From a virus, in IMG/VR virus record IMGVR_UViG_3300042876_000717, positions 1 through 44,843 of that record: a stretch of DNA of 44,843 nt. One strand, written 5' to 3'. Positions within the stretch are counted from its first letter, which is position 1. Every line of letters begins with the position of its first letter. Positions 1 through 44,843 of the stretch are shown here, piece by piece. Below the pieces are notes generated by a model. That model saw nothing but the letters and a program-made list of their open reading frames with translations, made no database searches and was not told the DNA's origin. The translations under genes and the position numbers were made by a program.

Positions 1-127
1 ACGACCGCGGCGCCGGGGACGAAGACGTAGCACTTGCCCGCGGTCACGCCGGGGTAGGACAGGGTCTTCTTGCCGATGACCACGCCGTCGTTGATGCCGC
101 CGTCGTACTCGATGATGTTGGCGATCG
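1..127. repeat. Terminal direct repeat, left copy (circular join)
   Basis: These 127 bases are identical to 44717-44843. The copy lies inside the major capsid gene, and the reading frame is kept when the two ends are merged, so this is an assembly overlap of a circular or circularly permuted molecule and not a biological long terminal repeat. Confidence 0.95.
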
Positions 128-1013
128 GGAGGCCGGGCCGGTTCGAGGCGCGCACTCCGGATCCGTTGCCGTTGAGCTGGCCGCGGATCACGTTCTCGAT
201 CTGCCAGCTATCGGCGCTGTTGCAGAGAATCGAGATCGAGGGGACCACGATCTTCTTGAGAGTCTGGAGGTCCTTCAGGCCGCGGAGCTTCTTGATCGCG
301 GCGACGAAGGTCTCGTAGGTCTTCTCGTCCAGGGACAGCCCGGACGTGGTGACGGCCGCCTGTTGCTGGGAAGCCACGAAGGTGGCGCCAACGATGTAGC
401 CGATGATGGCGGCGTTGCGCGCGTCGACGTCGGCGTCGATGGCGGCCTGGACGACCTTGTCCATGGTGAAGAAGCGGTTCCAGAGCATGTTCGCCAAGGA
501 ATCCTTCCAGCCCACGGCCTTGATCGCCAGGGTCAGGGTGTCGACGTCGCCCTCGTGCTGCTGGATGAGCGGTACCGCGTCGTTCTCTCCGGAGATGGTC
601 GCCATCTCGCCGCGGAATTTGAGGACGTCCCGGAGGTTGATGACTTCGGCGAAGTCGAGGTTCGTTTCCTCGCGGGCGATGAGGCTCGTGAGGTCCGGCG
701 CCTCGAGGGCGCGGCGCGTGATGTCCAGGAAGAACTTCCCGAAGAACGCGTCGATGGCGGCGTACCCGGGATCGGACTCGGCGTTGAGCACGCGCCCGGC
801 CTCGTCCGCCGACTTGAACGCGTTCACGATCCTGAAGCGCAAGCGCTCCAGATCGTCGCTGTTCTCGGCGACCTCGAACCGCTCGGCGAGCAGCCGGTGG
901 TCCCTCGAGTGGAAGTTGGCCTGCATGTTCCCGCGGAACGCGAGAGCCACGTTGACCTTCTTCGCCATTTCCTTGCGCTCCTCGGCGAGGGTGGCGCTGT
1001 TGTAGATTTTCAT
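1..1013 (-). CDS. Major capsid protein, N-terminal 337 codons (continues at 44533-44843)
   Basis: The gene begins at ATG 1013, with AAGGAG about 8 bases upstream, and runs off the left end. Joined through the 127-base overlap it continues to the stop at 44533, giving 1197 bp and 398 residues. The product starts MKIYNSATLAEERKEMAKK and contains a long alpha/beta body typical of HK97-fold capsid proteins. I infer the function from size, position just after protease/scaffold and decoration genes, and overall composition; no single diagnostic motif is visible. It would form the icosahedral shell after scaffold-assisted assembly. In linear coordinates it is split by the window ends, not truncated. 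Confidence 0.8.
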   Translation of the reverse strand, partial: MKIYNSATLAEERKEMAKKVNVALAFRGNMQANFHSRDHRLLAERFEVAENSDDLERLRFRIVNAFKSADEAGRVLNAESDPGYAAIDAFFGKFFLDITRRALEAPDLTSLIAREETNLDFAEVINLRDVLKFRGEMATISGENDAVPLIQQHEGDVDTLTLAIKAVGWKDSLANMLWNRFFTMDKVVQAAIDADVDARNAAIIGYIVGATFVASQQQAAVTTSGLSLDEKTYETFVAAIKKLRGLKDLQTLKKIVVPSISILCNSADSWQIENVIRGQLNGNGSGVRASNRPGLPIANIIEYDGGINDGVVIGKKTLSYPGVTAGKCYVFVPGAAV

Positions 1014-1024
1014 GTCCTTTCTCC

Positions 1025-1945
1025 TTACGCCGTCATGAGCTTGCGGGTGTATTCCACCCAGACGCCGTAGATGTACACGGCGTCGCCGTCGTTGGTTCCG
1101 CCGAGCGTGAGCACGACGGACAGGGTTCCGGGGGCCTCGAGAACGCCGTCGGCGCCGCAGGTGAAGACCAGCTCCGTCCCGGTGGCGACGATCGCCGTGG
1201 CGGCCGTGTCCTGGATGTCCGCGTTCGCCAGGTCTCCGACCGCGCACGGGTAGACTTCGCAGTCCAGGGTGAGCGCGTCGTTGGCCGCGTCCTTGCCCAC
1301 GAGGGCATGGATGGTGATGTCCGCGGTGTCGTCCAGGTCCTGCGGGATGGGGGTCGTGAACTGGAGCGCCTCGCCGGACGAGCAGTTCACGGGGATGGCG
1401 ATGACAATTTCCTTGTTCGCAAGCTGGGCGAACCCAGTGACGGTCGTGGCCTGCTTGGTGAGGGCAGTACCGTCCTCCATGGTGATGGACCCCAGCGGGA
1501 CGACGATGGTCGCCTGGGCCGTCTTGGCATCCACGTCCTGGGCGGCGACGGAGGCCGCGAGGCTGACGACGGAGGCCGTCACCAGGATAGGGGCGCAGCC
1601 GTAGAAGTCGATCACGCCGCCGGAGATCGCGGCGATGAGGTGTCCGACCAGGTAGTAGGTCGCGGTCGAGGTGTCCGAGAACTTCTTCGTGGTCGGGTCC
1701 CAGTAGACGGCCTGGCCCGGGGTGGCGAAGGTGTCCTCGCTGCCGTTGACGAAGTCGGAGGCCTGAACCTTGCAGCCGTCGACGATCTGGAGCCCGCCCT
1801 CCGCGAGGGAAGCGATAGCTTCCAGGGCCACGAGACCGCGGCCGGCCATGACGGTGAATTCATCGGCGACGAGAGCGACTCCCGTCGAGTTGACGAGACG
1901 GAGGCTCGTCGCGGCCTCGCGCTCGATGTGTACGGTGCTGCCCAT
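1025..1945 (-). CDS. DUF2190-like capsid decoration / head fibre protein
   Basis: 306 residues. Residues about 1-115 look like the DUF2190 family (stretches such as LVADEFTVMAG, GQAVYWDPTTKKF and YYLVGHLIAAISGGVIDFYG), small beta-rich proteins found next to capsid genes and thought to decorate or stabilise heads. The C-terminal 190 residues form a second beta-rich, Ala/Thr/Asp-rich domain that I do not recognise. It lies between the protease/scaffold gene and the capsid gene, which supports a head role. The decoration function is inferred. Confidence 0.65.
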   Translation of the reverse strand: MGSTVHIEREAATSLRLVNSTGVALVADEFTVMAGRGLVALEAIASLAEGGLQIVDGCKVQASDFVNGSEDTFATPGQAVYWDPTTKKFSDTSTATYYLVGHLIAAISGGVIDFYGCAPILVTASVVSLAASVAAQDVDAKTAQATIVVPLGSITMEDGTALTKQATTVTGFAQLANKEIVIAIPVNCSSGEALQFTTPIPQDLDDTADITIHALVGKDAANDALTLDCEVYPCAVGDLANADIQDTAATAIVATGTELVFTCGADGVLEAPGTLSVVLTLGGTNDGDAVYIYGVWVEYTRKLMTA

Positions 1946-3274
1946 TTACTTCCTCCCGATCTTGTGGGTGACGATCCCGTCCCCGGCTTCGCCCTGCGCG
2001 CCGTCGCGGGACTCGCTGCGCAGGATCCTGTTGAATCCCGAGTTGCCGTCGGCGCGGTTGCGCGCGATGTCCAGCATGATCGGGTCCTTCTTCGCGTTCT
2101 CGATCGCGGCCGTGAGATCCTCCCCGCGCTTGCCCGCGCAGAGTTCCATGGCGCGGAGATGGAGCGAGTTCGGCACCTTCTCCTTCGCCACGTTCTCGAT
2201 CTCCTTGGCCCCGAAGGCCGCGGTGACCGCGTTCTCGACGGTGGCGTCGGCGTTGGCCTTGTTCTCGGCCAGGATGGCCTCGAGCCGCTCGAGGGGCTTG
2301 TCCCCGAGTTTGGCGTTCAGCGCCTTCACGGTCTCCGCGTTTTTCTCGTCGGCCTCGTTCCGCAGGCTGGACTCGATTCCGAGATCTTTCACGATATCGG
2401 TGATCTTCTCCTTGCCGTTGGCGATGAGGTTCGAGAGCAGATTGACTGCCTCTTCTTTGTCCACGGTTTTCCTCCCGTTCTTGGATTTGTCGATCATGGA
2501 GATGAGTTCGCCCAGGGCGGAGCGGTCTTCGACCGAAGCGCGGGAGCACAGATGTCTCAGCGCGGTGCGGTAGACGCGGTCGTTCTGGATGGGATCCCCG
2601 ACGACGTTGGTTGATCTATCGAACTGCCCCGCCTCGATGAGCGCTTTTGCGGTATCGAAGTCGAAGGGCAGATTGTGAGAGTTGACGGTCTGGGCCATCG
2701 CGCCGGCTCCGTACTCGACGGCGTCGTTGCGCTCGTAACCCATGCTCGCGATGAAATGGCGGACCTGGATCTTGTTCCCCTTGTCGTCGCTCTCGGTCAC
2801 GACCTTGTAGTCGGGCGCGGTGACGAGGGAGAAATTGACGATCCCGGCCGCGGCGTCGCGGATGAACCCGGCATTGTCGGTGAAGTCGCCGGATTTTGGC
2901 ATGTAGATCTTCAGGTAGACGGTCCCGCTTTTCTTGTCCGCGTTCTCGTCGATTTTTCCGCCGACGGTATAGAAATCGCTTGCCGGGCGGGAGGTGTATT
3001 CATGGCCGCGCTTCGACCCCGGAATAGGCCGCTCCTTCATGACGTTCAGGAACGACTTGAAAAAGCTTGCGTCGTAGACGCCGCCGGACCCGTTGGCCGG
3101 GAAGTCGATGGCCTCGATCTTGAAGTAGGGGTCGGAGTCTCCCTTCGAAAGCGCTTCCCAGGCCTTGTTCGGGATAAGCGTCAGGATCGTATCGGACGCG
3201 GGAAGCGTCGCCTTTGAGCGGGCGTAGTTGAAAACGATCACGCCATCTGGCGCCTTGTTCTCTATGCGTTTCAT
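1946..3274 (-). CDS. Prohead protease with C-terminal scaffold-like region (Mu gpI type)
   Basis: The favoured start is ATG 3274 (442 residues), because AGGAGG lies six bases upstream and 11 bp separate it from the MuF stop; longer versions starting at 3280, 3289 or 3319 lack good spacing. Residues about 10-200 resemble the Mu I / S78-like capsid maturation proteases, with a GHEYTSRP block that could give the catalytic His and a NFSLVTAPDYKV block that could give the Ser. The second half (about 210-430) is highly charged and helical, as in protease-scaffold fusions that are cleaved out during head maturation. The catalytic residues are suggested, not proven. Confidence 0.65.
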   Translation of the reverse strand: MKRIENKAPDGVIVFNYARSKATLPASDTILTLIPNKAWEALSKGDSDPYFKIEAIDFPANGSGGVYDASFFKSFLNVMKERPIPGSKRGHEYTSRPASDFYTVGGKIDENADKKSGTVYLKIYMPKSGDFTDNAGFIRDAAAGIVNFSLVTAPDYKVVTESDDKGNKIQVRHFIASMGYERNDAVEYGAGAMAQTVNSHNLPFDFDTAKALIEAGQFDRSTNVVGDPIQNDRVYRTALRHLCSRASVEDRSALGELISMIDKSKNGRKTVDKEEAVNLLSNLIANGKEKITDIVKDLGIESSLRNEADEKNAETVKALNAKLGDKPLERLEAILAENKANADATVENAVTAAFGAKEIENVAKEKVPNSLHLRAMELCAGKRGEDLTAAIENAKKDPIMLDIARNRADGNSGFNRILRSESRDGAQGEAGDGIVTHKIGRK

Positions 3275-3285
3275 CGCCATCCTCC

Positions 3286-4323
3286 TCATGCCGCGGCCTT
3301 GTACTGCCCGGCGTACCATTTGTCGAGATAGTCCACGTCCTCGCCCTTAGCCCAGCGCGCGAGGTCGGAAACGAATTCGCCTTGATCGCGGAGATGCGGA
3401 CGGACTTCGCAGAAGCAGTTCGGATGGGGATAGGTAGGGACCTGGTCGGCCTCGTAGGGCCCACCATCCGCGAGCGCCTGGCAGTCGCAGTTCCAGTCCT
3501 GGCGTCCGGCCTGAAGCACCCAATCGAAGAGGCCGTCGCATCCAGGGTTCATCCGTCCGGCAAGGACGGCGGAATCCTGGAGGGAGGCGAAGAGCTCGGA
3601 GCGCACGAGGCGCACAGCCCGCCAGTCCACGTTCTTCGGGATCCGCTTGGCGAATTCCGCCGTTCCACGCTCGAGGGATCCCCAGCGCTGAAGAAGCGCG
3701 ACCTTGCCGTCGGTGGCATAGACCTGGATGTCTTTCGCGATCTTGAGCGGGTCCCTGCCCTGGGCGATGCCGGCGCTGATCGTAATCCGCATGCGCTCGA
3801 GCCAGTCAGCCCGGACGCCATCGCCTCCCCAGATCCGCGTGCTGAAGGTCTGGCCGTCGCCCCAGAGCCTGGAGACGAGCGAGGCCATGACGCGATCGTG
3901 AACCCCGGCGATGAGGCGCGACATGCCGGCGGCTGTGATGTCGTCAGCCCCCGCCCTCGAAGCCGCGGAGAGAACGTACTGGGCATCGACCTCGGGAAGC
4001 AGCGTCGCGGTACGGTCGATTAGTTCGGTGGTCGAGTCTTCGGTTCCTGATGCGAGCGCGTCGGCCGTTCTCGACAGCCGAGCGGCGATGCCCGCCCACC
4101 GCTCGGTCGTGAGCTCGGATAGCCCGCGCTCGAGCGAATCCTTGACGACGTCGGCCGCTTCGTCAGCCGCCTCGCGGTAGATGGCGGAGATCTTGCGCCG
4201 GGTCTCGAGATCCATCCGCGCCGCCTGCCGGCGGGCCGCGGTGTATTTCCGAGCGTATTCGCGGGCCGAAAGCGTGGCGTCGTTCGCGATGATCATGCCG
4301 GGGAACGCGATGATGTTGTTCAT
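3286..4323 (-). CDS. MuF/SPP1 gp7-type minor head protein
   Basis: 345 residues. The N-terminal two thirds are helical. The C-terminal third carries the typical MuF end: a WNCDCQALADGG segment followed by VPTYPHPNCFCEVRP, that is, two Cys-x-Cys pairs and a His likely to bind metal. In SPP1 and Mu, such proteins sit inside the head near the portal and help DNA delivery. Its start overlaps the portal stop by four bases (ATGA), so translation is coupled. No toxin or effector domain is fused to the C terminus. Confidence 0.8.
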   Translation of the reverse strand: MNNIIAFPGMIIANDATLSAREYARKYTAARRQAARMDLETRRKISAIYREAADEAADVVKDSLERGLSELTTERWAGIAARLSRTADALASGTEDSTTELIDRTATLLPEVDAQYVLSAASRAGADDITAAGMSRLIAGVHDRVMASLVSRLWGDGQTFSTRIWGGDGVRADWLERMRITISAGIAQGRDPLKIAKDIQVYATDGKVALLQRWGSLERGTAEFAKRIPKNVDWRAVRLVRSELFASLQDSAVLAGRMNPGCDGLFDWVLQAGRQDWNCDCQALADGGPYEADQVPTYPHPNCFCEVRPHLRDQGEFVSDLARWAKGEDVDYLDKWYAGQYKAAA

Positions 4324-5753
4324 ACCGTCGCTCCGTCGCCGCTCGTCATCCCAGCCTCAAGGGCAGTGAACGGATCGAGCCCGAGGAATTGCTTATGCTT
4401 CGCCATCTCGGAGATCCCCGCGATGAACTCTTCGTACTTCCCGGGCTCGGTCTCGGGGAAGTTGAGCTCCCAGAGCGTGAAAAGCTGCTTCGGCGTACAG
4501 GATCCCGAGGCAACAAGGGCGCCCGCGGCCTGGCTGAAGGAGAGGAGGATCTTCGACTTCGTCTCGGCCGATACCGCTTCGAGCCGGTTCCAGCCCATGG
4601 TGTACGGGGCATAGGAGGTGAGCCTCGACTCGGACATGACGGCGAGGCTCCCGCGGATGAGTTCGTCCCATGGCCGGGAGAATTCCTTGCGCTTGGTATC
4701 CGCGTACTTGACCGCCTGTTCGAGCTGGGTATCGGTCGAGGCATGGTTTCCGGTAGCGAGAGGTCCCCAGAAAAGCTCCGGAGCTCCCGTGCCTTCCACG
4801 ATCGTCAGGAAGATGCGCTCGAGTGCCTTCTCCATCGCGGACGTGGCGTCGCTGCCCATGAACTCGTAGGTGGTGCTTTCCTCGCCGGATCGGTTGATGA
4901 TGAAATCACGAGCCGAGATGTCGACGCTTTCGAGGGCGCTATCGTCCAGCCCGTTCTCTTCCAGCCATAGGTCTGGATCCTTCGCGGTCTGAATCTGCTT
5001 AACCTTGAACTTAGCCAGGGTCTCGCTGATCCGGAACGAGATGTCGTGGTAGTCCTTCATCGACCGGATAACCCGGGCGAAGAGGGAGTAGCCGCGGAAC
5101 TCGCCCTCGTCGGCGTCGTTCGCAAAATTGATCGGGAGGATTCCTGACACGTTGCGGGCCGAGAAGTCTTGAACCGATGCCGGCTTCTGGCCGAACCATT
5201 TCACATCGACCTGTGACCGATCGAAGCGGCGTTTCCGCTGGACGTTGACGATCTGGTTCTCGCCCGTTGAAAGCTTGATCATCTCATCAACGAGAATGGC
5301 CGTCGCTTCTTCGCTCGCGACGTCGGCGAGGATATCCGATACCGAGGAATCAGAGATCGATTCCCATACCAACCGATCGGACTTGGAATCGTAGCGCGGC
5401 CAGCGCCAGGCGTTTCCGACCACGAGCGCGCCGCGATGGGTGCGGGCTATCCGGTCGGCCATTGTCGCCATGATCTCGTCGAGCGCGTCTTGGGTTTTCT
5501 GGTCTTCCGAGTGCGGCGTGGGGTAGCCCATCATCTGGGTCAGAAGGTTGACGGGAACGAAGCAGAGCGGGGACGAGAACTGGAGGCCGGCGAAGTTGCC
5601 GTGGTAAAGCCCGCGGAGCATCTCCTCGTTCGACTGGAATCCGCCCGTGAGATCGCGCTTCCCGCCGCGCTGCATCCGGCGCGTGGGCTCATTCTGTTCC
5701 TTGCCCTGTCCCCACGAGAAATGGAATCGGCCCCAGTCAATCGATCCGCTCAT
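4320..5753 (-). CDS. Portal protein
   Basis: 477 residues, usual for SPP1-type portals. It lies between the large terminase (four-base overlap) and the MuF gene, the standard portal position. The middle contains a long acidic/helical region with FRISETLAKFKVKQIQ and a later GAPELFWGPLATGNHAST stretch resembling the phage portal consensus around the tunnel and wing helices. It would form the dodecameric ring at the packaging vertex. Confidence 0.85.
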   Translation of the reverse strand: MSGSIDWGRFHFSWGQGKEQNEPTRRMQRGGKRDLTGGFQSNEEMLRGLYHGNFAGLQFSSPLCFVPVNLLTQMMGYPTPHSEDQKTQDALDEIMATMADRIARTHRGALVVGNAWRWPRYDSKSDRLVWESISDSSVSDILADVASEEATAILVDEMIKLSTGENQIVNVQRKRRFDRSQVDVKWFGQKPASVQDFSARNVSGILPINFANDADEGEFRGYSLFARVIRSMKDYHDISFRISETLAKFKVKQIQTAKDPDLWLEENGLDDSALESVDISARDFIINRSGEESTTYEFMGSDATSAMEKALERIFLTIVEGTGAPELFWGPLATGNHASTDTQLEQAVKYADTKRKEFSRPWDELIRGSLAVMSESRLTSYAPYTMGWNRLEAVSAETKSKILLSFSQAAGALVASGSCTPKQLFTLWELNFPETEPGKYEEFIAGISEMAKHKQFLGLDPFTALEAGMTSGDGATV

Positions 5754-7279
5754 GACTTGAACCTCCTCGCAAGGGCTGAGCCGACGGCGGTATTAGCGGG
5801 GGCGCTTCCGCGCTGCACCTGATACCCTGCCGACAGATTGTCGACTTGGTCGTCGTGGTCTTTCCCGGATCCGTCAAATCGCAAGAGCTCGTCGATCCAG
5901 TCGTTGTTCCACTCGCCGCGCTTGACATGGACATGGCCGGGAGCCGCGAAAATCGGCTCGAGCGGCGTTGCCCGCGCGCCCTTGTCTCCCTGCTCAATGA
6001 TCGCCGTCCAGGAGAATTCAGGGAGCGCCTTCTGGATGTACTCGAAGGCGTCCTTCGCGTCGAGCGAATGCCCGAGGGCCTGCCTGACGTAGACGCCGTC
6101 GGCCTTGGCGACGCCCTCGATGATGGGATCGCGACGGGCCGCGCCCTCGCGAGTGCGGGTGACGTTGGCGACGTAGAGATGCGGCACGTGGTCGCCGGGC
6201 TCGTCCTCGAATGCGAGGAGCGTCCCGCTCGTCCAGTCGGGATCGTCGCCGGCGCGTTGCTTGGCCGTGTGCGCGAGGTCCCATACGCGCATCCAGCGCT
6301 TGGTCGTATCGACGCGCATCTCGTCCTGCCAGTCGATCGTCGAAAGATCGAACCGGCCTCCTGTTCGAACGATGGGATTGCAGTCGAGCAGGGCTGAGGC
6401 CGAATAGGGCCCGAGCGTCGCGTACTGCGATTGGTACCAGGCCTCGTCGAAGCGCTCGAGGAACAGGTACTTTCCGGGGTAGGATCCCTCGCCCTTGTAG
6501 TCCGCAGCGCGCGCCGGGAAGGTGAGGATCCTGAACTGCGGGAAGTCGGGGTTCTCGGCCATCTCGCGCTTGATCCGGCCGTTGATGTCGTCGACGTGCC
6601 ATTGGGTTGCGAGCACGATGCAGATGCAGACCGGCGCGCGGCGCGTCATGAAGTCGTCGGTGAATGCCGCCCAGGTCTTGTCGCGGAAGATGCGGCTCTC
6701 GGCATCGGCGCGGCCGGCGCAGTAGTCGTCGAGCACGCCGAGGTGGAACCCGTTTCCCGTGAGGCCGGACTGAAGGCCAGAGGCGTAGAGGCGGCCGCCC
6801 GTCGGCTGCCCGGTATCGTCGACGAGGACCCAATCGTTTTTCTTGTTCGTCTCGCTTGAGAGCAGGACCTTAGGGTACAGGGCGCGGTACTTAGGCGATC
6901 GGGCGATGTTGCGGCCGAACGTCGAGAATGACGCGGCCAGATCGGCCTGGTAGGATACCTGCAGGACCTCTTTGTCGGGGAACTCGCCCAGGAAATGCGG
7001 CCCAAGGTACCGGCTGACGAGGTCGGTCTTTCCCGATCTCGGATGCACGGCGATCAGGATGTACGTGGACTCGCCGCGGCGGAAACGCTCGATGGCGCGG
7101 TCGATCTCGGCGCAGATGCGGCGTGTGTGGAAGCCGTGAAGGAACGGCTCTTTTTTCATCCAGGCATAGTCCATGAACGCCAGATGGCTCTGGCGAGCGG
7201 TATCGCGTGCCTCCTCCTCGAGGAGGGCGAGGAGTTCAATCTCCTCGTCAACTTCAAGGCGTTCGGCGACGTGGCTCAT
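5750..7279 (-). CDS. terL: Large terminase subunit (packaging ATPase and nuclease)
   Basis: 509 residues. ATPase: Walker A HPRSGKTD at residues 79-86, Walker B HLGVLDD at 179-185 and the coupling motif ATQWHVDD at 224-231. RNase H-fold nuclease: Asp334 in RVWDLAH, Glu429 in AIIEQGDKG and the acidic cluster DHDDQVD at about 474-480. The enzyme pumps DNA through the portal and cuts concatemers. The start overlaps the small terminase stop (ATGA). All key residues are present, so it appears functional. Confidence 0.95.
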   Translation of the reverse strand: MSHVAERLEVDEEIELLALLEEEARDTARQSHLAFMDYAWMKKEPFLHGFHTRRICAEIDRAIERFRRGESTYILIAVHPRSGKTDLVSRYLGPHFLGEFPDKEVLQVSYQADLAASFSTFGRNIARSPKYRALYPKVLLSSETNKKNDWVLVDDTGQPTGGRLYASGLQSGLTGNGFHLGVLDDYCAGRADAESRIFRDKTWAAFTDDFMTRRAPVCICIVLATQWHVDDINGRIKREMAENPDFPQFRILTFPARAADYKGEGSYPGKYLFLERFDEAWYQSQYATLGPYSASALLDCNPIVRTGGRFDLSTIDWQDEMRVDTTKRWMRVWDLAHTAKQRAGDDPDWTSGTLLAFEDEPGDHVPHLYVANVTRTREGAARRDPIIEGVAKADGVYVRQALGHSLDAKDAFEYIQKALPEFSWTAIIEQGDKGARATPLEPIFAAPGHVHVKRGEWNNDWIDELLRFDGSGKDHDDQVDNLSAGYQVQRGSAPANTAVGSALARRFKS

Positions 7280-7923
7280 TCGGCGCCCTTTTTCTTGAGC
7301 AGGGCGGCAATGCGAGCCTTACGCTCGGCGGAGGAGAGAAGTGAAACATCAACGGGGCCGCCATCGGGCCCGGTCACTTCGTGGCGATTGCGCCACCGCG
7401 CCGGCCGGCGGTTGTTCAGCCAATAGATCTGGGCCGTGACGTCTGGCGGGCAATGCTCGATGGTCGCCAATCGCTCAACGTGAGAGCCGAGTCCCTGGCC
7501 ATCGCTGACCGTAAGGATTTTCTCGGAATCGTAATTATAACCAGTTGCCCGCTGGAAAAGACTTGCCTCGACAAGATCGTCCGGGCCGTCCTTACCTCGC
7601 TTTAGGGACTCCGAAAATTCTGGGTGTTGCTTTTTCCAGAGGTGCAGCGTTGACTCGGCGACCCCGATCTTCTCGGCAATCTGCTTATCGGTCCGGCCGG
7701 CCGTTGCCCAGGCTTCGGCGAGCGCGGGATGGAATCCGGGATCGTAATCGGTCGGCCGGCCGACCTTCGGCTTCTCGGCGGCAGTCCTCTTCGGCGCGCT
7801 CTTTGGCGTCGTTCGCGCGATAGAGGGTGCCGAAGCACGAGCGCGCGTCTTCGCCGCTACTTTACCAGTAGCAACGTTCTTCGCGCTCGCCTTCGTCTTT
7901 CCTGCCGCCTTAGCCTTGGCCAC
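7276..7923 (-). CDS. terS: Small terminase subunit
   Basis: 215 residues from a GTG start. Residues 1-65 are a basic Lys/Ala/Thr-rich tail that may contact DNA. Residues about 68-115 form a helix-turn-helix (DKQIAEKIGVAESTLHLWKK), followed by the CPPDVTAQIYWLNNRRP segment common in small terminases. It recognises the packaging site and recruits TerL, encoded directly downstream. The 24-bp direct repeats just upstream (8028-8083) are candidates for its target. Confidence 0.85.
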   Translation of the reverse strand: MAKAKAAGKTKASAKNVATGKVAAKTRARASAPSIARTTPKSAPKRTAAEKPKVGRPTDYDPGFHPALAEAWATAGRTDKQIAEKIGVAESTLHLWKKQHPEFSESLKRGKDGPDDLVEASLFQRATGYNYDSEKILTVSDGQGLGSHVERLATIEHCPPDVTAQIYWLNNRRPARWRNRHEVTGPDGGPVDVSLLSSAERKARIAALLKKKGAE

Positions 7924-8170
7924 CAGTTCCGCCTTTGGCTAGTCCCCTAGCCTCTCAGTTCGGAAGGTGCGCCGATGAAACTATTTTGGCAAGCCCCCTA
8001 TTTTCAGCCCTTTTTGCTTGCTCTATTCGCGCTTTATGTATCAATCGTCGCAATTCAAGCGCGCTTTATGTATCAATCGTCGCGATACGTGCAATTTAAT
8101 TACACTATCCGCAATATATTTCACCATACGATTTTCGCATTTTTCTGCATTTTCTTCCCGAAACCTCTCA
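7924..8170. other. AT-rich noncoding region upstream of terS
   Basis: This 247-bp gap is markedly richer in A+T than its surroundings and holds two direct repeats (separate entry). Leftward promoter-like pieces such as TTGCAC followed 16 bases later by TACATA are weak. No convincing terminator or ORF is seen. The region could be the packaging site, a late promoter, or both. Confidence 0.6.
8028..8083. repeat. Pair of 24-bp direct repeats (32-bp period) beside terS
   Basis: The copies at 8028-8051 and 8060-8083 are identical over 24 bases and contain GCTTTATGTATCAATCGTCG. They repeat with a 32-bp period, that is about three helical turns, as expected for sites bound side by side by one oligomeric protein. 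Position next to the small terminase suggests a pac/cos element; a late-operon operator is the alternative. Confidence 0.75.
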
Positions 8171-9127
8171 TCAGGCCGAGGATTCCGCCCGCTCCTTGAG
8201 CCATTCGCCGAACTGGACGTCGTATTCCCAGAGGGCGCCGCAGGCTAGGCAGCGGCCGCCTCCGGGTATCATCTCTGAGATCTTCCCCTGCTTTTCGCAG
8301 TCGCAGGACGGCGGATCGGGGATAGAGGCCTTCGGGCGTTCCTGTGTTTTCTCTGCGTTCAGAGCCTTGAAAGCTGCTATCACGTCCTCGTCGTGCATGA
8401 TCTTCCTGGCGTAGGCCTCGGGATTTCCTGGCTGCTTCTTCCGGGCCTTCACTCGAGCCAGGGCGAAGGCGAAGAGGTCGTCTTCCGAGGGGGAAATCTC
8501 TGAAAGGGCAGCAGGGGGATTTTCGCTTTCTCGCGCGTCCCCTCCTCCCCCCTTACGTAGAGATTTCGGAGAAAAGAGAACCTCCTCTTTCTTTTCAGTT
8601 TCACCTTCCCCTTCCTTTCCCCTTCCTTTCCCCTTCCCCTTGTCGGCATTTCCATGGAGTCTATCGGGATTTCCACGGAGGTTATCGGCTTTTCCTCCGA
8701 GGAAATCGCCTTTTTCTGGGGGGATATTTTCTGGCATGAATTTCGGGTAGGTAATACCAGGGAGATAATCGAGGCAGGTACGCTTCAAAGTATCCCTGGC
8801 AATCTTGAAATATCGCTTCTGAATTCCCCTCCCTGTGATGACTCCATGGGCCTCAAAAATAGCCCTATCGAGGAGCTCTTTATCGAAAAGATACTCGATC
8901 ACTTCATGGACCCATGCCACCTCTTCTTTGATCTCGTCAGCGAAAAGAAGCTCGGTCTCTTCGTTCCAGATGCGGTAGTAATTTTCCCTGTAGATCGAGG
9001 ACCAGAGCTCGGTCAAAAATCCTGCCCCGCGGCAAGCGCCGAACTTCGCCTTCACAAGTTTTACGGATGTATCCCATGCAGTATCGAGAGGAAAGTAGTC
9101 GAGGCCTTTTTCTGCGATGCGTCCCAT
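8171..9127 (-). CDS. DUF4373 (Lin1244/Lin1753-like) replication-associated protein
   Basis: 318 residues, with GGGGGAA just upstream of ATG 9127. Residues 1-110 match the DUF4373 pattern (EKGLDYFPLD, KAKFGACRGAGFLTELWSSI, YYRIWNEETELLFADEIKEE), which is found in phage replication initiators and DnaD-like helicase loaders. A low-complexity Gly/Lys/Glu linker follows at about 135-185. The C-terminal 45 residues hold CDCE...CLACG, a likely zinc-binding tail. The coding sequence also contains three 21-bp tandem repeats, described separately as an origin candidate. The replication role is inferred from family and context. Confidence 0.65.
   Translation of the reverse strand: MGRIAEKGLDYFPLDTAWDTSVKLVKAKFGACRGAGFLTELWSSIYRENYYRIWNEETELLFADEIKEEVAWVHEVIEYLFDKELLDRAIFEAHGVITGRGIQKRYFKIARDTLKRTCLDYLPGITYPKFMPENIPPEKGDFLGGKADNLRGNPDRLHGNADKGKGKGRGKEGEGETEKKEEVLFSPKSLRKGGGGDARESENPPAALSEISPSEDDLFAFALARVKARKKQPGNPEAYARKIMHDEDVIAAFKALNAEKTQERPKASIPDPPSCDCEKQGKISEMIPGGGRCLACGALWEYDVQFGEWLKERAESSA
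8643..8720. repeat. 21-bp iterons inside the replication gene, with adjacent polypyrimidine tract (origin candidate)
   Basis: Three consecutive 21-bp copies (8643-8663, 8664-8684, 8685-8705) share TCGG..TTTCC...GAG, and a partial fourth starts at 8706. They are in frame and encode related heptapeptides (RGNPDRL, HGNADKG). An almost pure C/T tract lies next to them at about 8580-8642. Iterons within an initiator gene followed by a strand-biased tract are the layout of the lambda O origin. Confidence 0.5.
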
Positions 9128-9141
9128 GTATTCCCCCAGTA

Positions 9142-9525
9142 CTAAAACTCAGTCTTTCCCTTGATCGTCACCGTGATCCGCGTCTCGCTCGATCCGTACT
9201 TATCAAGCCATTGATTCGTGAACACTATTCCGTGATCGCATTCGTGATCGATCCCGATCTCAATGGGCCCAAAGAAAAGTGCCGCCCCTATTTTGAAATC
9301 CCCGCGGTAGGGAAGGAATGAAAGCCCGGATCCGTGATACTCGTAGATTTCAGCGGAACCATAAAGGCGTAAGCATTTGAAGGCCTCGGCGTTGACGCCT
9401 AGTTCGGCGACGTAGGCGGTCTCCAAGAGCTTCACGACGGCGACGTCTGCCTGCTCGTAGATGGTCTCGGATTGCTTCGGAACGATGCCGAGCGTGAGAT
9501 ACCACGCGACGATTAGCCAGCTCAT
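9142..9525 (-). CDS. Hypothetical protein with hydrophobic N terminus
   Basis: 127 residues. The first 15 residues (MSWLIVAWYLTLGIV) form a short hydrophobic segment that could be a membrane anchor or signal. The rest is mixed alpha/beta with no recognised motif. Its start overlaps the stop of the 46-residue upstream gene (ATGA), so it belongs to the recombination operon. Function unknown. Confidence 0.6.
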   Translation of the reverse strand: MSWLIVAWYLTLGIVPKQSETIYEQADVAVVKLLETAYVAELGVNAEAFKCLRLYGSAEIYEYHGSGLSFLPYRGDFKIGAALFFGPIEIGIDHECDHGIVFTNQWLDKYGSSETRITVTIKGKTEF

Positions 9526-9662
9526 GCCGCCCTCCTTTTCTGCTTGCTAACCGGTCGCGCCGGCCGTATCCGACGCTTCCGCTGGTACACGATACGCGCG
9601 TCGATCTCGTCGAGAATTTCCTTGATGATCTTGTCGACGGGATCGGCGGCGTAGTGGGTCAT
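9522..9662 (-). CDS. Small basic protein of 46 residues
   Basis: This short ORF starts at ATG 9662 and overlaps both neighbours by four bases (ATGA at each end), which strongly supports its reality. The product begins MTHYAADPVDKIIKEILDEI and ends in a very basic tail (QRKRRIRPARPVSKQKRRAA), suggesting nucleic-acid binding. It would be cotranslated with the SbcD-SbcC fusion operon. No family recognised. Confidence 0.65.
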   Translation of the reverse strand: MTHYAADPVDKIIKEILDEIDARIVYQRKRRIRPARPVSKQKRRAA

Positions 9663-9904
9663 GGTTCCTTCTCCAATAGCTCAGGCTGTACCGCCCCTGG
9701 GCCCAAGACTTCCTCGTCGAACATTTTCTCGAGCTTCGCGCGTTCGACCTCGGGGATCTTGTATTTCTTCATTAGGTCGAACGCGGCGAGCTTCATCCAT
9801 GCCGACTCAGGATGCCGCCCGCCGACGTGCTTGTAGCGGGCGTAGATCCAGGCCTCGCGGTATTCGTCGAGGCGCAAGGAGTAGGAGATCCCGGGGACCT
9901 TCAC
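9659..9904 (-). CDS. Hypothetical 81-residue protein
   Basis: The product has aromatic/basic blocks (YREAWIYARYKHVGG) and a helical C terminus (IPEVERAKLEKMFDEEV). It overlaps the fusion gene upstream and the 46-residue gene downstream by four bases each, so it is translated as part of the same operon. No recognised motif. Confidence 0.65.
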   Translation of the reverse strand: MKVPGISYSLRLDEYREAWIYARYKHVGGRHPESAWMKLAAFDLMKKYKIPEVERAKLEKMFDEEVLGPGAVQPELLEKEP

Positions 9905-12900
9905 GCTGCCTTCTCCTTCTGTGAAACGCGCGGCCCCAGCGTCGCGACGTCGATCGTCTGCTCGACCATCGCCTGCAACTCTTTCGAATGGGTGACGATA
10001 ATGGTCTGGAAACGCCCGCTCGCGGCGTGTTCGGCCTCGAGCATGCGTAGGTACATCATCCGCGATTCGGGATCCAAGGCTCCGTCGGCCTCGTCCAAAA
10101 AGACGGTCTGGAAGCGGGTATCTGTGTTCCGCGCCCGGATGATGGCGAAGGCCGCGTACAGGGCCTTGCGGATCCAGACTGCTTCTCCGCCGGAGAGCGT
10201 CGCGATCTCCTGCTCGTCGCCGGTCTCGGTATCGAGGACGAAGATTTCGAAATCCTCGACCTGCTTGGTCTTCGAGCCCTTTCCCGCGATCCTGGTGGTC
10301 CTGAACTCGAGCTGGTAGCGGCTCCCGAAGGCGCCCGAGAGGATCTTGTTGGCCTCGTCGGAGATGGACGGCGCGAGGGCGTCGAGCTTGAGCGCCGGGA
10401 TCCCGTCTGGCCCGAACGCGCGTTCGAGGATGCGCCAGTCGGTGAGCTCAAGCGCGGCCGCGTCCTTCTTCCGTTTCGCCTCCTCCTGGGCCTCGAGGCG
10501 TTTCGCCGCGGCTTCGATCCCGCGGGCGGCGCTCTCGGCGGTAGCCTTGGCGGCAGCCGATTCGGCCATCAGGCTCGAAAGGCTGGCCCTGGTCGCGTCG
10601 AGTTCGCGATCCTTGAACGTGAGCTCGTCTTTTGCCTTCTGGACCGATTCCGGGGTCGCCTTGATGCTCAGTCCCTCGGACTCGAGCTTCTCGAGCCGGC
10701 CATGGGACTCGTCGATCCGGCGGGTAGCCTCCTCTATCCTGACGTCGGCCTCGTCGGCTTTCCGGATCGTCGTCTCGGCGCCGGCGCGGTCAAGGAAAGC
10801 AAGCGCCTCCTCGACTTCCTCGAGCCGATCCTCGCGGGAGTATTCCTTCAGGACAGGGGTATCCGGGAAGACGATGGCGGATACGGCTGCCTCGGCCTCG
10901 GCGACTGCCTTCCGGGCATCCTGGACCTCGCGCTTGAGCTTCCCGACCTCGACGGAGAGGATCTCCTGGGCCCGCCTGAGATCCGAGAGCTTGTCCTCGG
11001 GTAGCCGTTGGCCGCAGGTCGGGCAAGATTCGACGATGGGCCCGGAGATCTTACCCTCGGCCTTCGCGAGATCGGCTTCCTTGCGGGACAGCGCCGATCG
11101 CTTCGCGTCCAGGATGGCGCGTGCCTCGTCCTGCTTTCCGCGGGCTTCGGAGACCGCGACCTGGTAGGCCCGCTCCGCCGCCCGGTTTTCGCCCTCGACG
11201 TCCGCCTTCTCCGCCTTGAGACTCGCGAGCTCCGTCTCGTATTCGCCGATCTTCCCGAGCTGGGTTTCGGCTTCCGCCCTCCCCGCGGCCGCGCTTCGGA
11301 ATCCCTGGACCGCCTCGTCCTCAGCGTCGATCGCCCGCTGCAGGTCCGTGATCTCGCGGAGGATCTGGGCCCGGCGCGCCGCCTGTTGCTCAAGGGTCGA
11401 GACCGTGCCGGCTAAGACTTCCCTCTCCGCCCTGAGCCGGAGCCCGGTTTCCGTCGCCAGCGCCGCGCCCTGGTCGGCGCGCGCCGCCTTGGTTTCGGCT
11501 TCGGCTTTCTCGGCCTCAAGCCTGGCGATCGTCTCCGGCACGTCAGCGGCCGCCGCGATGGTCGCATCAAGCCCCTGGATCTCCCGGTCCAGGGCATCGC
11601 CCTTGGTCTTAGCCGTGCCGCGGAGCTCGTCATAGTAGTCGATGCCGGAGAGCTCGCAGAAAAGGGCTTTCCGTTGGCCCTTGGTGGCCTCCGAGAGATC
11701 GGGGGCGTACTTCGTCGGGCGCTGGGTAGCGAAGGCCGTCCGGAGGTAGAGCTCGAGCGAGCCGAAAAGATCGGCGATCGCCGCCTCGTATGGTTCCTTC
11801 CTCCCGTTCGTCCCCGGGTAGGGCTCGAAACCTGCTCCCTTGTCGACGGAGAGGAAGTACTCGGCACCGCCCGATGCGATCTCGGCACGGATGGAGATCT
11901 GGGCATGGTAGCGCCAGCCCGTCCGCTCGTCGGTGAAGTAGAGATCCCGGAAGGAATCCGCCAGGCGGAAGTGTTCCTTGAGCACGCCGTCCCGGGTGAG
12001 CATGCACGGCCAGGGGTGAAGGTTCTCAAGGAGGGTGGTCTTCCCCGCCCCGTTCCCGCCTACTAGGGCCAGGACGCCCGGGCCGTAGCTCGAGAGGTCG
12101 AGGTCGATCTCGTCCTTCTTGGACTTCTTCCAGGTGCCGACGGCCCCGCGGAGTACGAGGCGATCAATCCGGATATGCGCGCCGGCCGTCCCCCGGGCCT
12201 GCTCGAGGATGAGTTCGTCCGCCTTCTTGAGGGCGTTCTCGGGGATGGTTACGCTGGAATTCCCGCCCCAGATCACGACCTCCTCCCGGAGACTCGCGGT
12301 CTCGGCGATCTCCGCCGCGCGAACCATTTCCGTCGGGAGGATGTTCAGGGTGACGCGGGAGCCAGGAAGGGCGCCGGATTCAATGAGCGCCGATAGTTCG
12401 CTCTCGGTGTCGAAGTTGGCAGCCCATGTGCGCGAGTCGGCTGTCCACTCCTCCCATACCAGCTTCCCGGAGATGGACGGGTCCTCCCAATCGACATTGT
12501 CTCCGGACGCCCGTGCGATCTTCATCCTCCTCGGGTGCGGGAAGTCGATTCTGACGACGAGCGTCTCGAATCCCGCTGGACGGTCGAAAAGAGGATCAGC
12601 GCTCTTGATCCCTGGGAAAGCATCGATCCTGACCTCATTGCAGCCGGCCTGATGCGTCTCGCCCCAGCTCGCGGGGTAGATGCTCCCAGGGTAGTAGGCC
12701 GGCAGGTCTCCGACCTGCTGGGGTTCGTGGATGTCACCAAGGGCTAAATAGTCAGCCCCCACAGCCGCGAGGTCGTCGCGCGAAACCGCGATCCCGGAGC
12801 CTGCCTTATAGCCCGTTCCGGTTCTGGCGCCTGATACCTGCCCGTGGTAGAGTAGGACGCAGGGGAGATCGGCGTGCTCTCTTCTCATCCCGCCAAGGCC

Positions 12901-13389
12901 GAGAAAGAGGGCTCGCATCGCAGCGCGGACGGCTTCGTCGGACGCGTCCTTCCCTGTGGCTTCCTGGTTTGCCAGGAGCCACTTTTTATTTGGCTCGGGT
13001 ACTCCGAAGAGAAGGAGCTCGGCCCCTCCCTCTCGGGCCCCGTCAAGCGCTCCGCCGTGGTTGAGGAAGTATGCCTTCCCAGGCCGGAGGATGACGATAG
13101 GAAAGCGCGCCTGCAGCCGCTCAAAGACTTCGAGCGAGCCTGGGGCATCATGCGTAGGGGTCCCGTAGATGAGAGCGACCGGCGCGAGGTCCGCCAGGCG
13201 CTGGATCCTTCCCGCCAGGGCGTCGAAGATATCCCGCTCCGTGTTCTGGAGCGGGCCGTCTGCCAGGTCGCCCGAGATCGCGATGAGATCGACGCCAGCG
13301 GCCGATGCTTCGACGACGTCGAGCGAGACCTGAACCTCTGCCCAATGCTCGCGGCAGGCATGGACGTCTGCTAGGTGGATGATCTTCAT
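9901..13389 (-). CDS. SbcD-SbcC (Mre11-Rad50-type) fusion: nuclease and ABC ATPase in one chain
   Basis: A 1162-residue uninterrupted ORF. Residues 1-260 are an SbcD/Mre11-type metallophosphoesterase: HLADVH (Asp8, His10), ISGDLADG (Asp41), His80/Asp81, His182 and a GDIH block at 218-221. Two family motifs differ: the usual GNHD is GTPTHD and GHIH is GDIH. Residues about 260-400 resemble the capping domain. Residues about 400-560 are the Rad50 N-lobe with Walker A GGNGAGKTT at 444-452. Long coiled coils flank a zinc hook CPTC at 789-792. The C-lobe has the LSGGEA signature near 1065 and FLDEADG (Walker B) near 1100. SbcCD and T4 gp46/47 process DNA ends during recombination and are normally two proteins. 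The next gene upstream overlaps its start and encodes a possible annealing protein. Confidence 0.9.
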   Translation of the reverse strand: MKIIHLADVHACREHWAEVQVSLDVVEASAAGVDLIAISGDLADGPLQNTERDIFDALAGRIQRLADLAPVALIYGTPTHDAPGSLEVFERLQARFPIVILRPGKAYFLNHGGALDGAREGGAELLLFGVPEPNKKWLLANQEATGKDASDEAVRAAMRALFLGLGGMRREHADLPCVLLYHGQVSGARTGTGYKAGSGIAVSRDDLAAVGADYLALGDIHEPQQVGDLPAYYPGSIYPASWGETHQAGCNEVRIDAFPGIKSADPLFDRPAGFETLVVRIDFPHPRRMKIARASGDNVDWEDPSISGKLVWEEWTADSRTWAANFDTESELSALIESGALPGSRVTLNILPTEMVRAAEIAETASLREEVVIWGGNSSVTIPENALKKADELILEQARGTAGAHIRIDRLVLRGAVGTWKKSKKDEIDLDLSSYGPGVLALVGGNGAGKTTLLENLHPWPCMLTRDGVLKEHFRLADSFRDLYFTDERTGWRYHAQISIRAEIASGGAEYFLSVDKGAGFEPYPGTNGRKEPYEAAIADLFGSLELYLRTAFATQRPTKYAPDLSEATKGQRKALFCELSGIDYYDELRGTAKTKGDALDREIQGLDATIAAAADVPETIARLEAEKAEAETKAARADQGAALATETGLRLRAEREVLAGTVSTLEQQAARRAQILREITDLQRAIDAEDEAVQGFRSAAAGRAEAETQLGKIGEYETELASLKAEKADVEGENRAAERAYQVAVSEARGKQDEARAILDAKRSALSRKEADLAKAEGKISGPIVESCPTCGQRLPEDKLSDLRRAQEILSVEVGKLKREVQDARKAVAEAEAAVSAIVFPDTPVLKEYSREDRLEEVEEALAFLDRAGAETTIRKADEADVRIEEATRRIDESHGRLEKLESEGLSIKATPESVQKAKDELTFKDRELDATRASLSSLMAESAAAKATAESAARGIEAAAKRLEAQEEAKRKKDAAALELTDWRILERAFGPDGIPALKLDALAPSISDEANKILSGAFGSRYQLEFRTTRIAGKGSKTKQVEDFEIFVLDTETGDEQEIATLSGGEAVWIRKALYAAFAIIRARNTDTRFQTVFLDEADGALDPESRMMYLRMLEAEHAASGRFQTIIVTHSKELQAMVEQTIDVATLGPRVSQKEKAA

Positions 13390-14507
13390 TAGGATGCCTT
13401 CTTTCTGGTGGCGATGATTCCCGCCGCCTTTTCAGCCATGCTCCGCAGGATGATCGGATCCTTCGGGGTCTTCTCGAGTACGCCGATGCAGGACTTGAGG
13501 CCCTCGTCCCGGAGGAACCCCGACGCGACGGCGCTGATGATCGAAAGCGACGGCTCGAGCACGGTGACCTCGATCTCGTCCCGGTCGATGATTGCTTGGG
13601 CGAGCCTAGCCGCTTCCTTGTTCTCGGACAACGTCCAGTCCATGAGCGCGTTGCGGATCTCGCCGATGAGTTCGGCGTCCTTCGCGGGGGTCGCCCGTTC
13701 GCGCTCGAGATGGAAGTCGTCTTCGCCCGCCGGCGTGGTCCTATGCGAGGCTCCCTCGGCCGGCTTCATGTCCGGCTCGCGATCCTTCGGCGCCTGGATC
13801 TGGGTGACGCCTTGCGGGCCGTAGAGCGCCGCCACGTTCCCGCCCATGCTGTCGAGCATCCGGTTCATGACGAGCTCATTCTTGGCGTTGACGATGATCC
13901 GGGAGAAAAGGAAGGTCCTCATCGCGGTCGGAGGTTCATTCTTTTCGAATAAACCGCGGATTCCTGTGGGCATGCCAAGGATTGAAACCGTTGCTCGGTT
14001 TCGCGCGCCCGTGTTCGCCCTCTGGCGCCCGACCTTGCGAAAGTTGATCCTCTCTTTTTTTAGCTCCAAATCGGAGTAAGCGACCTTCCCGGGACGGCCG
14101 CGTGCGTCCTTGTTGTCCCAATCGGCCTTGCCGTTGAGTTCCATCTCCGTAGTTCGCGTCTCAACGTCGAACTCGTACTCGCAGGCTGAGCCTAGGATCA
14201 TCTTCCCGTCGGGACCCATAACCATCGCCTGGGAGCGTCCGACGTAGCATCCCTCTCCCTCCATCCGAGTTGACTCGGCCGCCTCGTTGTACGAGACCCC
14301 GGCCGCTGAGGCAAACTTATCGAGGGTTTCCTTTCGGGGCATATAGGCTTTGCCGCCGTCCATCTCGTGGAACTCGTCCTTCCTGACCTCGATCGCCTCG
14401 ATGTGAACCTCGAGGAGCGGCGATAGTTCCTCGAGATGTGATGGCTTCACGAAGCTCTTCGCGTTCGGGAATTTTGCGATGAACTCGCGGGCTTTGTCGG
14501 GGGTCAT
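13389..14507 (-). CDS. Possible RecT-like single-strand annealing protein
   Basis: The favoured start is ATG 14507 (372 residues), with AAGGAG upstream; a longer ORF reaches 14588 without a ribosome site. The N-terminal half has KAYMPRKETLDKFASAAGV, then GCYVGRSQAMVMGPDGKM and a RANTGARNRATVSILGM block. This order loosely resembles RecT-like annealing proteins, in which a substrate-binding region is followed by an RAeTkA..R helix. The C terminus (about 255-372) is helical. It overlaps the SbcD-SbcC fusion by one base, and a nuclease next to an annealing protein is the usual phage recombination pair. The annealing role is inference; it could be another DNA-binding protein. Confidence 0.4.
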   Translation of the reverse strand: MTPDKAREFIAKFPNAKSFVKPSHLEELSPLLEVHIEAIEVRKDEFHEMDGGKAYMPRKETLDKFASAAGVSYNEAAESTRMEGEGCYVGRSQAMVMGPDGKMILGSACEYEFDVETRTTEMELNGKADWDNKDARGRPGKVAYSDLELKKERINFRKVGRQRANTGARNRATVSILGMPTGIRGLFEKNEPPTAMRTFLFSRIIVNAKNELVMNRMLDSMGGNVAALYGPQGVTQIQAPKDREPDMKPAEGASHRTTPAGEDDFHLERERATPAKDAELIGEIRNALMDWTLSENKEAARLAQAIIDRDEIEVTVLEPSLSIISAVASGFLRDEGLKSCIGVLEKTPKDPIILRSMAEKAAGIIATRKKAS

Positions 14508-14526
14508 GATTCTCTCCTTCGCGGCC

Positions 14527-14763
14527 TCAGGCCGCATCGAATGCGTCGACCATCGAACCCGGGTCGACATTCGGGCAATACGATCCATCGCAGATTTCCG
14601 TGAGCGCGCAACGTTCGCAGGGCAGAAGAGGATTCCCGTCCTCAGCGAGCCCGAGCGCTGCCTGTACTTCGGCGATCGTCGTCGGCGGATCCTTGAAGAA
14701 ATCGCGCCATGCGGCCTTCGCCTGATCGGGGATGCGCTCAGCGAGCGCGTTCGTGTCCATCAT
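14527..14763 (-). CDS. Small cysteine-rich (probable zinc-binding) protein
   Basis: 78 residues from ATG 14763, with AAGGAG six bases before it and a four-base overlap with the upstream stop. The C-terminal half has four cysteines spaced C-x2-C-x5-C-x4-C (CERCALTEICDGSYC), a likely metal-binding knuckle. The N-terminal half is helical. It sits in the recombination operon. Function unknown. Confidence 0.65.
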   Translation of the reverse strand: MMDTNALAERIPDQAKAAWRDFFKDPPTTIAEVQAALGLAEDGNPLLPCERCALTEICDGSYCPNVDPGSMVDAFDAA

Positions 14764-15572
14764 CTCCAGCTCCTTTCGACGATCTTGATCTTGATGTTCT
14801 CGCCGATGATCGCTCCCTCGGGACCGTACAGGTTCAACTTGTTTCGGACCTCGTCGGCGAGCCAGTAGTGGGTATTTCCGTTTTTGTGAACCGTGAATGA
14901 AAACCAGTCGCACTTGAAGGTGTCGATCTTCTTCAGGCGCATCTCATCCTTCGCCGTCTTATCCGGGACGGCCTTTCCCGCGAGGATGTAGCAGACCTTT
15001 TCCAGGTCGTCCGTTACCGTCGGGGTGCCGTAGGAGTAGCCGAAGATCGTGGAGTAGTCGCGCGTTGAGAGGATGAAGCGCTCGTCGATCCCGTTATTAT
15101 TCCGCTTCTTCTCGGGCGCCCTATACCCGCTTCCGGTGTGATAGGTCCCCTCCGTGATCTCGGCGAAGACCTTCTTCACGAGGGTGCGGACGTTGTCCTG
15201 GATGAGGCCCTTCAAGGAGGCCAGCCAGGCCTCCGCGTTTTCCTGGGTGAACTTCGGCGTGCGGCACTGCGCGATCTCCTCGCGCATCTTCTTGTGGTCC
15301 GTGCAGAGCATGTACTTTTCGAGGCTGAAAAGCCGGGAGAGATAGGTCCAGCACGCCTGGTCGACGCTCTTCTCCGCGTCGTCGCAATGGTCGAAACGGT
15401 AGAACCGGTAGGCCTCGATGAGTTCGAAGTCCTTCCCGATGAGGTCATCGAGCCCGAACATAGCCTTGGCGTTGGCCAGGATCCGCGCCTTGATCGCGCA
15501 GAGCCCAGCTACGTCGAGGCGGACCTGGGGCAGGTCCTCGGCATTGTCGTCGAATCGGTCCAGGGCTGTCAT
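14760..15572 (-). CDS. DUF4942-like protein
   Basis: 270 residues. The end of the protein (CDWFSFTVHKNGNTHYWLADEV followed by RNKLNLYG) and the internal block NVRTLVKKVFAEITEG match the DUF4942 pattern, a family found in phages and plasmids and sometimes attached to methyltransferase-related proteins. Its biochemical role is not known. It is the second gene after the strong leftward promoter and overlaps both neighbours by four bases. Confidence 0.6.
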   Translation of the reverse strand: MTALDRFDDNAEDLPQVRLDVAGLCAIKARILANAKAMFGLDDLIGKDFELIEAYRFYRFDHCDDAEKSVDQACWTYLSRLFSLEKYMLCTDHKKMREEIAQCRTPKFTQENAEAWLASLKGLIQDNVRTLVKKVFAEITEGTYHTGSGYRAPEKKRNNNGIDERFILSTRDYSTIFGYSYGTPTVTDDLEKVCYILAGKAVPDKTAKDEMRLKKIDTFKCDWFSFTVHKNGNTHYWLADEVRNKLNLYGPEGAIIGENIKIKIVERSWR

Positions 15573-15799
15573 GCCACTACCCTCCCCGCCCTAAGTACCG
15601 GGGCCATGGAGTAGGAACCTAGTGGACGGACGGTCTCTTCGCCGTTGTAGAGAGCGATGGAGCGGCGGAACGACTGCCCGTCTTCATCCTGGAGGACGAC
15701 GCTTTTCTCGGTCCGGGAGATGACCTTGAAGGTCCAGACGCAAGTATGGTCGCCGATGCTCCTGGCGCTGTAGGTCTTGCCGGTCTCGAACTGGTTCAT
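15569..15799 (-). CDS. Conserved small phage/plasmid protein, first gene of recombination operon
   Basis: 76 residues from ATG 15799, with GGAGG five bases upstream. An in-frame ATG at 15817 is unlikely to be used because it coincides with the predicted transcription start of the promoter at 15824-15852. The product (FETGKTYSARSIGDHTCVWTF ... RPLGSYSMAPV) resembles a small family of unknown function often seen near DUF4942 genes. It is probably a compact beta-rich protein. Confidence 0.65.
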   Translation of the reverse strand: MNQFETGKTYSARSIGDHTCVWTFKVISRTEKSVVLQDEDGQSFRRSIALYNGEETVRPLGSYSMAPVLRAGRVVA

Positions 15800-15823
15800 C
15801 CTGGCCTCCGTGTTCATAAGCCC

Positions 15824-15852
15824 ATTATATACCAGGTATATACCCTAGTCAA
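15824..15852 (-). promoter_or_regulatory. Strong leftward sigma70 promoter with palindromic operator
   Basis: On the minus strand the -35 TTGACT (15847-15852) and -10 TATAAT (15824-15829) are separated by exactly 17 bp. A perfect 17-bp palindrome, TATATACC-A-GGTATATA (15826-15842), covers the -10 and half of the spacer. A bound protein would block RNA polymerase. The divergent ribbon-helix-helix gene next door is the obvious candidate regulator. It drives the recombination operon starting at 15799. Confidence 0.8.
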
Positions 15853-15889
15853 GTCCTTTTGAGTTTTATTATATATTTTTTATATCCAC

Positions 15890-15949
15890 TTGCTATACTA
15901 GCCCTAGTAGTGCTATCTTCTTGCTATACCCCGTATGTACGGGTATACT
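15890..15949 (+). promoter_or_regulatory. Rightward promoter(s) and operator for the RHH gene
   Basis: Two candidate promoters: TTGCTA (15890-15895), 18 bp, TATCTT (15914-15919); and TTGCTA (15921-15926), 17 bp, TATACT (15944-15949). The spacer of the second contains CCCGTA-TG-TACGGG (15929-15942), part of a longer imperfect palindrome with TATACC ends. The first would include the GAGGGGG ribosome site in its transcript and the second would not. The TATACC boxes resemble those of the leftward operator, which fits autoregulation. Confidence 0.55.
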
Positions 15950-15961
15950 GAGGGGGTGAAA

Positions 15962-16117
15962 GTGCTTTTGACGGTTAAAATTGACGCGGACTTCCTGGCG
16001 GCTTTTGACAAGGTGGCGAAGGCCCACCAGCGCGACCGGTCTAAGGAAATCAAGAAGCTTATGCTCGAGGACATCCGCGCGGAGAATCCTGAATACCAGC
16101 CCCCCGAAGATCTCTAG
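15962..16117 (+). CDS. Ribbon-helix-helix (CopG/Arc-like) regulator
   Basis: 51 residues from GTG 15962, chosen because GAGGGGG lies five bases before it; ATG 15935 would fall inside the palindrome. The product has the RHH layout: strand LLTVKID, helix DADFLAAFDKVAKAHQ, turn RDRS, helix KEIKKLMLEDIRA, then an acidic tail. RHH dimers bind short palindromic or repeated DNA sites. It is a lone plus-strand gene between two leftward blocks, divergent from the promoter at 15824-15852, and probably represses that operon and itself. Confidence 0.75.
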   Translation: MLLTVKIDADFLAAFDKVAKAHQRDRSKEIKKLMLEDIRAENPEYQPPEDL

Positions 16118-16119
16118 CC

Positions 16120-16608
16120 TCACAGAATCACCAGCTTCCCTGGTAGACCTGAGGCCGCGATTGATTCGACGTTCCCCTCCCCGTAGGCGATAAGGCAAGA
16201 CGGGGCCCCTGCGTTCGCACGCGCCCGGGTTCCGTCCACATGATGGAAAAACAGCCGACCATGAAAGAAGAAAACCGCGTCCGCGCGATCCCATACCCAT
16301 TTCCTGAACATCAGCGTTTCCGTCCTGGCGAAAATGAGGGAGATGGCGTTCCCGTGTTGGAAGCACTTCGCCAGCCACTTCGCGGCCGTGTTCCCGTATG
16401 GCGGGTTGCACCATACGCGAGCCCCCCCCCACGGCTGCATGAGGCCATCGTCTTGGATGGTGTAGTGCCTGGCGGCGGTATCCCAGGGCCTAGCGATAGG
16501 CGCGCAGGGGTCTAGGTCGAAGCGCCCGAGGGCCTGGATGATCTCCGGAGGAGTGAGCCATTCGTCTTTCCCCATGGCCGCCGATTGATGCCCGCCCATG
16601 CCCTTCAT
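16120..16608 (-). CDS. Phage DNA N6-adenine methyltransferase (Dam-like)
   Basis: 162 residues from ATG 16608, which overlaps the helicase stop by four bases; a start at 16638 is also open. DEWLTPPEIIQALG and FDLDPCA (about residues 30-36) are typical of the compact phage Dam family, and the catalytic motif NPPYG is at 68-72. It would methylate adenine N6 in phage DNA, most likely to escape restriction. The gene ends two bases before the convergent RHH gene stop. No partner restriction gene is seen. Confidence 0.9.
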   Translation of the reverse strand: MKGMGGHQSAAMGKDEWLTPPEIIQALGRFDLDPCAPIARPWDTAARHYTIQDDGLMQPWGGARVWCNPPYGNTAAKWLAKCFQHGNAISLIFARTETLMFRKWVWDRADAVFFFHGRLFFHHVDGTRARANAGAPSCLIAYGEGNVESIAASGLPGKLVIL

Positions 16609-18179
16609 ACCGGGTACTTCTCCTTCAGCCAGGCCCATTGCTTGGCCAGCTCCTCCGTCGTGCAGTCCTCCCGCGCCTTCCCCCCTACCGTCTCCTTGAG
16701 CTTCCGAAAAAGGATCTTCGACATGGGCCCCTTCGACCCCGGCCGCATCCTCCCCAGGACGATCTCGAGGTGACGGGCGATCTGGTTCCGGAGGAGGTGC
16801 TCTGCCGCAGAGGGCGTCAGGCCTCCATCTGGCTTGGCCATCTCAGGGGAATCTGCTTCCGTCTTATCGAATGGCTCAAACGTCCCGCCGCTCAACCGGA
16901 TCGCTTCCGATCGCAAGGGCTGGATCCACTTCCTGGCCTGCCCGCCCTGCCCCTCTGATTCCTCGCCGGCTGTACCGCCTTCGCGCTCAGCGCGGTCCTT
17001 TAGGGCCTGGACCTGCTCAGCCTCGATTGAGGCGATTGCGGCGCGAAAGCGTTCGTCATTTGGGCCGTAGACGTAGCCGGCGATCTTCCCGGGCGCGGTG
17101 CGGTTGGCGCGGGCAAAGCATTGCTCGAGCCAGGGGATGCTCCTGATATGGGTCAGGCATGCGATATGGGTGACGGCAGGGACGGAGAGGCCTTCATAAC
17201 ACATTCCGACGCTATCAAGGGCGTCCACTTCTGGAGCGGCCTGCCCCTTGAATCGTGCGATGGCCATACGCGCCGCCGCGTCATCGTCAGAGGTGGCGAT
17301 CAAAGCGTCTATTTTCCGTCGGTGCAGGTGGTCCTGGTAGGTCTTGGCCAGGGCAATGGAAGGCGCGACGACCAGGAGCTTCGCCCCCGGGTAGACCGAG
17401 GCGCGGTGCCGGCGCCAGTCGGCGACGGTCTCGTCCAGGAGCTCCAGGGCGTATTCGGTCCGGAGCGCCGTGAAGAGCGCTTGGGCGGCGTAGTCGCCCC
17501 CGGCCAGGGATCCAGCGGAGCGGCGCCCCCCTTCCTCCTCCCATTCGGTCCTGCCGTCCAGGTAGCGGAATTCCACCGGGACGATGGCGCCCTCCCGGAG
17601 CGCATCCCCGCGGGAGTAGATGACCGCGGCCTTCCCTGGACCTGAGAATACGGGCTGCCCGTCATGGTAGTCGAGGCCGGCTATGGCCTGCCCGTCGCCG
17701 CGGGCAAAGGTCCCGGAGGCGTAGACGACCAGGCCAGCAGCTTCCTCTAGCGGAGCGATAGCGGTATCCCAGGGCCCTCCCTTAAGTCGGTGATGCGGCT
17801 CGTCGAGGAAGAGGATGAACCGGCGCCCGCGGAGCGCCTGCTGGTGGAATACTGGATCCGCGACGATGGCCTGGTAGGTGGTGATATAGCCCGCGTATCC
17901 TCGGAAGGGATCGCCCGAGTTCCCGGCCGCGCGGATCCTGAACCCGCGCCTGCTCCAGGAGGCGAAGTCCGCCTCGCCCTGGTCGCGGAGGGAATTCCTG
18001 GGGACGACCCAGACGATCGAATCGAAGCCATGGCCGATAAGGATGTCGGAGAGGATCGGAGGCAGCGCGCTTTTCCCGCCTCCAGGGGTAACCGCGGCAA
18101 AAATCTTCTTGATCGCCTCGCCCTCGTGGATCCTTCGGGCCATGGCTTCGATCTCGGCCTGATGCTTGCGAAGGATCAT
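16605..18179 (-). CDS. SF2 DEAD/DEAH-type helicase
   Basis: 524 residues from ATG 18179, selected because it overlaps the stop of the zinc-ribbon gene (ATGA); a longer ORF to 18287 overlaps that gene. Motif I TPGGGKS is at 31-37, motif II DEPH at 126-129, motif Ia/Ib-like VVPRNSLRDQG at 58-68, and motif VI is seen in QCFARANR in the C-terminal RecA-like domain. The C-terminal 140 residues are helical with low-complexity Glu/Gly. Such phage helicases act in replication or recombination. It is translationally coupled to the methyltransferase. Confidence 0.85.
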   Translation of the reverse strand: MILRKHQAEIEAMARRIHEGEAIKKIFAAVTPGGGKSALPPILSDILIGHGFDSIVWVVPRNSLRDQGEADFASWSRRGFRIRAAGNSGDPFRGYAGYITTYQAIVADPVFHQQALRGRRFILFLDEPHHRLKGGPWDTAIAPLEEAAGLVVYASGTFARGDGQAIAGLDYHDGQPVFSGPGKAAVIYSRGDALREGAIVPVEFRYLDGRTEWEEEGGRRSAGSLAGGDYAAQALFTALRTEYALELLDETVADWRRHRASVYPGAKLLVVAPSIALAKTYQDHLHRRKIDALIATSDDDAAARMAIARFKGQAAPEVDALDSVGMCYEGLSVPAVTHIACLTHIRSIPWLEQCFARANRTAPGKIAGYVYGPNDERFRAAIASIEAEQVQALKDRAEREGGTAGEESEGQGGQARKWIQPLRSEAIRLSGGTFEPFDKTEADSPEMAKPDGGLTPSAAEHLLRNQIARHLEIVLGRMRPGSKGPMSKILFRKLKETVGGKAREDCTTEELAKQWAWLKEKYPV

Positions 18180-18337
18180 CCCCTCCGCCTCTGCCCGCAC
18201 TTGACGCATTCCTCCGTCGTCACCATGCCCCGCGACGAACAAGACACCCGGTGGAGATGGGCGTCTATGCGCTGAAGATCGACGCATGAGGGCGTCGGTT
18301 TAGGCGGGTTCGGGACGATGTTTAGGATATCTTTCAT
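18176..18337 (-). CDS. Small zinc-ribbon protein
   Basis: 53 residues from ATG 18337, with AAAGGGG just upstream. Cysteines and histidines occur as C ... HLHRVSCSSRG ... ECVKCGQRRRG, a probable treble-clef or ribbon metal site. It starts immediately after the terminator at 18351-18409 and overlaps the helicase start, so it may be the helicase partner. No specific family recognised. Confidence 0.6.
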   Translation of the reverse strand: MKDILNIVPNPPKPTPSCVDLQRIDAHLHRVSCSSRGMVTTEECVKCGQRRRG

Positions 18338-18350
18338 GATCCCCTTTCGC

Positions 18351-18409
18351 AAAAAAAAGGCAGCCGAGCGCGGGCTCAAGGAGGTTCAATGATCCGCGCC
18401 CGGTCTGCC
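18351..18409 (-). terminator. Rho-independent terminator after the tRNA-like cluster
   Basis: On the minus strand a 15-bp GC-rich stem (arms 18394-18409 and 18359-18373, one bulge and one G-U pair) encloses a 20-base loop and is followed by eight T (18351-18358). It would end or attenuate the early leftward transcript before the helicase cassette. The stretch 18410-18522 shows no gene. Confidence 0.85.
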
Positions 18410-18522
18410 TTGCCGATCTTCAAGCCAGCCAGTTTTAGTTCTGTTCGGCTGCTGGCAATTAAGGCCTTGAAGTCTGTGGCCGGGAGGCTTTACTCCGTAG
18501 AACCATGGTACCAAGGGCCTTG

Positions 18523-18590
18523 AGCCGATCACGGGAGTCGAACCCGCCTAAACGCTTCACCGCGCCGCCTAACCGCTCGGCCATCTCGGC
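18523..18590 (-). tRNA. tRNA-like element, Ser(UGA)-like, with short anticodon loop
   Basis: 68 bases. Acceptor GCCGAGA pairs with GATCGGC at five of seven positions; the D-arm is GCC-GAGCGGTTA-GGC, as in serine tRNAs; the T-arm is GCGGG-TTCGACT-CCCGT. Between them GGCGC-GGTGAA-GCGTT gives a five-pair stem (two G-U) with only six loop bases, containing TGA where the anticodon should be. The long variable arm expected of a serine tRNA is missing. No CCA is encoded. It may be a decayed or a non-decoding tRNA. Confidence 0.5.
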
Positions 18591-18614
18591 GTGCCGGGCT
18601 TCCCCGGCGTGAGG

Positions 18615-18848
18615 CTAGGCCTTCGGCTCAGGAGCCAGGACCGCTATGCCCTGGGTAAGCGCCTTGAGCGTTTTGGCGACGGCCTTCTGCGCCGCCTTGA
18701 GGTTGGCCAGGGTCGGATTTTTCATGGCGTCCAAGACGAGCGACTCCATGAGCCCCGCGGCGATCCCATCGGTGACGATCTTGCGCACCTTCTGCTCTTT
18801 CGCGGCTTTCGCCTTCTCTTTCTTTTCCTTCTCGGTCAACTTCGGCAT
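18615..18848 (-). CDS. Small lysine-rich hypothetical protein
   Basis: 77 residues from ATG 18848, with AAGGAG six bases upstream. The first 25 residues are a charged Lys/Glu helix (MPKLTEKEKKEKAKAAKEQK); the rest is an amphipathic helical segment with Leu/Ala/Val. It lies between two tRNA-like elements on the same strand. Function unknown; an RNA-binding role would fit the location but is speculation. Confidence 0.65.
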   Translation of the reverse strand: MPKLTEKEKKEKAKAAKEQKVRKIVTDGIAAGLMESLVLDAMKNPTLANLKAAQKAVAKTLKALTQGIAVLAPEPKA

Positions 18849-18874
18849 GAAAACTCCTTTCGCCTTTCGGCGTA

Positions 18875-18968
18875 TGGGGAAGGGGGGATTCGAACCCCCA
18901 CAACGCTCGGCCAAAGCGCCTTCTTCTCCGCTCCTATGAGCGGCGGTCTGCCAATTCCCTACATCCCC
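18875..18968 (-). tRNA. tRNA-like element, Leu(UAG)-like class II, with short anticodon loop
   Basis: 94 bases. Acceptor GGGGATG/CTTCCCC pairs at six of seven positions, discriminator A; the D-arm holds the leucine-type AATTGGCAGA; the variable arm is CGCT-TTGGCCG-AGCG; the T-arm is GGGGG-TTCGAAT-CCCCC. The anticodon stem CCGCT/AGCGG is perfect but encloses only six bases, CATAGG, with TAG at the anticodon place and A instead of the invariant U33. It is the best formed of the three elements. A tRNA search would likely score it low. Confidence 0.6.
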
Positions 18969-19086
18969 ATGATCCCTGGACCCGCGCCAGGGCGTCGCGT
19001 CGTCGGCTACCTCTTTGCCCATCCGAAGGGGGCCGCAGCCGGCTATGTGGGTAGAACATGGCTCTCAGGTCTTTCGACCAGGTACC

Positions 19087-19156
19087 TCGGGGTGCCAGGA
19101 ATCGAACCCGACGGCCCAGGCAAAGAGTCGCGCCCCTTCGCCTTTACCACACCCCC
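19087..19156 (-). tRNA. tRNA-like element, possibly Gln-like, degenerate D/anticodon region
   Basis: 70 bases. Acceptor GGGGGTG pairs with CACCCCG at six positions (first pair G-G), discriminator A; the T-arm is TCGGG-TTCGATT-CCTGG. The intervening part does not fold as normal D and anticodon arms; the best hairpin is GGCGAAG/CTTTGCC with a ten-base loop. The ends resemble glutamine tRNAs. It may be a remnant or a structural tRNA mimic. The space 19157-19284 shows only GC-rich inverted repeats and no gene. Confidence 0.4.
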
Positions 19157-19284
19157 TAGTTCGGCCGGAGGCCAAAAGGCACGGCCGCTTTAATGCCCTC
19201 ATGGGGCCGGCCGATTCATCGGCCTTCTATCGGTGAACGGGATGCTTTCGAAATTTCTTCTCGCATCCCTGCGAAATTATTTTC

Positions 19285-19635
19285 CTAGGCCGCGGCGGTC
19301 TGGTCCCTAGCGTTGTAGGTCATGCGGGCTATGCGCCGGCTCATGTATTCCCTCTTCTTCGGGCTTAACAGATGGTTGGCGACGAAGAAGCACATGAGGC
19401 CGGCCAGCGTGGCCACGACGGCGTATAGGTAGTAGGGCTTGAACGCGACGGCCAATTCCTTGGTCGACGTGCTGGAGACGGCCGGGAGGGCCTCCTTGAA
19501 AGCGACGATGCTGGTATCCATGGAGACGGCCAAAAGCGAAACGCCTTCGATGGCCGGGTACATGGGCGGAGACGCGGCGACCGGGATGACGATCAGCAAC
19601 GCCAACACGATCATGAAGCCGATGATCCTCTTCAC
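19285..19635 (-). CDS. Secreted/membrane protein with signal sequence and one transmembrane helix
   Basis: 116 residues. Residues 1-21 (MKRIIGFMIVLALLIVIPVAA) form a signal peptide or membrane helix, and residues about 68-90 (YYLYAVVATLAGLMCFFVANHLL) a second hydrophobic helix followed by a basic tail. The short periplasmic-type region between is Ser/Thr-rich. It belongs to the early leftward block, so it might act at the host envelope, for example in exclusion. No family recognised. Confidence 0.6.
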   Translation of the reverse strand: MKRIIGFMIVLALLIVIPVAASPPMYPAIEGVSLLAVSMDTSIVAFKEALPAVSSTSTKELAVAFKPYYLYAVVATLAGLMCFFVANHLLSPKKREYMSRRIARMTYNARDQTAAA

Positions 19636-19671
19636 TCGTGAATCCTTTCCCGCGCTTAAGCGGCGCGGACG

Positions 19672-20049
19672 CTAGAAAATCTCAAGCGCCTTTACTTCGT
19701 TAGCCGATGTATCGCATCTTCCGCTCTCATCGCCGCCGAATGATAGTTCTCCAGCATGTACCCGATCATGATTTGATCTTTTGTTGAGAGGCGCGCCTGT
19801 TTCGCTAGGTCGATCATTTCCATGATCTCGTCCCTCGACCACGGCCCCTGGCTGTCCTTCGGCATCGGCGACCTCCTCAACATGGATTCCGAGAATATCG
19901 AAGGGCTCGGCCTTCCAGGACCCTGCCTTCGCGTCGATTCCGGCCATCGTCGGGAAACGCGCGACGTATTTCCGTGTCACGTAGGCGACCGCGTCGGCGT
20001 CTTTCGCTTCGACAACGAAGGCTTGGGAAAGAACGATCTTCGCCTTCAC
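19672..20049 (-). CDS. Hypothetical protein, GTG start, 3' half overlapping another frame
   Basis: 125 residues if the frame is followed to 19672. The GTG start at 20049 overlaps the upstream stop (GTGA). The first 65 residues (AKIVLSQAFVVEAKDADAVA and following) look like a real alpha/beta protein. The last 60 residues are of poor composition and overlap the better-looking 57-residue gene at 19692-19865. Either the two genes truly overlap by about 190 bases or a frameshift separates them. Confidence 0.5.
   Translation of the reverse strand: MKAKIVLSQAFVVEAKDADAVAYVTRKYVARFPTMAGIDAKAGSWKAEPFDILGIHVEEVADAEGQPGAVVEGRDHGNDRPSETGAPLNKRSNHDRVHAGELSFGGDESGRCDTSANEVKALEIF
19692..19865 (-). CDS. Small helical hypothetical protein
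   Basis: 57 residues from ATG 19865, with GAGGAGG six bases upstream, a strong ribosome site. The product is helical and charged (WSRDEIMEMIDLAKQARLST...). It lies out of frame within the 3' half of the gene at 19672-20049. The good ribosome site and protein-like composition make this the preferred frame here. Function unknown. Confidence 0.6.
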   Translation of the reverse strand: MPKDSQGPWSRDEIMEMIDLAKQARLSTKDQIMIGYMLENYHSAAMRAEDAIHRLTK

Positions 20050-20486
20050 GGCACCGCCTCGATGACCCTGCGCCTCGGCGGGTAATCCCATAATTGCGGA
20101 CGCGACATATCAATAAGCGCCTCATCGTATTCACCGACTCGGAGGTAATACCCGCCCGAACGTCTGATTTTATAAACCGCCATCGCGTCAGGATCGAAAT
20201 CAGTAGGCGCGGGGTAGGCACCGAGAACCGGGATGTCTTCGGGAATCGAAACGACGAAGGGCGACTTCCATCCGTCAACTGGCTTCGCATCCTGGACGAT
20301 GATGAAGCCGACCATCATAGCGATGCAGGCGGCGCAGATGGCCGCGGCGACGACGACGTAGGGGGCGAAGCGTTTCCGAAGCGCTCGATACCGACCGGCG
20401 ATGTACCGAGCGGCGGGAGCCAGGGAAAAGACTTGGGAGTCTGGAGCATCGATGATGTTCAAGGCATGAGATTCGACAGGGATCAT
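20046..20486 (-). CDS. Single-pass membrane protein
   Basis: 146 residues. A basic stretch (GRYRALRKRFAP) precedes one strong transmembrane helix at about residues 43-65 (YVVVAAAICAACIAMMVGFIIV); the C-terminal 80 residues would be outside, by the positive-inside rule. It overlaps its neighbours by four bases on both sides. No motif identifies a function. Confidence 0.65.
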   Translation of the reverse strand: MIPVESHALNIIDAPDSQVFSLAPAARYIAGRYRALRKRFAPYVVVAAAICAACIAMMVGFIIVQDAKPVDGWKSPFVVSIPEDIPVLGAYPAPTDFDPDAMAVYKIRRSGGYYLRVGEYDEALIDMSRPQLWDYPPRRRVIEAVP

Positions 20487-21049
20487 GCGGGTACTGATCC
20501 TTCCCGCCTGAGATGAGCTCTCACACGCTCTCGATGCGTCTCCAGATCTTTTTCTGATAGATGATCGATCATGATCCCTTCGTCCAGTAGATTCGTGCTT
20601 TGTTCTTTTTCGAACTCGAAGGTCAACTGTTGGCGCTGGCCTTTGATGTAGTGGATGATTTCATCCTTGAGGTTCTTCACCTCGTCGTTAAAAATGTTCT
20701 GCGGATGATCGGTGTCAAATTCTCGATGCCCGCCGTGTTCATCCTTCACATATTTTTCCACTTCCTTGTCCTCGATTTTTTCCATCGATAGTTTCGCGTG
20801 TGATCCTTCTAGGACGACGACCGTCCCGGGCTCTTCGCCCTGGGAAAAGGAGATTGACTTGATGCTGAATCTAAGGCCTTGCGGAAGGTCATAGACCTTG
20901 AGCGCCATGGCGCCGACGCGAGACGCAGCAAGCATGAGACCATCGCGCGGCTTGTCGTCGGCCTGAATCCTGAATGATCGGCCCTGGTGGTCGTATTCGA
21001 TTCCGACCTCGTAATTGCCTGGATTGAAAACGAGCTTGTGGATGGTCAT
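20483..21049 (-). CDS. Hypothetical 188-residue protein
   Basis: The N-terminal half is beta-rich and contains blocks such as GNYEVGIEYDHQGRSFRIQADD; the C-terminal half is a charged, probably coiled helix (NDEVKNLKDEIIHYIKGQRQQ). It is directly downstream of the RusA gene (four-base overlap). No family recognised. Confidence 0.6.
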   Translation of the reverse strand: MTIHKLVFNPGNYEVGIEYDHQGRSFRIQADDKPRDGLMLAASRVGAMALKVYDLPQGLRFSIKSISFSQGEEPGTVVVLEGSHAKLSMEKIEDKEVEKYVKDEHGGHREFDTDHPQNIFNDEVKNLKDEIIHYIKGQRQQLTFEFEKEQSTNLLDEGIMIDHLSEKDLETHRERVRAHLRREGSVPA

Positions 21050-21492
21050 GCTGCCCCCTTTAACGCGAAAAGTTGAATCAATGCGCCGGAAGGCTTCCCC
21101 TTCTCGACGTAGTATTTCGTCGTGTATTTTTCACAGACCTGGCTGTCGTCAACCCATGCCCCTATACCGGTCAGGGCATCTAGGACGGCCTTCTCTACGT
21201 TGTCGATATCAGGCTTTTTAATATGCGGAATATTTTCGGAGGGAGAACTTTTCTTTTCGAGCGCCAAGGGGCGGGGCATGTAGAAGGAAATGCAGAGGCG
21301 GACCGGTCCATCGATGCGCTTATCCGCTAGCTGACTGCGAGCCGCCACGGCAATATCTGATTTCCAGGCCTCAGCGGTTCCGGCATCATAGACGCGGGCT
21401 TTCCCGAGGGCCTTATTATAAAAAGCGCGCGGCCGCGGCTGTGCCTTCGGGATTCCCTGAACGTCGAAGGTCGCTACGTGTTCCCAGCTCAT
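21046..21492 (-). CDS. rusA: RusA-family Holliday junction resolvase
   Basis: 148 residues, usual for RusA. The conserved catalytic block KPDIDNVEKAVLDALTG..AWVDDSQV supplies Asp95, Asp97 and Asp115/116, equivalent to the acidic triad that binds magnesium. A basic N-terminal region (PKAQPRPRAF) fits the family. It cuts four-way junctions made during recombination and replication, clearing branched DNA before packaging. It may act with the SbcD-SbcC fusion and annealing protein encoded downstream. Confidence 0.93.
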   Translation of the reverse strand: MSWEHVATFDVQGIPKAQPRPRAFYNKALGKARVYDAGTAEAWKSDIAVAARSQLADKRIDGPVRLCISFYMPRPLALEKKSSPSENIPHIKKPDIDNVEKAVLDALTGIGAWVDDSQVCEKYTTKYYVEKGKPSGALIQLFALKGAA

Positions 21493-21920
21493 ACGTTCTC
21501 CAGATCGTGCAGCCGTTCTTTGACTTCCCCGAGTTCGACCAACAGATTTTTCAGCCGAATCAGCGACTTCACGAGCGCGCCCTGGAGCGACCGGAATTCC
21601 GCGCGCGTCACCGGACCATCCTTGATATCGGTCACGATCTGCGCGTCCTCATCGGTCACGCCCTGCTTCGTCTCGATCTTCTTCATGAGCGGCTTGCGCT
21701 CGACGGCCTTGGCCGACTTGGTTTTTATGTCCGGGATTTTCTCGCCCTTGTAGACGATGACGATGGAATGCCCGGCAAGATCGAACTCCCGATCTTCGTA
21801 GGCGATGTTCTGGATCTTCCATCTGAGCGACGGGGCCTTAACCAGCCCGCTCTCTCCTGCTTTGGTTACCGAGTCGAATGGCTGGCCATCGACGAATATT
21901 TTCGAAATGCTTCGCCTCAT
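21489..21920 (-). CDS. Hypothetical protein with C-terminal coiled coil
   Basis: 143 residues. Residues 1-60 are a beta-rich unit; residues about 60-90 are lysine-rich; residues 105-140 have heptad-like spacing (LVKSLIRLKNLLVELGEVKERLHDLENV), predicting a coiled coil. Overlaps both neighbours by four bases. Function unknown. Confidence 0.6.
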   Translation of the reverse strand: MRRSISKIFVDGQPFDSVTKAGESGLVKAPSLRWKIQNIAYEDREFDLAGHSIVIVYKGEKIPDIKTKSAKAVERKPLMKKIETKQGVTDEDAQIVTDIKDGPVTRAEFRSLQGALVKSLIRLKNLLVELGEVKERLHDLENV

Positions 21921-22126
21921 GCTGGTTCTCCCGCCGGGACGTAGGATGATGTCAGGTACTGGTCGATATCAGCGGTGTCGAAAAAATACCTACCGTTTAT
22001 GAGGCGGAAGGCAATCGGCGGGCATGGGCTCAAGCACCACCGCGTGAGCGTTCCGCGCGTGATGCACAGCCGCTCCGCTGCCTCTTTGGATCCGATGAGC
22101 TTCCCGCGAATAACTGGATCCCTCAT
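21917..22126 (-). CDS. Excisionase/HTH_17-like DNA-binding protein
   Basis: 69 residues. A winged helix-turn-helix reads IGSKEAAERLCITRGTLTRW, followed by the wing and FFDTADIDQYL, the pattern of small MerR-type/excisionase-like proteins. It could be an excisionase for the integrase at 26.9-28.2 kb or an early regulator; it is not next to int, so this remains open. Confidence 0.65.
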   Translation of the reverse strand: MRDPVIRGKLIGSKEAAERLCITRGTLTRWCLSPCPPIAFRLINGRYFFDTADIDQYLTSSYVPAGEPA

Positions 22127-22473
22127 GCCGATATGACTCCATCGTCCTCAACCCCGATAGCCGCCCTCCGCTGATCCGGTGTCATGGCGTCCCATATCTC
22201 TTTCCACTCGGCAACGGTCTTGGAGAGGTAGGCGTCCACCGTATCCTTCGTCCATCGCCGCTTACCCGGGAAATCCGAGACACCCCAGCGCGGGAGGAGC
22301 CAGGGCTGATCGCGCTTGTAGAGTGTGGATTCGGCGTAGGGGCCGAGCTCGGCGATGTCGGAGACTCCGAATGTCTCACGGACCCCGAGGCGGGCCATGA
22401 GGGCGTCAAGCTTCCGCTCGAACCGATCGAACTTTTCAAGAATGCTATCTTGAACCGCCCCTACGTCGCTCAC
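22123..22473 (-). CDS. Putative winged-helix DNA-binding protein
   Basis: 116 residues from GTG 22473, which overlaps the stop of the small membrane gene upstream (GTGA) and has AGGGGG upstream. A helical/coiled N terminus (ILEKFDRFERKLDALMARLGV) is followed by an HTH-like region (GVSDIAELGPYAESTLYKRD) and a wing (WLLPRWGVSDFPGKRRWTKD). It is adjacent to the other small HTH gene. Target unknown. Confidence 0.55.
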   Translation of the reverse strand: MSDVGAVQDSILEKFDRFERKLDALMARLGVRETFGVSDIAELGPYAESTLYKRDQPWLLPRWGVSDFPGKRRWTKDTVDAYLSKTVAEWKEIWDAMTPDQRRAAIGVEDDGVISA

Positions 22474-22586
22474 CGTTTCCCCCTCTGCATGAAGGCCATA
22501 TAAGCGGCCGCTAGGAAAGACCCGACGACGCTTAGGAAAACCGCGCCGCAAATGATCGCCGCGCATACCAGGAGAAAGACCGTCAT
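22470..22586 (-). CDS. Tiny membrane protein, 38 residues
   Basis: Starts at ATG 22586 and reads MTVFLLVCAAIICGAVFLSV followed by a second hydrophobic stretch and the basic end MQRGKR. Its start overlaps the previous stop (ATGA) and its stop overlaps the next start (GTGA). One long hydrophobic segment predicts a membrane peptide. Function unknown. Confidence 0.6.
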   Translation of the reverse strand: MTVFLLVCAAIICGAVFLSVVGSFLAAAYMAFMQRGKR

Positions 22587-22702
22587 TTCAATGACTCCTC
22601 TATACGCTCATCGCGTTCGCTCTCGTCGCCTGAGGCTTTGCAAAGCAAGTAGGCTAGTACCGCCGCGCCTATCGCGAATGAAATCAGGATCTTTAAGATC
22701 AT
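22583..22702 (-). CDS. Tiny membrane protein, 39 residues
   Basis: Starts at ATG 22702 with GGAGG seven bases upstream. Residues 1-21 are a transmembrane helix (MILKILISFAIGAAVLAYLL) and the tail is acidic (GDESERDERIEESLK). It overlaps both neighbours by four bases. It forms a pair with the next tiny membrane gene. Confidence 0.6.
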   Translation of the reverse strand: MILKILISFAIGAAVLAYLLCKASGDESERDERIEESLK

Positions 22703-22872
22703 CTCCTCGCCTCCAATACCCGGTCGGTTGTGATCGCGTCGCGTATCGCCTTCTGTACCGCCTCGCGCCAGAGGACCCTGATGATCTCCTCGCGGGTGAA
22801 GCCGTCTTGAAGCACCATCTGATCGACGATCTCCATGACCATGCTCTGCGCCTCTGGACGGTTTAGCGGCAT
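22699..22872 (-). CDS. Small helical hypothetical protein, 57 residues
   Basis: Starts at ATG 22872, with GGGAAG upstream, and overlaps the next gene by four bases. It reads MPLNRPEAQSMVMEIVDQMV followed by charged helical sequence. It lies two bases after the zinc-ribbon gene stop. No family recognised. Confidence 0.6.
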   Translation of the reverse strand: MPLNRPEAQSMVMEIVDQMVLQDGFTREEIIRVLWREAVQKAIRDAITTDRVLEARR

Positions 22873-22874
22873 AG

Positions 22875-23075
22875 CTACTTCCCTTTCTTCGCGCGCTCAG
22901 CGCGTCGGTCTTTACCTCTTGGGCTTTGTTTCCCGTGCCCCGACTGCACCCACTGCTGGAGAATCAATGGCAATCCGCAGCCAGGGCATTTCATCTTCCG
23001 GCCTTTGGGGGTCCATTCCGTTTGGATATCGTCCGGGATTTCGTTCTTGCACTTCGGGCAAATAGCTATCGACAT
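22875..23075 (-). CDS. Zinc-ribbon protein
   Basis: 66 residues. Two knuckles, CPKC at 6-9 and CPGC at about 30-33, make a classic zinc ribbon, followed by a basic tail (SPRGKDRRAERAKKGK) that could bind nucleic acid. It overlaps the upstream gene by ten bases. Possible transcription or translation modulator; inference only. Confidence 0.65.
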   Translation of the reverse strand: MSIAICPKCKNEIPDDIQTEWTPKGRKMKCPGCGLPLILQQWVQSGHGKQSPRGKDRRAERAKKGK

Positions 23076-23278
23076 AGGGCCCTCATTTCATCGCGCATGA
23101 TGTTCTGCTGGTAGATTTCGTTCTCCGCGACAAGCCTGGGCGCGGGAAGCTTCACGACCTCCGCCGGTCCCGGGATCTCATCGAACGGCACCCACGGCGC
23201 GCCGGGGCCTAGAGCCTTGCGGTAGAGCGTGCCGTCGCGGTCGCGCTTCATGGCGTAGACGAGGCGGGGGCGTTTCAT
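23066..23278 (-). CDS. Hypothetical 70-residue protein
   Basis: Reads MKRPRLVYAMKRDRDGTLYR, then a Pro/Gly-rich middle and a charged helix at the end. It is part of the small early gene run. The promoter of the plus-strand gene at 23369 lies just upstream on the opposite strand. Function unknown. Confidence 0.55.
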   Translation of the reverse strand: MKRPRLVYAMKRDRDGTLYRKALGPGAPWVPFDEIPGPAEVVKLPAPRLVAENEIYQQNIMRDEMRALCR

Positions 23279-23296
23279 GCGAGCCTCCGAATTTGC

Positions 23297-23325
23297 TTGA
23301 AAGAACCCTCCCCCGGGTTTACGAT
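23297..23325 (+). promoter_or_regulatory. Rightward promoter with inverted repeat in spacer
   Basis: TTGAAA (23297-23302), a 17-bp spacer and TACGAT (23320-23325) form a reasonable sigma70 promoter. The spacer holds AACCC-TCCCCC-GGGTT (23304-23319), a possible operator. It would drive only the short plus-strand gene at 23369. Confidence 0.5.
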
Positions 23326-23368
23326 GGAAGGAGCCACAACCACCGAATCCCGAAGGAGGGAAAGAACC

Positions 23369-23569
23369 ATGAGTGATGAACGAACGATTTGGATTAAGGC
23401 ACTGGAGTTAGGAGTCAATTTCCTAGGGGCGGGCGGAACGTTTCCCGAAGGCGTGCAACTCCCAACAAGCGGATCTGATCTTGACGACGAAGACTTGGAT
23501 TCCTTGCGAATCTCCGATGTAAAGAAAGCCGCTAATGCCTTCATGGAAATCATTAAAGAAGTTCCTTAG
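23369..23569 (+). CDS. Lone plus-strand acidic small protein
   Basis: 66 residues from ATG 23369, with AAGGAGG nine bases upstream. Reads MSDERTIWIKALELGVNFLG then an acidic segment (GSDLDDEDLDSLRISDVKKAA). It is flanked on both sides by leftward early genes and has its own promoter, so it is probably expressed from the prophage as a moron. The strong acidity could suit a DNA mimic, but this is speculation. Confidence 0.6.
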   Translation: MSDERTIWIKALELGVNFLGAGGTFPEGVQLPTSGSDLDDEDLDSLRISDVKKAANAFMEIIKEVP

Positions 23570-23727
23570 CCCTTCGGCCTCTTGGTGATCTTGAGGACGA
23601 TTATCTCCACGGCCTCAAGTTCGCCCTTGCGTCCTATGAATGCGGTCGTCCCCTTTTCGATAAAAACGACGTCATAACCGGCTCTGCAAAGTGCAAGAGC
23701 TAAAGCGTTGTAGTCCTTCCGATCCAT
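23566..23727 (-). CDS. Hypothetical 53-residue protein
   Basis: ATG 23727 is chosen because AAGGAGG lies five bases upstream; an upstream ATG at 23757 overlaps the previous stop and cannot be excluded. The sequence (DRKDYNALALALCRAGYDVV...) looks like a small alpha/beta fold. Its 3' end overlaps the convergent plus-strand gene by four bases. Confidence 0.55.
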   Translation of the reverse strand: MDRKDYNALALALCRAGYDVVFIEKGTTAFIGRKGELEAVEIIVLKITKRPKG

Positions 23728-23753
23728 ACCTTCCTCCTTCTCTTTCTTCGCGA

Positions 23754-24017
23754 TCATGCTTGCGCCTTCGCTTCGGCGTTGGCCTCATCCAAGGCCTTGT
23801 CCGCCCGCTCCCGGGCTGCGTTTAATTCGCCTTTCCGTTGGTTCATGTATTCAAGGTGGTCCGTTATCAAATACCTGGCCATCTCAAGGATCTTGAATCC
23901 GTCGTCAGCTAGGCCCGTATCGCCATGATCTATGCCGACCTCGATCATCTTTTCGCTCAGATCGACCATGTCGGCCGCTATTCGGTAGATCGTTGATTCG
24001 GGGGCTATATTGCTCAT
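23754..24017 (-). CDS. Helical hypothetical protein
   Basis: 87 residues, almost entirely predicted helix, ending in an Ala/Glu/Arg-rich coiled-coil-like tail (ERADKALDEANAEAKAQA). Four-base overlap with the upstream gene. No family recognised. Confidence 0.6.
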   Translation of the reverse strand: MSNIAPESTIYRIAADMVDLSEKMIEVGIDHGDTGLADDGFKILEMARYLITDHLEYMNQRKGELNAARERADKALDEANAEAKAQA

Positions 24018-24481
24018 GCCGCTCCCCTAGCCGCATCCGACGCGATAGCCCGGATTTTCTCCGCTACCGGCCCGAGTTTATTCGCCGCTTCCTCTGCCGT
24101 CGCCTTCGGCTCTTCGATGGCCGGAGGGTCCGGGAGGAACCCGAGGGCGCGCTGAACCTGCGCCGGGGTGATGGTCCGGTCAGCGGCCATGATCCGGAGC
24201 TCGCGGAGTTGTGATGCGGGCGGCAGCTTCGGCTGTAAGATGATGACGCGGGGCAGGGCTTCCTTCGTCGCGTTGTCCCGGTAGAGAGCTGCGGCCTCGG
24301 GCCCCATCCCTTCGGCGATGATGGCCAGGGTTTCCTCTAGGCTCCAATCGGCGGGAGCCATAGGCGAGCTTGCGGAAAGTTTTTCCGCAACTACGGCATT
24401 TTTTTCCGCAAGGTCTTTCACCCATCCTCGGACGGCCCGGTCAGTTCTTGCTACGGATTCGGCAATCTGCTTGGTGGTCAT
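24014..24481 (-). CDS. Putative HTH regulatory protein of the early operon
   Basis: 155 residues. The N terminus (TTKQIAESVARTDRAVRGWVKD) is a helix-turn-helix; the block WSLEETLAIIAEGMGPEAAALYRDNA recalls N-terminal regions of some phage anti-repressor-like proteins. The Ala/Pro-rich C terminus is probably flexible. It is the second gene behind the leftward early promoter and overlaps both neighbours by four bases, so an anti-repressor or early activator role is plausible but not shown. Confidence 0.5.
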   Translation of the reverse strand: MTTKQIAESVARTDRAVRGWVKDLAEKNAVVAEKLSASSPMAPADWSLEETLAIIAEGMGPEAAALYRDNATKEALPRVIILQPKLPPASQLRELRIMAADRTITPAQVQRALGFLPDPPAIEEPKATAEEAANKLGPVAEKIRAIASDAARGAA

Positions 24482-24663
24482 GCCGCGCCTTCAATCTTCC
24501 GGGGCCTTAAAATCAAGTCCCCTTCGGTATCCTGGAATAGGTCAACGGCATCCCCGGCGTTGATTCCATGGTCTTCCATCCATGCTTTTGGGATCGAAAG
24601 AGAGAAGCCGCGCTTTCCTTTCTGCCCGATTCGATAGGTTTTGATCCGAACCAGATTATCCAA
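24478..24663 (-). CDS. AbrB/MazE-like DNA-binding protein, first leftward early gene
   Basis: About 61 residues from a TTG at 24663 with GGAGG four bases upstream; a longer frame to 24684 would start inside the operator palindrome. The product (IKTYRIGQKGKRGFSLSIP, then AWMEDHGINAGDAVDLF and GDLILRP) has the swapped-hairpin AbrB pattern of small DNA-binding dimers and antitoxins. No toxin gene sits beside it, so it is more likely a Cro-like early regulator than an antitoxin. Confidence 0.65.
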   Translation of the reverse strand: MDNLVRIKTYRIGQKGKRGFSLSIPKAWMEDHGINAGDAVDLFQDTEGDLILRPRKIEGAA

Positions 24664-24676
24664 AGCCCCTCCAGTT

Positions 24677-24747
24677 GTCGGCAATTGCCGACCGATAGGG
24701 CCATCTTAGTCTAACCTTGCCGACTTGTCAAGACTTTTCGTCGGCAA
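24677..24747. promoter_or_regulatory. Lysis-lysogeny control region: leftward promoter and four operator half-sites
   Basis: The leftward promoter is near consensus: -35 TTGACA (24726-24731), 17 bp, -10 TAAGAT (24703-24708). The half-site TTGCCGAC or its complement occurs four times: 24677-24684 and 24685-24692, forming the perfect palindrome GTCGGCAATTGCCGAC, then 24717-24724 and 24740-24747. One half-site lies in the promoter spacer, one beyond the -35, and the palindrome in the early leader. The repressor-like gene at 24767 is the likely binder. Confidence 0.8.
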
Positions 24748-24766
24748 ATGACGATATTTAGGCTAC

Positions 24767-25174
24767 ATGGACTTCATGGGAGGAATTCGGAAACTACTAG
24801 CGGTTCGGGGAGACTCTCCGGCCAATCTCATTGAAAAGACAAAATATCCTAGGGCAAGAGTTTATTCTTGGTTTGACCAGAAAAGGAAAAGCATACCGAA
24901 CGTTCACGACGCCATTGGGATTGCCTATGCGTACGGAGTAACCGTAGAAGAAATTGCCGACGGTGACCACGGCCGCGACTACGTCATCGACTGGGCCGGC
25001 CGCCACGGCGCGAAATGGAAACCACCGTCCAGGATCGCCGAGATCGTCTCCGATCTGGAATACGTCAACGACGATTTCCTGAGAATAATGGCGATGACCG
25101 TTAAATCGGCTGCAGATCTCGAGAGAAGCAAAGGACAATTAGCGGCGGAATCAAAACCCCAGGCGTATGGCTAG
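24767..25174 (+). CDS. Phage repressor (HTH, CI-like)
   Basis: 135 residues. The N-terminal 65 residues form an HTH domain (GGIRKLLAVRGDSPANLIEK ... ARVYSWF ... YGVTVEEIADG) of the XRE/phage-repressor kind; residues 70-135 are helical and may form dimers. No Ser-Lys autoprotease region of LexA/CI type is present, so induction would need another route. The gene is divergent from the early leftward promoter across the operators. There is no ribosome site before ATG 24767 and a weak -10 (TATTTA) lies about seven bases away, so the message may be leaderless, as for lambda cI. Confidence 0.75.
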   Translation: MDFMGGIRKLLAVRGDSPANLIEKTKYPRARVYSWFDQKRKSIPNVHDAIGIAYAYGVTVEEIADGDHGRDYVIDWAGRHGAKWKPPSRIAEIVSDLEYVNDDFLRIMAMTVKSAADLERSKGQLAAESKPQAYG

Positions 25175-25186
25175 AAAATAATTTGA

Positions 25187-25214
25187 TTGACTTCCATGAA
25201 AAACGTTGTAAAAT
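25187..25214 (+). promoter_or_regulatory. Promoter of the AT-rich cargo genes
   Basis: TTGACT (25187-25192), a 16-bp spacer and TAAAAT (25209-25214) form a good sigma70 promoter on the plus strand. No operator-like repeat overlaps it, fitting constitutive lysogenic expression of the lipoprotein and P63C genes. The leader 25215-25330 is AT-rich with no ORF. Confidence 0.65.
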
Positions 25215-25330
25215 GAGCCTCGCAGGTGCGTCTAAAAATTGGGGAGAATGTAAAATCCTGCAATTCATAATTAAAAATAATTGGATGCCGACCGCGCGGC
25301 CGACTATGAATAATTGAAAACGGGGAAATG

Positions 25331-25849
25331 ATGAAAAAGATAATAGCTGCTCTCTTTATCGTCGCGTCGTTAACGTCCTGCCTTTCAGTAGAGAATACTC
25401 CTCCGCCTAATTTTACTTCGACAATTACATCTGAAAATGATACCGGTCTTGCCGAGATCGCCATAACCACAGAATGGCAGAGTAAGTCATTCTTTGCCTG
25501 GGCTGAAGGTATATCTGGATTTGAACTTAATGTTAAAAATAATTCTGATAAGATTATTAAATTGGTATGGGAAAGTTCTTCTCTATCCTATAACGGCAAT
25601 TCCTACACCCCGTTCATTACTGGGCAGAAATATATAGAAGCTTCGAGACCTATGAATGCTACAGTTATTCCAGCCAAGGGTAACTTCAATATAGATTTAT
25701 TTTCTTCTGGACAACCGTATTATAGTTGCGGAACCTATGGATCTGGATGGATGATGAATCCCATCAATTCACCAAGTGTTATAATTTTATTATGTATTCA
25801 ATCCGGGACAGCTGAGGATTACTATACAATTACGGTTACAAAACAATAA
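25331..25849 (+). CDS. Putative lipoprotein (lysogenic conversion cargo)
   Basis: 172 residues; ATG 25331 is preferred over the adjacent ATG 25328 by spacing to GGGG. Residues 1-17 (MKKIIAALFIVASLTSC) are a lipoprotein signal peptide with lipobox LTSC, Cys17 being lipidated. The mature part is beta-rich with a hydrophobic C-terminal strand region. Base composition is much more AT-rich than the phage, indicating recent acquisition. Surface exclusion or host-envelope alteration would be typical; the actual function is unknown. Confidence 0.75.
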   Translation: MKKIIAALFIVASLTSCLSVENTPPPNFTSTITSENDTGLAEIAITTEWQSKSFFAWAEGISGFELNVKNNSDKIIKLVWESSSLSYNGNSYTPFITGQKYIEASRPMNATVIPAKGNFNIDLFSSGQPYYSCGTYGSGWMMNPINSPSVIILLCIQSGTAEDYYTITVTKQ

Positions 25850-25872
25850 TTTTATAAATGGAGCGTAAACCA

Positions 25873-26775
25873 ATGCCGAATAAAGTCCTTCGCTCAACCC
25901 ACATGGGTACGTTGAAAATCGGAGACATCGAACTGGGGTGCTATGTCCTTGAGGATAAGCAAAGAGTATTCAGCGCCAGTGATTTCATTTCAATTTTCAA
26001 CTTACAATCCGGGAATTTAGAACCGAAACATAATACCACAATTTTGAAGCGTTTCCTTGAAAAAATCAGGCTTAATTCTATTATTACTAATGATTTAGAA
26101 AGCCCACAAATTAAGCCGATTCAATTTGTAGTTGAGGGCGGACGAGGATCTCCGATAAATGGATATATGGCTGAACTATTGCCCGAGATTTGTAATGCGA
26201 TTTTGAAGATGCAGACAGAGAATTGGCTTCCCATTGAGATGCGAGAGGCTGCGCGCCGCAGCCGGAAGCTATTGAACAGCTTCGCCAAGGTCGGCGTGAT
26301 CGCTTTAATCGATGAGGCCACCGGGTATCAAGAGGTCAGGGATAAAGATGCGCTCCAGAAAATACTTGATAAGTATCTTCGCAAAGAATGGGCAGAATGG
26401 GCAAAGAGATTCCCGGATGAATTCTATAAAGAATTGTTTCGGCTTAAGGGCTGGGAATGGCGCGGGATGAAGGTGAACCGTCCGAGCGTGGTAGGGACCT
26501 ACACAAAGGATATAGTCTATAAAAGGTTGGCGCCTGGAATTCTTGAAGAGCTTGAAAGTAGAAATCCACTTCTAGAAAGTGGACAGAGAAAAGTCAGACA
26601 TCATCAATGGCTAACTGATGATGTTGGCCATCCAGCGCTTACTCAACATATCTATGGAGTCACCGTCCTTATGAAATCGTGCATTGACTGGTCGCAATTC
26701 AATAGAGCTTTAACAAGAGTATATCCAATGATCGGTGAACAAAAATGGCTTGAACTTGAAGAGAACGAGGCATAA
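25873..26775 (+). CDS. P63C-domain protein
   Basis: About 300 residues from ATG 25873 (GGAG nine bases upstream); ATG 25858 is also open. The C-terminal 170 residues match the P63C pattern: IDEATGYQEVRDKDALQ, WAKRFPDEFYKELFRLKGW, RPSVVGTYTKDIVYKRLAPG and HHQWLTDDVGHPALTQH. P63C proteins occur in phages and defence islands and their activity is not established. The first 125 residues are an unassigned region. It follows the lipoprotein gene in the same AT-rich block and ends at a terminator. Confidence 0.8.
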   Translation: MPNKVLRSTHMGTLKIGDIELGCYVLEDKQRVFSASDFISIFNLQSGNLEPKHNTTILKRFLEKIRLNSIITNDLESPQIKPIQFVVEGGRGSPINGYMAELLPEICNAILKMQTENWLPIEMREAARRSRKLLNSFAKVGVIALIDEATGYQEVRDKDALQKILDKYLRKEWAEWAKRFPDEFYKELFRLKGWEWRGMKVNRPSVVGTYTKDIVYKRLAPGILEELESRNPLLESGQRKVRHHQWLTDDVGHPALTQHIYGVTVLMKSCIDWSQFNRALTRVYPMIGEQKWLELEENEA

Positions 26776-26812
26776 AAAAATAAAGGCCTCCGGATAAACC
26801 GAAAAGCCTTTA
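26774..26812 (-). terminator. Terminator of the integrase transcript (possibly bidirectional)
   Basis: Arms 26781-26787 (TAAAGGC) and 26806-26812 (GCCTTTA) pair perfectly with an inner CGG/CCG pairing. Read leftward it is followed by seven T (26774-26780), giving a terminator for int; the A run before it makes weak function in the other direction possible. It also touches the stop codon of the P63C gene. Confidence 0.75.
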
Positions 26813-26891
26813 CCGACCGGGAATTCCCAATCCGATAATAATCTACCACGCTGTTCGTATTTTTGCAAGAATATTCGTACCTATTTGATTT

Positions 26892-28160
26892 TTAAGGCTT
26901 CCCCTTCGTCTTTTTCTCTATCGCCTTCGTAATCTTATTGATCGCGTCTTGTGGGGTATGGAGATAGCCCTTCGTCGTCTTCAGGTCAGAATGCCCGAGC
27001 AGTTCCTGGATGTATCGAAGCTGAACGCCTTGGGCCTCCAGGACCGACGCAAGCGAATGGCGGGCCGAGTGTGGGGTGATCTTGCGGCCATTGAGATCGA
27101 TCCCCGCAGCCTTTACCCATCGTCGAAACATCGAGGCGAACATGCGCGGGGACGGCTGGCTACCGTCGGCGTAGGCTAAAGCAAATTCGTGCTTTCCGTG
27201 GGTCTTCCAAAGCGCGCGGAGGGCGGATTGGAAGATGTCGGGGAAGGGAGCGTCCCTGAGCTTGTGGTGCTTTGGGTCTCCGAGCTCGCGGAACCCAGGA
27301 GAGTCGAAACGCTTCCAGGCATGGCGGACGTGGATCGTCTGGGCCTTCCAGTCGAGATCGTCAGGCTGGAGCCCGAAAAGTTCCGATCGACGAAGGCCTG
27401 CCCAGAACATCCCCGCGGCGACGGCGCGTTCCATCTCATCCGCGAGGATCCCGGGGGCGAAGAGCTTGGCCACCTCCGCTTCCTCAAGCCCGGTCCTGGT
27501 CCGTCGCTGCGTCGCCTTCGGGCGCTCGATGGATCGGAACGGATCCACCCATCGAGGGTGACCCATCTGGTATTCGCGGAAGGTCATCCGGATGAAGGAG
27601 AAGACGGCTTCGAAGGCGCGCGTCCCGGCCATAGTTCTCCCCCGCTTCGCCTTCCCGGCCGTAGCGCCCTTCTTTGGCCGGCCGGTCAGGACGGGGTGAA
27701 GCGCAATCCGGCCCAGGGCCGCGAGGATGTCGTCCTGGGAGATCTCGGACATGGCGAAGCCGAGGATAGGGTCGCCCTCGAGGTGGACTGCGAAGATGTT
27801 GCGGTAGTTGGCGAGGGTGCTAGGGGAATAGGGTCTGTTGGCGGCGACCAGGCGCGCGGCCCGCGGCGACGTATCGGCCTCCAGGAATAGCCGGATCCAG
27901 GCGCCGACCGTGGATCCACCTCCGGGCGCCGTCCCCGCGTTGCGCCGTAGATACTCAATAAGCGCGAGAGCGCCGCGGCGGGCCTGCCCCTCGGACGTCG
28001 GCCGACGGAATTGCGCGAGCTCCACCGGGAACCGAACGAACCCCCGGCGGTCCCATGCGGCCCAGGCTTCCCGCGGCAGCCCCGTCGCGCGTGTGAGCGT
28101 GATCTGCCAGGTGCCGTTGTCGGGCCGGCGGCGGATCGTGTAGGGCGACGGGATGCGCAT
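26892..28160 (-). CDS. int: Tyrosine integrase
   Basis: 422 residues from ATG 28160 (AGGA upstream); the frame is open to 28211. The catalytic domain carries the first Arg in AGLRRSELFGL, the His-x-x-Arg box SARHSLAS, then LLGHSDLKTTKGY with the conserved His and the nucleophile Tyr. A SAM-like core-binding domain (about residues 95-200) precedes it, and the N terminus is an AP2-like or arm-binding region. It recombines attP with a host tRNA-Arg gene; attP lies about 100 bp upstream of its start. Confidence 0.95.
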   Translation of the reverse strand: MRIPSPYTIRRRPDNGTWQITLTRATGLPREAWAAWDRRGFVRFPVELAQFRRPTSEGQARRGALALIEYLRRNAGTAPGGGSTVGAWIRLFLEADTSPRAARLVAANRPYSPSTLANYRNIFAVHLEGDPILGFAMSEISQDDILAALGRIALHPVLTGRPKKGATAGKAKRGRTMAGTRAFEAVFSFIRMTFREYQMGHPRWVDPFRSIERPKATQRRTRTGLEEAEVAKLFAPGILADEMERAVAAGMFWAGLRRSELFGLQPDDLDWKAQTIHVRHAWKRFDSPGFRELGDPKHHKLRDAPFPDIFQSALRALWKTHGKHEFALAYADGSQPSPRMFASMFRRWVKAAGIDLNGRKITPHSARHSLASVLEAQGVQLRYIQELLGHSDLKTTKGYLHTPQDAINKITKAIEKKTKGKP

Positions 28161-28261
28161 TCCGGAATTCCTGCACTTTCCCGGGTACATCGTCAACCCG
28201 GCCGCGCTCAATCCGGCCCGTTTCTAGCTCTATTTCTTTTATGGGCCGTTATTTACGAAAC

Positions 28262-28307
28262 GCGACCAGAGGGGCTCGAACCCCCGACCTGCTGCTTAGA
28301 AGGCAGA
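28262..28307 (-). other. attP: attP core: 3' half of tRNA-Arg(UCU)
   Basis: On the minus strand the sequence runs from the 5' anticodon stem through loop CTTCTAA (anticodon TCT), stem GCAGC, T-arm GGGGG-TTCGAGC-CCCTC and acceptor strand TGGTCGC. The 5' half of the tRNA (D-arm and acceptor 5' strand) is absent. Such fragments restore the host tRNA 3' end on integration. Core length must be at least part of these 46 bases. Confidence 0.85.
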
Positions 28308-28332
28308 CCAGTAGGAACTGATCCAATTCTTT

Positions 28333-28345
28333 TATATACCGGTAT
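28333..28345. promoter_or_regulatory. TATATACC-GGTAT palindrome near attP
   Basis: TATATACCGGTAT contains the perfect palindrome ATACCGGTAT and resembles the operator TATATACC-A-GGTATATA at 15826-15842. It lies about 26 bp from the attP core. It could be a second site for the RHH regulator or an arm site for integrase or excisionase. Confidence 0.4.
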
Positions 28346-28416
28346 TTGTTTTCTAGCGAACGATTTATAAGCCCACTATCCCGCGCTCAATTCGAGCTTT
28401 TCGCTCACTGTGCACG

Positions 28417-28617
28417 CTATTCCTGCACTATTCCGGGTACAATTTCAAGGCCTCGGCCTAGACTGGTTTCGACCAATATTCCTTCGGCTAGGCCGTTGAT
28501 GAGACGGTCGAATGCGGCGACGGCCGGCGCTCCGCGAAGGTCAACCATGATTATGCCGGCCCCCAGGTCGGCGCTAAGGATACGCCCTAGGCGGTCGGCG
28601 CGCTGAAAGTAGATCAT
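28417..28617 (-). CDS. Possible small hypothetical protein
   Basis: 66 residues (MIYFQRADRLGRILSADLGA...). The composition is protein-like, but the ribosome site is weak (AGGA two bases before the ATG) and no neighbour overlaps it. It lies between attP and the plus-strand operon promoter. The alternative is that 28346-28690 is noncoding att-arm DNA. Confidence 0.35.
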   Translation of the reverse strand: MIYFQRADRLGRILSADLGAGIIMVDLRGAPAVAAFDRLINGLAEGILVETSLGRGLEIVPGIVQE

Positions 28618-28694
28618 ATCCTAGTATCGCCCGAAATACCCCGGGAGCTTCAATCACCTCGGAAAAATATTTTCATTTTTCTACCGATACCCCC

Positions 28695-28724
28695 TTGACA
28701 ACTTAGGGCCATTGGCCCTATACT
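28695..28724 (+). promoter_or_regulatory. Strong rightward promoter with 17-bp palindromic operator
   Basis: TTGACA (28695-28700), an 18-bp spacer and TATACT (28719-28724). A perfect palindrome TAGGGCCA-T-TGGCCCTA (28704-28720) fills the spacer and enters the -10, so bound protein would block transcription. The HTH protein encoded third in the operon (29343-29591) is the likely autorepressor. Confidence 0.75.
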
Positions 28725-28777
28725 TTAAACATCAGCCGGCCGTAGGGCATGGCTACCCCTCCCGCAAGGAGACGAAA

Positions 28778-29089
28778 ATGCAGAGCTACCTGATCGTGAT
28801 CCCGACCACCGTTTTCAACCGGATCGCCCCGACCGCCGTGGTCGACGCCATCCGCGCCGATGTTAAGGCCGCATTGGCCAAGGCTTTCGGCGGCTATACC
28901 GAGGTCGTCGGGACCGGCGGTTACCTGGCCGATTCTGGCGAGAGGATCGAGGAGAGGGTCTACCTGATCGAGGCCTGCTACGAAACCCCGGACGATGAGC
29001 TGATCGAGCGGCTTGCCGGCCGGATCAAGGCCGAGCTCAGCCAGGAGTCGGTCATGATCAAGAAGGACGGGGCGGCCCGCTTCTTCTAA
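28778..29089 (+). CDS. First gene of small plus-strand operon, hypothetical
   Basis: 103 residues from ATG 28778, with AAGGAG six bases upstream. It looks like a ferredoxin-like alpha/beta fold: MQSYLIVIPTTVFNRIAPTA, a Gly-rich GYTEVVGTGGYLADSGERIE loop, strand VYLIEACYE, helix and strand SVMIKKDGAARFF. No family recognised. Being first after a strong regulated promoter and before an HTH gene, it sits where anti-CRISPR genes usually lie; that is layout only. Confidence 0.65.
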   Translation: MQSYLIVIPTTVFNRIAPTAVVDAIRADVKAALAKAFGGYTEVVGTGGYLADSGERIEERVYLIEACYETPDDELIERLAGRIKAELSQESVMIKKDGAARFF

Positions 29090-29096
29090 CCGACCC

Positions 29097-29120
29097 GGGG
29101 CCCCGAAGGGGGCCCCTTTT
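29097..29120 (+). terminator. Hairpin terminator/attenuator inside the plus-strand operon
   Basis: GGGGCCCC (29097-29104), loop GAAG and GGGGCCCC (29109-29116) form an eight-pair GC stem followed by TTTT. The T run is short, so it may only lower expression of the downstream regulator genes relative to the first gene. Confidence 0.6.
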
Positions 29121-29137
29121 CCCCCAAGGAGGGATAT

Positions 29138-29350
29138 ATGCGTATCGTAATACGATCGAGCAGCCATGGCGAGCGGATCCCCGCGGATGTGGTAGACGAG
29201 AAGAAGAAGGAAGCGCGGCGCCGGATCCTCGCGGCCGGGTTCCAGTACCTAGAATTCCCGGCGACCCTCGGGTCATTCGATACCGGAGGCCAGGAGATCC
29301 AGGAGGACGTCACCGTGATCGAGTCCATGGTGGAGCAGACCTATGCCTAG
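29138..29350 (+). CDS. Second gene of small plus-strand operon, hypothetical
   Basis: 70 residues from ATG 29138, with AAGGAGG five bases upstream. Starts MRIVIRSSSHGERIPADVVD and has a charged helix with DEKKKEARRR, then a predicted strand/loop. Its stop overlaps the HTH gene start. Unknown; a small antagonist of host defence is possible by position. Confidence 0.6.
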   Translation: MRIVIRSSSHGERIPADVVDEKKKEARRRILAAGFQYLEFPATLGSFDTGGQEIQEDVTVIESMVEQTYA

Positions 29351-29591
29351 CGTACCCGGTCCCGTTGAGCTGCGCGCATGGATAAGCGAGAAGGGCCTAA
29401 CCGTCGCTCAAGCCGGGAGGTTCGCCGGAGTCGAGGCGCGGGCCGCGCGCCGCTGGACGAGCCCCCCGGACTCCGCGTCATTCCGGGCAATACCTTGGAG
29501 CGCCTGGGCTCTTCTGCGACTCATGACGAAGGATGCGACGCTGAAAGAAATCCAGGCGGAAGTCGAGAAAGGCGGAGATCATGACGTGTAG
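29343..29591 (+). CDS. HTH regulator of the small operon (Aca/Cro-like)
   Basis: 82 residues. HTH sequence ELRAWISEKGLTVAQAGRFA then GVEARAARRWTSPPDS and the IPWSAWALLRLM ending, a pattern found in small phage HTH proteins including anti-CRISPR-associated regulators. The palindrome in the promoter at 28704-28720 is a fitting dimer site. It overlaps its neighbours on both sides by 8-11 bases. Confidence 0.65.
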   Translation: MPSVPGPVELRAWISEKGLTVAQAGRFAGVEARAARRWTSPPDSASFRAIPWSAWALLRLMTKDATLKEIQAEVEKGGDHDV

Positions 29592-29787
29592 GGCTTGTGG
29601 ATATGGCGATGGGCAGAATGAAACTCAAGAATTCATAGAGGTCGTCGGCCTCGAAGATGGGCCTTTCTACGTGGCTGGAAACATAGAAGGCATAACTAAA
29701 AGGAAGGGGATTCCAGTCAAGGCTTTTGCTTGCCCATTATGCGGGACAGTGAGAATTGATCGTACCCTTCATCGATCAACGCCCTAG
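29581..29787 (+). CDS. Zinc-ribbon protein, last gene of the plus-strand operon
   Basis: 68 residues. CRAC at 3-6 and CPLC near residue 51 make two Cys-x2-Cys knuckles flanking a beta-rich centre (EFIEVVGLEDGPFYVAGN). A small zinc ribbon of unknown role. Its 3' end overlaps the convergent lysis gene by 12 bases. Confidence 0.65.
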   Translation: MTCRACGYGDGQNETQEFIEVVGLEDGPFYVAGNIEGITKRKGIPVKAFACPLCGTVRIDRTLHRSTP

Positions 29788-30201
29788 AGTCATCCCCGCC
29801 CAGGCCCCGAAGATGAAGGCCCCCGCCGTGAAAACGGCCGCGCCCACAGCGCCCCAGATCATGCCGTCCTCGAGCATCCGCGCCCGCTTCTCGGCCGCTG
29901 TCGCCCGATCGGTCATGATGCCGAGGGCGGATCCGGTCCAGTCAAGGCGCACCTGCAGGACAGCTTTCTCGCCCTCCTTCTGCGCTACGGCAGCCTGGAC
30001 GGCCAAGGGTACGGCGACGTCGACCGCGGTTTCGGCGGACGTCTGGATCCCCGCGTCAAATTCAGCCTGGGTGTACAGCTTTTCGGGCGGCGTCGATGCC
30101 GGCTTGGACGCCGGCACGCTTGGCGGCGTCGATCCTTGCGCGAGTATCGGCGTCGAGATCGTGCAGGACATCATTAGGATTGCGAGCCATAGTACTTTCA
30201 A
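29776..30201 (-). CDS. Exported membrane protein of the lysis region (possible outer-spanin role)
   Basis: About 141 residues from TTG 30201, chosen because AAGGAGG lies six bases upstream; a longer frame reaches 30267. Residues 1-23 are a signal peptide with LMMSC, which could be a weak lipobox. A proline-rich stretch (GSTPPSVPASKPASTPPEKL) follows, then a helical region and a C-terminal glycine-rich transmembrane helix. It overlaps the upstream gene out of frame by 140 bases, as Rz and Rz1 do. The proline-rich start fits an outer spanin but the C-terminal helix does not. Confidence 0.5.
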   Translation of the reverse strand: MKVLWLAILMMSCTISTPILAQGSTPPSVPASKPASTPPEKLYTQAEFDAGIQTSAETAVDVAVPLAVQAAVAQKEGEKAVLQVRLDWTGSALGIMTDRATAAEKRARMLEDGMIWGAVGAAVFTAGAFIFGAWAGMTLGR

Positions 30202-30421
30202 CGGCGGCCTCCTTGGCTTTTTCATCGGCGGCTGTACCGCCTTGAGGCATAGGCAAGTCCGATCCACCTACCCCTAGTGATTTGACGCCCGAGGGCTTGG
30301 CGGCCCCTCCTTGGCGGATCTTGGCGATCCCGATAAGAGCGAGGATGCCGAGGATGAGCCCGCCGGCGGCGATGAGGCCGGGGCGGAGCTTGGCCCATTG
30401 GGCGGCGAACCAGGCTTTCAT
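30062..30421 (-). CDS. Single-pass membrane protein of the lysis region (possible inner spanin)
   Basis: 119 residues from ATG 30421, with GGAGG five bases upstream. Residues about 15-33 form one transmembrane helix (LIAAGGLILGILALIGIA); the rest is soluble and helical (ADEKAKEAAVESTMA...). One N-terminal anchor, periplasmic helix and out-of-frame overlap with the following exported gene are the features of an inner spanin (Rz-like). No sequence family is recognised. Confidence 0.5.
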   Translation of the reverse strand: MKAWFAAQWAKLRPGLIAAGGLILGILALIGIAKIRQGGAAKPSGVKSLGVGGSDLPMPQGGTAADEKAKEAAVESTMARNPNDVLHDLDADTRARIDAAKRAGVQAGIDAARKAVHPG

Positions 30422-30726
30422 ACTGACCTCCAGATGCCGCGCTCGAGGAATCCGTGCCAGGTATGCTTGGCGGCCCACTCGCGCGGCGAATTCGGATAAC
30501 CGTTCGAGCCCCAGAAAATCGAAGGGCTCACCGAGATCGTCCCGTCCTCATGCTCGGTGACCGCCCAGGTCGAAACGTCGGCGGTCAGGAGGAACCCGGC
30601 ATCGTCTCTGGCAACGGGGGCGGCCACGTTCCAATGTCCGCGGTCATCCTTCCAGTAGTCGCCGGGCTCGATCCCGTCCTCGGTTGTATGGTCGAGGTGT
30701 TCGATCCGGCGCCCTTGTGTCGTCAC
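30418..30726 (-). CDS. Hypothetical protein of the lysis block (ISVSPSI...WHGFL type)
   Basis: 102 residues, with Trp-rich blocks DYWKDDRGHWNVAAPV, ISVSPSIFWGSN and KHTWHGFLERGIW. Similar short phage proteins with a PSI...W-HG(F/Y)L ending are common near tail-fibre and lysis genes, and their role is not known. Overlaps both neighbours by four bases. Confidence 0.6.
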   Translation of the reverse strand: MTTQGRRIEHLDHTTEDGIEPGDYWKDDRGHWNVAAPVARDDAGFLLTADVSTWAVTEHEDGTISVSPSIFWGSNGYPNSPREWAAKHTWHGFLERGIWRSV

Positions 30727-31010
30727 GGGGTGCCCTTCACCGCCGCGATGATTTCCTTACCGTTTTGCATGGTCAGGAAGCCGTACATGACTAGGCTGAA
30801 GGCCATGGGAATTCCCGTCCCTACGGCGACGACAGCCCAGGGCTGCCCGCGAAGCATGGCCAGGGCTCCGAGGCCGAGCCCCGCGAAGAAACCGATGAAG
30901 CCGAGGACCTTGCGGCCCGAGGTCTTCCCATCCTTGCCCTTGAAAAGCCCGCCGGCTGCGGCCTCAGCGACCTGGCCCTCTACGACTACGCCCTGCGATT
31001 GATCGCTCAT
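30723..31010 (-). CDS. Holin candidate 1 (two transmembrane helices)
   Basis: 95 residues. A charged N terminus precedes two hydrophobic helices (VLGFIGFFAGLGLGALAML and WAVVAVGTGIPMAFSLVMYG) and a short tail. Small size, two membrane helices and position after the endolysin gene suggest a class II-type holin that controls lysis timing. Confidence 0.55.
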   Translation of the reverse strand: MSDQSQGVVVEGQVAEAAAGGLFKGKDGKTSGRKVLGFIGFFAGLGLGALAMLRGQPWAVVAVGTGIPMAFSLVMYGFLTMQNGKEIIAAVKGTP

Positions 31011-31258
31011 GATTCCACCTCCCCTATTGTTTCCGCCCCTCGCTCGGGGCGCTCTGTCCTCATCCGCACAAGCTCAACCAAGACCGTCGCCGTCACCATC
31101 GCGATGTCCAGAACAATCAGCGGCCCCAGGAACCCGCCCCACCGTAGCGACTTGTCCGCGTAGAACGGAATCACCGTCGCGATGGACACGCCGACCAGGA
31201 CGACCGCGATGATTAGGCAAATCGCAAAAGCTACCTGGTAAAGGCTAGGGCGCTTCAC
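31007..31258 (-). CDS. Holin candidate 2 (two transmembrane helices)
   Basis: 83 residues. Helix one is FAICLIIAVVLVGVSIATVI, helix two is FLGPLIVLDIAMVTATVLVEL, with a charged tail (RMRTERPERGAETIGEVES). It sits between the endolysin and the other two-helix protein, so the two may be holin and antiholin. Which is which cannot be told. Confidence 0.5.
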   Translation of the reverse strand: MKRPSLYQVAFAICLIIAVVLVGVSIATVIPFYADKSLRWGGFLGPLIVLDIAMVTATVLVELVRMRTERPERGAETIGEVES

Positions 31259-31892
31259 GCTTTCCGCCGATGGTTGGGGGCTGGATGAATACCGCCCACT
31301 TCGAGTTCGCTCCGGTCGTCTTCAGGATGCCTGCGAATTCCTCGGGTAAAAGATCAACCAGTGATCCGTTTACGTCTCGGTAAAGCGTCCGATGATCTCC
31401 CCACGGATCGCGGATAAACCACCGGGCGACGCCTTCCAGCCCTCGCCCACCGTCAACCTCGACGCCTATCAGCGCGACGGTATGATGGAGCGTCTTCCCG
31501 TTTCCCGCCGGGAATGCTCCGGTCACCAGGACCGTTCCACCGGAGACGACATGGTCGAAAATCTGTTTCGTCGTCGCGTACTCGGAGAAATGGGAGAGAT
31601 CGGGTATCCCGATCCAGCGCGAGATCCCGACGGCCAGGATTTCCTGCCATTGGTTCACCGGGTACTGGTGCCGCGGATCGAGTTCGTTGTACCGCTCGAG
31701 GCATACCAAATCAGAGCGGATGAACTTGATGAGGCGATCTTCCGGCTGCCCTACTCCGCTCGGGAAATGATAGCCGAGCGCGGCCAGGGCGTTGATCGCT
31801 GCCGTGGTTCCACAGGACGTTCCCGGGTCGATGACGTTGTTCCGTTGCGAGTAGTAGGGCGCCCCTTCTCCGTGGATGATGCGCGTCATCAT
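31245..31892 (-). CDS. Endolysin candidate: C39/papain-like cysteine peptidase
   Basis: 215 residues. The catalytic layout of C39-like peptidases is present: Cys27 in PGTSCGTTAAINAL, His136/137 in LHHTVALIGVE and Asp162 in FIRDPWG. It lacks a separate cell-wall-binding domain and a signal peptide, so it would need a holin. It is encoded between the tail tip genes and the two-helix membrane proteins, the usual endolysin place. Substrate would be peptidoglycan cross-links; inference from context. Confidence 0.7.
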   Translation of the reverse strand: MMTRIIHGEGAPYYSQRNNVIDPGTSCGTTAAINALAALGYHFPSGVGQPEDRLIKFIRSDLVCLERYNELDPRHQYPVNQWQEILAVGISRWIGIPDLSHFSEYATTKQIFDHVVSGGTVLVTGAFPAGNGKTLHHTVALIGVEVDGGRGLEGVARWFIRDPWGDHRTLYRDVNGSLVDLLPEEFAGILKTTGANSKWAVFIQPPTIGGKREAP

Positions 31893-32827
31893 GCGATCCT
31901 GATGATGTAGTTGACGCCGAGGATCTTGCCGCGGGTTACCGTCCCGATTCGGGGGGTTCCATTGGATCCATCAGTTACCACGTCCCGAGCCTGCCGTCTA
32001 GATCCGTCGGACAGATTGCAGTCTCCATCAGCAATATTAGCCCCAGCCCCATAGCCAGCGATTCGCTTTGCTCCTATAGCTGGCTGATCAAGCGAGGCTA
32101 TTTCATGGAAATGTCCCTGGCCCTGGTCGTCCTTAAACTGTCCTAGCACCGCCGCGTCATGCGCCGTTACTTCCGCTGCGCGAGTCCCGATCCCGTAGAA
32201 CGCCGCCTCGCGCGAATCGGGAAGGAGGAAATCCGTTGCGCCCGACGTACCCCACGGGCAATAGCGAAGCGTATGGACTCCCGACTGCGATCCCGAGGTA
32301 TTGATCTTCGTCCCGGCGAGCGCGTTCGCAAGCGTCGTCGCGAGGCTGAAGGTGCTCGCGTTGACGTAGATGACCCAGTAGTTGGTATTCGCGGCCAACC
32401 CAGTGGGCAATGCTCCAGTCGTCGTCAGCTCGATGCGATCTCCGGTCGCGAGCCCGTGGGCAGCAAGCGTTACCACTCCCGGCGTGGCGATCGATATATC
32501 GACAGCCCCCAATGACGAGGTTAGCCGTCCATAGAGCGTGGCGTAGGTAGCCCTTGAAAGCGCTCCGCCCTGGGCGAAGGCCCAATTCGTTGCATTCGGA
32601 ACCGCGATCCCCGGCCAGGGCTTGATGATCCCGATGGGGATATAAGTATCCATGATCGTGGCGAAGGCTTCCGCGAGCGCCGTGACCCATCCCGTCCCGA
32701 GCTGATTCACGCGGACAAAGGACGAAGCTGCGCCCTTCACGTTGGCCCCCGCCTGGACGAGTTCTATCAGCTCGGAGCCATCGAGCGCCGCGGCAGCCGC
32801 AAGTTCGGAAATCCGTTTACCAGCCAT
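31889..32827 (-). CDS. Tail fibre / collar-domain receptor-binding protein
   Basis: 312 residues. A short N-terminal attachment segment (MAGKRISELAAAAALDGSEL) resembles tail-fibre adaptors; the centre has the IGIIKPWPG block of phage collar domains followed by an inserted beta unit (GLATGDRIELTTTGALPTGL); the C terminus has QGQGHFHEIASL and IGTVTRGKILGVNYIIRI, typical of trimeric collar ends. It probably contacts the host receptor. Confidence 0.7.
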   Translation of the reverse strand: MAGKRISELAAAAALDGSELIELVQAGANVKGAASSFVRVNQLGTGWVTALAEAFATIMDTYIPIGIIKPWPGIAVPNATNWAFAQGGALSRATYATLYGRLTSSLGAVDISIATPGVVTLAAHGLATGDRIELTTTGALPTGLAANTNYWVIYVNASTFSLATTLANALAGTKINTSGSQSGVHTLRYCPWGTSGATDFLLPDSREAAFYGIGTRAAEVTAHDAAVLGQFKDDQGQGHFHEIASLDQPAIGAKRIAGYGAGANIADGDCNLSDGSRRQARDVVTDGSNGTPRIGTVTRGKILGVNYIIRIA

Positions 32828-32838
32828 ATCATCCTCCC

Positions 32839-34596
32839 CTAGAATTTCTTCTCAAGCAGCGCGAGACGCACGGTATTGCTAAGCGCCTGAAGGTCGGGCG
32901 CTACATCGAGCACTTGGACTTTCCACACGCCAAGCCATGGCCGCGTCGCAGTCACCGCTTCTGAATCAAGATCAACGAACCCCATCGTCAATTCGGCCGT
33001 CCCTACGTCGTAGATGCGAAGGCGCAAGAAGTCACTTCCCCATGGTTTGACCGTCAAGAACTTGGGGACGTCCATATATTTATTCGCCTCGGCAAGGGCT
33101 CGTGCATCCGCAAGCGTCGAGTTCGGAAGAAGTGTCTTGAATTCAAGCTCGGGAATCAGCCGGTAGGTTTCCTTCACGTAGTCGTAGTTCGCGATTGAGC
33201 GGCTGATGAGTGACTCGCCCTGGTTGAAGTCTTTCGCGTATTCGACCTTCACGCTCGCAGCGAGAAGCGAGCGATCTGTTTTGAAGCCGAGGTCTTCAAT
33301 GTCCATGATATCTTCGTTGTGGATCGTGAACGATTCGGCTCGGTCTGGATCATCGATGCGAATCGTGCGGCGCCCATCGGGGTCGATCTCGTAGCGGAAG
33401 CCGACGTTAGCCCCGCCCTGAAGCTGGAGGATCGCTTCTGCGATTTCGATCTGGCTGTCGAACACTACCCCGACTTCTGAGAGCATCGCATCCGCGGCAG
33501 ACCATTCGGCGATGTTATAGTTCGACTCGTTATAGGCGAGGTCCAAGTATCTATTATTCAGGTAGACAATCACATCCGCCGCGGTGTCGATGTCGATACC
33601 CACGGATCCCAGGACACGGCACTCGAAGACCGTCGTTCCGCTCCGCGAATCGGCAGATGAAAGGGTGAAGCTACCGTTCGCAAGGTCCGTCGCTGTCGGA
33701 GTCTTCGTTGTCCACACGTCGGCGATCTTCACCTGGACAGTCCCGAGCGAAGTCAGGGTAAGCGCTTGCCGGAATGTCGTTGTCCCCGTGGTATTCGTAT
33801 TCGTCGGAATCGCTTTCGAGATCCTGATTGTTCCGAAGGCCAGAGGGATCACCTGATTGACGTAGGTGTCCGCGAGATAGGGATAGGCGGAAGCCGTGAA
33901 CGTTTCCGTCGGGATCTTCGCGCCTCCCGCGTTCCGTTTGTCCATGAGGTGCAGAATCATTTCCTGCTGGCTCATTTCGAAATCGTCAACGTAAAGCGAC
34001 GAGATGCGGATGACTTCCTCGAAGGAATAATCGGAGACGCCCGCACGCTCCTGGAGATAGAAGGTATTTGCATCGTTGCCGTAGATTGGAATATCGATGA
34101 GATAGTCCAGCTCCCCGCCGACGTTGTTGAGAACGGCATCGCCGTTGATGAGCGCGAGCTTGCTATAGCCGAGGAAATCCTGGCATTGCGCGATCGCCGG
34201 TACCGACTTCAAGAGCGGCTTGAACTCGATCCCGTCGAGGTAGATCAACTGGGTATCACAGAAACCATAGCTTCTGCCCTGCTGGATGACCGAGGTATCA
34301 GGGCTCGAAGCGTGTTCGATATGGAGCCAAAGAAGCTGCGCCGCGTTGTCCCAGTAGAATGATTTAGGAGTGGTGAGCACGTCGGAAGAATTGAGAAGCG
34401 CTGTATATCCGATGAGATAGTCCTGAACGATCTGAGAAATGTTGACCGTCGAGGTGTCGGATTCATCGGGCGCTCCGAACGTCGTGACCCAGAAAGCGGC
34501 GAGCGTGTACGATGATGGCTTCGCGCAAAACACAAACGGCTGTATGTTGTAGAATCGAGTAAGTACAGATGTTTGCGTCAGCGTGAAGAGAATCAC
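32839..34596 (-). CDS. Tail hub/tip protein
   Basis: 585 residues, rich in predicted beta structure throughout. Its position after the distal tail and fibre-type genes, and its size, match proteins that form the central tail tip. Internal segments such as YVNQVIPLAFGTIRIS and VRLALLEKKF recur in siphovirus tip proteins, but I cannot assign a named family. Role inferred. Confidence 0.55.
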   Translation of the reverse strand: MILFTLTQTSVLTRFYNIQPFVFCAKPSSYTLAAFWVTTFGAPDESDTSTVNISQIVQDYLIGYTALLNSSDVLTTPKSFYWDNAAQLLWLHIEHASSPDTSVIQQGRSYGFCDTQLIYLDGIEFKPLLKSVPAIAQCQDFLGYSKLALINGDAVLNNVGGELDYLIDIPIYGNDANTFYLQERAGVSDYSFEEVIRISSLYVDDFEMSQQEMILHLMDKRNAGGAKIPTETFTASAYPYLADTYVNQVIPLAFGTIRISKAIPTNTNTTGTTTFRQALTLTSLGTVQVKIADVWTTKTPTATDLANGSFTLSSADSRSGTTVFECRVLGSVGIDIDTAADVIVYLNNRYLDLAYNESNYNIAEWSAADAMLSEVGVVFDSQIEIAEAILQLQGGANVGFRYEIDPDGRRTIRIDDPDRAESFTIHNEDIMDIEDLGFKTDRSLLAASVKVEYAKDFNQGESLISRSIANYDYVKETYRLIPELEFKTLLPNSTLADARALAEANKYMDVPKFLTVKPWGSDFLRLRIYDVGTAELTMGFVDLDSEAVTATRPWLGVWKVQVLDVAPDLQALSNTVRLALLEKKF

Positions 34597-35588
34597 CAGG
34601 GGCCACCCGCATAATGCCTTGTCGTTAATGCGACATAATAATTAGTGGCTGATCCATCGTCGCAATAGAATTGAGCTAAATTTCCAGTTCCTGAATTTAT
34701 TCCGTATAAAGTGATGCGGCTACTAGAGGTTCTTTCTGCATACGCAATCACAAGATTATTTCCGCCAGAAGTAATCATACCTGACACACCTATCTCTTCT
34801 GATACGCTTAGGAATCCCGCGAAATAGTCATGTATTTCATCACCAGTTTTACTCCCATATATTTTTTTTAACACGCCATATTCGCGGCAATAAAAGGCAT
34901 TATTTGCTGTCGCTGCATATAAATTCGTGTTTACTGTTCCTCCGCCATTTACCGGTATTTCCCCATCGCCATGTCCCGCATGCAATCCGTCGAGCTTGTC
35001 GGCATCGAGGCCGCTCCCAGTTCCGTCAACCGTCAGAAGCCGCGCGAGTATTCCCGCACCAGCTTCTGCCGCTAAAGCCGTAGACCAATTTGCCCCGAGG
35101 GCAGACCCGAACGCGGTGGACCATCCTGCAGCAATCGCAGACGCAAGAACCGCAAGCCATCCCGTTCCCATCGGAATCGTCACGTCGCGGTTCCGCCTGA
35201 TCGCCGCGATCTGCCCGGCGGTAAACGCCTTGCCTTCGTCGAATTCGTAGAAGCTCGCGGGGCTCCCTGAGTCGTACCATCCGCAATAGGTCGAGTTCCA
35301 GGTGACGCCTGTGAGCGACGAAACGAAAGCCGCCGTGCATACCGACCCGTCCCCGGACGGCGTGATCTTGACGTAGTTTGACGCGCTGCCCGAGATCGCA
35401 GTATCGGCGTCCGCGAGGTAGAGCGTCCCCCCGATCTGGAACACGGCGCCCTTCACGATGTTCGAACCGATGACGCGCAGGGGCATCTCGATTCCGAGGG
35501 CGACGGCGCGCATCTCTGCGATAATCTTCGTCCAGTCGCCTATCGCTGTCGGAGGATTCGCAGGCTCTTGTACTCGATTGATTGCCAT
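34593..35588 (-). CDS. Tail tip/fibre protein
   Basis: 331 residues. The block LTVDGTGSGLDADKLDGLHA is a common repeat-like motif of phage fibres and trimerising tips. The last 110 residues are more AT-rich in base composition and beta-rich (SSSRITLYGINSGTGN), suggesting an exchanged receptor-binding end. Overlaps the hub and the upstream gene. Confidence 0.6.
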   Translation of the reverse strand: MAINRVQEPANPPTAIGDWTKIIAEMRAVALGIEMPLRVIGSNIVKGAVFQIGGTLYLADADTAISGSASNYVKITPSGDGSVCTAAFVSSLTGVTWNSTYCGWYDSGSPASFYEFDEGKAFTAGQIAAIRRNRDVTIPMGTGWLAVLASAIAAGWSTAFGSALGANWSTALAAEAGAGILARLLTVDGTGSGLDADKLDGLHAGHGDGEIPVNGGGTVNTNLYAATANNAFYCREYGVLKKIYGSKTGDEIHDYFAGFLSVSEEIGVSGMITSGGNNLVIAYAERTSSSRITLYGINSGTGNLAQFYCDDGSATNYYVALTTRHYAGGPW

Positions 35589-36379
35589 TACCGTGCCTCC
35601 CGGAAGTTGAGCGTAAAGCTATATTTTTTGTCCTCGCGCGCGGGGCTCTGGATCCCGCCCATGATCCGCGCGTACATCGGGATCATGAGATCTTGGGCCC
35701 CCTCGAAACAATCGATCCAGAACGGCCGCCCGTTCCCGACTGCGTTGATGTAGTCCTTGATCGCGGCGTATTGTTCACGCGTGACATGTGCGAAGTTGAA
35801 GGTCCGATCGATGAGCGGTTCGATGCGGGTCTGCGTTACCTGGCCCGTCAGACTTTCCCCGACGATGGAATTATCGAGCGCGCCGTCCTGCCAGTTGGCA
35901 ATTGGATCGGGCATCGTGTAGTCCATCCCGAACCCTACGCCGCCCAGGTACCCCGCGCCCACGCCGGTCCAATCGATGGATACTTCGATGGACCGCACAC
36001 CCTCAACCGTATCGAAGTGGAGCGCATAAAATTGTTCAATCAAAAGCATGGTCTCGGTGTAGAGCGTATTGCCGAGATAATCTTTCAGCGTGATCGTCAT
36101 TCCGGCCGACGAGATCGACCGCGTATACCCGTCTTCGGTGACGCGCTCTTCGCCGTCCTCTGTAAGACGATACGCTTCGAGGGCGTTGTGGTATCCGAAG
36201 TAAAAACAGTTGACCGATTTATCGGCCGGCATCATGAAGGTCAGCGTGTCCACGCCCGCCGTATTCTGATACCGCTTCCGCAAGAAAATATGGACGAGGT
36301 TGTACGGCGAATAGTTCGCGGAGGTGTAGAGGCTGGTGATGACGGATGTAAGGGCGTAGTTCTCGAAAAGGATTTTCAT
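35588..36379 (-). CDS. Distal-tail-like protein
   Basis: 263 residues from ATG 36379, which overlaps the tape-measure stop; the frame remains open to 36811 but that extension is antisense-like to the tape measure end. It is the first gene after the tape measure, the standard place of the distal tail protein that joins tube and tip. The sequence is beta-rich (SRPFWIDCFEGAQDLMIPM-like block near 225 and FTLNF at the end). Function from position. Confidence 0.6.
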   Translation of the reverse strand: MKILFENYALTSVITSLYTSANYSPYNLVHIFLRKRYQNTAGVDTLTFMMPADKSVNCFYFGYHNALEAYRLTEDGEERVTEDGYTRSISSAGMTITLKDYLGNTLYTETMLLIEQFYALHFDTVEGVRSIEVSIDWTGVGAGYLGGVGFGMDYTMPDPIANWQDGALDNSIVGESLTGQVTQTRIEPLIDRTFNFAHVTREQYAAIKDYINAVGNGRPFWIDCFEGAQDLMIPMYARIMGGIQSPAREDKKYSFTLNFREAR

Positions 36380-39300
36380 ACGTTCATCCTCACCTGGCCA
36401 TTGTTGATGTACCGGACGGTTGACTGCGCGACGACCTTGCCGTCGAGTATTGACTGCACGGTAATAAATCCAGGTCCGGTCTGGCTTGCGACCTTCGAAG
36501 CAACAAGGTCTGCAAAGGCGTCCATGAGCGGCGAGCCCATAGCGCTCGTGCCGAACATGATGTCGCCGCCGCCGCGATCTCCGGCTATGACAGGAGTACC
36601 GGATCCACCACCTGAAGGTAGGACGAGTCCACCGGTTGCCATGGCTGGGGGCTGAGGCTGCGCCCCTGCGACAGAGGCGATCTGGAGGCCGCCAATTACC
36701 GCGGCATAAGATCCAGCTATTAAACCAGCCGGGACAAAGGGCTGAGTGAGAAACCCGTTGAGCGTCGAAAGCGCCGCGTTCGCGATCGCCGAAGTAAGAT
36801 CCCAGCCCCACTTCGTTTTCGCGTATTTATATTCGAGCATCGCCTTGTCGTAGAGATTCTTCTTTTCGCGCGCCGCCTTCGCGTCGTCGTTAGCCTTTTC
36901 GCGGGCAGCCTTCGCTTCATCGTTTGCCCGGTCGCGCGCTTCTTTTTCTTCGCTATATCGCTTCTCTGCCGCTGCCTCTTCGGCCCTCCGTGTATCTTCA
37001 AGCTGTTTCCTCTTCGCGTCGTATTCAGCCTTGAGATTTATTTGATCGATTTCTTTTTGTAGGTCTGCGGCTTTCTGAGTATCGCCATCGGCAAGCGCTT
37101 TATCGAGCTGAGCCTGGAGCGATTCCATTTTCGTCTGGCCATCATATTCAATAAGGTCTTGGCTGAGTTGATACCACTCTTCAAGCGCATCCATCTGGCC
37201 GGAGTACATTGCCTCAGCCGCTTCGCGCTGGATCTGATAAGCGCGCTCAGCCGCTTTAGTCTGCGCGTCGTATGCATCCTCAGCCGCTTTGGTTTGATTT
37301 TCATATATTTCGTCGTATGCATTTTCTTCGGCCTCTATGCGCTTTTCGAGAGCGTCCATATGGCTATCGAGTTCTCGTTTATCGTTCTCAATTACCAGAT
37401 CAGCGATGGCGTTTAGGATATTCAAGGCCATATCGGAATAGGATTTTAATGAGTCGAGCTTTTTTTTCAGTGCCGCCTCATCGTCATTACCTTCTAATCC
37501 TAAGGCTTTTTTTCTTGCGGCTGCTCTTGCTTTTAAGGCGGCAGTATCAAGGCCTTCTAGTCCGGTAAGATATGATCTTTCCATGGCGAGCCTTTTTATA
37601 TCGGCATCCGCCTGATCGCTGAGCGCCTTATCGAACGTCGCTTGATCTAGTTTATTTTTCTCTTCCGCGACCTTTTTTGCGTCCGCTATTTCCTTGAGGG
37701 CTGCTTCTTCCATGAGACGAGATAGAATCTTTAGCGCTTCCTGACGTTGTTTCTCAAGTTCTCCATTTGCGGCGGGAGTCGCCGCGAGCTTTACATATTG
37801 CTCATAGAGCTTTGTTGATTCGTTTTTCTGGCCATCGATGATAGACTTGGCCTGGTCTGCGTTTTCTTTCTGTAGGTCTTTATATTTTTTTAACAACTCA
37901 ATGCGAAGTGCTTCATCTGCTATTCGTTTTTTTTCTGCTTCTGCGGCTTTTTGTGAAGCCGAAGTGCTTGCTGCCTTCACATCATTGGCAACTCTCAACA
38001 CATCTATGACTCCCTCGATGCCTTTTTTCTGAGCTTCGAGGTCTTTTATTTCTTTCTGGCCCTGAACGTTCCAACCCCATGGTGTGCTTTGAGATTTTTT
38101 TAACTCCTTGATTCTGTCATCAAGAATAACGATTGCCGATCCCGCTTCATCAATTGAAAGACCAATGTTTGATATTTCTTCGCTTTGCTGCCGTAGGCTT
38201 AAATTCTTGAACCCGCGCGTAGACATGAGGGCTTGAAGATCGGCGAGCTTGTTTTTCGAGGCACCTATTTTATTTAATCGATCAACGCCATCAGCTATCT
38301 TATTGACGAATTCCCCGAATCCTTTCCAGTCCGCGCTATTAGCTAGCAATACTCCAATCTGGTCTCCAAGATCGGCAAGCGATTGTTTCATATTTATGTA
38401 TGATCCGGTCGCATTATTCGCAGCCGCAACCGCCGCCCCGCCGTAGGTAGTCGAGAGTTCTTTGATGATTATATTCTGAGCGCTCGCAATATCGCCCGTT
38501 TCAACCATAACCTTCAATACTTTTTTCTGTTCGTCTGAGAACCTAAAGCCCTGGCGAGTTAGGGAATTAATTCCCTCTATTGGATCATCGAGCGCCTTCC
38601 CTACGGCTTGTGCGGCACTGGCTAAATCCATCTTCATGACGGTAGCCATGTTCAGGATTTCATCGCTCGCCTTCGTGAAATTGATACCTTGGATGTTTTT
38701 GAATCCGAGGAGGACGTTTTGCATGTCGGTTATTTGGTCGTCTTCGAAAAGAGTGGCCTTCGCCATTGCTTCGGCGTATTCATTCAACTTGGCCGCGCTT
38801 GTCCAAGCAGAGGCGCCGGTTGCGGCAAGCGTTGATTTTAAAATTGCCTGCGCCTTCTCCATCGCAGACGCTTTCATGATATAGGCGTCAACGTCGCGAG
38901 CTATTCCAGCGATAATATTCTTCACCATGCTAAACGCGGCTACCGGGCCCTGCATGACGTCGCGCATGCTGGCGAACATATTTTTCAACTTCTCGCCCGA
39001 GGACAGAGACGTTGTACCAAGCAACCGCTGCTGTTCGTTCAACGCGGTGATCGCGGAGTTCGTTTTATTGATGGCCGAGATGGTCGCCGCATTTGTACCC
39101 TGTTCGGCGATCGCGCGTTTCTGGAGCACAGCCAATTCTGTCTGGCGTAGATCAATCAGCCGCTGGATTCCCTCCCGCTCGGAAAGCGCCCCCGCTTTCG
39201 TCGCAGCCTCGACGTTCTTCGTCTCCTTTGCCACGCCCTTCAATGCGTTGACGTAGGACTTATTCGCGAGGGTCGAGTACTTGTCCGCCTTGTCCGAGAA

Positions 39301-39408
39301 CTCTTTCCCGAGATTATCGAAGGCAGTCCTGCATGCGGCGATGTCCGAGCTTAGGGCAGAGAGCTTGATGCGGACCTCGGAGCTGATTGAACCGGCATCA
39401 ACTGGCAT
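36376..39408 (-). CDS. Tail tape measure protein
   Basis: 1010 residues from ATG 39408 (GGAGAGG upstream); a GTG at 39417 is in frame. It is the largest tail gene. Long helical coiled coils occur at both ends of a central region; residues about 690-860 carry Lys/Glu/Ala repeats (YDAQTKAAERAYQIQREAAE). Hydrophobic segments near 895-935 (LNGFLTQPFVPAGLIAGSYA) fit membrane insertion during DNA entry. The protein sets tail length. Confidence 0.85.
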   Translation of the reverse strand: MPVDAGSISSEVRIKLSALSSDIAACRTAFDNLGKEFSDKADKYSTLANKSYVNALKGVAKETKNVEAATKAGALSEREGIQRLIDLRQTELAVLQKRAIAEQGTNAATISAINKTNSAITALNEQQRLLGTTSLSSGEKLKNMFASMRDVMQGPVAAFSMVKNIIAGIARDVDAYIMKASAMEKAQAILKSTLAATGASAWTSAAKLNEYAEAMAKATLFEDDQITDMQNVLLGFKNIQGINFTKASDEILNMATVMKMDLASAAQAVGKALDDPIEGINSLTRQGFRFSDEQKKVLKVMVETGDIASAQNIIIKELSTTYGGAAVAAANNATGSYINMKQSLADLGDQIGVLLANSADWKGFGEFVNKIADGVDRLNKIGASKNKLADLQALMSTRGFKNLSLRQQSEEISNIGLSIDEAGSAIVILDDRIKELKKSQSTPWGWNVQGQKEIKDLEAQKKGIEGVIDVLRVANDVKAASTSASQKAAEAEKKRIADEALRIELLKKYKDLQKENADQAKSIIDGQKNESTKLYEQYVKLAATPAANGELEKQRQEALKILSRLMEEAALKEIADAKKVAEEKNKLDQATFDKALSDQADADIKRLAMERSYLTGLEGLDTAALKARAAARKKALGLEGNDDEAALKKKLDSLKSYSDMALNILNAIADLVIENDKRELDSHMDALEKRIEAEENAYDEIYENQTKAAEDAYDAQTKAAERAYQIQREAAEAMYSGQMDALEEWYQLSQDLIEYDGQTKMESLQAQLDKALADGDTQKAADLQKEIDQINLKAEYDAKRKQLEDTRRAEEAAAEKRYSEEKEARDRANDEAKAAREKANDDAKAAREKKNLYDKAMLEYKYAKTKWGWDLTSAIANAALSTLNGFLTQPFVPAGLIAGSYAAVIGGLQIASVAGAQPQPPAMATGGLVLPSGGGSGTPVIAGDRGGGDIMFGTSAMGSPLMDAFADLVASKVASQTGPGFITVQSILDGKVVAQSTVRYINNGQVRMNV

Positions 39409-40114
39409 CGTCGCCACCTCTCCGTGCCTTGGCTTCCTCGCGCATTTCTTCTAGCCGCTTGTCGTAGATGATCCAGGCCTGGGCGTCGATGTCGCGGACG
39501 TTGAACACGGAGAAAACGCCATGGATATACTCATGCGGCGCGCCGTGCCCACGGTCGGCAAGGACGGCGGCCGAGTAGAGCATGTCCTCGGTCACCTTCT
39601 TGATGTCGGACTTCCTGATTCCGAGGGAGTATTCGACGATCCCGGCCATAAAATCATCGGGGAGGATGAAATCCCATGCGCACCGCAGAGAATCGCGAAT
39701 ATTCTCCAACTCCTGGCGGGCCGGGCCGGGCACCATCGTATTCAGAAGCTTGTTGGCGTGCTCGATCTGAGCCTTGACCTCGGCGTTGAAAGCGTTCTTC
39801 CCGATGGTGGCGAAGATCTCATCGTAGGACGGGGAGACAAGGGCTGCCTTGCAGATGGCGACCATCTTGTCTGCATAGGAAAGGCGCTCGGCCCAGGTTG
39901 TCTTCACCTGGGCCTTGCTCCACTTGTACTCGTCGGTCTCGATGAGCGAGAGACTGCCGATGGTCTGGATCTGGATATCGCTCAATTCACGGACCATGAC
40001 CATGCACGGTGAGCCCTTCCAGGGCACAGAGAGGAGATGGTTCTCCGCGGTCTCGATCTGTTCGATCGCGGTCTTCTCTTTCCGCCCCTTCCGGGCCCAC
40101 CGTGCGAAGATCAT
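39398..40114 (-). CDS. Tail assembly chaperone-like protein
   Basis: 238 residues, located exactly between tail tube and tape measure, where chaperones of the gpG/gpGT type are encoded. The sequence is helical and charged. The usual second, frameshifted chaperone ORF is not evident: the single ORF runs directly into the tape measure start. Role by position. Confidence 0.5.
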   Translation of the reverse strand: MIFARWARKGRKEKTAIEQIETAENHLLSVPWKGSPCMVMVRELSDIQIQTIGSLSLIETDEYKWSKAQVKTTWAERLSYADKMVAICKAALVSPSYDEIFATIGKNAFNAEVKAQIEHANKLLNTMVPGPARQELENIRDSLRCAWDFILPDDFMAGIVEYSLGIRKSDIKKVTEDMLYSAAVLADRGHGAPHEYIHGVFSVFNVRDIDAQAWIIYDKRLEEMREEAKARRGGDDAS

Positions 40115-40121
40115 GTGAGGC

Positions 40122-41045
40122 CTACACCGTATCGATCGCGAGGGCGGCGTACTGCGCGAGCGTGAGGTACTCGTACTTGACGGCCGTCTGCTCGACTCCC
40201 GCCGCGTTCTTGTAGGTGGTTGCGGTGTAGGAGTAGGACTTCTTCTTCCAGCTCTTGCCCAGGCTGTCGTCGCCCATGTCGCCGACGCAGTTGTAGACGG
40301 TCGTCTTCACGTACCCGAGCATCTCGCCGGACTTGTTTTCGCCCTCGCCGTAGTAGGGATTGAAGATCTCAATCCCGAAATACGGCTTGACCGAATTGGA
40401 GTTCGGGAAGGAGAATGCCCCGTTGGTATCGATGGCGCCGCCCGAGAACAGGCGCATGAGGTAGAAGTCCTCGACGGTGTCGGAGAGCGCGCCGGTCGCG
40501 CCCTTGAAGTACCCCTCAATGATGCAGTCGGTGTCGTTCCCGTTGGCATCCGTGACCGTGTCGGTCTCGTCCGCCTTCTTGTTCGGGACGACGGTGATGG
40601 ACTCGAGGGTGTCGGACTTGAGGAACGAAGCGCCGATACCGCGCCCGAATCCCGCGAGTTCAGCGGCCAAGCCGTAGACCTGGGCGTAAACGCCGGAGGA
40701 GTTTACGACCTTGATCCGGCCCGTAGTTCCGTCGACCGAGTTCGTCCAGCCTCCGCCGACCGTGGCCGCGGTAAAGGCGGCGACCCAATCGGCAGCGGTG
40801 ACCGCGTCTTCGTCAGCTCCCGACAGATCCATCGTGTCGGAGATCTCTGTGCCGTTGTCGAGCTTCAGCTTGATCGGTACCGCCGAGATGACCGCGTGGG
40901 CTGCCGTGAAGTCGAAGGGACCGGCGCCACCCCAGACGCCTCCCAGAGCCGAGGTGGCTCCCGGGAACGTCCCGTTTCCGTTGTGAGGTATGAAGCGGAC
41001 GCGAGAGATGCCCCGCACATACTTGGCTGATGCTTTCAGAGCCAT
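40122..41045 (-). CDS. Major tail (tube) protein
   Basis: 307 residues, beta-rich, Gly/Thr/Asp/Ala-rich composition typical of tube proteins (DYLMRLFSGGAIDTNG-like and YKNAAGVEQTAVKYEYLTL segments). It is encoded before the chaperone and tape measure, the standard place. It would polymerise into the noncontractile tail tube. No sheath gene is found. Confidence 0.65.
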   Translation of the reverse strand: MALKASAKYVRGISRVRFIPHNGNGTFPGATSALGGVWGGAGPFDFTAAHAVISAVPIKLKLDNGTEISDTMDLSGADEDAVTAADWVAAFTAATVGGGWTNSVDGTTGRIKVVNSSGVYAQVYGLAAELAGFGRGIGASFLKSDTLESITVVPNKKADETDTVTDANGNDTDCIIEGYFKGATGALSDTVEDFYLMRLFSGGAIDTNGAFSFPNSNSVKPYFGIEIFNPYYGEGENKSGEMLGYVKTTVYNCVGDMGDDSLGKSWKKKSYSYTATTYKNAAGVEQTAVKYEYLTLAQYAALAIDTV

Positions 41046-41054
41046 AATGTCCTC

Positions 41055-41411
41055 CTAGAACAGCAATAGCGGCGCATAAAAACTCCGCTCCATCGATATC
41101 GTGTTGTCGTCCGATACGGCGGCAACACCCGACCATTCTTTCTCGTTCGGTTCCTCGATTTTGAAATGGTTCGTGTTCGAATCATCCGCTTCGTATCCGG
41201 TCAAGAGATGCGATAGCTCGTGGAAGATGTAGTCGTTAAGCGCGACCTGGGCGCCTTGTACCATGTGCGCAATGATCCGGAACCGCGTCTCGTTCCCCCG
41301 CGCCGGCTCCTGCTTCACGACGACGTAGGGGATGGCGGCCGGCTTCGTCCCGAAGGGCACGACGTTCTTTATGCTTCCCGTCTTCAGCTTGGCCACGATT
41401 TTCGTGATCAT
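41055..41411 (-). CDS. Tail terminator/completion-like protein
   Basis: 118 residues. Small alpha/beta protein (PYVVVKQEPARGNETRFRII, FHELSHLLTGYE) placed immediately before the tail tube gene, where siphoviruses encode the tail terminator that caps the tube. The HELSH segment resembles an HExxH metal site by spelling only and is unlikely to be enzymatic here. Confidence 0.5.
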   Translation of the reverse strand: MITKIVAKLKTGSIKNVVPFGTKPAAIPYVVVKQEPARGNETRFRIIAHMVQGAQVALNDYIFHELSHLLTGYEADDSNTNHFKIEEPNEKEWSGVAAVSDDNTISMERSFYAPLLLF

Positions 41412-41767
41412 GCGGCTGCCCCGTAGATTTCCTCGAGGTCCTTGCGGAACAGAGGATAGAATTCCTCGATGAGTGGGCGGAGCGCCTCGTTCTGCCGGTC
41501 GTTCGCGAGTTCGAGATAGACCCCGTATTCGATCATGTGGGAGATGAAGAACCCGAGCTCGTCGTCCTCATCGAAGGCGTCCGAGAAAACAGTCCGCGCG
41601 GCCGTCGTCGTCTGGTTATCCCAAAATTCTCCAGGCCCTTGTCCGTTGCCCTGGCGCTGCCGGAATTCCGCGAGAATGAGCCCGGCGTAATTGAGGCAGA
41701 GCATGTTCACGGCCGCCCGCTTACGCGCGAAGATGGCTTCGATGTTCTGGCCCACGGTTTCAGCCAT
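41408..41767 (-). CDS. Head-tail joining protein (HK97 gp10-like place)
   Basis: 119 residues, helical at both ends. It overlaps the terminator gene by four bases and belongs to the connector block. No clear motif, so the assignment is by order: connector, stopper, terminator, tube. Confidence 0.45.
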   Translation of the reverse strand: MAETVGQNIEAIFARKRAAVNMLCLNYAGLILAEFRQRQGNGQGPGEFWDNQTTTAARTVFSDAFDEDDELGFFISHMIEYGVYLELANDRQNEALRPLIEEFYPLFRKDLEEIYGAAA

Positions 41768-41993
41768 TGAAGACCCTCGGGTTGTCCACCGTTTCCCGGT
41801 ACTTGAGGTCGACGACGAGAACGGACGAAAGGCGCGAAATCGCGTCCAGGGCCTCGAAAGGCGTCAGCATGGGCCGATCCGCGACCGGGTTGCGGATGTA
41901 CGCGCCTTGGCCCTCGGCTGTACCGCCTATGCCATTCCCGGAGAGATCGGAAGCGGACCCAGGAAGCACAGCGCCTCCGGATGGTAAGTCCAT
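41760..41993 (-). CDS. Small hypothetical structural-region protein
   Basis: 77 residues. Gly/Ser-rich N terminus and a short alpha/beta C terminus (ISRLSSVLVVDLKYRETVDN). It overlaps the following gene by eight bases. Not recognised; may be a minor head-tail or regulatory protein. Confidence 0.45.
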   Translation of the reverse strand: MDLPSGGAVLPGSASDLSGNGIGGTAEGQGAYIRNPVADRPMLTPFEALDAISRLSSVLVVDLKYRETVDNPRVFNG

Positions 41994-41995
41994 GG

Positions 41996-42469
41996 TCAGC
42001 CTCCCGCCACCATGAGCTGGTCGATGAGGAATCCATCCCTAACGTCGCCGCATTCGGCCAGGGCCTCCCGGGCTTTCTTCAGATTCCCGTTCCCAAAGTT
42101 AGCGTCCTGCATGGCGTCGATCACCGCGTCCTGGGAATAGGCGAGCTGTTTCACCATCTTGAGCATGGCCTTGTTCGACTCGGCTGCTCCCTGGCGCGCG
42201 GCCATCCTTGCCTCGTCCATGTCCTCGAGCTTCTTCTCGATCCTGGTCAGGATGGCGGTATGTTCAGCAACATAGGGCGCGCAGGCAGGCGCGGCCGCGG
42301 GTGCCGCAGGTTCAGCTGACGCCGCGCCCATTCCGATCTCGCCGTCCTTGCCCTTCAGGCGGCCGCCGCGGCCGAGGAACCAGCGGAGGAAGAGGAGAAG
42401 AAGACATAGGGCGGCCAGGAGGATGGTTCCGGCGATCCCGATTTCAAGCGGGGAGTCGATCTTGATCAT
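41996..42469 (-). CDS. Membrane-anchored helical protein within the head-tail block
   Basis: 157 residues. Residues about 9-32 are a transmembrane helix (IGIAGTILLAALCLLLLFLR), followed by an Ala/Pro-rich linker and a long helix (TAILTRIEKKLEDMDEARMA...). A membrane protein in the connector block is unusual. It could be an envelope-acting late protein or a spanin-like component. Confidence 0.55.
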   Translation of the reverse strand: MIKIDSPLEIGIAGTILLAALCLLLLFLRWFLGRGGRLKGKDGEIGMGAASAEPAAPAAAPACAPYVAEHTAILTRIEKKLEDMDEARMAARQGAAESNKAMLKMVKQLAYSQDAVIDAMQDANFGNGNLKKAREALAECGDVRDGFLIDQLMVAGG

Positions 42470-43119
42470 GACGGGGTCTCCTCGGTGGTTGCGTCGTCTT
42501 CCGCGAGATAGTTCGACGGGATGGTGCTGAGCCGGTAGGTATATGCGGTCTCGGGGGTAAGTCCGGTGTCGTGGTAAACCAAGGCGGTCGCGGCCACCGT
42601 CCCGATAATGGAGAAAGTGCCCGCCCCTACCCTTCGCTCAACGGCGTACATGTCGACCGCCCCCGTATCGGACCAGGTAAGGTCGATGGCGGTGTCGCTA
42701 ATGGCCGTCGCGATGAACGCTATGGGAATCGATACGGGAACGGCCAATCCCTTCACGAGAGGCGCCTCTGATTTGTAGATTCCTCCGTGGCGAGAGAAGG
42801 AATTCACGGGGCCGACAGTCCAGGTGAACCCGAGATTGGAAAAGGTATCTCCCTCGAGAAGCGGAAGGTGGTAGTCGGTGAGGATGTAGAGCGAGAGATT
42901 GGTATCGAGGCCGGCCGGCTTGGCGCCGTTGGCTTGGACGCCGCCGCTTTCGTGCTGGATCCTGACCCTGGCCTTCGCCTGGGCCGCCGCGTTTCCGCTC
43001 CGGACGAATCCCCCGAACCCATCGTCAATGAGGGCGCAGCGGTAGGGGGTGATGACGGTCGGATCCTCGGCGATGTGGGCGGTGACGCCATCGCGAAGCT
43101 GGCGCAGAACGGGATTCAT
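42466..43119 (-). CDS. Head-tail connector fused to a fibronectin type III domain
   Basis: 217 residues. Residues 1-125 resemble small head-tail joining proteins. Residues about 130-205 form a fibronectin type III-like domain (AISDTAIDLTWSDTGAVDMY, then VYHDTGLTPETAYTYRLSTI). Such Ig-like folds on virions are thought to aid weak surface adhesion. The fusion is in one frame with no linker gene. Confidence 0.55.
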   Translation of the reverse strand: MNPVLRQLRDGVTAHIAEDPTVITPYRCALIDDGFGGFVRSGNAAAQAKARVRIQHESGGVQANGAKPAGLDTNLSLYILTDYHLPLLEGDTFSNLGFTWTVGPVNSFSRHGGIYKSEAPLVKGLAVPVSIPIAFIATAISDTAIDLTWSDTGAVDMYAVERRVGAGTFSIIGTVAATALVYHDTGLTPETAYTYRLSTIPSNYLAEDDATTEETPS

Positions 43120-43607
43120 CCGTGCATCCCTCCGCCAATATGCGGATGCGTCCGTATGCGCAGGTAGCGCCCGGTCGATGTTCCGGCTTCGACCTTGGCC
43201 TCTTCGACCATGGACTCCGCGAGGTCCTTGTAGAACTGGTACATGTCCTTGAGGCTCGTATAGTCCGTTGCGCCCGCGCCGTCCGAGGTCCGCGCGATCG
43301 CTATGCGCTGCCCGAGCTCGGCCTTGATGTCGTTCACGATTCGCGGAGCCGCACCAGCGACGCCATAAAGGTCGATCTTGATGTTAATCCTGGCGTCGGA
43401 GATGAGGACGTCCTTCGCTACCCAGGCCGCGAGGTCGACGTCGTAGACGTAGTAGACGCCCGTGTCGGCTTGGCAGTATGCGGTCTGCCGGGCGGGCGTG
43501 GTGATGGCGAGGCGCGCGGCCTCAGTGGCCACGGAAAGGATGGCGATGGCGCCGAGAGGGTCTTTGATGCGAAGCCTGAGCTCTACCGTGTCAGCGAAAA
43601 CTGCCAT
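43116..43607 (-). CDS. Head-tail connector-like protein
   Basis: 163 residues. Alpha/beta N terminus followed by a helical region (GATDYTSLKDMYQFYKDLAE) and a His/Gly-rich end (RTHPHIGGGMHG). It lies between the decoration-type genes and the FN3 connector gene. Likely an adaptor in the portal-neck; no firm family. Confidence 0.45.
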   Translation of the reverse strand: MAVFADTVELRLRIKDPLGAIAILSVATEAARLAITTPARQTAYCQADTGVYYVYDVDLAAWVAKDVLISDARINIKIDLYGVAGAAPRIVNDIKAELGQRIAIARTSDGAGATDYTSLKDMYQFYKDLAESMVEEAKVEAGTSTGRYLRIRTHPHIGGGMHG

Positions 43608-44161
43608 TATTTTACGTACTCCTCTCGGCTTCCGTATGAATCGATTTCGTAGTGGATATCGATATATTTCACCAGAACGTCGCCCGCGACGTCGTTGTCC
43701 GTTCGGTAGAGAATGACGTCAAGGTTTGCGCTCAGACCTTCGTTCGCGGGAGCTGCTATGAGAGGGAACTGTGCTATCTGTAGAATTGATCCAGAGGCAT
43801 AGGTAAAAACGCCTTTGCTTCCGCCTGCGTCCCCCGTATTGATTGCTGCCGCGAATGACGGAACGGCCGCGCCATTATTGTAGAAGCAACAGTCTGCGCG
43901 AAAATTAGGCTTTGCCGCTCCCGCCTGAATGTAATGGACATGAAGATATACTGCCGTCCCGAGCTTTTTTCGATGTGGCATTTGAATCGTGAGGTGCGCC
44001 TTTTCTCCCGAGTCATTCTGCGGAAAAAGAAGTCCTAGATTTGTATAGTCAAAATCGGGCTTGGTATTGGCGCCTTGCTTCACAAGCGCTGCGGATACGC
44101 TTAGGTCATCCCATTGAGTATTTCCTATTTGTCCTAGGTCAAAGAGTCTTCCGATAGGCAT
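43607..44161 (-). CDS. Beta-sandwich virion protein (head fibre-like)
   Basis: 184 residues. The sequence (KLGTAVYLHVHYIQAGAAKP and ANLDVILYRTDNDVAGDVLV) has alternating hydrophobic strands like the jelly-roll domains of phage head or tail fibres. It overlaps the connector gene by one base and follows a small decoration-like gene. Attachment place is unknown. Confidence 0.5.
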   Translation of the reverse strand: MPIGRLFDLGQIGNTQWDDLSVSAALVKQGANTKPDFDYTNLGLLFPQNDSGEKAHLTIQMPHRKKLGTAVYLHVHYIQAGAAKPNFRADCCFYNNGAAVPSFAAAINTGDAGGSKGVFTYASGSILQIAQFPLIAAPANEGLSANLDVILYRTDNDVAGDVLVKYIDIHYEIDSYGSREEYVK

Positions 44162-44163
44162 AT

Positions 44164-44463
44164 CTACACCGCATCCACGGACACGAGGGCCGTGTCACCT
44201 GAATTGAAACAACGGGCGTAGAAGACGTCCGTTGAACTGTCCGCGCTTATCGTCATCAGGTCGTTATTCCCTGCAGGGCGGTATAAGCGTTTTCCCGTAG
44301 TGGGTTCGATTGCAGACACCGAGCTTGAGGAATGGATGATGCGGACATCGACGTGGCCAGATGCGCCGTCGTTGTCTTCGTCGAGCCAACACGTACCAGA
44401 CTGGCCCGCCGTGGTAAGCGCGGTCCATTCTGAGTTCGTGATTGACTTCTGGACGATAGCCAT
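44164..44463 (-). CDS. Small beta-rich virion protein
   Basis: 99 residues, Ser/Thr/Asp/Val-rich with predicted beta strands and no charged core. It is the first gene after the capsid gene and is preceded by a GGAGG-type ribosome site, which points to high-level expression. A decoration or minor head protein is likely. Confidence 0.5.
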   Translation of the reverse strand: MAIVQKSITNSEWTALTTAGQSGTCWLDEDNDGASGHVDVRIIHSSSSVSAIEPTTGKRLYRPAGNNDLMTISADSSTDVFYARCFNSGDTALVSVDAV

Positions 44464-44483
44464 TCCGTTCTCCTTCCTCGAAA

Positions 44484-44509
44484 GCCGGCCCCCGTTGCCA
44501 GGGGCCGGC
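44484..44509 (-). terminator. Hairpin after the capsid gene (attenuator)
   Basis: Arms 44484-44492 and 44501-44509 (GCCGGCCCC/GGGGCCGGC) pair perfectly on the minus strand, with only three T following. It lies in the 69-bp gap between capsid stop and the next start. It may reduce read-through or protect the 3' end of capsid message. Confidence 0.55.
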
Positions 44510-44532
44510 GCTGTTCAGTTAAGGCCTTCCGA

Positions 44533-44843
44533 TCAGGTCGGGAGGGTGACCTCGACGATCTCGCCGTACCCAGCTCCGAGGCCGGTCCCGGTGTAGGAGG
44601 AGCCCATGAGCTCCTTCAGGTACGTGCCCTGGACGCGGTACCAGGCCCTCTCCTCGGTGGAGAGTTCCAGGACCGAGCCCATGCCCGTCTCCATGGTGAG
44701 GGGGCGTTTGTTCGCCACGACCGCGGCGCCGGGGACGAAGACGTAGCACTTGCCCGCGGTCACGCCGGGGTAGGACAGGGTCTTCTTGCCGATGACCACG
44801 CCGTCGTTGATGCCGCCGTCGTACTCGATGATGTTGGCGATCG
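44533..44843 (-). CDS. Major capsid protein, C-terminal part (continuation of 1-1013)
   Basis: This reading frame runs in from the right end and stops at 44533; its first 127 bases are the repeated overlap. On the circle it continues the gene starting at 1013, in the same frame. The C-terminal segment contains YVFVPGAAVVANKRPLTMET and SYTGTGLGAGYGEIVEVTLP, the beta-rich P-domain end seen in HK97-fold capsid proteins. Together the parts make 398 residues. Confidence 0.8.
   Translation of the reverse strand, partial: IANIIEYDGGINDGVVIGKKTLSYPGVTAGKCYVFVPGAAVVANKRPLTMETGMGSVLELSTEERAWYRVQGTYLKELMGSSYTGTGLGAGYGEIVEVTLPT
44717..44843. repeat. Terminal direct repeat, right copy (circular join)
   Basis: Exact copy of bases 1-127. 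See the left copy for the reasons it is read as an assembly overlap of a circular map. Confidence 0.95.

Follow-up and report, generated by a model that had tools for sequence, protein, structure and literature searches.

The 44,843-base IMG/VR stretch analysed here (the window) carries an uninterrupted open reading frame, 9901-13389 on the minus strand, that opens with an ATG and encodes SbcD (Mre11) and SbcC (Rad50) joined in one 1162-residue protein without an internal stop (see table). As the original prediction stated, the nuclease comes first and the gene is phage-borne: the window also holds large and small terminase, tape-measure, tail-fibre-like and integrase genes, which mark it as a tailed, probably temperate phage, and its relatives form a phage family. 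Sequence trees fit a single origin for these one-chain proteins, and the chain appears to have been broken again within the family, at a linker inside SbcD.

Both halves of the protein are recognized by profile and by fold. Pfam detects SbcC_Walker_B (5e-7, passing the cut-off), Metallophos (5.6e-4, slightly below the cut-off) and, weakly, the Rad50 hook, and the protein matches the PHROG_77 SbcC family at 9e-40. Used as a single sequence, the fusion protein found no match in the PDB, and a family profile was required. Our 17-member profile matches Mre11 (3qg5, 1e-19), E. coli SbcD (4lty), Rad50 (3aux) and E. coli SbcC (6s6v_C), with Mre11/SbcD structures aligned to residues 1-86 and about 183-265, Rad50 to 440-642, E. 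coli SbcC to 643-1156 and the Rad50 hook crystal structure 1l8d to 752-845. An AF2 model of the fusion (pLDDT 80) resembles E. coli SbcD 4lty (TM on target 0.66) and the SbcC/Rad50 heads 7yzo_D and 3tho_A (0.67 and 0.64, TM on target, PDB). Lamassu and Wadjet structures also appear among the fold matches of this model.

Table. Features of the one-chain SbcD-SbcC gene and its neighbours in the window
Feature	Residues	Position	Strand	Evidence or remark
SbcD-SbcC (Mre11-Rad50) single-chain fusion gene	1162 aa	9901..13389	-	Pfam, PHROG, family profile, AF2 fold
SbcD/Mre11 phosphoesterase core	1-258	12616..13389	-	profile, fold, motifs by eye
Core residues D8, H10, D41, H80, H182, D219/H221	within 1-258		-	motifs by eye
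Altered motif III GTPTHD (canonical GNHD)	76-81	13147..13164	-	profile, alignment
Core-to-cap linker	259-272	12574..12615	-	split point of L017, L072, L086, L087
SbcD cap domain and C-terminal helices (HLH)	273-397	12199..12573	-	AF2 secondary structure, conservation
SbcD-SbcC junction linker (~7 residues)	398-404	12178..12198	-	AF2
SbcC N-lobe	405-613	11551..12177	-	Pfam, profile, AF2
Walker A GGNGAGKT	444-451	12037-12060	-	inside SbcC N-lobe
Ascending coiled coil	617-781	11047..11541	-	AF2
Zinc hook CPTC	789-792	11014..11025	-	profile match to 1l8d Rad50 hook
Descending coiled coil	798-991	10417..10998	-	AF2
SbcC C-lobe	997-1155	9925..10401	-	Pfam, PHROG, profile
C-lobe signature LSGGE	1065-1069
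C-lobe Walker B VFLDE	1096-1100
C-lobe H-loop	H1134
Annealase-like (SSAP-like) gene, PHROG_13782	399 aa	13389..14588	-	upstream of fusion
Small open reading frame	81 aa	9659..9904	-	overlaps fusion end by 4 nt
ResIII helicase gene		16605-18287		beyond upstream gene

The expected Rad50-like elements can all be read in the protein: Walker A, signature, Walker B and H-loop of the bipartite ABC head are present, and the modeled helices form an antiparallel coiled coil with the CPTC hook at its apex. The SbcD half shows the motifs DVH (residues 8-10), GDLAD (40-44), GTPTHD, H182 and GDIH (218-221) by eye, followed by a cap and helix-loop-helix region in which positions 339-347, 354-361 and 389-390 are conserved in the alignment. 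In published work, the Mre11 HLH binds the root of the Rad50 coiled coil, and the Mre11 C-terminus lies 28 Å from the Rad50 N-terminus, a gap estimated to need 9-12 extended residues to bridge (PMC3175470). The seven non-helical junction residues of our model, together with the helix ends, come close to this estimate. The stretch from residue 373 to 462 lacks any in-frame start codon (ATG, GTG or TTG), so it is unlikely that SbcC with an intact N-lobe is translated from a start of its own. The sole candidate internal start for a free SbcC is GTG372, which has a GGAGG-like stretch 5′ of it; we did not count this stretch as a signal, since it itself codes for Arg-Glu-Glu and relatives often have Asp-Lys at that place.

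The widest of our IMG/VR scans gave 47 related loci, which we sorted by the open frames that hold the SbcD core, cap, N-lobe and C-lobe. Including the window and named comparisons, the sorted set comprises 34 one-chain loci, 13 ordinary two-gene pairs (Leptospira phage LE1 and three plasmids account for four) and four loci of a third kind. Because the scan patterns were built from conserved SbcD stretches of the fusion family, the sample is biased, and these proportions are not a census of phages. The window is a metagenomic contig, and its E. coli, LE1 and plasmid relatives have two genes, so an assembly frameshift or lost stop could in principle conceal a gene pair. However, 33 further metagenomic phage contigs from other metagenomes (their IMG/VR sample numbers differ) keep the same junction uninterrupted at 35-93% identity, among those measured, and the nearest relative (L001/L043), also from a different metagenome, is 93% identical over the protein. 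The stretch from residue 380 to 410, where the original prediction had proposed looking for a hidden stop or frameshift, is open in all 34 fused loci. Together, these contigs in effect refute an assembly artefact.

In a tree of the SbcC N- and C-lobes (51 rows), the 34 one-chain and four third-kind proteins make up one side of a branch supported at 100/100, and all 13 ordinary two-gene pairs fall on the opposite side. A tree of the SbcD core, from which two long-branch rows were left out, gives the same separation (99/98), and an earlier, smaller set agrees with one fused clade. Several of the split SbcC/SbcD-type relatives outside this clade are adjacent gene pairs, with a 4-nt overlap in L084, LE1 and E. 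coli. With the fused phage proteins forming one clade in both trees, which were built from the sorted set of IMG/VR loci, LE1 and plasmids, the sequences fit one fusion event.

The four loci of the third kind (L017; L086 and L087; L072) are all nested in the fused clade. In each, gene 1 encodes the SbcD core alone and gene 2 encodes the cap, HLH and SbcC, the break falling in one common short linker (window residues 256-275). What occupies the break differs: L017 has an open reading frame for an HNH endonuclease (Pfam HNH, 1.4e-5), and its sister L024/L062 is unbroken; the two genes of L072 overlap as ATGA; L086 has a small open reading frame in the break, and L087 has about 2 kb of small open reading frames. 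By parsimony, the tree positions suggest two to three independent re-splits within the clade, although L086/L087 and L072 may share one common re-split followed by re-fusion in their sisters. We lean, on balance, toward a reading in which the fusion served as a bridge state: the chain was later re-broken at least twice at the core/cap linker, leaving the cap and HLH on Rad50 for good and freeing the nuclease core. A limited search of the open literature found no such partition into core and cap-Rad50. The one-chain arrangement directly fixes a 1:1 stoichiometry, as anticipated, but the permanent tethering of nuclease to ATPase that was also proposed is not something the family always requires, given that the chain has been divided again within SbcD in close relatives.

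Directly upstream of the fusion lies an annealase-like gene whose TAA stop overlaps the fusion ATG by 1 nt (taATG), and whose true start is likely M28 at 14507. A member of the same PHROG_13782 family immediately precedes SbcD in 30 of the 34 fused loci and in six split loci from phages; LE1 has a remote relative there. The family is missing from L086/L087, which instead have a Rad52_Rad22 protein (1e-21) upstream. For the window’s upstream protein, a model with pLDDT 77 gave no PDB fold match, Pfam gave no annealase match and tblastn gave no match in phages; the best named hits among viral models, RecT (2.6e-3) and ERF (9.5e-3), are weak and have low TM-scores. Assignment as an annealing protein is thus a good lead rather than proof. 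The position of this gene directly upstream, together with Rad52/22 in one sub-lineage, points to a module for end resection and annealing. Further neighbours include a DUF4942 gene and a DNA methylase gene, with a Lin1244-like replication initiator gene downstream. An Elusimicrobia host was considered and set aside: the sole match in a genome scan was one MAG with three pieces of fused copies, and the other 198 genomes drawn from the phylum had none, so binning contamination is possible and we claim no host.

Given the domains observed, the conservation of both reading frame and ATPase motifs, and the adjacent annealase-like gene, we consider it likely that the protein is a phage recombination enzyme, a one-chain equivalent of Mre11-Rad50 (SbcD-SbcC, T4 gp47-gp46) that resects ends for annealing with the upstream protein. 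T4 gp46/47 act in end resection (PMC3175470). Two chains would dimerize through their phosphoesterase cores, ATP-clamped heads and zinc hook into an M2R2-like assembly, and ATP binding and hydrolysis by the heads would admit and melt DNA ends. The tethered nuclease would then trim these ends and pass single-stranded tails to the annealase-like protein, so that the phage genome could recombine by annealing or replicate in a recombination-dependent manner. The fusion itself may have arisen once, in a phage operon whose nuclease and ATPase genes already overlapped, and would have been favoured because the ATPase is in any case where the cap and HLH of SbcD are seated.

Two points count against this recombination reading: the upstream protein matches no Pfam annealase and no PDB fold, and the nuclease site is altered. 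The phosphoesterase, predicted to be complete, is indeed full length, but it is not fully canonical: motif III reads GTPTHD rather than GNHD, and D219 occupies the H206 site of P. furiosus Mre11. Motif III is GTxxH[DE] in 33 of 34 fused proteins (L059 did not fit the pattern), with Thr replacing the metal-binding Asn of GNH[DE], and position 219 is Asp in 15 of the 34 and His in 19. With this Asn lost, nuclease activity may be reduced, changed or absent, and the protein could instead be an ATP-dependent DNA-end tether or hairpin opener with a degenerate nuclease, in which the Mre11 part mainly shapes and dimerizes the complex while another nuclease resects. We regard this as unlikely. D8, H10, D41, the catalytic H80, H182 and H221 are invariant in all 17 aligned fused proteins, which argues against decay, since a decaying site would lose them; moreover, mimivirus R555 also has Asp at the H206 site (PMC3175470), and split plasmid relatives share the altered motif (GTFSHE). 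Among split genes, motif III is GNHD in L085, L088 and LE1, GNxxHD in L076 and L081-L084, and GTxSH[DE] in L078, L079 and the plasmids. These variants can be read as a series in which an insertion widened the Asn-His spacing by two residues and Thr took the place of Asn; its presence in split genes indicates that the change precedes or is independent of the fusion. Mre11-type nuclease activity therefore stays part of the recombination reading as a prediction from motifs.

A role in counter-defence or defence, in which the phage SbcCD would attack or occupy DNA ends to counter a rival phage or the host's RecBCD or SbcCD, seems considerably less probable still. Pairs of an SMC-type ATPase and a nuclease are known in defence systems, Lamassu and Wadjet being among the fold matches, and the window, which has an integrase gene, is probably a temperate phage. 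Against this, membership in the SbcCD family is clear, and the gene lies within a block for replication and recombination (replication initiator, annealase-like gene, helicase) rather than in a region of variable defence cargo.

SbcC and SbcD are standard equipment of large phages (PMC7824862), and Mre11/Rad50 (SbcDC) fusions were reported in 2011 by Yoshida, Claverie and Ogata in mimivirus (R555), Bacillus phage 0305phi8-36, plasmids of Clostridium kluyveri and Deferribacter, and some eukaryotes (PMC3175470). By the criterion set in the original prediction, the novelty of a phage fusion is accordingly limited. We found no later work on phage SbcD-SbcC fusions or single-chain Mre11-Rad50 in the open-access literature. 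Like the window protein, the 2011 fusions are viral or mobile, place the nuclease first and SbcC second in one chain, and in most cases keep the cap and HLH; R555 likewise has H206 changed to Asp. They were reported as scattered, whereas the window family forms one clade in trees that exclude the 2011 sequences, and the Bacillus phage fusion lacks the cap/HLH and one P-loop segment that the window protein has. The nearest named phage match is LE1 gp75 (SbcD) and gp74 (SbcC), 31% identical over the C-lobe, which shares the gene order and a related upstream gene, gp76 (hhalign E 2.5e-5, probability 75%; hmmsearch 8e-6), but has two separate, overlapping genes and canonical motif III. Burkholderiales megaplasmid pairs (e.g. 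Burkholderia ubonensis pATCC31433) align over 97% of the query at 26-27% identity, with SbcD before SbcC and the altered motif III, but comprise two genes, often with a small open reading frame between them, and the gene upstream of the pair falls outside the annealase-like family. Escherichia coli SbcCD and T4 gp47/gp46 match the window in domains, order and folds (4lty, 7yzo), but are separate chains with canonical GNHD (H84 in E. coli), and the E. coli coiled coil is much longer. What is new here is the wide one-chain clade with a single origin, as the trees fit it, its probable repeated re-splits at the linker between core and cap, the series of motif III variants, and the annealase-like partner.

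Overall, if the bridge-state reading is correct, these phages offer a third way to divide the Mre11-Rad50 machine, with the break made through an HNH gene (L017), a small open reading frame or several kb of intervening genes (L086/L087), or a coupled start-stop overlap (L072). The cap would then be mechanically part of the ATPase, and separation of core from cap would be tolerated. The canonical split, one-chain and core/cap-Rad50 forms, with motifs conserved in the sequences read, constitute a natural experiment through which one could test which part of Mre11 has to stay attached to Rad50. Similarly, the GNHD, GNxxHD and GTxxH[DE] series provides natural variants on which the contribution of the metal-binding Asn can be tested, and the 1162-residue protein is a ready construct for structural and single-molecule work at fixed stoichiometry. 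The conserved annealase-like neighbour suggests a recombination module in which SbcCD, rather than a lambda-Exo-type nuclease, is paired with an annealing protein.

The SbcC lobes of the window protein and of its relative from locus L001 are almost identical (99%), and sharp differences between the two fall in patches of SbcD (window 12400-13080), at approximately residues 105-130 and in the cap at residues 250-335. This patchy SbcD difference looks as if it arose by recombination or local diversification.

Two related loci carry insertions within the SbcD-SbcC coding region. At L017 (IMGVR_UViG_3300038425_000062), an HNH endonuclease ORF (2819-3307) splits the gene precisely at the core/cap linker; in the close relative L024/L062 the gene runs without interruption. 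At L086 (IMGVR_UViG_3300028048_003180, ORF 6978-10805), an intein with a LAGLIDADG domain interrupts Walker A of the SbcC part (GQCGRGK^C...HN^STLIEN); the near-identical L087 lacks it.

Elsewhere in the window, ARAGORN called a tRNA-Glu (7182-7255, + strand) inside the terminase large subunit gene, which lies on the opposite strand; this call lacks Rfam support and is probably false.

Additional features of the window
Feature	Position	Strand	Remark
tRNA-Pro (agg)	18874-18969	-	Rfam support
DUF4942 protein, DNA methylase, ResIII helicase	14760-15572 and 16120-18287		Upstream of recombination genes

Three pieces of fused copies (contigs C286, C262 and C414, listed with the related locus L025) occur in one metagenome-assembled genome, Elusimicrobia bacterium STA_59, whose phylum was sampled with 198 further genomes, all of them negative. 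The STA_59 pieces possibly represent a host link, or else a binning error.

Most relatives share the zinc hook CPTCGQ. The hook of L013/L048 and L025 is longer and like the usual bacterial type (CPICGS..HP, CPLCGG..HP), and that of L012/L046 reads CPVDGEPC, without a CxxC motif. The coiled-coil apex seems to have been exchanged as a module.
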